This document shows, in pieces, positions 1 to 38,035 of a DNA stretch of 38,035 nt. Origin of the DNA: Chitinophaga pinensis. GTDB taxonomy: Bacteria; Bacteroidota; Bacteroidia; 2-12-FULL-35-15. A program made the position numbers and the translations under genes. Numbering within the stretch: position 1 is the first letter of the stretch; each line of letters opens with the position of its first letter. A model generated the notes under the pieces. That model was not told the DNA's origin. It saw only the letters and a list, made by a program, of their open reading frames with translations, and ran no database searches. The stretch lies in the NCBI GenBank assembly GCA_945885475.1, contig CAMCYR010000031.1, positions 1-38,035 on the forward strand, written 5' to 3'.

Positions 1-82
1 AGGAACGTATCGAGAACCTTATTAAATCTAAATATCCTCCTTTTCTAAATTTGGCTTCAAAAGTTAAAGAAGTAAATTTCAA
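1..82. repeat. Dispersed repeat, copy 1 (cut by window start)
   Basis: This stretch matches 641-722 at an exact offset of 640 bases with only a few substitutions. It begins in the middle of a unit, at AGGAACGTATCGAGAACC, so the element must extend left of the window. It ends in the TTGGCTTCAAAA module, which recurs at 445-456 and 691-702. No convincing reading frame is conserved between the copies, so it looks like a non-coding intergenic repeat. Confidence 0.8.
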
Positions 83-90
83 TTTTCATT

Positions 91-122
91 TTTCTTTCTT
101 TTGATTCTCCAAAAGAAAGAAA
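91..122. repeat. Perfect 13-bp stem hairpin in repeat spacer
   Basis: The arms 91-103 and 110-122 are perfect reverse complements (TTTCTTTCTTTTG and CAAAAGAAAGAAA) around a 6-base loop. The right arm runs into a purine-rich stretch and then a GC-richer segment, 130-280, without a gene. There is no T tract after the right arm, so a plus-strand terminator is unlikely. It probably belongs to the intergenic repeat family of this spacer. Confidence 0.6.
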
Positions 123-422
123 CAAAGAAAAAGCGACCACAAAAACCAACTTCTGTTTTTTCTTTCACTCAAAAATCATCGCATTCAGTCGCCTGAAAAA
201 AAAGCAGTTCGCTCTTTTTGTGGACGTCCCCGCGCCACTCCGAAAGATTGTTATGAATTGTAACAATGAATGGAAAGATAAATAACCTCGTAGGACTTTT
301 CGTTTTATTCAGAAATAGCGGGAAGAGCTGCCAGCAGAATTATTTATTGTTAACTATAAATCGGCTAGCAGCTATTAACCGTGGTGCTTCTGAACGATAG
401 AGAAGAAGCAATTTCCTTATAA

Positions 423-536
423 AACAAAAGAGCTTTTGTTACTTTTGGCTTCAAAAGTTTAAGAAGTAAATTTAAAATTGATTTTTTATAATTAGCCTAT
501 TCGTAAAATAATAAATCCAATCTCAAATTTTCTTTT
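423..536. repeat. Dispersed repeat, second module, copy 1
   Basis: An 8-bp hairpin (AACAAAAG 423-430, CTTTTGTT 433-440) leads into TTGGCTTCAAAA. From about 445 to 536 the sequence then matches 691-785 with scattered mismatches, including the shared segment GTAAAATAATAAATCCAAT. Together with the copy at position 1 this gives three occurrences of the TTGGCTTCAAAA module within 800 bases. I see no gene here. Confidence 0.7.
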
Positions 537-575
537 TGTTCTTTTTTGCTTGATCACATCAAGTGCTATTCCCAT

Positions 576-646
576 CGCTATATCAGTTCGAGTGTTCTGC
601 AAGTGTCTTTTAAAGCGCTATGTCAGTTCGAGTGTTCCGCAGGAAC
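576..646. repeat. Tandem pair of CAGTTCGAGTGTT repeats
   Basis: Two units spaced 40 bases apart share GCTAT-TCAGTTCGAGTGTTC: 576-607 and 616-646. The second unit continues as CCGCAGGAACGTATCGAGAAC, and its core GTTCC-GCA-GGAAC forms a short hairpin. The outer ends (CAGTTCGAG and TCGAGAA) match, in reverse orientation, the two units at 13635-13719. Confidence 0.7.
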
Positions 647-785
647 GTATCGAGAACCTTATTAAATCTAAATGCCCTCCTTTTATAAATTTGGCTTCAA
701 AAATTAAAGAAGAGAATTTTAAATTGATTTTTTATATTCAACCCACTTGTAAAATAATAAATCCAATTTTAAATTTTCTTTTTTG
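641..785. repeat. Dispersed repeat, copy 2 with second module
   Basis: The part 641-722 repeats 1-82, and the part 691-785 repeats about 445-536. This copy therefore joins both modules. The remaining stretch up to fabG (786-943) is AT-rich and shows nothing except the probable promoter near 899. A 93-codon open frame crossing this region is made mostly of repeat sequence and is not called as a gene. Confidence 0.75.
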
Positions 786-898
786 TTTATTAAAATATAA
801 TAGTAATACTATCGATTATACTAATAAATAGTATTTATTTTTGCAATCTCCTGAAAATCAGACTAAAAAAATCTTCTAAATCAACCCGATTTTTACTT

Positions 899-906
899 TA
901 TCTTTG
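899..906 (+). promoter_or_regulatory. Probable -7 element of the fabG promoter
   Basis: TATCTTTG matches the Bacteroidota housekeeping -7 consensus TAnnTTTG and lies 37 bases before the fabG ATG. I see no good TTG/TTTG -33 element at the usual 17-23 base spacing, so the call rests on the -7 match alone. Confidence 0.45.
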
Positions 907-943
907 ATTATCTCATTAAACAAAAACATTTAATTTTACGTAT

Positions 944-1690
944 ATGAAATTATTAGAAGGAAAAGTTGCTTTAATTACCGGTGCTTCTCGTGGTATCGGT
1001 CGTGGTATTGCTTTGAAATTTGCTGAGCAAGGCGCAAACATTGCATTTACCTATTTGTCTTCTGTTGAAAAAGGGGAAGCTTTGGCAAAAGAATTGGAAG
1101 CTTATGGAGTAAAAGCAATAGGATATCGTTCGGATGCGGCGGATTTTAAAGCCTCCGAAGAACTGGTTAATAATGTAGTAACTGATTTTGGAACCGTAGA
1201 TATTCTTGTTAATAATGCCGGTATCACCCGCGATACGCTGTTGATGCGGATGAGTGAACAACAGTGGGATGAAGTGATGAATGCGAATTTAAAATCTGTT
1301 TTCAATCTGACAAAAGCGGTACAAAAACCAATGCTGAAACAACGCAAAGGTTCAATCATTAATATGAGCTCTGTTGTTGGCGTAAAAGGTAATGCTGGAC
1401 AATCAAATTATGCAGCCTCTAAAGCCGGAATTATTGGTTTTACAAAATCAGTTGCGCTGGAATTAGGTTCCCGTAATATCCGAAGCAATGCGATCGCTCC
1501 TGGATTTATTGAAACGGAAATGACGGATGCCTTAGACCCAAAAGTTGTTGCCGGATGGAGAGATGCTATTCCATTGAAGCGTGGTGGTACAGCGGATGAT
1601 GTTGCAAACGCGACTGTTTTTTTAGCTTCCGACATGAGCGCCTATATCACCGGACAAGTTATTAATGTTTGTGGTGGAATGCTTACTTAA
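944..1690 (+). CDS. fabG: 3-oxoacyl-[acyl-carrier-protein] reductase FabG
   Basis: This is a short-chain dehydrogenase/reductase of 248 residues, the usual FabG length. It would carry out the NADPH-dependent reduction of 3-oxoacyl-ACP in the elongation cycle of cytosolic fatty acid synthesis. The cofactor glycine motif TGASRGIG is at residues 12-19, NNAG at 90-93, the active-site Asn at 115, Ser at 142-143, and YAASK with catalytic Tyr156 and Lys160. The C-terminal GQVINVCGGM is typical of FabG. The ATG follows a TAnnTTTG box. The next gene begins 62 bases downstream on the same strand. Other SDR substrates cannot be excluded, but the overall pattern fits FabG best. Confidence 0.92.
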   Translation: MKLLEGKVALITGASRGIGRGIALKFAEQGANIAFTYLSSVEKGEALAKELEAYGVKAIGYRSDAADFKASEELVNNVVTDFGTVDILVNNAGITRDTLLMRMSEQQWDEVMNANLKSVFNLTKAVQKPMLKQRKGSIINMSSVVGVKGNAGQSNYAASKAGIIGFTKSVALELGSRNIRSNAIAPGFIETEMTDALDPKVVAGWRDAIPLKRGGTADDVANATVFLASDMSAYITGQVINVCGGMLT

Positions 1691-1752
1691 GTAGAAGGTA
1701 CTTAATCTCAAAATAGAAAGATATAAATTATCGGCTTTTCTGCACATAAGCA

Positions 1753-3828
1753 ATGAACATCGTATTCGATTACCCTTCCTGGTTTAGTTTTCTATGCTTG
1801 CTTAGTGGCTTTGCATATGCCTTTGTTCTTTACCGAAAGGATAAGAAATTTACCGATAGCTCCATTTGGCTGGTGCGTACAATGGCTGCTTTTCGTTTTT
1901 GTGTTGTAACCATCCTGTGTTTTCTATTGCTATCTCCCTTATTAAAAACAATCAATCGCACCGTCGAAAAACCTCTTATTATTATTGCTCAGGATGCTTC
2001 TGAATCAATTCGTGTTGGTAAGGATTCTATGTTCTATAAAAATGAATACGCAAAAAAAATTCAGAAACTTCGCGATGTGCTGAGCGAAAAATATGAGCTG
2101 AGGTCCTATTCATTTGGTGATCAAATAAAAGAACTATCTCTTTTTGATTCCTTGAAATTTAATGAAAAACAAACGGATATTTCTGCCCTTTTTGACGAGA
2201 TCGAGACACGATACAGCAACAGAAATGTGGGCGCAATTATTTTAGCCAGCGATGGTCTGTATAACAAAGGTTCTAATCCTGTTTTTACTTCCGACAAAAT
2301 TAAATTTCCCGTCTATGCTATTGCTTTGGGTGATACAACCGTTAAAAAAGATTTGATCCTTACAAAAGTTGATCACAACCGTCTTGCTTATCTCGGGAAC
2401 GAATTTCCTTTAGAGATTGTTGTGTCTGCAAAACAATTTAAAGGAAAATCATCCACACTTTCCATCACAAAGGGGGCCTCGATTTTGTTTACACAGATTA
2501 TTAATTTTAATTCTGAACTATTTACTGTCACTGTTCCCGTTTTACTGCAGGCTAAAGAAGTTGGTCTGCAGCACTATAAAGTCCGACTTGCTCCTCTTGC
2601 TGATGAAATGAGCCTTTCAAACAATACCCGCGATGTTTTTATTGATGTGCTGGATGCCAGACAGAAAATTTTAATACTTTCTGATGCACCTCACCCGGAT
2701 ATTTCTGCTATAAAACAGTCTATTGAAAGCAATCAGAATTATGAAGTAGAAAGTTTTACGACAGATAATTTTGATAAGCCATTGAAAAAATACAATCTTG
2801 TTATTTTGCATTCTTTATCTGCTTCAAAAACTGCTGGGTCAAAGATCATCAACGAAATAAATGCATCAGAGATTCCTGTATGGGCTTTTTCTGGATCAAA
2901 TGCAATGCTACAAAACGATCTTACGGCATTCTCCAAGACAAACAAAACAAACGAAGTAGAGCCGGTTTTGGAAGAAAATTTCCCTTTATTTACAATAAGT
3001 GATGACTTAAGAAAAGCATTCAAAGACTTTCCTGCTGTTGCTTCTCCTTTCGGTTCCTTTCAGTCCGATAACAATAGTAATGTGTTGTTATACCAACGTA
3101 TTGGAATCGTTGATACAGAAACACCGCTCATGATGTTTACTGAAATGGGAGCGAGGAAAATGGCAATTTTTAACGGTGAAGGAATTTGGCGCTGGCACCT
3201 GCAGGATTATGCTGCCAATGGGAATCACAACTTGTTCGATGAGTTTATTTCTAAAACGGTACAATTCTTATCTGTGAAAGTCGATAAAAGTTTTTTTAAA
3301 GTTCTTGGAAAGAATAATTTCTTCGAAAATGAAGCGATAGAATTTGAAGCAGAGGTTTATAATGCTAGTTATGAATTGATAAATGATGCTGAAGTGAGTA
3401 TGATTTTCACAAATGCCGACAATAAAAAATTTAATTATTCTTTCAGTAAAACGACAAATGCATACCGATTGAATGCCGGTATGATGCCTGTTGGTGAGTA
3501 TAAATTCGATGCAAAAGTGAAAGTAGGGGAGAAGATTTACACGCAACGCGGTGAATTCAGTATAACGGCTCTGCAAATAGAATTAGTAAATACCGTTGCT
3601 GATCATCAATTGCTTTTTAGTCTTACTAAAAAACACGATGGTGAATTGCTGTATCCAAATCAACTGGACGAATTAGCAGCGAAATTAATTGCTCGCAATG
3701 ATATTAAATCGGTTTCCTTTTCAGAAAAAAAACTAAGCGATGTTATCAATCTGAAATGGATCTTTTTCTTATTACTTCTTTTTCTGAGTGCTGAATGGTT
3801 TATGCGTAAAAGAAATGGTGCTTACTAA
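1753..3828 (+). CDS. Membrane protein with von Willebrand factor A-like domain
   Basis: This 691-residue protein has two predicted N-terminal membrane helices (about 8-27 and 47-64), a large non-cytoplasmic region, and a C-terminal helix near 665-685 followed by a positive tail (MRKRNGAY). A vWA-like fold begins near residue 75. It carries a MIDAS-type DxSxS motif (DASES, 81-85), a later TDIS and an ASDG segment, so metal-dependent ligand binding is possible. The architecture resembles large Bacteroidota membrane proteins of the BatA/vWA type with a glutamine-amidotransferase-like middle, but the partner and role are unknown. It follows fabG by 62 bases and may be co-transcribed, though no functional link is evident. 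Confidence 0.72.
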   Translation: MNIVFDYPSWFSFLCLLSGFAYAFVLYRKDKKFTDSSIWLVRTMAAFRFCVVTILCFLLLSPLLKTINRTVEKPLIIIAQDASESIRVGKDSMFYKNEYAKKIQKLRDVLSEKYELRSYSFGDQIKELSLFDSLKFNEKQTDISALFDEIETRYSNRNVGAIILASDGLYNKGSNPVFTSDKIKFPVYAIALGDTTVKKDLILTKVDHNRLAYLGNEFPLEIVVSAKQFKGKSSTLSITKGASILFTQIINFNSELFTVTVPVLLQAKEVGLQHYKVRLAPLADEMSLSNNTRDVFIDVLDARQKILILSDAPHPDISAIKQSIESNQNYEVESFTTDNFDKPLKKYNLVILHSLSASKTAGSKIINEINASEIPVWAFSGSNAMLQNDLTAFSKTNKTNEVEPVLEENFPLFTISDDLRKAFKDFPAVASPFGSFQSDNNSNVLLYQRIGIVDTETPLMMFTEMGARKMAIFNGEGIWRWHLQDYAANGNHNLFDEFISKTVQFLSVKVDKSFFKVLGKNNFFENEAIEFEAEVYNASYELINDAEVSMIFTNADNKKFNYSFSKTTNAYRLNAGMMPVGEYKFDAKVKVGEKIYTQRGEFSITALQIELVNTVADHQLLFSLTKKHDGELLYPNQLDELAAKLIARNDIKSVSFSEKKLSDVINLKWIFFLLLLFLSAEWFMRKRNGAY

Positions 3829-3986
3829 AATACCAATAGCGTTTCATATCCTAACTATTTTTGTAAAAGCCTCCATTTGTAGCCAGGTATTCCTTTTCCC
3901 AATAGCCATAACGGTCTGTTTTTGAACGAGTTTCTTAAATTAGTCTTCATTCTCCCTTCATTCGTCTAAAATTAATAAATAGATTA

Positions 3987-4017
3987 TTTGTTTAGATAAA
4001 TTAAATACTTATTTTTA
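3987..4017 (+). promoter_or_regulatory. Probable ilvE promoter
   Basis: TTTG at 3987-3990 is followed after 19 bases by TATTTTTA (4010-4017). The second box is one base off the Bacteroidota -7 consensus TAnnTTTG, and the spacing is in the normal range. It ends 23 bases before the ilvE start codon. Another octamer, TATTTTTG at 3856-3863, is a weaker candidate because it is farther away and lacks a -33 box. Confidence 0.5.
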
Positions 4018-4040
4018 TAAAATACATTATTCAAGAATAT

Positions 4041-5114
4041 ATGGTAACAACCGATATTACTCCAATTAAAGTTCAGAAATCGAACAACCTTCGAATCAAA
4101 GAACTTGATTATAACAACATCACATTTGGTAAGTTATTTTCTGACCATATGTTTTATGCTGACTTCAAAAATAATGAATGGAGCGATGCTCAGATTGTTC
4201 CTTATGGTCCACTTCTGATGAGTCCTGCAACTTCTGCTTTACATTACGGACAAGCAATTTTTGAAGGAATGAAAGCCTACAAAAATGAAAAAGCTGAAGT
4301 GTTTTTATTTCGCCCATTTGATAATCATAAACGTATAAATATATCTGCAGAACGTATGGCGATGGCTACCATTCCGCAGGAAGTTTTTATGGCGGGCTTA
4401 ACGCAATTGGTTGATCTTGATAGAGACTGGGTGCCTGATACAGACGGTTCATCGCTTTATATCCGTCCATTCATTGTTGCAACGGATGAATTTATAGGTG
4501 TGCGTCCATCCGATAATTATCGTTTTTACATTATTACTTCTCCTGCAGGTAAATATTACAACGAACCGGTGAAAGTGTTGGTTGAAACAAATTATATCCG
4601 CGCTGTTGAAGGTGGAGTAGGGTATGTAAAAGCTTCCGGAAATTATGGACGATCTTTATTCCCCGCTAAATTAGCACAACAAAGAGGTTATCATCAGATT
4701 GTATGGACGGATGCCCGTAATCACCGTTATTTAGAAGAGTCAGGAACAATGAACCTAATGTTTGTGATTGACGATGTGTTGATCACTCCTCCTCTTGGAG
4801 ATACTATTCTTGCCGGCATCACCCGTGATAGCGTTCTTACACTTGCACGTGATTGGAAAATGAAAGTACAAGAACGTAAGATTAGTATTGATGAAGTTGT
4901 CGATGCTCACAAAAAGGGAACACTGGAGGATGCTTTTGGTACTGGCACTGCTGCAACTATCGCTCAGATTGCGCAAATTGGATTCGAAGGTAAAGATTAT
5001 ATACTTCCACCTGCTGAAGGACGCATCTTCTCAAATCGTGTTGCAAAAGAATTGATAGATATCCGAACAGGTAAAGTGCCCGATATCCATAATTGGATGT
5101 ATAAAGTTGGTTAA
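4041..5114 (+). CDS. ilvE: Branched-chain amino acid aminotransferase
   Basis: This is a fold-type IV PLP aminotransferase of 357 residues. The length and motifs match the longer, eukaryote-like BCAT group common in Bacteroidota. It interconverts leucine, isoleucine and valine with their 2-oxo acids using 2-oxoglutarate/glutamate. The PLP-binding lysine is Lys197 in GVGYVKASGNYG. Other family marks are QAIFEGMKAY near 71-80, the LEESGTMN segment, and the GTGTAATIAQI phosphate-binding loop near the C-terminus. The gene stands alone: upstream is a 212-base spacer with a probable promoter, and downstream is a 700-base repeat region. D-amino acid transaminase is unlikely given the length and motif set. 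Confidence 0.92.
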   Translation: MVTTDITPIKVQKSNNLRIKELDYNNITFGKLFSDHMFYADFKNNEWSDAQIVPYGPLLMSPATSALHYGQAIFEGMKAYKNEKAEVFLFRPFDNHKRINISAERMAMATIPQEVFMAGLTQLVDLDRDWVPDTDGSSLYIRPFIVATDEFIGVRPSDNYRFYIITSPAGKYYNEPVKVLVETNYIRAVEGGVGYVKASGNYGRSLFPAKLAQQRGYHQIVWTDARNHRYLEESGTMNLMFVIDDVLITPPLGDTILAGITRDSVLTLARDWKMKVQERKISIDEVVDAHKKGTLEDAFGTGTAATIAQIAQIGFEGKDYILPPAEGRIFSNRVAKELIDIRTGKVPDIHNWMYKVG

Positions 5115-5274
5115 TCTGTTTTTATTCAATTAACAAAAAAACTCCTGAAAAGAAAAGAAACAAAAGTTCAAGAACAAACGATCGCTCCACACAGGCTGCA
5201 CGGCATCGCGTTTGTTCAGTCCTCACGCGCGGCTTCGCAAGATCATTCAGTTTTTGCGACAGTCATTGTAAAGT
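5115..5274. other. Gene-free spacer with GC-rich segment
   Basis: Directly after ilvE there is a purine-rich run (about 5143-5170). A markedly GC-richer segment, about 5178-5238, follows and contains CATCGCG and CACGCGCGG. The purine run AAAAGAAAAGAAACAAAAG resembles the one at 111-130. I see no reading frame or tRNA. It looks like remnant repeat sequence. Confidence 0.5.
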
Positions 5275-5497
5275 ACTCCCAACCGGCATCAGAAAAAACC
5301 ACATAACAAATCAAGCCGTTAAGCAAGCGCGGGCTATAGCAAGAGTCTGTGCTGTCTGAGTATAAGCGGAAATAATGGATAAATAAAATCACCCAGACGA
5401 GTTCACAGAGTCAGAGCGAAACGGTGTAGATTTTTTGTGTTTTTTTCGTAAGCCTTTATTTTTTGCTACTTTTTGATCAAGCAAAAAGGAGAAAAGA
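5275..5497. repeat. 223-bp direct repeat, copy 1
   Basis: This copy is identical to 5526-5748 except for four substitutions by manual alignment. It starts at ACTCCCAACCGG and ends at a hairpin (CTTTTTG 5469-5475, CAAAAAG 5482-5488) plus GAGAAAAGA. No shared open frame is convincing. The near identity implies recent duplication or gene conversion. Confidence 0.93.
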
Positions 5498-5525
5498 TAA
5501 TTTTAATTTCAAATCATTTTTGATG

Positions 5526-5748
5526 ACTCCCAACCGGCATCAGAAAAAACCACATAACAAATCAAGCCGTTAAGCAAGCGCGGGCTATAGCAAGAGTCTG
5601 TGCTGTTTGAGTCTAAGCGGAAATAATGGATAAATAAAATCACCTAGACGAGTTCACAGAGTCAGAGCGAAACGGTGTAGATTTTTTGTGTTTTTTTCGT
5701 AAGCCTTGATTTTTTGCTACTTTTTGATCAAGCAAAAAGGAGAAAAGA
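5526..5748. repeat. 223-bp direct repeat, copy 2
   Basis: This is the second copy at a constant offset of 251 bases, separated from the first by a 28-base AT-rich spacer (5498-5525). The terminal hairpin TTTTTGATCA-AGCAAAAAG is retained. The rest of the spacer, 5749-5815, is a T-rich run leading into the 3' end of the minus-strand J-domain gene. Confidence 0.93.
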
Positions 5749-5815
5749 GTTTTTTTATTTTCTCCTTTTCTTTTCTCTGGATGAAAATCAGGAGTTTTTT
5801 TTATTTATTCATTTT

Positions 5816-6403
5816 TTATTTTCTAAACCACTTTACTGTACGACTTAGAATTGTCTTTTTCCCCATAATTCCTTTCCAGCCTTCTTTGACTAATATACCT
5901 CCCGTAATGCTGATGAGTACAAATGGAAACGGCCAGTAGTTTTTTAACGTCCCCGTAATGGTTACAATAATGATAATAAATCCAAGCAGCATGCCGCATG
6001 CAAAAAACATATTGTATAAAAAAGGCGATTTTTTATAATAGTCGGCATCCGTTTTTTCCTTATAGCTGTATTTGCTAAAATTAGTATATTCGTTTTGAAA
6101 GGCTGCATTGGATGCGCTTGTAAAGCTGTCATTTTTTACAGATGAACCATAGTAGTGTTTTTTTCTTTCAGCATTTTGCTTTTCTGAATCAATATAATTT
6201 AATTTTATATCGTATAGATATCTTTTGTTTTCATCCGTCAAGATATCATATGCTTCACCAACTACAATAAATATTTCATTTGCCTTTTCTGATTTATTAA
6301 TATCGGGATGTACCAGTTTAGCCTTGCTGCGATATGCTTTTTTTATATCGTTGAGGCCGGCTGTTCGCGGAATGTCTAATATTTTATAATAATCGTAAAG
6401 CAT
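5816..6403 (-). CDS. Membrane-anchored J-domain (DnaJ-like) protein
   Basis: This 195-residue protein starts with a J domain (about residues 3-64) containing the HPD motif at 32-34 (LVHPDINK). That motif stimulates the ATPase of a DnaK/Hsp70 partner. There is no Gly/Phe region, zinc finger or DnaJ C-terminal substrate domain, so it is not the canonical DnaJ. Instead a polar linker (about 65-125) leads to two predicted membrane helices near 130-153 and 156-172. This would place the J domain in the cytoplasm at the inner membrane. It is a single gene, divergent from the next one with 68 bases between. The client is unknown. Confidence 0.82.
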   Translation of the reverse strand: MLYDYYKILDIPRTAGLNDIKKAYRSKAKLVHPDINKSEKANEIFIVVGEAYDILTDENKRYLYDIKLNYIDSEKQNAERKKHYYGSSVKNDSFTSASNAAFQNEYTNFSKYSYKEKTDADYYKKSPFLYNMFFACGMLLGFIIIIVTITGTLKNYWPFPFVLISITGGILVKEGWKGIMGKKTILSRTVKWFRK

Positions 6404-6460
6404 CTGTTTGATGTGCTAATTTATGGAAAATAAACCGGCATTGCGTCTATCTTTAAAAAA

Positions 6461-6467
6461 AGGAGGT
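6461..6467 (+). promoter_or_regulatory. Canonical Shine-Dalgarno sequence
   Basis: AGGAGGT, within a longer A-rich AAAAAAAGGAGGT, lies 4-5 bases before the ATG at 6472. This is a perfect anti-Shine-Dalgarno complement at ideal spacing. It is unusual because most Bacteroidota genes, including the others in this window, lack such a site. Confidence 0.75.
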
Positions 6468-6471
6468 CTAT

Positions 6472-7536
6472 ATGCGTTATGCAATACTTTTTTCAGTTGT
6501 AATACTTTATTTTTCAAAAGAACTTCAAGCTCAGCCTGCATTCGATCTGCCACAGGTAACAATTTCCGATAAAAGAGTGGTAGACACCGTTTTTGGAACC
6601 TGGAAATACAGTGTTGCCGATTATGAATTCATCGACAATAACTTATTAATACTTACTTTCGGAAGAAGTCTTGAACATGCCTCGGTCCGTTTAGTTGATG
6701 CATCTCAAAATGTACTCTCATCATTTGAGTTGCCCGATGAGGCTCAAAAATTTTATAAAGATTATATGGGATATGTAAATGTGATTTGTGCCGGACATAT
6801 TTATCGTATCTCTGTTAAAGAGAATGTATTACACCTGGCCTCATTGCCTGTTGACGATTATCGGAAATTTATAATGCCCTGCATTGATAGTGCGAACAAT
6901 TCCATTTATTTTTCTAATTATCAACGCGATTATCCTGAGTTTACTTATTATGCTTTTAATTCGTCTGAAAAAAGCATTGTTCCATTTAAAAAAGTGGGTG
7001 ACCCGGAAGTAATGCACGGGTATAATATGGAATACTATTTTTTAAAATCCAAAGACCGTGTTTACGCTCGCAAACTTGCCGATTATTATGGGATTGACAA
7101 ACATCGTGTGGCGGCTACTATTAGCGGATTGACGAGTAGTATCTATTATTCTCCTTTATATTCTCCTTTGTTTGTTTTGAATGATACCGTTTGTGTTTTT
7201 GATCACAGCAGTAATGCTATTTTTAAATTCGATGGTCAACTAAATCAACTCGACTGCATCCCGATTGATTATAATCACCCCAAAAGTTGGAGGGATTGGA
7301 AAAACGAAGTCATCGTTGATAAAGTAAAAAACAAGGCCTATGCTTTGTATCAGAGGAATGGTTTTTATTATTTGAAACATATCGATATGAAAACGGGTAA
7401 GATAATTGGGTCTTTTAAGCTTAGTAATCAATATGTTGAGAAAATAAAGATTAAGGGCGATTATGTCTATTACATCTACCGTCCTTTTGAATCCCTGCAG
7501 GAAAAATTTGTGTACAAAGAATTAATAAGTAATTGA
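6472..7536 (+). CDS. Secreted protein of unknown function, possible beta-propeller
   Basis: I do not recognise this 354-residue protein. It begins with a likely signal peptide (hydrophobic residues about 3-15, cleavage near LQAQ at 17-21). The rest is rich in short alternating hydrophobic and aromatic stretches with recurring patterns such as NSIYFSNYQ, DTVCVFDHSS, NKAYALYQRNG and DYVYYIYRP. These read like successive beta-strands of a propeller, possibly of the 6-bladed type found in Bacteroidota. That is an inference from pattern only. The start is well fixed by a perfect Shine-Dalgarno sequence. It is followed 58 bases later by a redoxin gene on the same strand. Confidence 0.7.
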   Translation: MRYAILFSVVILYFSKELQAQPAFDLPQVTISDKRVVDTVFGTWKYSVADYEFIDNNLLILTFGRSLEHASVRLVDASQNVLSSFELPDEAQKFYKDYMGYVNVICAGHIYRISVKENVLHLASLPVDDYRKFIMPCIDSANNSIYFSNYQRDYPEFTYYAFNSSEKSIVPFKKVGDPEVMHGYNMEYYFLKSKDRVYARKLADYYGIDKHRVAATISGLTSSIYYSPLYSPLFVLNDTVCVFDHSSNAIFKFDGQLNQLDCIPIDYNHPKSWRDWKNEVIVDKVKNKAYALYQRNGFYYLKHIDMKTGKIIGSFKLSNQYVEKIKIKGDYVYYIYRPFESLQEKFVYKELISN

Positions 7537-7593
7537 TGGATTTTTGGTTTGATTTTTGTAAATTTATGATTGTAATTTAAAAAACTATCGAAA

Positions 7594-8208
7594 ATGAAAA
7601 AAGTGATTAACGTTTCAACAGTTCTTGCTGTTGTATTTCTCATTGCTGCAGCTTTTAAAGTAGCAGATTATACTGAATTGGAAATTGGTAAGCCAATACC
7701 AAGTGCAGATGTAAAAATGATGGATATAAGTGGAAAAGAAGTATCCTTAAACAGTGCAAAAGCTGAAAATGGCTTACTGGTTATTTTTTCATGTAATACG
7801 TGTCCGTATGTAAAGTTAAGTGAATCGCGCATCAAAGAATTATCAAAAATTACGAAAGCTAACAAAGTTGGTTTTATTTTATTGAATTCAAATGAAGCTC
7901 AACGTGGCGATGAGGATTCATTTGATGCGATGAAGAAATACGCTGCAACACAAGGATATGATTTTTACTATACATTAGATAAAAACTCATTGGTTGCAAA
8001 TTCATTTGGTGCTATCAAAACTCCACATGTTTTTCTTTTTGATAAAAAAGGTTTAGCATACCGTGGAGCAATTGATGATAATATTAAATCTGCCAGCGAA
8101 GCAAAAGAACATTATCTGAAAGATGCAATTGTTGCTGTGGCTAACGGCGAAACCGTGAAAATGAGCTCAACAAAATCTATAGGTTGTTCTATTAAGCGAG
8201 TGGAATAA
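7594..8208 (+). CDS. Exported thioredoxin-fold redoxin (AhpC/TSA-like)
   Basis: This 204-residue protein has an N-terminal hydrophobic segment (about 5-22), which could be a signal peptide or an anchor. A redoxin domain follows from about residue 30. The active-site motif is Cys67-Asn-Thr-Cys70-Pro (SCNTCPYV). IKTPHVFLFDK supplies the cis-Pro loop, and a conserved-looking C-terminal GCSIK provides a third Cys. Peroxide reduction or periplasmic thiol exchange is plausible; the substrate cannot be read from sequence. A strong palindromic terminator follows at 8249-8281, so this is the end of a transcript. Confidence 0.82.
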   Translation: MKKVINVSTVLAVVFLIAAAFKVADYTELEIGKPIPSADVKMMDISGKEVSLNSAKAENGLLVIFSCNTCPYVKLSESRIKELSKITKANKVGFILLNSNEAQRGDEDSFDAMKKYAATQGYDFYYTLDKNSLVANSFGAIKTPHVFLFDKKGLAYRGAIDDNIKSASEAKEHYLKDAIVAVANGETVKMSSTKSIGCSIKRVE

Positions 8209-8248
8209 TTCGACAAAATGAGTCAATTGTTATTTTCTTGACATTAAG

Positions 8249-8281
8249 AATCCCTTTCATTCATGAATGAAAGGGATTTTT
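8249..8281 (+). terminator. Palindromic rho-independent terminator
   Basis: Positions 8249-8278 form a perfect 15-bp inverted repeat (AATCCCTTTCATTCA and its complement) with no unpaired loop bases in the alignment, followed by Ts. It lies 41 bases after the redoxin stop codon and before the convergent SCO gene, so it could serve both strands. Confidence 0.88.
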
Positions 8282-8332
8282 GATGTTTGTATTATTTTAA
8301 TTTCCAAATTGACACATTTTCAAATTTCCAAA

Positions 8333-9001
8333 TTACCTTTTTTCAAGGTAATGATACTCAGCTAATAAAAGATCTATGTCCTTCATTAATTGATTGATTT
8401 CCGTTGAATCTGTTCCATCATAAAAACCTCTTATGCGTTTGTCTTTGTCGATCAACGCAAAGTTTTGTGTATGTATAAAATCATCCGGTCCGCCATCGCC
8501 TTCTTCTGCGTTTAAAAGATATCCTGTTCGTGCGATCTCGTATAGTGCTTTCTTTTCTCCTGTCACAAATTTCCACTGATTTGAATCTGCATTGTGCTTG
8601 ATCGCGTATTTTTTCAGTTGTTCTACAGTATCAATTTCCGGGTCAACGGTGTGTGACAAAAATTTCACTTCATTATTTCCCTTGAATTTGTCTGCAATGC
8701 GTTCCATTTGTGTACTCATGATCGGACAAATACTATGGCAGGTTGTAAAAAAAAAGTCGGTTACATAAATGCTACCTTCAAAATTCTTTTCAGTTACTGT
8801 TTTCCCATCCTGATCTGTAAAGCTGAAATTTTGAATGGTATGATAGGTGGTATCCGTTGATCCGTTTTTTGATTCGTAACTTTTTTCTCCAAAAATTGCC
8901 AAATAACGAAGTGGTTTTTTGTTGTCGTAAATAATAAAAGCGTAGACAAAAACACTCGTTGCTACCACAATTAAGGCGATGTTGATAAATTTAGGTTTCA
9001 T
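8333..9001 (-). CDS. SCO1/SenC family copper chaperone/thiol protein
   Basis: This 222-residue protein has an N-terminal signal anchor (about 6-24) and a thioredoxin-like SCO domain. The copper/redox motif is Cys88-x3-Cys92 (TTCHSICPI), with the third ligand His177 in DFIHTQNF and the VDPEIDT loop near 119-125. SCO proteins deliver copper to the CuA site of cytochrome c oxidase on the outer side of the inner membrane. Some act as thiol reductases instead. No oxidase genes are in this window. The gene starts 30 bases after the TlpA-like gene and is probably co-transcribed with it. Confidence 0.88.
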   Translation of the reverse strand: MKPKFINIALIVVATSVFVYAFIIYDNKKPLRYLAIFGEKSYESKNGSTDTTYHTIQNFSFTDQDGKTVTEKNFEGSIYVTDFFFTTCHSICPIMSTQMERIADKFKGNNEVKFLSHTVDPEIDTVEQLKKYAIKHNADSNQWKFVTGEKKALYEIARTGYLLNAEEGDGGPDDFIHTQNFALIDKDKRIRGFYDGTDSTEINQLMKDIDLLLAEYHYLEKR

Positions 9002-9031
9002 TTTATTGTTTTTCTTGTTATGTAGTTTGAA

Positions 9032-9538
9032 CTATTTTAATTCAGCTGCTTCTATCTCTGTTTTTAAAAAGGCAAAGCTGAGTTTCTTTTCAAAAAAATG
9101 TCTGAAATTATTTTTTTGATTCAGTATTAATGTTGCAGGAATAGCACCAGACCAAGCATCAGAAATTTTTGGAATGAAATAATTCCCATTCAGTTCATCT
9201 AACAAAAGCACTTCCGAATAAAGATTTTTCGCTAAAATAAAAGGTAGCACTTTCGATTTTAGATCTTCTTTAAAATCCATGGTTACCAGTAGTACTTTCA
9301 CTTTTGTATTCTTGTATACTTTCGATATGCTATCAAAATCGGGCAGTTCTTTTATGCATGGAGAGCACCATGTTGCCCAGAAATTTACAATATAGGTGGT
9401 GTCTGAATTGTTTTCAAAGCGGTTTTTTAGATCTGTTATTTTTAAAACGGGAATATTTTGAGAAAAACTATTTCTAAATAAAAGGAACAGGACGATTAAT
9501 AGAAATGAAGACTTGGATGGTATGTTGATTTTATGCAT
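9032..9538 (-). CDS. TlpA/ResA-like periplasmic thioredoxin
   Basis: This 168-residue protein has a signal peptide or anchor (hydrophobic about 11-25, possible cleavage near SFSQ) and a compact thioredoxin fold. The active site is Trp57-Cys58-Ser-Pro-Cys61 in NFWATWCSPCIKELP, typical of TlpA/ResA proteins. The cis-Pro loop is in AIPATLILN. Such proteins reduce disulfides in exported apocytochromes or in SCO proteins, which fits the SCO gene 30 bases downstream. No terminator separates the two, so a two-gene operon is likely. The exact client is unknown. Confidence 0.85.
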   Translation of the reverse strand: MHKINIPSKSSFLLIVLFLLFRNSFSQNIPVLKITDLKNRFENNSDTTYIVNFWATWCSPCIKELPDFDSISKVYKNTKVKVLLVTMDFKEDLKSKVLPFILAKNLYSEVLLLDELNGNYFIPKISDAWSGAIPATLILNQKNNFRHFFEKKLSFAFLKTEIEAAELK

Positions 9539-9722
9539 AGTATAAAAAAATACTTCTATTTATTCTGATTTCACAAAAATCAGACCCTAAAAAATCAGAA
9601 TATTCAGCTGAATGGTAGCGTGTCCCAAAAGTATTCATAATTCTGCTTGTTTCTCTATTTAAAAGCTGTTAATCCCAAGATATTTTATAACTTTAAGGGT
9701 CTAAACTAATAAAAAAAGGAAA

Positions 9723-10151
9723 TTGGGTTCTGTAGAGGAATATCACATCATCACTCCTGCAATAATTACTGCAGGTGTATATTATTTTAATACGGACAGT
9801 GGCATCAATTATGAAGTTCGTTTTGGTCGCAGGCAGGATAACATTTTGCATGCTACCATCGTTTTCGGTGTTCGGAATGATGAATATGAAGGGGAGGAAT
9901 ATACCGTAACCAATAAGGGGGAATTATACCGTGTTATGACGACCATTGTCAAGGTTGTGAAAATGTTTATGGCGGAACACCCTAAAATGATAACCTACGA
10001 TTTTACCGGTCTGGCTAAGGATGATGAACCCGAAGACAAACTGACTGCAAGGAACAATCTCTATAAACGTTATTTGCCTCGTATTTTTAATAAAGATTGG
10101 CGATTCGACTACTCACGCGGAAATACGATAAGTGTCAGCCGTATAAAATAA
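9723..10151 (+). CDS. Unrecognised small protein, TTG start
   Basis: I cannot assign this 142-residue protein. It has no signal peptide or membrane helix and looks like a mixed alpha/beta cytosolic protein. The pattern is beta-strands (GINYEVRFGRR, LHATIVFGVR), a TNKGELYRVMTTIVKVVKMFM helix region, and a later NNLYKRYLPRIF segment. From memory this layout resembles small uncharacterised proteins of marine phages and other phage-like contexts. That is a weak inference. The frame is closed by a stop at 9702-9704 with no ATG before the TTG at 9723, so TTG is the likely start. A bidirectional terminator follows immediately. Confidence 0.65.
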   Translation: MGSVEEYHIITPAIITAGVYYFNTDSGINYEVRFGRRQDNILHATIVFGVRNDEYEGEEYTVTNKGELYRVMTTIVKVVKMFMAEHPKMITYDFTGLAKDDEPEDKLTARNNLYKRYLPRIFNKDWRFDYSRGNTISVSRIK

Positions 10152-10184
10152 AAATCCCCCGAGCGTACTCAGGGGATTTTTTTA
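10151..10184. terminator. Bidirectional terminator between convergent genes
   Basis: The stem AAAATCCCC (10151-10159) pairs with GGGGATTTT (10172-10180), with a nested GAG-CGTA-CTC helix, followed by a T tract. The A tract at the other side allows use from the minus strand too. It overlaps the last base of the upstream stop codon and lies 24 bases before the 3' end of the convergent gene. Confidence 0.85.
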
Positions 10185-10207
10185 TCCAATTAATAAAGTA
10201 TTCTAAT

Positions 10208-11659
10208 TTATTTTTGTGCTTTTTTTTCTTTTTCCAAGCGCTCCTTTTCAGTGAAATCGATTAGGTTGCTCAGTTGCTCTGCATCAATTCGTTTCGCTTT
10301 GATGATCTTGTTTTCATCTAATAAATAAATCACCGGAGTGCTGTAAATATCATATATTTTTTTTGTTACAGCTCTTTTGTATTGATCAGGTTGGTATACG
10401 TTTGTAAACTGCATTTCATTTTCCCTGATGAATTTTTTCCACTCCTTGGGATTGTCTTCTGTTTCCACCGCGTATACTTGAACCCCTTTTTCTTTCAGTT
10501 TTTTATGCAGTTCAACTAGCTTGGGCATTTCCTTTTTACAGTGGCCGCAGCCGTGATCCCAAAAGATTAATACGGTATATTTTGCTTTTACATCATATAA
10601 GGATACTTCTTTCCCCAATGTGTCCAGCATTGTAATTGCCGGCGTTTTTTTGCCAATTAATAATGGCTTTAATGTGTACGCACGATTCACTACTTTGTAA
10701 AGTTGAGTTGAATCGATCCAAGGTGTTTGCTGTTTAGCATGGTAACGTTCAACAATATGGACAAACACTGCATCCATTCCCATTATTTTTGAACTTTCGT
10801 AATTGTAAGTAATCCAGTTTACCAGGTATTTAAATACTTCTTCATTTGGGCGTCCTTTCTCAATCAGAATGTCTGTCGATATAGCTATTGAGTCGGGTGT
10901 TTGAGGTGTTAGTTTATCGAGGTATTGTTTTACTTTGTTTTGGAAAATAGGAGTTTTAAGAAGTCTGTCGTCACTAAAATCGATATTATCGAAAAAGTGA
11001 GTTTTGTAATAACGGTAAGCAAATGTGCTGTCTTTTTTTCCATTCGCCAATATTGGCGCTTCGGGAATCACTGGTTCTTCCATCGCTTTGAATAGCTGTG
11101 ACACAAACGTTTTTGGATTGTTTTTTATAAAACTTAGCTTGTAATCAATCACCTCTTTGTCGATAACCGAAATTTTGTCGGAAACAATTTTTGCTGAGTC
11201 TTTATTGTTTTTTATTAAATTGTATTGTTCACGTAAAGGCTCTATTTGTTTTTGCTTGCTCATCATAAAAATCTGATAGTCATAAAAAAATTTGTTTTCA
11301 TCAGATCCTTTTACCTTCATGTGTTTGATGTAGTCGACAGTATCTGTTTCCAAAGAAAAATTTTGTCCTGCATCCATAACAAAGTCGAAATATTTTTTAC
11401 TAGGCGGAACAAAAAGATATATCCCCTGAGGGTATTTTTCTGCGGCAGCAAAAATAACTTCTCCTTTTGCGTTGGCTTTCGCTGAATCTTTGATGTAGTT
11501 TTTATCGCCATAATAGCAAGCAAGTAAACACATCGAACCTTCTTTAAGTCCTTTGGATGTTATTTTTATATTACAGCCTTGTGGGTCTGTTCCTGCACTA
11601 GAAATACCACTGAACAAAATCAGAAAAGCAGCGAGCGAAATAGTGAAAACGTTCTTCAT
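10208..11659 (-). CDS. Thioredoxin-family protein with DUF4369-like N-terminus
   Basis: This 483-residue exported protein has a signal peptide (about 1-22). Residues about 28-120 form a beta-rich DUF4369-like domain. A helical middle region (about 125-340, DUF5106-like) is followed by a C-terminal thioredoxin fold. The active site is Cys371-Gly-His-Cys374 in FWDHGCGHCKKEMP, and the cis-Pro loop is STPVIYLLDE. The layout is characteristic of Bacteroidota TlpA-type disulfide reductases. The extreme C-terminus is highly charged (Lys/Glu). It lies 22 bases after the preceding minus-strand gene and is probably in one operon with it. The client proteins are unknown. Confidence 0.83.
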   Translation of the reverse strand: MKNVFTISLAAFLILFSGISSAGTDPQGCNIKITSKGLKEGSMCLLACYYGDKNYIKDSAKANAKGEVIFAAAEKYPQGIYLFVPPSKKYFDFVMDAGQNFSLETDTVDYIKHMKVKGSDENKFFYDYQIFMMSKQKQIEPLREQYNLIKNNKDSAKIVSDKISVIDKEVIDYKLSFIKNNPKTFVSQLFKAMEEPVIPEAPILANGKKDSTFAYRYYKTHFFDNIDFSDDRLLKTPIFQNKVKQYLDKLTPQTPDSIAISTDILIEKGRPNEEVFKYLVNWITYNYESSKIMGMDAVFVHIVERYHAKQQTPWIDSTQLYKVVNRAYTLKPLLIGKKTPAITMLDTLGKEVSLYDVKAKYTVLIFWDHGCGHCKKEMPKLVELHKKLKEKGVQVYAVETEDNPKEWKKFIRENEMQFTNVYQPDQYKRAVTKKIYDIYSTPVIYLLDENKIIKAKRIDAEQLSNLIDFTEKERLEKEKKAQK

Positions 11660-11681
11660 AGAATAAATTAAAATGTTGTTT

Positions 11682-12302
11682 TTATTTTTTTACAGACTTT
11701 AAATCAATTTGCTTGTCTAAAAATTCGGTTTCAGCCGAAACAATCACCTGCTTTTCCGCAATTTTTACGCCACAATTTAGAGGATGGCAATAGATTTTTT
11801 TTGAGGTACCGTCCGGCATTGAAAATGCCATTTCTGTACCCATGGTCAAAGGGCCTTCAAAGATAAAGGGCGTTTCAAAATAATCGGCCAGTTCAACATC
11901 CCAAATATGCCTTTGCTTCCCTGCAAACATAATGTTTAATGGGAATAGGGCTTCGGTTATTTCAATATAAATCAGATTGGTTGTCGGTTCGTAGCAAATC
12001 TCTACAATCCCCTTCACTTTTGTCGTATAATCTAGTTTGCCGGCTGTGACATTCACATCACAGATAAAATCAGCTTTGTTACTGTGTAATTTGATCAGTG
12101 GATTGATCAATGTCCACTTATAACTTCCATCAATGAACATGAATGAATAAGTAGAGGTGCCTTTAATTTGACCAATAGCAGTGAACATTTTGTTTAGTGC
12201 AGATTCCTTTAGGACAACTATCAAATCCTGATTTTGCGCAGGAACGCATTTTGTTCCTATGAGTAAAATAGTAAAAAGAAGTATTTTTCCTGAAAAGCGC
12301 AT
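11682..12302 (-). CDS. Exported protein of unknown function
   Basis: I do not recognise this 206-residue protein. A signal peptide is clear (about 1-22, ending VPAQ). The mature part is beta-rich with long amphipathic stretches, beginning with a helix-like LKESALNKMF segment. It contains two Cys (HPLNCG and VEICYE) besides one in FICDV. The helix followed by long strands is reminiscent of periplasmic lipid-binding TULIP or YceB-like folds, but this is only an impression. It is first in an apparent two-gene minus-strand operon with the DUF4369-thioredoxin gene. A TATTTTTG -7 box on the minus strand (12322-12329) lies just upstream. Confidence 0.65.
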   Translation of the reverse strand: MRFSGKILLFTILLIGTKCVPAQNQDLIVVLKESALNKMFTAIGQIKGTSTYSFMFIDGSYKWTLINPLIKLHSNKADFICDVNVTAGKLDYTTKVKGIVEICYEPTTNLIYIEITEALFPLNIMFAGKQRHIWDVELADYFETPFIFEGPLTMGTEMAFSMPDGTSKKIYCHPLNCGVKIAEKQVIVSAETEFLDKQIDLKSVKK

Positions 12303-12321
12303 GGCTCATTTAAAGTTTGTT

Positions 12322-12329
12322 CAAAAATA
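12322..12329 (-). promoter_or_regulatory. Probable -7 element, minus strand
   Basis: Read on the minus strand this is TATTTTTG, a full match to TAnnTTTG, 20 bases before the ATG at 12302. No TTG box is seen at normal spacing, so the support is partial. Confidence 0.45.
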
Positions 12330-12376
12330 GGGATTTATCCGAAATGAAGAGCTTCTTTCCGCAGCATGATTGAACT

Positions 12377-12401
12377 AAAAAAACAGTGAAGCTGTTTTTT
12401 T
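12377..12401. terminator. Terminator-like hairpin between divergent genes
   Basis: AAAAAAACAG (12377-12386) pairs with CTGTTTTTTT (12392-12401) around a 5-base loop. It has terminator form in either direction but lies between two divergently starting genes, right where the -33 region of the plus-strand promoter should be. It may insulate the two promoters or be coincidental. Confidence 0.5.
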
Positions 12402-12415
12402 TTAATATTTATTGT

Positions 12416-12423
12416 TATATTTG
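12416..12423 (+). promoter_or_regulatory. -7 element of the T9SS cargo gene promoter
   Basis: TATATTTG is a perfect TAnnTTTG match, 35 bases before the ATG at 12459. The -33 region is a T-rich tract rather than a clean TTTG. Confidence 0.6.
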
Positions 12424-12458
12424 CTTCCATAACTTAAAAACCAAAAAAAATATAACGA

Positions 12459-13532
12459 ATGAAAAAAATTTACTTTTTATTAGCAACATTCCTTTTAACG
12501 GGAAGCCTTTTGAAAGCTCAGGACACTTTGCTTTTTGAAGATTTTGAATTAGCAAGATTTTACGATACAGTTTTAATTGATTGTAATCTTACAGGTACAA
12601 CACCTCCGGGAGTTGCAGGAGATGCCAATTGGTATTCATTGGATTCTGATGGAGATGTGGATGGATCTTCCGGTGGCGGTCGACCTGACGGTTGGTTTGC
12701 TGTTCAACCTTATTCTGTTGTGGATCAATACGAAACAGTATACGGTACAACAGCTGCTCCGGATACAAATACAGTTATTGCTGCAAACTCATGGACAGTA
12801 AATTTGTTTCCTCAGGTAAACTGGTTGATCACAAGTAGCATTCAATTAGGTGCTGCTGATACTTTATTCTGGAAATCTGCACCATTCCAAACACCTCGTT
12901 ATTGCGATGGATACGAAGTGCGTTTATCTACCACTACAAATGCAGATAATACCGCAACGGGATTTTTCTCCAATCTACTATATACTGTTGCCGAAAATAC
13001 AGTACTTGGAACAGATACGACGTATAGCACTTTTACTTTTTCTCCTCCAACTGGATTTATCCATGGATTAGATGGTAACAATATTGATGTTGCAGGAACA
13101 GGTAATGCTCACAGAGGTCAATTACGCCAGTTTTCAGTTCCCTTAAATGCGTATGCAAATCAATCAGTTTATATTGCTTTTCTTCATAACTCAACAGACG
13201 ATAACTTAATCTCTATCGATGATGTAATGATCCGTGGTACAGCTGCTGCTTCTGGTATCAGCGGAAATAATGCTGCTGATCTTGGATTGAACTTGTTCCC
13301 AAATCCTGCTACTGATAATGTTCAGGTGAACTATACCTTAACTTCTGAAACAACAGTTACAATTAATTTGTATGATGTAACAGGTAAATTGCTTGCAACA
13401 GATTCTAAAGGTGAACAAGCGAAAGGACGTCACTTTGCGCACATCAATACGACTGATCTAGCAAAAGGTTTTTATACTGTTAAAGTATCAACAAACGCTG
13501 GACAAAGTACTTCTAAATTGATCGTAAGATAA
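12459..13532 (+). CDS. Secreted T9SS cargo protein, cleaved-adhesin-like with type A sorting domain
   Basis: This 357-residue protein has a signal peptide (about 1-20, ending LKAQ). The main domain opens with LFEDFE and closes with SIDDVMIRG, the pattern of the cleaved-adhesin/choice-of-anchor-J beta-sandwich, which often binds surfaces or glycans. Residues from about 277 form a type A T9SS C-terminal sorting domain: LNLFPNPATDNVQV, then INLYDVTGKLL, and the final KGFYTVKVST and KLIVR. The protein should cross the outer membrane by T9SS and be attached or released after domain removal. No T9SS apparatus genes are nearby. It is a single gene with its own promoter and a strong terminator. Confidence 0.88.
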   Translation: MKKIYFLLATFLLTGSLLKAQDTLLFEDFELARFYDTVLIDCNLTGTTPPGVAGDANWYSLDSDGDVDGSSGGGRPDGWFAVQPYSVVDQYETVYGTTAAPDTNTVIAANSWTVNLFPQVNWLITSSIQLGAADTLFWKSAPFQTPRYCDGYEVRLSTTTNADNTATGFFSNLLYTVAENTVLGTDTTYSTFTFSPPTGFIHGLDGNNIDVAGTGNAHRGQLRQFSVPLNAYANQSVYIAFLHNSTDDNLISIDDVMIRGTAAASGISGNNAADLGLNLFPNPATDNVQVNYTLTSETTVTINLYDVTGKLLATDSKGEQAKGRHFAHINTTDLAKGFYTVKVSTNAGQSTSKLIVR

Positions 13533-13550
13533 TTTTAGAATACTAAAATT

Positions 13551-13587
13551 AAAAATCCCGTCAAGAGTAATCTTGACGGGATTTTTT
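13551..13587 (+). terminator. Strong rho-independent terminator
   Basis: AAAAATCCCGTCAAGA (13551-13566) pairs perfectly with TCTTGACGGGATTTTT after a GTAA loop, followed by further Ts. It ends the T9SS cargo gene transcript and could also act on the minus strand. Confidence 0.92.
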
Positions 13588-13592
13588 GTTTT

Positions 13593-13735
13593 TTTAATTG
13601 TCTACTTCTTGATTCGTTAATTGAATTTTCTTTGTTCTCGACTCCGCTCGAACTGACTGGCGACAAGCATTTTTCTTTGCTATATTAATCTCTTTCTCGA
13701 CTCCGCTCGAACTGACTGGAATTTAATTGTCTACT
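13593..13735. repeat. 14-bp direct repeats flanking a repeat doublet
   Basis: TTTAATTGTCTACT occurs at 13593-13606 and again at 13722-13735. Between them lie two identical 26-base units (13635-13660 and 13694-13719), each with TTCTCGA-CTCCG-CTCGAACTGACTGG. The right direct repeat ends two bases before the prfC stop codon. The arrangement resembles a short inserted element with duplicated target, although simple repeat expansion is also possible. Confidence 0.75.
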
Positions 13736-13737
13736 GC

Positions 13738-15327
13738 CTACTCGTCCTTGAACTCAGAAATAAAGTGAAACTTAATATCGGGATTTTTCTCCTGCGCCAT
13801 TTGTAATGCCCATGCTGATTCAGCTAAAAATACCGGTCGGCCTTCTTTATCGGTTGCCATGTGATGCGCCTTTTCAAAAATAAACGCTTCTAGTTTTCTT
13901 TGATCTTTGCAACTCATCCAACAGGCTTTATAGAGGGAGATGTGTTCAAAATTACAGGATGCGGAGTACTCGCTTTTTAAACGATGTTGGATCACTTCAA
14001 ATTGCAATGCGCCAACCGTTCCTAACACCTTTCTGTTATCTGTTTTCTTTGTGAATAATTGTGCAACTCCTTCATCCGTTAATTGTTCCAACCCTTTGTT
14101 TAATTGTTTGGTTCGCAATGGATCTGCATTCACAACATACTTAAATAATTCAGGAGAAAATTGGGGAATTCCTTTGAAATTCATTTTTTCCCCTTCGGTT
14201 AGCGTATCTCCGATCTTGAAATTACTTGAATCGTATAATCCGATGATATCACCAGGAAAAGCCTCATCAACAATGTTTTTCTCTTGTGCCATGAACGCTG
14301 TAGGATTCGAGAACTTCATGTTTCTGCCGTCACGCACATGGTTGTAGTTTTTATTTCGCTCAAATTTTCCGGAAACAATTCTCAAAAATGCGATGCGGTC
14401 ACGGTGTTTCGGATCTAAATTCGCATGAATCTTAAATACGAAACCAGTGAAATTTTTATCTTCAGGTAACACTTCTCTTGTATCGGTTGTTCTTCCTTTT
14501 GGACGCGGCGCTATTTCGATGAAGCTATCCAGCAATTCCCGAACTCCGAAATTATTTACTGCACTTCCGAAGAATACCGGTGAAACCATCGCTTCTGAAT
14601 ATTCCTCGACATCAAATTTCGGGTATCCTGCTTCTAACAATTCAACATCACTTCTTAATGTATTGGCATAATCTTCACCAATCAATTTATCTAAGGTTCC
14701 GTCTTTCAGATCTTTTATTTCAATTGAATTTTCCTCAGTCTGCTTTTCACCCGAATTAAAAAGTGTTAAACTTTTTTCATAAAGATTGTAAACACCTTTA
14801 AATGTTTTTCCGATACTGATAGGCCAGCTTAATGGACGCAGGTCGATCCGTAATTCTTTTTCTATTTCTTCCAATAGATCAAAAGGGTCTTTCCCTTCAC
14901 GATCCATTTTATTGATGAAAACAATTACAGGTGTGCTTCGCATACGGCAAACTTCTAATAGTTTACGTGTTTGAGGCTCGACACCTTTAGCGCAATCGAT
15001 AAGCATCACAACACTGTCTACGGCAGTCAGAGTTCGGTAGGTATCTTCGGCAAAATCCTCATGCCCTGGTGTATCCAGTAAGTTTATTTTTATGCCTTTG
15101 TATTCAAAACCCATTACAGAGGTTGCAACCGAAATTCCACGCTGACGCTCTATCTCCATAAAATCGGAGGTCGTGTGTTTCTTTATTTTATTTGATTTTA
15201 CAGCACCTGCAGTTTGGATGGCACCACCGAATAGCAATAACTTTTCTGTCAATGTAGTTTTACCTGCATCGGGATGGGCAATGATGCCAAATGTTCTGCG
15301 TCGGTCTATTTCTTCTTTGATTGTCAT
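13738..15327 (-). CDS. prfC: Peptide chain release factor 3
   Basis: This translational GTPase of 529 residues recycles RF1/RF2 from the ribosome after termination. The P-loop AHPDAGKTT is at residues 17-25, followed by the G3 motif DTPGHEDF and G4 [10 protein letters not shown]. The C-terminal region ([12 protein letters not shown], then [12 protein letters not shown]) matches RF3 rather than EF-G. I start at ATG 15327 ([14 protein letters not shown]). A longer in-frame start at 15405 exists, but its first codons lie inside the rplS terminator hairpin. The gene follows rplS, with the terminator between them, so it probably has its own promoter. The 3' end abuts a repeat doublet. Confidence 0.92.
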
Positions 15328-15386
15328 TCGGTTAAAAAATGCTGCTTTGTTAGTGTTCGAAATGAATGAGATACTATACCCAAAAT

Positions 15387-15424
15387 AAAAAACCCTATCC
15401 TGCAAATGCGGGAAAGGGTTTTTT
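15387..15424 (-). terminator. Terminator after rplS
   Basis: AAAAAACCCT (15387-15396) pairs with AGGGTTTTTT (15415-15424) around a nested CCTGC/GCGGG helix. On the minus strand it lies 16 bases after the rplS stop codon and ends in a T tract. It separates rplS from prfC. Confidence 0.82.
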
Positions 15425-15440
15425 CAAATATGTTCTGAAA

Positions 15441-15791
15441 TTATTGTTTTTTCTCAGCGATACGAGCTGCTTTACCTGTCAATTCACGTAAGTAATATAA
15501 ACGGGCTCTGCGAACAACACCCACTTTGTTTACTACAATACTATCAATATACGGAGAATTTACAGGGAATACACGCTCAACACCAATACTGTTGCTCATT
15601 TTTCTTACTGTGAAAGATTCTGTTGAACCAGATCCTTTGCGCTGAATTACAACACCTTGGTATTGCTGAACACGCTCTTTCTCACCTTCTTTAATTTTAT
15701 AGTTTACTGTAACAGTATCACCTGCTTTGAATTTCGGGTGGTTTGCTTTTACAGATAATTGATCTTCTACGAATTTTAATAATGTGCTCAT
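15441..15791 (-). CDS. rplS: 50S ribosomal protein bL19
   Basis: This 116-residue protein has the expected bL19 length. It sits at the 30S-50S interface. Recognisable segments are [13 protein letters not shown], the [13 protein letters not shown] loop, [18 protein letters not shown] and the basic [18 protein letters not shown] near the C-terminus. It lies downstream of trmD, the same order as the widespread rpsP-rimM-trmD-rplS operon. Here a 163-base gap and a consensus minus-strand promoter separate the two, so rplS can be transcribed alone. rpsP and rimM are not present in the window. Confidence 0.95.
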
Positions 15792-15841
15792 AACTCTTTG
15801 TTTTATAGTAAATTAAACAGTTTTTCCTCCAAAAAGGATTG

Positions 15842-15875
15842 CAAATATAGAATTTTTTTAGAATAGAAATGCAAA
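15842..15875 (-). promoter_or_regulatory. rplS promoter
   Basis: On the minus strand TTTG (15872-15875) is followed after 22 bases by TATATTTG (15842-15849), both matching the Bacteroidota housekeeping promoter. The -7 box lies 50 bases before the rplS start codon. Confidence 0.65.
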
Positions 15876-15954
15876 TAGTGAAAAATATTTGTGTTTTTAT
15901 TCTAAAAAAGGACTCAATTTTGTGGCTTTAGTAGCCTTCAGACTTCGCCCTTTC

Positions 15955-16629
15955 CTATTTCAACAGGTCCGGTCTTCGTTCCATTGTTCTCAGCAGGCTT
16001 TGTTCATGACGCCAGTTTTCAATATTGGCCGTATGTCCCGATAGTAATATTTCAGGTACTTTCAACCCCTTATAATCAGCCGGGCGGGTATACACCGGTG
16101 GTGCTAATAAATTGTCCTGAAATGAATCTGTTAAAGCGGATGTTTCATCAGACATCGCACCCGGGATAAGGCGGATGATGCTATCGCTGATAACTGCAGC
16201 GGCTAATTCTCCACCTGACAAGACATAATCTCCGATAGAAATTTCTTTGGTAATAAAATGGTCGCGCACCCGTTGGTCAACTCCTTTATAATGTCCACAG
16301 AGAATAATAATGTTTTTTAATGTTGACAGCTGATTTGATATCTTTTGGTTCAGCAGTTCTCCGTCAGGTGAGGTATAAATCACCTCGTCATAGGTACGTT
16401 CTGCTTTTAATGCAGTGATACAATTCGCAATTGGCTCAATACCCATTACCATGCCGGCTCCACCGCCGAACGCGTAATCATCCACACTTTTTTGTTTTTG
16501 CGTGGAGTAATCGCGTAGGTTTATTAAATTCACTTCAACCAATCCTTTGTCGATCGCTCGTTTCAGAATGCTGTGTTGAAAAGGACTCTCCAATAATTGT
16601 GGTAAAACGGTTATAATATCTATTCGCAT
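15955..16629 (-). CDS. trmD: tRNA (guanine-37-N1)-methyltransferase
   Basis: This 224-residue SPOUT-class enzyme uses SAM to methylate G37 next to the anticodon, which prevents frameshifting. The start ([16 protein letters not shown]) is typical. The [11 protein letters not shown] loop, [13 protein letters not shown] and [11 protein letters not shown] make up the trefoil-knot SAM site and the catalytic Asp region. The length is close to the usual 225-250. The gene is on the minus strand upstream of rplS. The next gene upstream (bioB) is divergent with a 139-base gap, so rimM and rpsP are not directly linked here. Confidence 0.95.
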
Positions 16630-16706
16630 AAGGCAAAGGTAATTAATGTGGTCCTTACTTGATGCGCCCGAAGGAGTATTTTTGTTTATCCAATCCGAAA
16701 AGGCTA

Positions 16707-16736
16707 TTGGTCATAAAATTTAAACCTTTATATTTG
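16707..16736 (+). promoter_or_regulatory. Biotin operon promoter
   Basis: TTG at 16707-16709 is followed by exactly 19 bases and then TATATTTG (16729-16736), a full Bacteroidota consensus promoter 32 bases before bioB. I looked for a BirA-type inverted-repeat operator around it and did not find a convincing one. Confidence 0.75.
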
Positions 16737-16768
16737 TAGTTCATTCAGAACATTTAATTTGATTTATT

Positions 16769-17779
16769 ATGACAACTATCCGACATAACTGGACCGCAGA
16801 AGAAATACTAGATATTTATAATATGCCATTGTTGGATCTAGTATACAAGGCTCAAACAATTCATCGTGAGTTTAACGAAGCTAGTGAAGTACAGGTTAGT
16901 TCTTTGTTATCCATAAAAACTGGTGGTTGTGCTGAAGATTGCAGCTACTGTCCACAAGCAGCCCGTTATAATACGGGTATTGAGGTACATAAATTAATGA
17001 CAGTGTCACAAGTAAGTGATGCTGCAGATAAGGCAAAAGAAGGTGGAGCATCCCGCTTATGTATGGGTGCTGCATGGCGTGAAGTTCGTGATAATAGTGA
17101 CTTTGACCGCGTGTTGGATATGGTAAAAACAGTTAATGAAAAAGGACTGGAAGTTTGTTGTACATTGGGTATGCTTACCGAAAGCCAGGCTCAAAAGCTT
17201 GCTGATGCAGGCTTGTATGCCTACAATCACAACATTGATACATCTGAAGAAAGTTATAAGAAGATCATTACCACCCGTAACTTTGATGATCGTTTGAATA
17301 CAATAAAAAATGTCCGTAAGGCAAAAGTTTCGGTTTGTTCAGGTGGGATCATCGGATTGGGTGAAACAACTGAAGACCGAGTGAACATGTTAAAAACACT
17401 TTCATCAATGGAAGTGCATCCTGAATCTGTGCCTATTAATGCACTTGTTCCTGTTGCGGGCACACCCTTAGAAAATCAACCATTAGTTCCTATTTGGGAC
17501 ATGGTTCGTATGATCGCTACAACGCGTATCGTTATTCCCAAGACAGTAGTCCGTTTATCGGCAGGCAGAACACAAATGAGTTTGGAAGGTCAAGCATTGT
17601 GTTTTATGGCCGGTGCAAATTCAATTTTCGCAGGGGATAAATTATTAACCACTCCCAATCCTGATTTTAACAGCGATATGGAAATGTTTAAATTGTTCGG
17701 TTTGACTCCTCGCAAAGCGTTTAAAGGCACAACACAACCGGTCTCAAAAATAAAATCAAAGGAAGTTGAGTCGATCTAA
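16769..17779 (+). CDS. bioB: Biotin synthase
   Basis: This 336-residue radical SAM enzyme inserts sulfur into dethiobiotin, the last step of biotin synthesis. The [4Fe-4S] ligands are Cys54, Cys58 and Cys61 in [12 protein letters not shown]. Candidate [2Fe-2S] ligands lie in [18 protein letters not shown] and [10 protein letters not shown]. The C-terminal part has the conserved RLSAGR segment, whose Arg binds the auxiliary cluster. It is first in the bioB-bioF-bioD-bioA operon with a consensus promoter just upstream. Its 3' end overlaps bioF by 14 bases. Confidence 0.96.
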
Positions 17780-18917
17780 ATTTTCTGCAGATCAGTTTCT
17801 ATTTAAGGCCTTGCAAAAAAGAAAGGACCAAAATGCTTTGCGCAAGTTGGTTCAACCAAATGGACTTTCTGATTTTTGCAGTAATGATTATCTTGGTTTT
17901 GCGGGATCAGCAAAATTTGCTCAAAACATTGAAAAGGCCTGTTCGAAATTAATTGACTCGAATGGATCTGCCGGCTCCCGCCTGCTAGCAGGGAATTCTT
18001 TTTTTGCAGAAAATCTGGAATCATATATCGCAAAGTTTCATAATGCTCCTTTCGGATTGATCTATAATTCTGGTTATGATGCTAACGTGGGATTATTCTC
18101 CGCAGTGGGACAAAAAGGAAATACTATTATTTATGATGAGTTGATCCATGCATCTGCTCATGATGGTATGAAGCTATCGTCCGCAACTACCTATTTATTT
18201 AAACACAACGATTTAGTTCATCTGGAAGAACGGCTGAAGATTGCCGAAGGGATTGTTTATGTTGCGGTTGAAAGTATATATTCAATGGATGGTGATCAGG
18301 CTCCCTTAAAGGAAATCGTCCGCTTGTGCAAAAAATATGAGGCCAATCTGATTGTTGATGAAGCTCATGCTACGGGGATCACGCAAAATAAAGGAAAAGG
18401 AAGGGTGCAAGAATTGAAGTTGGAAAAAGAAATATTTGCTCGGGTGCATACCTTCGGTAAAGGCTTGGGATGCCACGGAGCGGTGGTTCTGGGAGGCGAA
18501 CTTCTTCGTGATTTTCTGATCAACTTTTCCCGCTCTTTTATTTATACGACCGCGCTACCTATAAGAAGTTTAGTCGCGATCCATGAAGCATACCAATTGC
18601 TTCAAAAGAGTGAATCCGAAATTACACGGCTTCATAAACATATTGGTACATTTAAAAAGCATCTTTCAAAAAAAGTAACTCTGTTTCTCATCCCTAGTAA
18701 TAGTCCTATTCAGTGTTTGATAGTTGGAGGGAATGATGCTGTAAAAAAAATGGCGTTTCACCTTCAGCATAGCGGGTTTGATGTTAGACCAATTCTAAAT
18801 CCGACGGTTCAAAAAGGAAAAGAACGCTTACGCATCTGTATTCATTCTTTTAACACCGGAAAAGAGATAAAAGAATTGTGTTCCCTTCTAAATGAATATT
18901 TTGAAAATAAAAAATAA
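17766..18917 (+). CDS. bioF: 8-amino-7-oxononanoate synthase (KAPA synthase)
   Basis: This 383-residue PLP enzyme of the alpha-oxoamine synthase family condenses pimeloyl-ACP/CoA with L-alanine. Family features are the SNDYLGFA-like [31 protein letters not shown], and the PLP lysine in [13 protein letters not shown]. The start is TTG at 17766, inside the bioB 3' end. An in-frame stop at 17751-17753 leaves no upstream ATG, and AAAGGAAG sits right before the TTG. The 14-base overlap suggests translational coupling to bioB. 2-amino-3-ketobutyrate CoA ligase is a relative, but the operon context settles the call. Confidence 0.93.
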
Positions 18918-18975
18918 TGCTCAGTTAAATAAAATGTTCTATTTTCGTTTAAATGTATAATGCTCAGAAAAATTT

Positions 18976-19593
18976 ATGCGAAAGATATTTATCACCGGAA
19001 TAGGAACAGACGTAGGTAAAACGGTTGTGGCCTCAGTTCTTGTTGAAGCCCTCAAAGCAGATTATTGGAAGCCTGTTCAGACTGGAAGTTTTTTCACTAC
19101 AGATACCGCCAAAGTTCAAAAGTGGGTAAGGAATACGGAAAGTAAGTTTCATCCAGAAGGATACTTATTAAAGCAATATATGTCGCCACATGCTGCTGCA
19201 GAACTGGAAGGTATCGATATTGGATTAGGCGGACTGCATATGCCCGAATCCACCAATTCTACTTTGATCATGGAAGGTGCAGGTGGCTTGATGGTTCCTT
19301 TGAACCGCAAGGAATTTATGGTGGATGTGATCACTAAATTTGATGCAGAGGTGATACTAGTAATTCAGAATTATTTAGGTAGTATCAATCATTCTTTATT
19401 ATCTATTGATGTTTTGAAAGTAAGGAAGCTGAATATCCTAGGAATAATTTTTAACGGTCCTCCACACCAATTGTCAGAGGATATAATTGTTGATTATAGC
19501 GGATTGAAAGTTTTGGGTCGAATCAATAAAGAAAAAGAGTTGAATGCAGAGGTGATTTCCCGATACGCGAAAGAATTTGAATATTTAAAATAG
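18976..19593 (+). CDS. bioD: Dethiobiotin synthetase
   Basis: This 205-residue P-loop ATPase closes the ureido ring of dethiobiotin from 7,8-diaminopelargonate, CO2 and ATP. The nucleotide loop GIGTDVGKT is at residues 8-16. KPVQTGS (substrate region) and MEGAGGLMVPL (second ATP motif) follow at the expected places. It lies 58 bases after bioF. Its stop is followed by a strong hairpin with a T tract, which ends only four bases before bioA. The protein is slightly shorter than E. coli BioD but complete. Confidence 0.94.
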   Translation: MRKIFITGIGTDVGKTVVASVLVEALKADYWKPVQTGSFFTTDTAKVQKWVRNTESKFHPEGYLLKQYMSPHAAAELEGIDIGLGGLHMPESTNSTLIMEGAGGLMVPLNRKEFMVDVITKFDAEVILVIQNYLGSINHSLLSIDVLKVRKLNILGIIFNGPPHQLSEDIIVDYSGLKVLGRINKEKELNAEVISRYAKEFEYLK

Positions 19594-19620
19594 TTTTTTC
19601 AAATAGATCTTCATAAAATA

Positions 19621-19655
19621 ATCCCATCAAAATGTCTATTTTTGATGGGATTTTT
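19621..19655 (+). terminator. Terminator-like hairpin abutting bioA
   Basis: ATCCCATCAAAA (19621-19632) pairs perfectly with TTTTGATGGGAT (19640-19651) around a 7-base loop and is followed by TTTT. Its T tract ends four bases before the bioA ATG at 19660. It could terminate bioBFD transcripts, attenuate bioA, or hide the bioA start when RNA is folded. Confidence 0.75.
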
Positions 19656-19659
19656 AATT

Positions 19660-20940
19660 ATGACACTAAAGGAAAGAGATCAACAGGCCGTATGGCATCC
19701 CTTCACGCAATTAAAAGCTGCACGTATACCAATTGCGATCGTACGTGGAGATGGTGCATGTTTTTATGACGATCAGGGAACCCGTTATATTGATGGAATT
19801 GCGTCCTGGTGGGTAAATGTTCACGGGCATGCCCATCCTTATCTGGCAAAGAAAGTTTCGGATCAGCTACAAACGCTTGAGCATGCGATCTTTTCAGGCT
19901 TTACTCATGAGCCGGCAGTTCAGCTGGCGGAAAGACTGCTAAAGCGTTTACCGGAAAATCAATCAAAAATATTTTACTCAGACAATGGTTCCACCTCCGT
20001 TGAGGTAGCCATGAAAATGGCTTTTCAATATTGGAGCAATATCAATCGCCCTAAAACAAAGATCATTGCTCTCGAAAATGCTTATCATGGCGATACATTT
20101 GGGTGTATGAGTGTTGGTGCAAGAAATGCGTTTAATCTTCCCTTTTCTAAATTGTTGTTTGATGTCATTCATATCCCCGTTCCTGTAAAAGGCAAAGAGC
20201 AAGAGTGCTTGAGGGACTTGAAAAAAGCATTGATGCTGGATGATATTGCTGCATTTATTTTTGAACCATTAATTCAGGGGGCAGGTGGAATGGTGATGTA
20301 TTCTTCTGAAGTACTGAATGAATTGATCGGCCTTTGCCGCGAGAAAGAGGTGATTACCATTGCCGATGAGGTGATGACAGGATTCGGTCGGACAGGAACA
20401 TTTTTTGCAAGCGATCAGTTGCTTAATAAACCGGATATTTTATGCTTAAGTAAAGGATTGACAGGTGGCGTAATGCCTTTGGGTGCTACCAGTTGTGCTC
20501 AGTTTATTTACGATGCTTTTTTGAGTGATGATAAAATGAAAACATTTTTTCATGGTCATTCTTATACTGCAAATCCTACTGCTTGCTCAGCAGCATTAGC
20601 AAGTATGGATCTGTTTGATCTTCCGGAAGTTTTTGAAAATATTGCCAGGATCGAAATGAAGCATGCGGTTTTCTTACAAAAAATTAAAGGACATAGAAGT
20701 CTTGTTGAAGTCAGACAATTGGGAACAATCATCGCATTTGAAATAAATACAAAAGAACAAACAAGTTATTTGAATTCATTGGCAGAGCAGATTTCCGATT
20801 TTTTTATTTCAAAAGGGATCATACTTCGGCCGCTTGGTAACATTGTTTATATATTGCCTCCTTATTGCATAATGAATGATGATCTTGATTATATTTATGA
20901 ATGTGTCGAATTGTTTTTGGATGGCATACCAAAGAAGTAA
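19660..20940 (+). CDS. bioA: Adenosylmethionine-8-amino-7-oxononanoate aminotransferase (DAPA synthase)
   Basis: This 426-residue class III PLP aminotransferase converts KAPA to 7,8-diaminopelargonate, usually with SAM as amino donor. Recognisable parts are the VWHPFTQ start, GIASWWVNVHGHAHP, YSDNGSTSVEVAMKMA, IADEVMTGFGRTGTFF and the PLP lysine in CLSKGLTGG. I start at ATG 19660 (MTLKERDQQAVWHP), because an in-frame TTG at 19642 lies inside the hairpin before it. Together with bioB, bioF and bioD this completes the four late steps of biotin synthesis. No bioC/bioH or other pimelate gene is present here. Confidence 0.95.
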   Translation: MTLKERDQQAVWHPFTQLKAARIPIAIVRGDGACFYDDQGTRYIDGIASWWVNVHGHAHPYLAKKVSDQLQTLEHAIFSGFTHEPAVQLAERLLKRLPENQSKIFYSDNGSTSVEVAMKMAFQYWSNINRPKTKIIALENAYHGDTFGCMSVGARNAFNLPFSKLLFDVIHIPVPVKGKEQECLRDLKKALMLDDIAAFIFEPLIQGAGGMVMYSSEVLNELIGLCREKEVITIADEVMTGFGRTGTFFASDQLLNKPDILCLSKGLTGGVMPLGATSCAQFIYDAFLSDDKMKTFFHGHSYTANPTACSAALASMDLFDLPEVFENIARIEMKHAVFLQKIKGHRSLVEVRQLGTIIAFEINTKEQTSYLNSLAEQISDFFISKGIILRPLGNIVYILPPYCIMNDDLDYIYECVELFLDGIPKK

Positions 20941-21071
20941 TTCTGTTTTTTTTCTCATGTGCGCGTGTAAATTTTTAATTCATCGGCCCATAGGTATAAA
21001 AGGGGAGTTGTATTGAAGTTAAATTATAGGATGCTTTTGAATCGAGTGTCTGGTAAATAAAATTGATAACC

Positions 21072-21779
21072 ATGTTTAAAACAAAAAAAGAACTTGTATT
21101 TATTATTTTGGCGGGAATTTTTATCACCAACGCAATCGTTGCAGAGTTGATAGGAGGGAAGCTTATTTTCATGGGGCCGTTTATCATGAGTGTTGGGATT
21201 CTCCCATGGCCTGTTGTTTTTTTGGCCACCGATTTGATAAATGAATACTATGGTAGATCCGGCGTAAAAAAATTATCGCTGATCACCGCTTCCTTGATAG
21301 TTTATGCATTTGTAATTTTGTTTTTTGCGATGCAGGTGCCTGCAGCCGAAGGAATATCGGCTGTTTCAGATCAGGCGTTCAATTCGGTATTCGGACAAAG
21401 TTTATGGATAATCGTAGGAAGTGTAGTTGCATTTTTGGTATCACAGTTTATCGATGTTAGTATTTTTTGGTTGCTCAGAGATAAAACCGGAGGTAAAATG
21501 ATCTGGCTGAGAAGCACGGGCTCCACAATCGTTTCTCAGTTGGTGGACACATTTATAGTTGCCGGGATTGCATTTTGGCTGCCTGGGAAGGTGGATACAG
21601 CTACATTCTTTAATATGGCACTTACAGGATATGTCGTGAAATTAATACTCGCAATAACGCTTACTCCTTTAATTTATGCAGGGCACAAAACGATTGATAA
21701 CTATTTGGGAGAAGAAAATGCACATGCGATTGTTAAACATTCTGCCGAAGAATCGCTGCATCATAAAATTAAAGAATAG
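21072..21779 (+). CDS. yhhQ: Queuosine precursor transporter (YhhQ/VUT family)
   Basis: This 235-residue integral membrane protein has about six predicted helices. It matches the YhhQ (DUF165/vitamin uptake-like) family, which imports queuosine precursors such as preQ0 or preQ1. Typical segments are FITNAIVAELIGGK, the conserved LPWPVVFLATDLINEYYG, and the paired STIVSQLVDTFI helix. I use ATG 21072 rather than the TTG three codons upstream. It is a single gene, 131 bases after bioA, and ends at a strong bidirectional terminator. Substrate specificity within the family varies, so the queuosine role is inferred from family knowledge. Confidence 0.88.
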   Translation: MFKTKKELVFIILAGIFITNAIVAELIGGKLIFMGPFIMSVGILPWPVVFLATDLINEYYGRSGVKKLSLITASLIVYAFVILFFAMQVPAAEGISAVSDQAFNSVFGQSLWIIVGSVVAFLVSQFIDVSIFWLLRDKTGGKMIWLRSTGSTIVSQLVDTFIVAGIAFWLPGKVDTATFFNMALTGYVVKLILAITLTPLIYAGHKTIDNYLGEENAHAIVKHSAEESLHHKIKE

Positions 21780-21797
21780 AATTGGTTTTCCGAAATA

Positions 21798-21835
21798 AAA
21801 AAAGGGCGGTATTCATGTGAATATCGCCCTTTTTT
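21798..21835. terminator. Bidirectional terminator
   Basis: AAAAAAGGGCG plus GTATTCA (21798-21815) pairs with TGAATAT plus CGCCCTTTTTT (21818-21835), with one G-T pair and a 2-base gap. It sits between convergent genes ending at 21779 and 21847, with T tracts usable on both strands. Confidence 0.9.
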
Positions 21836-21846
21836 GTACTGTTTTT

Positions 21847-22239
21847 TTATTTAATATGGATCTGAAAAGACGGATATTTTTTATCTGCTTTCCCGTCACT
21901 TGCTATAATTTCTTCAATTAGGATCTTGTTTGCAGGACTTGCCTTTTTTAATGCTTCTAAAGCAGAAGGACTAATTTGACTGCCGGTGCAAGAATAATCA
22001 GTAAAAGAGCCTTCTTTTTTTACTTCTGCATTTGGAGCAAGAATAGAGATTGTGAATGATTTTATAGTCAAATTTTTATTTATCGGAATCAGAACGCTGC
22101 AGTTACTAAGATCAGCCTGCTTGATTGAACCTTCTGTTGTTCCGCAAATTGCAAATGATACATTATCTTGCGTTTGAGCAACAGCAGAAGTTGCAGCGAG
22201 CAATGTGAAAAGTGCGAATGTAGAAATTGATTTTTTCAT
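21847..22239 (-). CDS. Small exported protein resembling the GldM C-terminal domain
   Basis: This 130-residue protein has a clear signal peptide (about 1-21, ending VAQ). The mature part recalls the C-terminal domain of the T9SS/gliding protein GldM. It has a strand pair (KSFTISILAP, then AEVKKEGSFTDYSC), a helix with SPSALEALKKASPANKILIEEI, and a final SDGKADKKYPSFQIHIK. In GldM the matching part reads as charged helix, then 'GD-x-hydrophobic-hydrophobic-E-x-I', then 'DGK-x-x-x-x-P'. Two Cys (CGTTEG, NCSV) and a third (YSC) may form a disulfide. The rest of GldM is absent. The similarity is recognised by eye only. A minus-strand TACGTTTG -7 box lies at 22284-22291. Confidence 0.65.
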   Translation of the reverse strand: MKKSISTFALFTLLAATSAVAQTQDNVSFAICGTTEGSIKQADLSNCSVLIPINKNLTIKSFTISILAPNAEVKKEGSFTDYSCTGSQISPSALEALKKASPANKILIEEIIASDGKADKKYPSFQIHIK

Positions 22240-22283
22240 AGAATTATCTGTTTAATTTTAGTTGAATAAAAAAGAATGATTTT

Positions 22284-22291
22284 CAAACGTA
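22284..22291 (-). promoter_or_regulatory. Probable -7 element, minus strand
   Basis: Minus-strand TACGTTTG is a full TAnnTTTG match, 45 bases before the ATG at 22239. No TTG box is visible at 17-23 bases. Confidence 0.45.
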
Positions 22292-22350
22292 CATGCTAAA
22301 ATAATAAAAAAGTATGAAGTTCATTTGATAATAATTTACTATTCATTTTT

Positions 22351-22516
22351 TTATCGGATGTTTCATTTCCGATAATAGGATGTAATTTCTTTTCAAAAGG
22401 TTGCTGAGTGCTGTGCCTATTTCCTCTTTTGTAATCATTTTATCCTTTTTTTTAGGATATCGGCAAAATAAAAAGCCTTTTCATGGTTTGGTAAAAATCG
22501 ATAATATCCTATTATC
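22351..22516. repeat. Small inverted repeats near the M23 gene 3' end
   Basis: TTATCGGA (22351-22358) pairs with TCCGATAA (22368-22375). GATAATA (22500-22506) pairs with TATTATC (22510-22516). The two sites share an 11-base match in opposite orientation, GATAATAGGAT at 22371 and its complement at 22506. The second overlaps the M23 gene stop codon. Neither has a clear T tract. The rest of 22240-22511 shows no gene. Confidence 0.45.
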
Positions 22517-24254
22517 GTATGAAGACAAAGGAAAGTGTTGACGTATTTTGTCTGTCGTCTGAAACCTCAATTTGGAAGAGGTGTTCCCCTTTTGAAATAC
22601 TCTGATCAAAAGTGTAAAATAATAAATTCTTTTTAAACTCATATTCGCACAAAACCCATTTCCCATCTATTGTAGCGCGATATTTTCTGATTCCTGAAAG
22701 ATTGTCGCTCGCCAGAATTTCAATTGTTTTTGACTTGCTGTAGTCAGTTGTTTTATCTTTTATTTGTTTAGAAATTACTTTTATTTTAGGTGCAATTGTA
22801 TCGATTGAAACGGAAAAGCGCCCGAATGTTTTAGTTTGGGTACTTAGCCATCCTTCCGAGAATGTTCCTCCTTCATAATTTTTTCTGCCTTTTTTATTGT
22901 AAGATACAATACACGATTTAGATTGGAGCGAATCCGGCAGCTCAATTGCTTTTAGTCCAATTGAAATATATTTTTGTAAAGGTGTTTCATCATCCATTAA
23001 TTCATGTAAAGGAGAGTAATTGCCGGGCATTTTACCTTTTTTCGAATAATTAAAAATAACATCATCATACATGGCCGCAGCAGGTATCGTAATCCGTAAG
23101 TCGGCTGTATTGAATTTATTTTCTTTTAAACAATCCATCATTTTATGATCGGCAGCGTCCTTTTTTATTTCCTTACTTATTTTTGAAAAGATTGGCTTGG
23201 AGCGACCTTTTACTTTTAACGTTAGTTCGGTTGTGTTACCAATATAGTCTTTAAGTATAAAGCGGATCCAATGAATGGAATCATCATTGAATTGAATTGC
23301 ACCACGATCGATAACATCTTTGAATATTCCCGATTGGTTATTTTTTGTAACAAAACATTTTTGAATTTTGCTCCCATATTTTTGTTTTGATTCATAATCG
23401 ATGTGCGCATTTACATAGCGTGCATTTTCGAATGTGAATTTTTCAAATTCCTGATAATAGATCCGTTTTCCACCGGATTGCAATTCAATGGAAAATACAC
23501 TGTTTTTATTTGTCGATTTTGTTTCTGTATCATAACATTCGATCGCGAATCCGAGAGTTCCATTTGCCGTTATCGTATCCGATTTTAAAAAAGAATAGTT
23601 TCCTTTTTTATAAATCGGGCTGATTTTTTTAGGACTATTTTTGCCATTGATAGAAGCCGATTCAGTGAGCGGATAAATTACTATTTGGCTGATCATGGGT
23701 TTAACCGTGTCTGCAATAAGGTATCCAAAATAATACGGATTGATAGGCATTTCCGAATTGCTGTCGCGTATCTCAAAATGCAAATGTGGCCCTTGTGACC
23801 CTCCTGTGTTCCCTGATAAGCCGATCAGCTCTCCCTTTTTTACTGTTAAAACCACTGGTGACAGGATCGTATCAATTTCAAACGATTCTTTCAGATACTG
23901 TATTTTGTTGGCAAGCGTTTGTATATCGTTATCGAAATTCAATAAATGACCGTATACAGTTGTGTATCCATTTGGATGAGCAATATAAAGTGCCTTTCCG
24001 TATCCAACTGCACTAACCTTTATTCTGGAAACATATCCGTCCGCAGCAGCGTAAATGGGCATTCCTTCGCGGTTATTTGTTCGGATATCAAAGCCTGCAT
24101 GAAAATGATTGGGTCTGATCTCTCCGAAATTTCCTGCCAGGCTCATCGTTGTGTCCACTGGTGAACGGAAATCGTTTTTTGGATAATTTGTTTGTGCGGG
24201 AAGTGTGAAATAAAGCGTGAAAAGGAAGTTGAGCAGAAAAAACGGTTTTTGCAT
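22512..24254 (-). CDS. Exported M23-family peptidase
   Basis: This 580-residue protein has a signal peptide (about 1-20 from ATG 24254, ending LPAQ). It carries a LytM/M23 domain at residues about 30-180. The zinc motifs are HFHAGFD (H-x3-D) and HLHFE (H-x-H), with GYGKALYIAHPNGYTTVYGHL between, so the active site looks complete. Such enzymes cut peptidoglycan cross-links or act as envelope regulators. The remaining 400 residues are beta-rich with no recognised domain; the C-terminus resembles an Ig-like fold. A longer start at 24275 adds seven residues before the signal peptide and is less likely. It diverges from the zapA cluster. Confidence 0.86.
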   Translation of the reverse strand: MQKPFFLLNFLFTLYFTLPAQTNYPKNDFRSPVDTTMSLAGNFGEIRPNHFHAGFDIRTNNREGMPIYAAADGYVSRIKVSAVGYGKALYIAHPNGYTTVYGHLLNFDNDIQTLANKIQYLKESFEIDTILSPVVLTVKKGELIGLSGNTGGSQGPHLHFEIRDSNSEMPINPYYFGYLIADTVKPMISQIVIYPLTESASINGKNSPKKISPIYKKGNYSFLKSDTITANGTLGFAIECYDTETKSTNKNSVFSIELQSGGKRIYYQEFEKFTFENARYVNAHIDYESKQKYGSKIQKCFVTKNNQSGIFKDVIDRGAIQFNDDSIHWIRFILKDYIGNTTELTLKVKGRSKPIFSKISKEIKKDAADHKMMDCLKENKFNTADLRITIPAAAMYDDVIFNYSKKGKMPGNYSPLHELMDDETPLQKYISIGLKAIELPDSLQSKSCIVSYNKKGRKNYEGGTFSEGWLSTQTKTFGRFSVSIDTIAPKIKVISKQIKDKTTDYSKSKTIEILASDNLSGIRKYRATIDGKWVLCEYEFKKNLLFYTFDQSISKGEHLFQIEVSDDRQNTSTLSFVFIR

Positions 24255-24287
24255 GTGTAAAGGTAGATAAACCATTAGTAAGAATTA

Positions 24288-24319
24288 TTTTGTAGTTCAG
24301 AAATTCGGTGCTATATTTG
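24288..24319 (+). promoter_or_regulatory. Promoter of the zapA-rny cluster
   Basis: TTTTG (24288-24292) is followed by a 19-base spacer and TATATTTG (24312-24319). It is a full consensus promoter 37 bases before the ATG at 24356. Confidence 0.75.
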
Positions 24320-24355
24320 TAAAAACTTGAAATGAACACATTTTAATACTTGATT

Positions 24356-24640
24356 ATGAACGATTTAACTTTAAACATAACCGATTTAAAAGCAAAGATC
24401 GAAAAAATAGTAAAATTGCACCAAGAGCTAAAAAAGGAAAATGAACTTTTGGTCGCAGAAAAAGAAAATTTGCTCAAAACTATTGAAGAACAAAAGAATA
24501 CGATTGTTGCTTTAGAAACATCCAACAAAGAGATTCAGGATTCAAAAAACGAAGAACAAAATAAGATTGTAATAGATACGAAAGAAAAAATTAATGAGCT
24601 GGTGCAGGAGATAGACGACTGTATTGCTCTTTTGAAGTAA
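24356..24640 (+). CDS. Small coiled-coil protein upstream of zapA
   Basis: This 94-residue protein is almost entirely charged heptad-like sequence rich in Lys and Glu, such as KIVKLHQELKKENELLVAE. It has no Cys, Pro-rich or membrane segment. It should form a cytosolic coiled coil. It sits 93 bases before zapA under a consensus promoter, a position that suggests a role with ZapA in cell division, perhaps analogous to ZapB. That function is an inference from size, coil content and location. ATG 24356 is preferred over an in-frame TTG two codons earlier. Confidence 0.75.
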   Translation: MNDLTLNITDLKAKIEKIVKLHQELKKENELLVAEKENLLKTIEEQKNTIVALETSNKEIQDSKNEEQNKIVIDTKEKINELVQEIDDCIALLK

Positions 24641-24654
24641 AAGATCCGTTTGGA

Positions 24655-24711
24655 ATTTAAGCCTTTGACCATGATTGTTGAATTCTCAGCAAATCACGGA
24701 AGGCTTTAAAT
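24655..24711 (+). other. Long stem-loop between coiled-coil gene and zapA
   Basis: ATTTAAGCCTT (24655-24665) pairs with AAGGCTTTAAAT (24700-24711) with one bulged A, around a 34-base loop. No T-run of terminator form follows. It ends 22 bases before the zapA ATG and could affect processing or zapA translation. Confidence 0.5.
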
Positions 24712-24733
24712 TTTAAAACCCGAAACAATAGAA

Positions 24734-25024
24734 ATGGCTGAGATATCATTAAAAGTATTAATTGCAGGTCGAACCTATCCACTTACTATCAAGCAGGAAG
24801 ATGAGTTATCGGTTCAATATGCAGCGAAGCTGATTAATGAAAAGGTGAAAGAATTTGAGCAGAACTATTCCGTTCGCGATAAGCAGGATCTGCTTGCTAT
24901 GAGCGCACTGAATCTACTTGCTGCTCAGCAGAACATCCCTAAGAAATCGCCTGAGTTAGAGACTGAAATCAATCAACTCGACCTATTTGTCTCCGATTTC
25001 CTTCAAAAAGAGTCCAATCCATAG
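24734..25024 (+). CDS. zapA: Cell division protein ZapA
   Basis: This 96-residue protein belongs to the ZapA family, which binds FtsZ and stabilises the Z-ring in the cytoplasm. The N-terminal beta-strand segment LKVLIAGRTYPL is followed by a helix with YAAKLINEKVKEFEQNY and the family-typical DLLAMSALNLLAAQQ. The C-terminal coil is short. It sits between a coiled-coil gene and rny in the same direction, an order I recall from other Bacteroidota. Confidence 0.87.
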   Translation: MAEISLKVLIAGRTYPLTIKQEDELSVQYAAKLINEKVKEFEQNYSVRDKQDLLAMSALNLLAAQQNIPKKSPELETEINQLDLFVSDFLQKESNP

Positions 25025-25028
25025 TCAA

Positions 25029-25140
25029 TGTTTACCTTTTGTTAACAATAGGATGTAAACAAATTCTTCCTTCAGTCGTTTTGAGTGCCCAGTAAAAGCC
25101 TATTTTCGGCTCACAGTAAGCAATGTGCGGGTTTTATTAA
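25029..25140 (+). ncRNA. Candidate 6S-type RNA between zapA and rny
   Basis: The 142-base zapA-rny gap holds TGTTTAC (25029-25035) and its complement GTAAACA (25055-25061), a GTTAAC palindrome between them, and an AGCC-loop-GGCT hairpin near 25096-25110. The latter is flanked by duplicated CAGTAA. From memory, Flavobacteria-type 6S RNA is often annotated between zapA and rny, and 6S also follows zapA in Proteobacteria. I could not confirm the full 6S fold or a promoter, and the ends given are approximate. Confidence 0.4.
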
Positions 25141-25166
25141 CAACAAAATAACAATTTAAATTACTT

Positions 25167-26708
25167 ATGGACATCATTATAATAGTAGTAATAGCCTTGG
25201 TTGGATTGATCTTGGGGGCTGTCATCGCATTTTTATTCTTAAAAATGTTAAACAAAGGAAAAGCGGACGCGATCGTTAAAGAAGCAGAGGCGGAAGCGGA
25301 AGTAATCAAAAAAGACAAAATGCTTCAGGCAAAAGAGAAGTTTTTGCAGTTAAAAGCGGAACATGAAAAGTCTATTAATGAAAAGAATCAAGCAATTCTT
25401 CAGGCTGAAAACAAAGTGAAGCAAAAGGAGCAATCGCTTTCACAAAAACAAGAACAAGTGCAGCGAAAAGATGCGGAACTAGATACTGTTCGTCAAAATC
25501 TTACCCACCAATTGGATCTGTTGAATGCCAAGCAGCAGGATGTAGAAAAATTTCACCGTAGACAAGTTGAACAGCTGGAAACTCTCAGCGGAATGAAGGC
25601 GGAAGAGGCGAAAGCTCAGCTGGTTGAGTCGCTGAAAGCAGAAGCAAGAACTCAAGCGATGTCGCATATTAAAGACATTGTGGAGGAATCTAAAATTTCT
25701 GCTAGTATGGAAGCTAAAAAAATAGTTATTCAAACCATTCAGCGTGTTGCAACAGAGCATGCAATCGAGAATTCGGTTTCTATTTTTAATATCGAAAATG
25801 ATGAAATTAAAGGTCGTATTATTGGACGTGAAGGACGTAATATCCGTGCATTAGAAGCCGCTACTGGTATCGAGATCATCGTGGATGATACACCTGAAGC
25901 TATTATTTTGTCAGGTTTTGATCCGGTAAGAAGAGAGATCGCCCGTTTATCTTTACACCAATTGGTGACAGATGGACGTATTCACCCTGCCCGTATTGAG
26001 GAAGTAGTTGAGAAAGTAAAGAAACAGATCGAAGAAGAGATTATTGAGATCGGAAAACGTACGACCATCGATCTTGGAATTCATGGATTGCATCCTGAAT
26101 TGATCCGTATGGTTGGACGAATGAAATACCGCTCTTCATATGGACAAAATTTGTTACAGCACTCTAGAGAAGTTGCAAACCTGTGTGCTACAATGGCAGC
26201 AGAACTTGGTTTGAATGTGAAGATGGCTAAACGTGCCGGATTATTGCACGATATTGGAAAGGTGCCAGACGATTCTCCAGAAGTACCACATGCTATTTTG
26301 GGGATGCAGTTGGCAGAAAAATATAAGGAAAAGCCAGAAGTTTGCAATGCAATTGGAGCTCACCACGATGAAATTGAAATGACGACCTTGCTAGCACCCA
26401 TCGTTCAGGTTTGTGATGCTATCAGCGGTGCGCGTCCTGGTGCTAGACGTGAAGTTGTAGAGCAATACATAAAGCGTTTGAAAGATCTTGAAGCATTGGC
26501 AATGTCATACCCTGGCGTTGATAAAACCTATGCGATACAAGCTGGAAGAGAATTACGCGTTTTAGTTTCCAGTGATAAAGTAACTGATAAAGATGCGGAA
26601 ACATTGTCATTCGATATTTCACAACGTATTCAAACGGAAATGACGTATCCAGGACAAGTGAAGGTTACTGTAATTCGTGAAACAAGAGCAGTAAATTTCG
26701 CTAAATAA
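25167..26708 (+). CDS. rny: Ribonuclease Y
   Basis: This 513-residue membrane-anchored endoribonuclease initiates mRNA decay. It has an N-terminal membrane helix (about 2-24), a long charged coiled coil (about 30-190), and a KH domain with [15 protein letters not shown]. An HD phosphohydrolase domain follows, with HSREVANLC, the metal motif LLHDIGK and AIGAHHDE. Length and order match RNase Y. It is last in the apparent coiled-coil/zapA/rny cluster. A heptamer-repeat spacer of 54 bases separates it from the polysaccharide exporter gene, and no terminator is visible there, so read-through is possible. Confidence 0.95.
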
Positions 26709-26725
26709 GATTTATGACCCAAAAA

Positions 26726-26761
26726 ACTTTGGACTTTAAACTTTATAACTTTTAACTTAGG
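26726..26761. repeat. Heptamer-like tandem repeat before wzm
   Basis: Five ACTT-starting units follow each other with period 7, 7, 8 and 7: ACTTTGG, ACTTTAA, ACTTTAT(A), ACTTTTA, ACTTAGG. They fill most of the gap between rny and the exporter gene, ending one base before its TTG start. Confidence 0.65.
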
Positions 26762-26762
26762 T

Positions 26763-27605
26763 TTGAGTAAACATCGAATCATAATTGAACCAGGTACTGA
26801 AAACAGTAATTACTGGAAAGACCTCTGGAACTACCGGGGGCTTTTCTATTTTTTAGCTTGGCGCGATATTCTTGTTAGATATAAGCAAACAACGATTGGT
26901 ATTTTGTGGAGTGTGATAAGACCTTTATTAACCATATTTGTTATGTGGTTTATTGGTTGGTTATTTGAATCCAAGCTACCAGAAGGTGTTCCAAGAATTC
27001 TATTGGTTTGTGCGGCAACTTTACCCTGGCAGTTTTTTTCATCCTCTTTTAGTGAAGCAAGCGGATCGCTGGTTGCAAATTCAAACTTACTCACCAAAGT
27101 ATATTTTCCTCGTTTAATTGTACCTGTAAGTACAGTTATTGTTTGTTTAATTGATTTTTTAATTTCATTTGTAATATTGATAGTCATTATGTTATATTAT
27201 CATTATACACCAGATTTCAAAATGTTAATGTTGCCATTATTTTTATTATTAGCATTTGTAACATCCATCGGTACAGGTTTATACATTGCGGCTTTAAATG
27301 TGAAGTATCGTGATTTTAGATATGTAATACCATTTATTGTTCAGTTTGGATTGTACGTTTCTCCAATAGCATTTAGCAGCAACGATATTTATAATAGTAC
27401 AAGAATACCACAAATAGTAAAGTATTTGTATTCTTTAAATCCAATGGTTGGAGTTATAGATGGTTTTCGTTGGTGTATTTTAGGTGGTAATACTTCTATT
27501 TATTTACCTGGTTTTTTAATGTCGATAGCAATCAGTATCCTGTTTTTATTTATTGGTGTATGGTATTTCCGAAAGATGGAAAAATCATTTGCCGATGTGA
27601 TTTAG
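26763..27605 (+). CDS. Polysaccharide ABC exporter permease (Wzm type)
   Basis: This 280-residue ABC-2 type permease has about six membrane helices. It starts with the cytosolic segment YRGLFYFLAWRDILVRYKQT that is characteristic of O-antigen/teichoic acid exporters, followed by TTIGILWSVIRPLLT. ALNVKYRDFRYVIPF and YLYSLNPMVGVIDGFRW are further family marks. It would move a lipid-linked polysaccharide across the inner membrane with the ATPase encoded next. The start is TTG at 26763, as no ATG is near. Its stop lies just 8 bases before the ATPase start. It opens the polysaccharide operon. Confidence 0.9.
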   Translation: MSKHRIIIEPGTENSNYWKDLWNYRGLFYFLAWRDILVRYKQTTIGILWSVIRPLLTIFVMWFIGWLFESKLPEGVPRILLVCAATLPWQFFSSSFSEASGSLVANSNLLTKVYFPRLIVPVSTVIVCLIDFLISFVILIVIMLYYHYTPDFKMLMLPLFLLLAFVTSIGTGLYIAALNVKYRDFRYVIPFIVQFGLYVSPIAFSSNDIYNSTRIPQIVKYLYSLNPMVGVIDGFRWCILGGNTSIYLPGFLMSIAISILFLFIGVWYFRKMEKSFADVI

Positions 27606-27613
27606 TCCCTAAA

Positions 27614-28864
27614 ATGAGCAATACGATAGTTAAAGTAGAAAATATTTCAAAGAGTTATATTCTGAAACATCAGAATAATCAATCGTATACAGCTTTGCGG
27701 GATGTTATTGCGAATAATGCTAAGAAAATATTTAATCCCAAGCGATCACAAAATATTAATTCTGAAGAAGAATTTTGGGCATTGAATGATGTTTCTTTTG
27801 ATATAAAACAAGGCGATAGAGTTGGTATTATTGGAAGAAACGGAGCAGGAAAATCAACACTTTTAAAAGTGTTGAGTCGAATAGTAACCCCAACTAAAGG
27901 AAGAGTAACAATTGATGGTCGAGTAGCAAGTTTATTGGAAGTAGGGACAGGCTTTCATCCTGAATTGAGTGGACGTGAAAATATCTTTTTGAATGGCTCT
28001 ATTTTAGGAATGACTAAGTCAGAGATAAAAAGTAAATTCGATGAAATCGTTGCATTTTCAGAGGTTGAACGCTTTCTGGATACTCCCGTAAAACGTTATT
28101 CCTCTGGTATGTATGTTCGGCTGGCTTTTGCAGTTGCAGCTCATTTGGATCCTGAAATATTAATTGTGGATGAGGTGTTAGCTGTTGGGGATGCTGAGTT
28201 TCAACGAAAGTGTTTAGGTAAAATGAATCATATTGCAGGCGAGGGAAGAACAATCCTATTTGTAAGTCATAATATGGAAGCTGTTCAAAAGCTATGTAAT
28301 AAGGGTGTTTTACTTCAAAAAGGTGCGCTAAAGTGTGAAGGGGAAATGAATGAAGTAATAAAAAAATATTTGGATGTTTATCAGAATTCTAATGCAAGTT
28401 TTGAAATTCCTTTACCTGAAAATCACAAAGAAATTTCTGCATACTCTTATAAAATGCAAATAGAAGATTTTGATGGAGTGGTGAAAGGTGACATTAGTTT
28501 ACGTAAAAAATGGAGCGTGCGTATATTTTTTAAAGTAAATAAATTTACTCCAAATTTTGTAATTGCATTGGGCGTATCCTCCTCTTTAGATATGCCAATA
28601 CAAACAACTTGGACCCCAGCAATAGATATGCAATCAGGAGAATATGAAGTAGTATTCACAAATGAAGATTTTATTTATTCGGAAGGCTTATACAAATTGA
28701 TAGTAGGTTTGTCATCAGATAAAAGAGTAATACAATATGAAGCTGGTGCCGGAAGCATATCGTTTTCCGATGTAGTAGCGTTTGATGGTCATGATCAAAT
28801 GATTAATACTAAAAGTGCTTTAATGCTTAATCAGATGAAATCAGTAATTACAAGAATCAATTAA
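27614..28864 (+). CDS. Polysaccharide ABC exporter ATPase (Wzt type)
   Basis: This 416-residue protein has an ABC domain with Walker A GRNGAGKSTLLK, LSGRENIFLNG, signature YSSGMYVRLAFA, Walker B EILIVDEVLAVGD and the SHNMEAV switch histidine. Residues about 265-416 form an extra beta-rich domain like the Wzt C-terminal carbohydrate-binding domain, which reads the modified end of the O-chain. I start at ATG 27614 (MSNTIVKVENISKSY). A longer frame overlaps the permease by 46 bases and lacks homology. The glycan-binding domain suggests chain-length control by a terminal cap, which agrees with the methyltransferase gene next to it. Confidence 0.91.
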   Translation: MSNTIVKVENISKSYILKHQNNQSYTALRDVIANNAKKIFNPKRSQNINSEEEFWALNDVSFDIKQGDRVGIIGRNGAGKSTLLKVLSRIVTPTKGRVTIDGRVASLLEVGTGFHPELSGRENIFLNGSILGMTKSEIKSKFDEIVAFSEVERFLDTPVKRYSSGMYVRLAFAVAAHLDPEILIVDEVLAVGDAEFQRKCLGKMNHIAGEGRTILFVSHNMEAVQKLCNKGVLLQKGALKCEGEMNEVIKKYLDVYQNSNASFEIPLPENHKEISAYSYKMQIEDFDGVVKGDISLRKKWSVRIFFKVNKFTPNFVIALGVSSSLDMPIQTTWTPAIDMQSGEYEVVFTNEDFIYSEGLYKLIVGLSSDKRVIQYEAGAGSISFSDVVAFDGHDQMINTKSALMLNQMKSVITRIN

Positions 28865-28865
28865 T

Positions 28866-29546
28866 ATGTTTTTTTTAGAAAAAATACAACAAATTAAAGA
28901 CGAGTATAAAGTTTTGGAAATAGGTCCAGGTTCAGATCCATTTCATCGCTCCGATATTCTTCTTGAATTAAATTATAATGATGAGTTAGAAATGGTTGCT
29001 CAATTCGGACATCATAATAAATTACAGACTACTAAAAAGGTTGTTTATTATGATGGAAAAAAATTTCCGTTTGAAGATGGCGAATTTGATTATGTAATTT
29101 GTTCCCATGTGCTAGAGCATGTGGACGATGTTGACTTATTTTTATCAGAAATTTTTAGAGTTGCTAAGCAAGGATACTTTGAGTTTCCTCTGATTACCTA
29201 CGAATATCTATATAACGTTCAAGCTCATTTAAATTATTTGCGGTATGATGGTGAAAAATTACTTCTACTTAAAAAGAACAAAACAGCAATACAAGATTTT
29301 AAAGAAATAAACTTATTTTTTTTAGAAACTCTTCGAAATGGCTTCTCCCATGCTATAGTTAAAATGCCCGAATTATTTATTCAAGGTTTTGAATGGAATA
29401 AATCTTTTGAGGTAGAGTATCTTAAAGATATAAAATTATTGATTCCTGACTATCAAGGGCAAATAATTAAATACGAATTTAGCCCTTCTATTAAATCCAC
29501 ATTTGAACTTTTGTTAAAACTTTTAAAAAATAAAATTTTAGGATAA
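28866..29546 (+). CDS. Class I SAM-dependent methyltransferase
   Basis: This 226-residue protein has the glycine-rich SAM site VLEIGPGSDP (residues about 16-25), a KFPFEDGEFDYV acidic segment, and CSHVLEHVDDVDLFL, all typical of the Methyltransf_11 group. It starts one base after the ATPase stop. In the Wzm/Wzt context it may methylate a sugar or the terminal residue of the chain to stop elongation. That role is inferred, as the sequence does not show the acceptor. The C-terminal third is basic and Lys/Leu-rich. Confidence 0.8.
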   Translation: MFFLEKIQQIKDEYKVLEIGPGSDPFHRSDILLELNYNDELEMVAQFGHHNKLQTTKKVVYYDGKKFPFEDGEFDYVICSHVLEHVDDVDLFLSEIFRVAKQGYFEFPLITYEYLYNVQAHLNYLRYDGEKLLLLKKNKTAIQDFKEINLFFLETLRNGFSHAIVKMPELFIQGFEWNKSFEVEYLKDIKLLIPDYQGQIIKYEFSPSIKSTFELLLKLLKNKILG

Positions 29547-29549
29547 TAA

Positions 29550-30386
29550 ATGAGTTCACTTGCTTCCATAGAAAATACAATTCAAAAGGTGAGTGTTATT
29601 ATTCCTACCATTAACAGAGTTGATTCTTTATGCATTGCAATTAAAAGTGTGCTGTTACAAACGTATCCTGTGCACGAAATCTTGATTTGTGATGATGGTT
29701 CATCTGATGGGACTAAAGAAATTGTATGTGCTTTTAATGATGATAAAATAAAATGGATTGATTGTGGAAAAAATGGGCGACCTGCTATTCCAAGAAACAT
29801 TGGTATAGCAAAAAGTACAGGTGATTGGTTTGCTTTTTTAGATGATGATGATGAGTGGTTACCAAATAAAATATACGAACAATTAATTATAGCTCAGTCC
29901 CATAATGCTAGGGCTTTATGTACTAATGCTAAAATTAGGCGAAATGGAATTATTCAAAATCAAGAATATAGTACTCTTCAAAAGAATATAATATCGTTTA
30001 ATGATTTGATTTATTCAAATTATATAATGTGCAGTTCAGCCCTTATTCATCGTTCGCTGTTAACTGAAGTAATTGGTTTTCCAGAAGATGAAAATTTGAA
30101 AGCTTTAGAAGATTATACGTTGTGGATTAGAGTTGCAACGCAATGTGATTTTTATTTTTTGAATTCTCCATTAGTTATATACAATGATGCTCCAGCACAA
30201 AGTATTCGTGGAAAAAAAAACGATACATTTTTACAACGGAAATTGATCTTTGAAAATTTAATGCAATGGTCAGAAAAAATGAAAATTAAAGAAGAATATG
30301 TTTCCATTTTTAAATTAGAAATAAATAAAGCGAATTATTTTATAAATGAATTTTTTTTAAAAAAAATAATTCGCAAAATCATATGA
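29550..30386 (+). CDS. GT2-family glycosyltransferase
   Basis: This 278-residue GT-A glycosyltransferase begins with VSVIIPTINR and has the nucleotide-sugar motifs ILICDDGSSDGT and FLDDDDEW (DxD). KALEDYTLWIRVA provides the usual ED acceptor/catalytic-base motif. It has no membrane helix. The 3' end is very AT-rich and includes a 12-bp inverted repeat, and its last four bases overlap the next gene (ATGA). The donor and linkage cannot be deduced. Confidence 0.86.
   Translation: MSSLASIENTIQKVSVIIPTINRVDSLCIAIKSVLLQTYPVHEILICDDGSSDGTKEIVCAFNDDKIKWIDCGKNGRPAIPRNIGIAKSTGDWFAFLDDDDEWLPNKIYEQLIIAQSHNARALCTNAKIRRNGIIQNQEYSTLQKNIISFNDLIYSNYIMCSSALIHRSLLTEVIGFPEDENLKALEDYTLWIRVATQCDFYFLNSPLVIYNDAPAQSIRGKKNDTFLQRKLIFENLMQWSEKMKIKEEYVSIFKLEINKANYFINEFFLKKIIRKII
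30330..30374 (+). repeat. 12-bp inverted repeat at glycosyltransferase junction
   Basis: GCGAATTATTTT (30330-30341) and AAAATAATTCGC (30363-30374) are perfect complements. They surround an inner T8-A8 palindrome at 30351-30366. The structure lies in the last codons of one gene, nine bases before the ATG of the next. Confidence 0.7.
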
Positions 30387-31351
30387 GTATTAATAAACCA
30401 TTAGTAAGTGTTATTTTACCCTGCTTTAATGCCGAAAATTTTATTGAAGTAGCAGTTAATAGCATTTTAAATCAAAGTTATACCAATATAGAACTTATAG
30501 TTATTGATGATGGTTCTTCAGATGCATCATTAGATATTTTGCAGCAAATTAAGGATGCTCGTTTAACAGTAATTTCGCAACAAAATGTTGGCTACAAAGT
30601 CACTTTAAATCGATTACTGGAATTAACTAATGGAGAATTTATTGCCCGACAAGATGCAGATGATATTTCGTTGCCTTTGCGTTTCGAAAAACAAGTAGCG
30701 TTTATGTTAAATAATCCTAATTGTGCAGTTGTTGGCACTTGGGCCGAAATATTTTGTCCTACTAATAAAGTAAAAAGATTTCATAAACACCCTACCGATA
30801 ATTTGTCACTTCAATTTTTTCTTCTTTTCGACAATCCTTTTGTTCATAGTTCGATAATGATGAGAAAAACTTGTATAAATAAAGTTGGTATTTATGATAT
30901 TAACAAAGGTTGGGAAGATTATGATTTGTGGTCTCGTTTTTCTAGAGAATATGAAATAGCTAATTTGCCTGAAGTTTTGCAAGTATATCGAGAACTTAAT
31001 TCGGGCGTTTCAAAAACTACAAAAGATTACGCAGCGAGGGTGAATCAAATTTCTTTAGAAAATTTATTATATTATTTGCCTTCAGAACCAAATAATGTAA
31101 AAGATCTTTGTAGTTTGTATCATGGAAAGTATCAAGAAATTTCAATTGATTGCACTCCTCAAAAAATTGAATTGACGTTCAATAGAATTGCTAATGAAAT
31201 TGCAAAAAAAAATAATTTTAAAAATGAGAGCTTATTAAACGAATTACAAACAAGGTATTTAAGAGCGTTATCAAAAAAAATTACAAGATTTAAACGCTTT
31301 GGTAACTTGTTTTTATTTGCTAGAGCTATTTTTAATAAACTGAAGAAATAA
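30383..31351 (+). CDS. GT2-family glycosyltransferase
   Basis: This 322-residue GT2 enzyme starts with VSVILPCFNAENFIEVAV. The motifs are LIVIDDGSSDAS, IARQDADDISLP (DxD) and GWEDYDLWSRF (ED). The C-terminal 100 residues are basic and may associate with the membrane surface. It overlaps the preceding gene by four bases, so the two are probably translationally coupled. It is similar in layout to the gene at 33436, and both use the D(A/C)DDIS variant of the DxD motif. The sugar is unknown. Confidence 0.86.
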   Translation: MSINKPLVSVILPCFNAENFIEVAVNSILNQSYTNIELIVIDDGSSDASLDILQQIKDARLTVISQQNVGYKVTLNRLLELTNGEFIARQDADDISLPLRFEKQVAFMLNNPNCAVVGTWAEIFCPTNKVKRFHKHPTDNLSLQFFLLFDNPFVHSSIMMRKTCINKVGIYDINKGWEDYDLWSRFSREYEIANLPEVLQVYRELNSGVSKTTKDYAARVNQISLENLLYYLPSEPNNVKDLCSLYHGKYQEISIDCTPQKIELTFNRIANEIAKKNNFKNESLLNELQTRYLRALSKKITRFKRFGNLFLFARAIFNKLKK

Positions 31352-31369
31352 AAATAAAATGAAAATAAA

Positions 31370-32548
31370 ATGAAAATACTTCATTGTGTTGAGTCTTATT
31401 ATCCATCATTAGGAGGCATGCAGGAGGTTGTAAAGCAATTGTCCGAGCGTTTAGTGAAATTGGGGCATCAAGTCACTGTTGCAGCGAGTTCCAATCCTAA
31501 ACGGGAAGAAAAAAGTATAATTAATGGTGTAGAGGTTTTGTCTTTCTCTATTAGTGGAAATCTTGTAAGAGGCATAGTTGGTGATGAAAAGGAATATAAA
31601 AAATTCTTAATAAATTCAAATTATGATGTTGTCGTAAGTTTTGCTGCTCAGCAATGGGCAACAGATATAGCTTTGTCAATTTTGCCACAAATAAAAGGTA
31701 AAAAAGTTTTTGTGCCAACAGGATTTTCTGGGTACTTTTTTCCTGAATACAAAAGTTATTTTGAAAAGATGAAGGTTTGGATGAAAGAGTATGATATGAA
31801 TGTCTTTTTATCTAACGATTATCGTGATATTAATTTTGCTCGTGAAAATGGAATAGATAAAAATATTTTAATTCCTAATGGTGCAGCTGAAGATGAGTTT
31901 TTAACATCTTCAAATATTGATATTAAGAAAAAGCTTGGTATTGATCCCAATTCCTGCTTGATTTTACATGTAGGTTCTTATACAGGTATTAAAGGACAAG
32001 CAGAAGCCTGTCAAATTTTTCATCGGGCTAAAATTAAAAATGCATCTTTACTATTAATAGGAAACAGTAATGAAATATTTCTGAAACGTTATTGGTATAA
32101 AGTTTCATTGCCTATTTTATTTTTTAAAAAATATCGAAAAAATAAAAAAATATTTGCAACCCATACTTTGAATCGTCAAGAAACAATTGCAGCATATCAA
32201 GCAGCTGATGTTTTTTTATTTCCATCAAATATTGAATGTTCACCAATTGTATTGTTTGAATGCATGGCTTCTAAAACGCCCTATTTAACAACTGATGTAG
32301 GTAATTCAAAAGAAATAATATCTTGGTCTAATGCAGGAAAGTTATTGCCAACAAAGAAAGATGCCAATGGTTACAGTCATGCAGATATTACACTTTCTGT
32401 GAAAATGTTAGAAGAACTAGTTCTAGATAATGAAGAAAGAGAAAGGCTTGGTGCAAACGGATTTCAGGCCTGGAATAATAATTTTACTTGGGAATTAATT
32501 ACAAAAAAATACGAAACCTTGTATAAAAATTTATTAATTCAGAAATAA
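31370..32548 (+). CDS. GT4-family glycosyltransferase
   Basis: This 392-residue GT-B enzyme has the N-terminal acceptor-domain motif YYPSLGGMQEVVKQLSERL. The C-terminal donor domain has ILHVGSYTGIKGQAEA and the E-x7-E motif in ECSPIVLFECMASKTP. These mark a retaining GT4 family enzyme that uses a nucleotide sugar. A mini-frame MKIK overlaps the start (ATGA). The donor sugar is not evident. It lies three bases before the fucosyltransferase gene. Confidence 0.87.
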   Translation: MKILHCVESYYPSLGGMQEVVKQLSERLVKLGHQVTVAASSNPKREEKSIINGVEVLSFSISGNLVRGIVGDEKEYKKFLINSNYDVVVSFAAQQWATDIALSILPQIKGKKVFVPTGFSGYFFPEYKSYFEKMKVWMKEYDMNVFLSNDYRDINFARENGIDKNILIPNGAAEDEFLTSSNIDIKKKLGIDPNSCLILHVGSYTGIKGQAEACQIFHRAKIKNASLLLIGNSNEIFLKRYWYKVSLPILFFKKYRKNKKIFATHTLNRQETIAAYQAADVFLFPSNIECSPIVLFECMASKTPYLTTDVGNSKEIISWSNAGKLLPTKKDANGYSHADITLSVKMLEELVLDNEERERLGANGFQAWNNNFTWELITKKYETLYKNLLIQK

Positions 32549-32551
32549 AAT

Positions 32552-33439
32552 ATGATTATAGTAAAGTTAATGGGTGGTTTAGGGAATCAAATGTTCCAAT
32601 ATGCATTTGCTCGTAAGCTTTCTATTGAGTATAAGACTGATTTATTATTAGATACTACTTTTTTAGAAGATAAATCTTTTAAAGAAAACTTTACATACCG
32701 TGATTTTGAATTGGATAAATTTAATGTGCACGTTAATATTGCTCAAACGATTGATCTAATAAAATTTAAAGAAAACCGCCTAAAAAAAATAATTCATTTT
32801 TTATTTTCTTTTACGCCTTTTAAACCGAAATATCAGTATTTACGTGAGCCTCACTTTTATTTTTTTAAAAAAGCATTACGCGTTTCGATAAATACTTATT
32901 TGGATGGTTACTGGCAAAGCGAAAAGTATTTTTTAAGTATACGAGACAAATTACTGGTTGATTTTTGGCCCAAGGATAATGTTAGTGATAAAACAAAAGA
33001 GGTTGCACTAAAAATAAAATCATGTAATGCAATTAGTCTGCATGTTCGACAAGGAGATTACGTTAGTAATGCTCATAATAATAGTTACCATGGAACGTGT
33101 TCGGTAGAATATTACAATGATGCAATTAAATTAATGGGGAATCATTTTCCTGATGCTACATTTTATATCTTTTCTGATGAGCCCGATTGGTTTAATGAAA
33201 ATATTACAACCACTTTCCCAATAGAATATGTCACTCATAATAGAGGTAAAGATAGCTATCAGGACATTTACTTGATGAGTTTATGTAAACATAATATAAT
33301 TGCAAACAGCTCTTTTAGCTGGTGGGGTGCTTGGTTGAATACTTATAAGGACAAAATAGTCATTGCTCCTAAAAAATGGTTTAAAAACGATAGTAAAGAT
33401 AGTTCAGATTTAATTCCTGAAACCTGGATTCGATTATGA
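32552..33439 (+). CDS. GT11-family fucosyltransferase (alpha-1,2 type)
   Basis: This 295-residue protein has the family GT11 hallmarks: GGLGNQMFQYAFARKL near the N-terminus, the donor motif SLHVRQGDYV (HxRxGDY), FYIFSDEPDW, and NSSFSWWGAWLN. Such enzymes transfer L-fucose from GDP-fucose, generally to galactose in an alpha-1,2 linkage. The surface glycan of this strain therefore probably carries fucose. GDP-fucose synthesis genes (gmd, fcl) are not in this window. The coding sequence is AT-rich like its neighbours. It overlaps the next gene by four bases. Confidence 0.9.
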   Translation: MIIVKLMGGLGNQMFQYAFARKLSIEYKTDLLLDTTFLEDKSFKENFTYRDFELDKFNVHVNIAQTIDLIKFKENRLKKIIHFLFSFTPFKPKYQYLREPHFYFFKKALRVSINTYLDGYWQSEKYFLSIRDKLLVDFWPKDNVSDKTKEVALKIKSCNAISLHVRQGDYVSNAHNNSYHGTCSVEYYNDAIKLMGNHFPDATFYIFSDEPDWFNENITTTFPIEYVTHNRGKDSYQDIYLMSLCKHNIIANSSFSWWGAWLNTYKDKIVIAPKKWFKNDSKDSSDLIPETWIRL

Positions 33440-34470
33440 AAGCGCCGAAAGTAAGTGTGATAATGCCGGTTTATAACGGTGAAAAATATCTGAAAGAAGC
33501 TATTGAAAGCATTTTGAGTCAGGATTTTATTGATTTTGAATTCATAATTATTAATGATGGTTCAACTGATAAATCTGATAAAATTATTCATTATTATTCT
33601 GATTCAAGAATTAATATTATAAATAATGATAAAAATATCGGTCTGATAAATACATTGAACAAGGCTATGGGAATTGCTCTTGGTGAATATATTGTTCGAA
33701 TGGATTGTGATGATATTAGTGTTGAAAATAGAATTTCTACCCAGGTGAAATTCATGGATTCTCACCCAAACATTGGTGCTAGTGGAAGTTATTACAATTT
33801 AATGTTAAATGGAAAAAAGGCTCTTGCAGATTTCCCTTTGAATACGAGCGAGATTAAATCTTTTATGATTTTTAATTGTCCTATTGCTCATCCATCTGCA
33901 ATCATTAGAAATAGCCTGATCAAGAAGGAAAATATAGTGTATCGTGCAGAATATATTCATTCCGAAGATTATGATTTCTGGTCCCGAATTTCTGAATGTG
34001 CTGATTTAGCAAATATACCAGCTGTTTTATTAAATTATAGGGTGCATAGCAATCAAATTACTGGGAATCCAGCTTTGTTGGTTAATAAAAACCAAAGCCT
34101 GGATGCAATTCGTTCTCGACATCTGAAATTGATAAATATTGTCCCTACCACTGATGAACTTATCATCCATAACCTCATTAGCGATGGTAGAAAAGCGGAA
34201 AGTGATGATCAATTCCTTAGATCGGAAGCATGGCTAAAAAAAATAATGCTTGAAAATCAGAAAAATGAAGTGTTGGATAAACGCTATTTTGAAAAAATTA
34301 TTCTTGAACGGTGGTTGCGATTGTGTTTCAATTATTATGGTGGTAGAAAGGGTTTTCAAAAATTTTTGCATTCAGATTTAAATCGAAGCATTAAGCTTCC
34401 ATTAAAACAAAGGATTGAATTTTTTAAAAATTTATATAACTCCTGGAAGCGAAAAACAATAAAAAAGTAG
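33436..34470 (+). CDS. GT2-family glycosyltransferase
   Basis: This 344-residue GT-A enzyme starts with VSVIMPVYNGEKYLKEAI. The motifs are IIINDGSTDKS, IVRMDCDDISVENR (DxD) and SEDYDFWSRISE (ED). The C-terminal part is helical and basic (about 250-344). The ATG overlaps the fucosyltransferase stop (ATGA). Similar in organisation to the gene at 30383, it may add a different sugar of the same repeat unit. The donor is unknown. Confidence 0.86.
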   Translation: MKAPKVSVIMPVYNGEKYLKEAIESILSQDFIDFEFIIINDGSTDKSDKIIHYYSDSRINIINNDKNIGLINTLNKAMGIALGEYIVRMDCDDISVENRISTQVKFMDSHPNIGASGSYYNLMLNGKKALADFPLNTSEIKSFMIFNCPIAHPSAIIRNSLIKKENIVYRAEYIHSEDYDFWSRISECADLANIPAVLLNYRVHSNQITGNPALLVNKNQSLDAIRSRHLKLINIVPTTDELIIHNLISDGRKAESDDQFLRSEAWLKKIMLENQKNEVLDKRYFEKIILERWLRLCFNYYGGRKGFQKFLHSDLNRSIKLPLKQRIEFFKNLYNSWKRKTIKK

Positions 34471-34474
34471 AAAA

Positions 34475-35554
34475 ATGAAAATTTGTTTATTAGCAGACGG
34501 ACAAAGCATTCACACAGTAAGGTGGTGTAAGCATTTTTTTGAATTAGGTCACGAAATTCATTTGATTTCATTTAGTGATGCTAAAATTGAGGGAATACAT
34601 GTGTATCATGTTAATTCTGGAAATATTAATGTTTCTGGCGGTAACTGGAAAGTGATCCTGAAATATGGTAAAGTAAAAAAAATCATAAAGGAAATTGATC
34701 CGGATGTTTTACATTCTTTATATGCTACAAGCTATGGTTTAATTGGAGCTTTGTCTGGCTTTCATCCCTATATTGTAACTCCCTTAGGTTCTGATATTTT
34801 AATCAGCCCTAATGAATCGATTATTTATAGAAAGCTTTTAAAATATACCTTTAAAAAGGCCGATTGGATAACTTCAATGGCGCCGCACATGAAGGAAGCA
34901 ATGATACAATTAGGGGTGTCTCCTACTAAAATTGGTGATATAATTTTCGGCATAAATACTGAACTATTTAATCGAAAAAAGAGAAAATTAGCTACCTCTG
35001 AATTTATTATTACAAGTACCCGGAATTTTGAACCAGTATATAATATTCCTCATTTCCTTAATGCAATAGCTTTATTGAAAGGGACAATACCTAATTTAAA
35101 GGTAATTATGCTAGGCGATGGTTCATTAAAATCTGAATTATATGAATTGGCAGATCAATTGAAAATTAGTGATATCATAACTTTTAAAGGGAAGGTTCCT
35201 CAACATGAAGTTGTTGACATTCTAAATCAGTCGCATATTTTTTGTACCGTCTCTCTTTCTGATGGAAACAGTTTGTCGCTATTAGAAGCAATGGCTTGTG
35301 GAGCATATCCCATTGCTACTGATATAAAGGCAAATCACGAATGGATAAAGGAGGGCATTAATGGTAATTTTGTGAAAATTAATGACATAATTGGCTTGGC
35401 CGAACTAATACAAAAAGTTTATCTTAACTTTGATTCTATTATTGATACAGCAGTGTTGGAAAGCGATAAAATTATTGCAGATAAAGGGACTTGGAGTGTA
35501 AATATGGAGAGAATGAATACGAAATACAAAGAAATTATGGCTCATGGGAAATAG
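34475..35554 (+). CDS. GT4-family glycosyltransferase
   Basis: This 359-residue GT-B enzyme starts with MKICLLADGQSIHTVRWCKHF, typical of Bacteroidota polysaccharide GT4 proteins. The donor domain has SEFIITSTRNFEPVYN, VIMLGDGSLKSEL and the segment SDGNSLSLLEAMACG. In this last segment the first Glu of the usual E-x7-E is Asp. That change occurs in active relatives but should be noted. Its 3' end overlaps the acyltransferase gene by 11 bases. Confidence 0.86.
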   Translation: MKICLLADGQSIHTVRWCKHFFELGHEIHLISFSDAKIEGIHVYHVNSGNINVSGGNWKVILKYGKVKKIIKEIDPDVLHSLYATSYGLIGALSGFHPYIVTPLGSDILISPNESIIYRKLLKYTFKKADWITSMAPHMKEAMIQLGVSPTKIGDIIFGINTELFNRKKRKLATSEFIITSTRNFEPVYNIPHFLNAIALLKGTIPNLKVIMLGDGSLKSELYELADQLKISDIITFKGKVPQHEVVDILNQSHIFCTVSLSDGNSLSLLEAMACGAYPIATDIKANHEWIKEGINGNFVKINDIIGLAELIQKVYLNFDSIIDTAVLESDKIIADKGTWSVNMERMNTKYKEIMAHGK

Positions 35555-36080
35555 GATTGTTATTATCGGAGCCGGTGGTCACGGAAAAGTTGTCTACGAT
35601 GCAATATCAGCGCAAAACACCTATTCTATTGTGGGATTTGTCGATTCTCTTGTTGCTGTGGGGACTGCTGTTAAAGATAATTGTACCGTTATTTGTGAGC
35701 AGAGAAATATTAGTGAATTGGAAGGTATTGCTGATTATTTTATCGTTGCAATTGGTAATAATAGTATAAGAGAACAAGTTTTTTCTGCTGCAGCAGATCT
35801 ATTGCAACCTGCAACAGTAATTCATCCTTCAGCAGTTTTCGGATCAGATATTATTTTTGGAAAAGGTTCTGTAGCCTTAGCAAATTGTGTCATTAACACA
35901 AATAGTTTTATTGGCGAAAATTCAATCGTAAATTCAGGAGTTGTTATTGATCACGATTGTAAAATAGGAAAAAGTGTTCATTTGGCTATCGGTACAATGG
36001 TAGGAAGTAATTCAATTGTTGGCAATGGTTACTCATCCGGAATAGGAGAGCATATTAATTCATTTTCAAAAATAGCTTAG
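35544..36080 (+). CDS. NeuD-like sugar acyltransferase, shortened
   Basis: This 178-residue protein has the NeuD-type N-terminal Rossmann-like PglD_N part (IVIIGAGGHGKVVYDAI), then left-handed beta-helix hexapeptides (VFGSDIIFGKGSVAL, then VVIDHDCKIGKSVHLAIG with the catalytic-type His). NeuD/PglD proteins usually have about 205-220 residues and end in a 'VVTKDVP...GNPAK' coil. Here the protein stops soon after GYSSGIGEHINSFSKIA, and neither other frame encodes the missing end. It may be a shortened but functional form, or a decaying gene. Family members O- or N-acetylate sugars. The overlap with both neighbours suggests tight coupling. Confidence 0.75.
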   Translation: MGNRIVIIGAGGHGKVVYDAISAQNTYSIVGFVDSLVAVGTAVKDNCTVICEQRNISELEGIADYFIVAIGNNSIREQVFSAAADLLQPATVIHPSAVFGSDIIFGKGSVALANCVINTNSFIGENSIVNSGVVIDHDCKIGKSVHLAIGTMVGSNSIVGNGYSSGIGEHINSFSKIA

Positions 36081-37090
36081 TGAAAACAGTTTCAATAGTT
36101 ATACCGTGTAGAAATGAAGAGAAGTACATTGGAAGATGTATCGATTCTATTTTATCACAAGATTACTCTCAGGATAAATTGTCTGTATTTGTGTGCGATG
36201 GTAAAAGTACAGATGACACAGCCGCAATAGTCCACGATTATGCTGTTAAATATAAGAACGTGAGTTTTTTGATTAATGAAAAACAAACTACTCCATATGC
36301 TCTTAATATTGGTATAAAAGCTTCTGTAACGGACATTGTAATTATTGTAGGTGCTCATTCGGAACTTCGTCCTGATTATGTTTCAAATTGTGTCGAGGCA
36401 TTTAGTTTTGGCGCTAATATCGGATGCACAGGTGGAATCATTGAGAATGTTTATGAAAATGAAACAGCAGAGGTAATTGGAAAAGCAATGTCTTCTAGTT
36501 TTGGTGTTGGAAATGCCCATTTTAGAACAGGGAACAAGGATGGGTTTGTTGATACAGTTGCTTTCGGAGCATATAAAAGAGAAGTGTTTGATAAAATTGG
36601 TTTTTTTGATGAGGAACTTATCCGAAATCAGGATGATGAATTTAATTATCGTTTATTGAGGAATGGATTTACCATTTATCTATATCGTAAAATACGATCG
36701 AACTATTTTGTGCGTGCTTCTTTTGAAAAACTATTTAAACAATATGAGCAGTATGGGTATTGGAAAGTTTATGTGAATAAAAAGCATAAAGCCGTAACTA
36801 CAGTCCGACAGCTTATTCCGCTTCTTTTTGTATTGTTTTTAATTCTTGGTTTTTTTGCTGCATTTTTAAATATCCTCCTTTGTGAGATTTATTTGCTTGG
36901 CTTGGTATTCTACTCTCTAGCAAGTCTTTATAGTGCGACAAAACAAGCGAGTGCTCCAAAACAAATAGTTAAAATAATGAAAGCGTTTTTTATTTTACAT
37001 TTTTCATACGGTTTAGGTTACTTAAAAGGAATCATCGATTTTTTTGTTTTACAAAAAAACATTAAAAAAGAAGAAGTACTTACGCGCTAA
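36080..37090 (+). CDS. GT2-family glycosyltransferase with C-terminal membrane helices (ExoA-like)
   Basis: This 336-residue protein starts with GTG (36080), sharing one base with the preceding TAG stop. The GT2 domain has VSIVIPCRNEEKYI, VFVCDGKSTDDTAAI, IIVGAHSELRPDY and a RNQDDEFNYRLLRNGF (QDDE) motif. The variant GAH in place of DxD is seen in ExoA-like succinoglycan glycosyltransferases. The last 100 residues include hydrophobic segments near 245-290 and a further one near 305-325, so the protein is membrane-associated. It probably adds a sugar on the lipid-linked intermediate. Confidence 0.84.
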   Translation: MKTVSIVIPCRNEEKYIGRCIDSILSQDYSQDKLSVFVCDGKSTDDTAAIVHDYAVKYKNVSFLINEKQTTPYALNIGIKASVTDIVIIVGAHSELRPDYVSNCVEAFSFGANIGCTGGIIENVYENETAEVIGKAMSSSFGVGNAHFRTGNKDGFVDTVAFGAYKREVFDKIGFFDEELIRNQDDEFNYRLLRNGFTIYLYRKIRSNYFVRASFEKLFKQYEQYGYWKVYVNKKHKAVTTVRQLIPLLFVLFLILGFFAAFLNILLCEIYLLGLVFYSLASLYSATKQASAPKQIVKIMKAFFILHFSYGLGYLKGIIDFFVLQKNIKKEEVLTR

Positions 37091-37094
37091 TTAA

Positions 37095-38035
37095 ATGGAC
37101 AGAAAGGTTTTTCATCGTCAAGCACATTATTATCTGGCATTACTTATCGCCACGTGTCTTCCGCTTGCCCGTTTAACACCTGTTTTTATTGCTTTGCTTT
37201 TGCTTAATTGGTTGGTTGAAGGTGATTTTAGAAATAAATTTCGGGAGATCTTTAGAAATAAATTAGCTCTTTTGTTCATTGCTTTTTTTGTGATGCATCT
37301 GATTGGCTTGTCTTATACCGAAAATATGCCTTCTGGGTTATTTGATGTTCAGGTGAAATTTTCCTTGCTTGTTTTTCCTATTGTGCTTGCAAGCCGCCCA
37401 TTTACAAATATACAAGTTAAAAATATTTTTTATGCCTTTATTGCCGGTGGGATTTTATGTTCAGTCTTAATGCTTTCCCGCGCAGTCTATACCTATTTTG
37501 TTTTTTCTGAAAACAACTTTTTCTATCAGGCTTTTTCCTTTTTGATTCACCCCAGCTATCTGTCCATGTACTTAAATTTGGCTATCGCTTGGTTGCTATT
37601 AAATCTGTTAAAAAATTCGAAAATAGAGATTCGTTTATCTAAATTACTTTCTGTAATTATTGTCCTGTTCTTCTCATTTATTATTGTTTTACTTTCTTCT
37701 AAATTGGGCTTATTGACAATGATTTTTCTATATACTGGTTTTTTGATCTATTTCATTGTCAGCCGCAGGAAATTCATTATCGGTCTTGCCGGCTTAGCTT
37801 TTATAATCGGATCGGTTTTTTCATTGCTTCGTTTTGTTCCTGAAGTAGGGGCGCGTGTGGATAATGCAATTGCTGCCCTAACGACCACGTCCACAAATCA
37901 GGCGGAATCAGAAAGTACAGCTGTAAGGATGCTGATCTGGAGCGCTGCGAATCAGGTAATAGGCGAGCATTTTCTTTTCGGAACAGGAACAGGTGATGCG
38001 AAGGATGTTTTGGTTAAAGAATATGAAAAGAGAGG
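37095..38035 (+). CDS. O-antigen ligase/polymerase family protein (partial, cut by window end)
   Basis: The open frame from ATG 37095 runs to the window edge (313 codons, no stop). Translated by hand, it has a short basic N-terminus (MDRKVFHRQAH) and then a succession of hydrophobic helices. A segment FLIHPSYLSMYLNLA is followed by a later periplasmic-loop motif, RMLIWSAANQVIGEHF with GTGTGD. This is the Wzy_C/WaaL pattern of O-antigen polymerases and ligases, so it would polymerise or ligate the glycan on the outer side of the inner membrane. Wzy and WaaL cannot be told apart by sequence alone, but the ABC-exporter context makes a ligase plausible. It starts four bases after the preceding stop codon. 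Confidence 0.84.
   Translation, partial: MDRKVFHRQAHYYLALLIATCLPLARLTPVFIALLLLNWLVEGDFRNKFREIFRNKLALLFIAFFVMHLIGLSYTENMPSGLFDVQVKFSLLVFPIVLASRPFTNIQVKNIFYAFIAGGILCSVLMLSRAVYTYFVFSENNFFYQAFSFLIHPSYLSMYLNLAIAWLLLNLLKNSKIEIRLSKLLSVIIVLFFSFIIVLLSSKLGLLTMIFLYTGFLIYFIVSRRKFIIGLAGLAFIIGSVFSLLRFVPEVGARVDNAIAALTTTSTNQAESESTAVRMLIWSAANQVIGEHFLFGTGTGDAKDVLVKEYEKR

Follow-up and report, generated by a model that had tools for sequence, protein, structure and literature searches.

The locus described here raises the question of what the terminal domain of GldM, a core component of the T9SS, does when it is encoded alone as a small exported protein. The window, meaning the whole stretch of 38,035 nucleotides that was analysed, is a contig of Chitinophaga pinensis. 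The preliminary description had placed an open reading frame at 21847-22239 with the strand left unstated; these coordinates proved exact, the gene lies on the minus strand, its start codon is ATG and the product (P0001) is 130 aa long, while the plus-strand frame of the same interval contains several stops. The features of the gene and its surroundings are as follows.

21847-22239, minus strand: stand-alone GldM-D4 protein, 130 aa, soluble and exported, assigned from the ORF, GldM homology and purifying selection
22174-22239, minus strand: Sec signal peptide, about residues 1-22 (MKKSISTFALFTLLAATSAVAQ), without a lipobox, recognised by eye
21850-22158, minus strand: GldM D4-like domain, residues 28-130, aligned to PorM 404-516 by VIA-align and to GldM 432-537 by hhalign
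22099-22146, minus strand: C32 to C47 cysteine pair, co-conserved in the family, putative disulfide
21994-22053, minus strand: hairpin region, residues 63-82 (20 residues), equivalent of the PorM hairpin with the PorN-contacting S460, variable in length in stand-alone proteins
21798-21835, no strand: terminator-like stem-loop between the P0001 and Vut_1 genes, one found against 0.4 expected, a consensus match only

By eye, the signal peptide ends near AVAQ and no Cys that would mark a lipoprotein lies near the cleavage site. Q22 is kept in at least 90% of the 33 family members, and the signal-peptide region has low confidence in the AlphaFold model. Neither PF18962 nor PF13585, the domains searched for as marks of T9SS cargo, was matched. 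An M23 peptidase gene lies 272 bp upstream on the same strand, and the P0001 gene is convergent with a Vut_1 transporter gene, which itself follows biotin-type genes. When related loci were searched with P0001 alone, one 90% ortholog was recovered and nothing else. The gene order M23 peptidase, D4 protein, Vut_1, aminotransferase is common to the four genomes that hold an ortholog (the window's own, G000, and G007, G031 and G006), with one 257-aa ORF on the opposite strand between the M23 and D4 genes in G031 and G006, and the four orthologs form one clade in the D4 tree (support 99/97). The gene is maintained under purifying selection: dN/dS (NG86) was 0.17 for G000/G007 and 0.11 for G031/G006, and 0.10 for the mature part in both of these close pairs; the value of 0.24 for G000/G031 comes from a distant pair in which synonymous sites are saturated.

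The protein had been likened by eye to the terminal domain of GldM and was thought to consist of this domain alone behind a signal peptide, and both proposals were borne out, the domain occupying residues 28-130 of 130 and the match extending to the last residue. The likeness is carried by pairwise search, profile-profile comparison and a predicted structure. A search of 59 related genomes with P0001 matched GldM-length ORFs (414-548 aa) in 11 of them, with E 3.9e-6 for the true GldM of its own genome and 4.6e-6 to 7e-4 for the others, besides many smaller relatives. The profile search proposed in the preliminary description gave a divided result. One-sequence scans of P0001 against Pfam and NCBIfam returned zero families each at E <= 10, with no match by the gathering score of GldM_4th (PF12080), and a PDB sequence search returned no PorM with either P0001 or the family profile. 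Comparison of a profile of 33 family members with one of five GldM sequences gave a probability of 96.7 and E 3.2e-10, the family aligning end to end on GldM 432-537, last residue included, which is D4 exactly and nothing else. Graded intermediates were also found, since GldM_4th is weakly matched in 6/33 family members (best E 0.012) and exceeds its cut-off (27.6 vs 24.6 bits) in a divergent 146-aa stand-alone relative (L096:7345-7785).

The AlphaFold2 model of P0001, built from the family alignment, had a pLDDT of 81.3 and a pTM of 0.70. Foldseek ranked PorM/GldM chains in all of the first seven places, with modest E-values (4.7e-4 to 0.017) and TM scores of 0.48-0.60 on the query. The suggested structural check against the GldM periplasmic domains likewise came out in favour of the likeness: VIA-align placed PorM 404-516 best (Z 13.1, 97 residues, 1.9 A, 13% identity), with GldM at Z 10.5 and the first unrelated chain at Z 6.3; no other family came near the D4 matches among the matches listed, which excludes nothing. 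At the superfamily level of GldM_4th, whole-domain homology was thus found by profile-profile comparison and the D4 fold in the predicted model. Because the pairwise, profile-profile and predicted-fold evidence and the stand-alone relative above the cut-off agree, the homology of P0001 to GldM D4 is judged remote yet firm, and sequence and predicted fold together show P0001 to be a secreted, stand-alone paralogue of D4 of GldM/PorM. In a tree of D4 sequences (85 rows, 120 columns) the deep forks are weak and the free D4s of the genus cluster; the starred branches force at least two label changes, which is compatible with one origin or several.

Membership of P0001 in GldM/PorM as a whole protein (TIGR03517) was rejected because D1-D3 are lacking and the locus is a different one; GldM_1st (PF12081) was not matched and only the signal peptide precedes D4. 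Assignment to a gldKLMN cluster was rejected as well, the neighbours being the M23 peptidase and Vut_1 genes and the organism's own GldM lying with GldN on contig C40. The GldN of this genome is at L001:579-1448. As a separate observation, two GldN-type genes stand in tandem behind the organism's own GldM (L044:3751-4665 and 4787-5656), and the same is seen in several members of the genus.

That the organism uses the T9SS, as had been deduced from a cargo gene in the window, was substantiated. The gene at 12459-13532 on the plus strand carries PF18962 (55.5 bits), and the genome contains GldM, SprA and 117 type A sorting domains. GldM_1st was detected in 279/295 genomes of the class and in 35/36 of the genus (10/10 and 25/26); the sole exception in the genus, G022, is 75% complete and has SprA, at least 149 sorting domains and no free D4. 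Occurrence of a free D4 in a genome without T9SS had been named as evidence against the link, and none was found in what is a low-power test, GldM being present in all 29 genus holders. GldM was also present in 11/11 genomes outside the genus with a match of free-D4 size. In G197, a class genome of 85% completeness without a GldM_1st match, a 288-aa frame matches D4. Co-occurrence of D4 with GldM is weak evidence because nearly all relatives have GldM anyway.

Free D4 genes are expanded within the genus. The family profile detected about 56 of them in 29 of the 36 genomes, with up to five per genome and some in tandem, a count that includes short frames and weak matches; copy number tracks genome size (Spearman 0.73). 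A draw of 295 genomes from the class, 10 of them from the genus, gave a frame of at most 175 aa with E <= 0.001 in at least 11 of the 285 others, and a draw from the phylum gave matches in at least 2/247 genomes, of which one is the genome of the window and the other matches only in part. Both counts are lower bounds because few candidates were scored per genome (at most 14 and 17, respectively). In G158, one of the 11 class genomes outside the genus, the D4 match covers the N-terminal part only. Two adjacent free D4 genes in G027 (L036:4025-4420 and 4756-5151) encode apparently identical proteins, which points to either recent duplication in tandem or an error of the assembly.

If a free D4 has kept the binding function of its parent domain, the contact surface should be the place to look. 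According to PMC5790014, D4 of PorM needs no other part of the protein to bind PorN in a two-hybrid test, and the isolated domain is a monomer. PMC12421860 reports a cross-link between PorM S460C and PorN A241C and an AlphaFold prediction in which two PorN copies flank one D4 of the PorM dimer. S460 maps to the tip of the first D4 hairpin (by inferred numbering, offset 9). This hairpin has 13-14 residues in 21/21 GldM D4s and 20 in P0001; among 33 free D4s it ranges from 12 to 30 residues (mean 17.4), and 10/33 keep a short hairpin of 12-13 residues. Both C32 and C47 are present in 27 of the 33 free D4s, neither in four and one only in two, counts that come from related sequences and so are not independent; neither cysteine occurs in 21/21 GldM D4s. 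A C32-C47 disulfide probably closes the P0001 fold, because the two residues are co-conserved in free D4s and missing from GldMs. We read these alignments as suggesting that the D4 scaffold was retained while the contact loop was diversified, as would be expected of a family whose members differ in their GldN-type partners, or of one that has changed partners altogether.

The neighbourhoods of free D4s in the genus are mixed. In G023 a free D4 gene is followed immediately, after 96 bp and in the same orientation, by a GldN-like lipoprotein gene, an order that mirrors gldM-gldN; this single case supports the idea that different D4 members bind different GldN-type partners. Across the 36 genomes the presence of free D4s and of free GldN-like proteins was not associated (both in 18; Fisher p 0.38, odds ratio 0.27), with genome size as a confounder of the counts, and obligate pairing was rejected. 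No free GldN-like protein was found in G006 and G031, two of the four holders of the window's ortholog, which rules out a fixed GldN-like partner for this ortholog group unless incomplete assembly hid one; the G031 assembly is broken into about 540 contigs and showed not a single GldN match. In G009, G010, G019 and G028 an S8 protease gene with a type A sorting domain stands 22-76 bp upstream of a free D4 gene and in the same orientation. A sorting-domain gene lies directly upstream of 6/53 unique free D4s and of 22/568 other genes (p 0.025; the 568 control genes were not de-duplicated across overlapping loci), and p rises to 0.33 once this ortholog group is counted once (3/50). A gene-order link of free D4s to T9SS cargo was rejected on the loss of this enrichment. 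In six genomes (G001, G009, G010, G011, G032 and G033; loci L025, L028, L029, L039, L072 and L109) a free D4 lies between nuoA and nuoB, of which Pfam identified nuoB in 5/6 loci and nuoA in 3/6; two of these D4 genes overlap nuoA by 10 bp. The placement may reflect either a function outside the T9SS or mere co-expression with respiration.

Other re-used parts of GldM and GldN were found in the genus, with genome counts of at least one for D3-D4 lipoproteins, five for D4-D4-OmpA proteins, 24 for GldN-like lipoproteins and five for PorP/SprF-GldN-like fusions. Their loci are listed below.

L096:3669-5225, L097:3721-5274, L098:4899-6452, L099:5182-6735 and L100:4565-6118: D4-D4-CRD-OmpA proteins
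L022:844-1383 and L119:368-922: free GldN-like lipoproteins, examples, the second from the window's own genome
L155:3200-4216: GldN-like protein with two tandem domains
L151:1983-3353, L152:2055-3449, L153:3267-4646, L154:1921-3336, L165:3587-5017 and L170:3086-4462: PorP/SprF-GldN-like fusions

Tandem D3-D4 exported proteins of 219 and 232 aa, lipoproteins by eye, occur on contig C12 of G026, and a similar pair (240 and 216 aa) on contig C42 of G212, from another family. By Pfam cut-offs, D3 and D4 both passed in the two L043 proteins and in L103:1641, and D4 only in L103:2437. The D4-D4-OmpA exported protein (517-518 aa; G009, G010, G019, G028 and G032) combines two D4-like domains, a carboxypeptidase-regulatory-like stretch (CRD) and an OmpA domain. 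Three of the five were scanned, and GldM_4th was above its cut-off in L097, just below in L099 and absent in L096; the first D4-like domain was detected by the family profile only. All five loci read, with names given by eye, murA, thioredoxin, D4-D4-OmpA, grpE, dnaJ and a further exported protein, in which GldM_4th is above the cut-off in G032 and weak or absent in the other four. A GldM_1st ORF (522-564 aa) was observed 21-34 kb away on the same contig in G009, G010, G019 and G032.

Free GldN-like lipoproteins, mostly of 170-200 aa and with the lipobox recognised by eye, occur in 24/36 genomes. Two single-domain examples fall below the Pfam GldN cut-off (18.3 and 22.7 vs 23 bits) and the double-domain protein passes it (28.1 bits); an AlphaFold model of the lipoprotein was poor (pLDDT 48.9, two-row alignment) and was left unused. 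PorP/SprF barrels with a C-terminal GldN-like domain were found at six loci in five genomes (twice in G002, and in G013, G018, G023 and G027), and Pfam confirmed both of the two that were scanned (PF11751 at 205 and 203 bits, with 2e-60 in one; PF19841 at 44.3 and 43 bits, cut-off 23). All six have an upstream repeat-type ORF on the same strand (336-808 aa, the starts of which may lie beyond the stretch examined); in the one that was scanned, PKD-like repeats precede a C-terminal type B sorting domain. Genomes with D4-D4-OmpA proteins and those with PorP/SprF-GldN-like fusions did not overlap among the loci examined.

A further protein of the window's own genome was noted on contig C8 (L119:5746-7899, 717 aa). 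By eye its HWPGA membrane repeats are GldL-like; GldM_1st is above the cut-off, and the tail, of SpoIIE phosphatase type, matches NF038263 over 449-717 at a score below the cut-off of that model. The protein looks like a motor-derived sensor. A 416-aa relative on contig C28 (L120:5683-6933) adjoins, by eye, a PadR-like gene. Free GldM D4 proteins, PorP/SprF-GldN fusions and GldL-SpoIIE proteins were not found described in the titles and abstract openings of the open-licence literature.

The best explanation, held tentatively and at somewhat less than even confidence, is that P0001 is a soluble periplasmic adaptor or occupancy factor that docks on a GldN-type surface. After Sec export it would fold as a soluble periplasmic Ig-like module and dock through its D4 face on the GldKN ring or track, or on a GldN-like domain of a lipoprotein or PorP/SprF carrier; the GldN-type partner of each family member would depend on its variable hairpin. 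Lacking D1-D3 and any transmembrane helix, P0001 would act in this way and not as a rod that transmits force. The adaptor reading is favoured by the homology and fold of P0001, by the sufficiency of PorM-D4 for PorN binding and the S460C-A241C cross-link (PMC5790014 and PMC12421860), by the GldN-like lipoproteins, the G023 adjacency and the PorP/SprF and OmpA fusions, and by the S8 protease gene upstream in four genomes, the purifying selection and the kept neighbourhood of the gene itself. Against it stand the unconserved hairpin length, the missing association of D4 with GldN-like proteins, the lack of a GldN-like match in G006 and G031, the singularity of the G023 case, the lost cargo enrichment and the nuo-operon group. 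The preliminary description had instead suggested that a free domain could cap or compete with GldM, or have another binding role; as a competitor it would take the GldN site of GldM D4, leaving fewer engaged motors. PorN binding by PorM-D4 alone (PMC5790014), the PorM D4 fold of the P0001 model and the GldM-sized hairpin in 10/33 free D4s agree with such a competitor, yet the contact hairpin, constant in GldM, is variable in the family and 20 residues long in P0001, most family members have the cysteine pair that is missing from GldM, identity to PorM D4 is only 13%, and several diverged copies per genome (up to five) are unlike one conserved inhibitor; we consider this unlikely. The related GldM and GldN parts in the genus suggest an adaptor no less than a competitor.

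It is quite possible, if somewhat doubtful, that P0001 is a repurposed Ig-like domain of GldM D4 descent with a periplasmic partner outside the T9SS, e.g., a protease, complex I or a small ligand. The six nuoA-nuoB placements, the family-specific cysteine pair with the variable hairpin, and the mixed neighbourhoods, including the position of the window copy between an M23 peptidase and a vitamin transporter, point to repurposing, but the genus has related parts in fusion with T9SS components (PorP/SprF), and GldM accompanies free D4s in all 29 genus holders, though the latter is nearly uninformative. A generic beta-sandwich that resembles D4 by convergence, with no GldM kinship, is very improbable: the absence of one-sequence Pfam or NCBIfam matches and the modest Foldseek E-values (best 4.7e-4) are outweighed by the end-to-end profile match exactly on D4 (E 3.2e-10), the PorM/GldM chains in the top seven Foldseek rows, the gap in Z (13.1 vs 6.3) and the graded intermediates, one stand-alone protein among them above the GldM_4th cut-off.

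Beyond the adaptor reading of P0001, the GldM D4-GldN contact may have become, in this genus, a plug-and-socket kit that couples adhesin carriers, cargo or cell wall to the proton-driven track, a speculation that we regard as rather improbable. The plugs would be free D4s, D3-D4 lipoproteins and D4-D4-OmpA proteins, the sockets GldN-like domains, either on free lipoproteins or built into PorP/SprF barrels, and hairpin variation would decide which plug fits which socket. Research on the T9SS and on gliding has yet to explain how GldM passes force on to the ring, track and carriers of the outer membrane, and a genus with many loose or re-fused D4 and GldN copies provides natural experiments: its variable hairpins can show what makes the D4-GldN contact specific. 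Should free D4s bind GldN, they could also serve directly as genetic inhibitors or tags of the motor. Such loose pieces of motor and ring may also let the genus hitch other envelope proteins to the motor. In our view this broader collection of parts taken from GldM and GldN is a more interesting finding than P0001 alone, which belongs to the free-standing paralogues of a known motor domain that are expanded in one genus.

Compared with the D4 domain of GldM/PorM (PF12080; PDB 6EY4, 6EY5, 6EY6 and 7CMG), P0001 is alike in fold, full extent, C-terminal position and periplasmic location. It differs from GldM/PorM in having neither D1-D3 nor a transmembrane helix and in its identity of 13-15%, and from their D4 in its longer contact hairpin and in a cysteine pair missing from 21/21 GldM D4s. 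The T9SS protein PorE consists of TPR, WD40, CRD and OmpA-like parts. The D4-D4-CRD-OmpA proteins of five genomes of the genus resemble it in the C-terminal half but have a pair of D4-like domains where PorE has TPR and WD40; NF052230 covers mainly their OmpA part, far below its cut-off, and P0001 has no OmpA part. In Flavobacterium johnsoniae, a disulfide links PorP/SprF carriers to the GldK track (PMC12635249). Those carriers connect an outer-membrane barrel to a motor-driven ring or track, and the fusions of the genus would do likewise. In some PorP/SprF barrels of the genus a GldN-like domain is fused on directly, which may take the place of the F. johnsoniae disulfide link.
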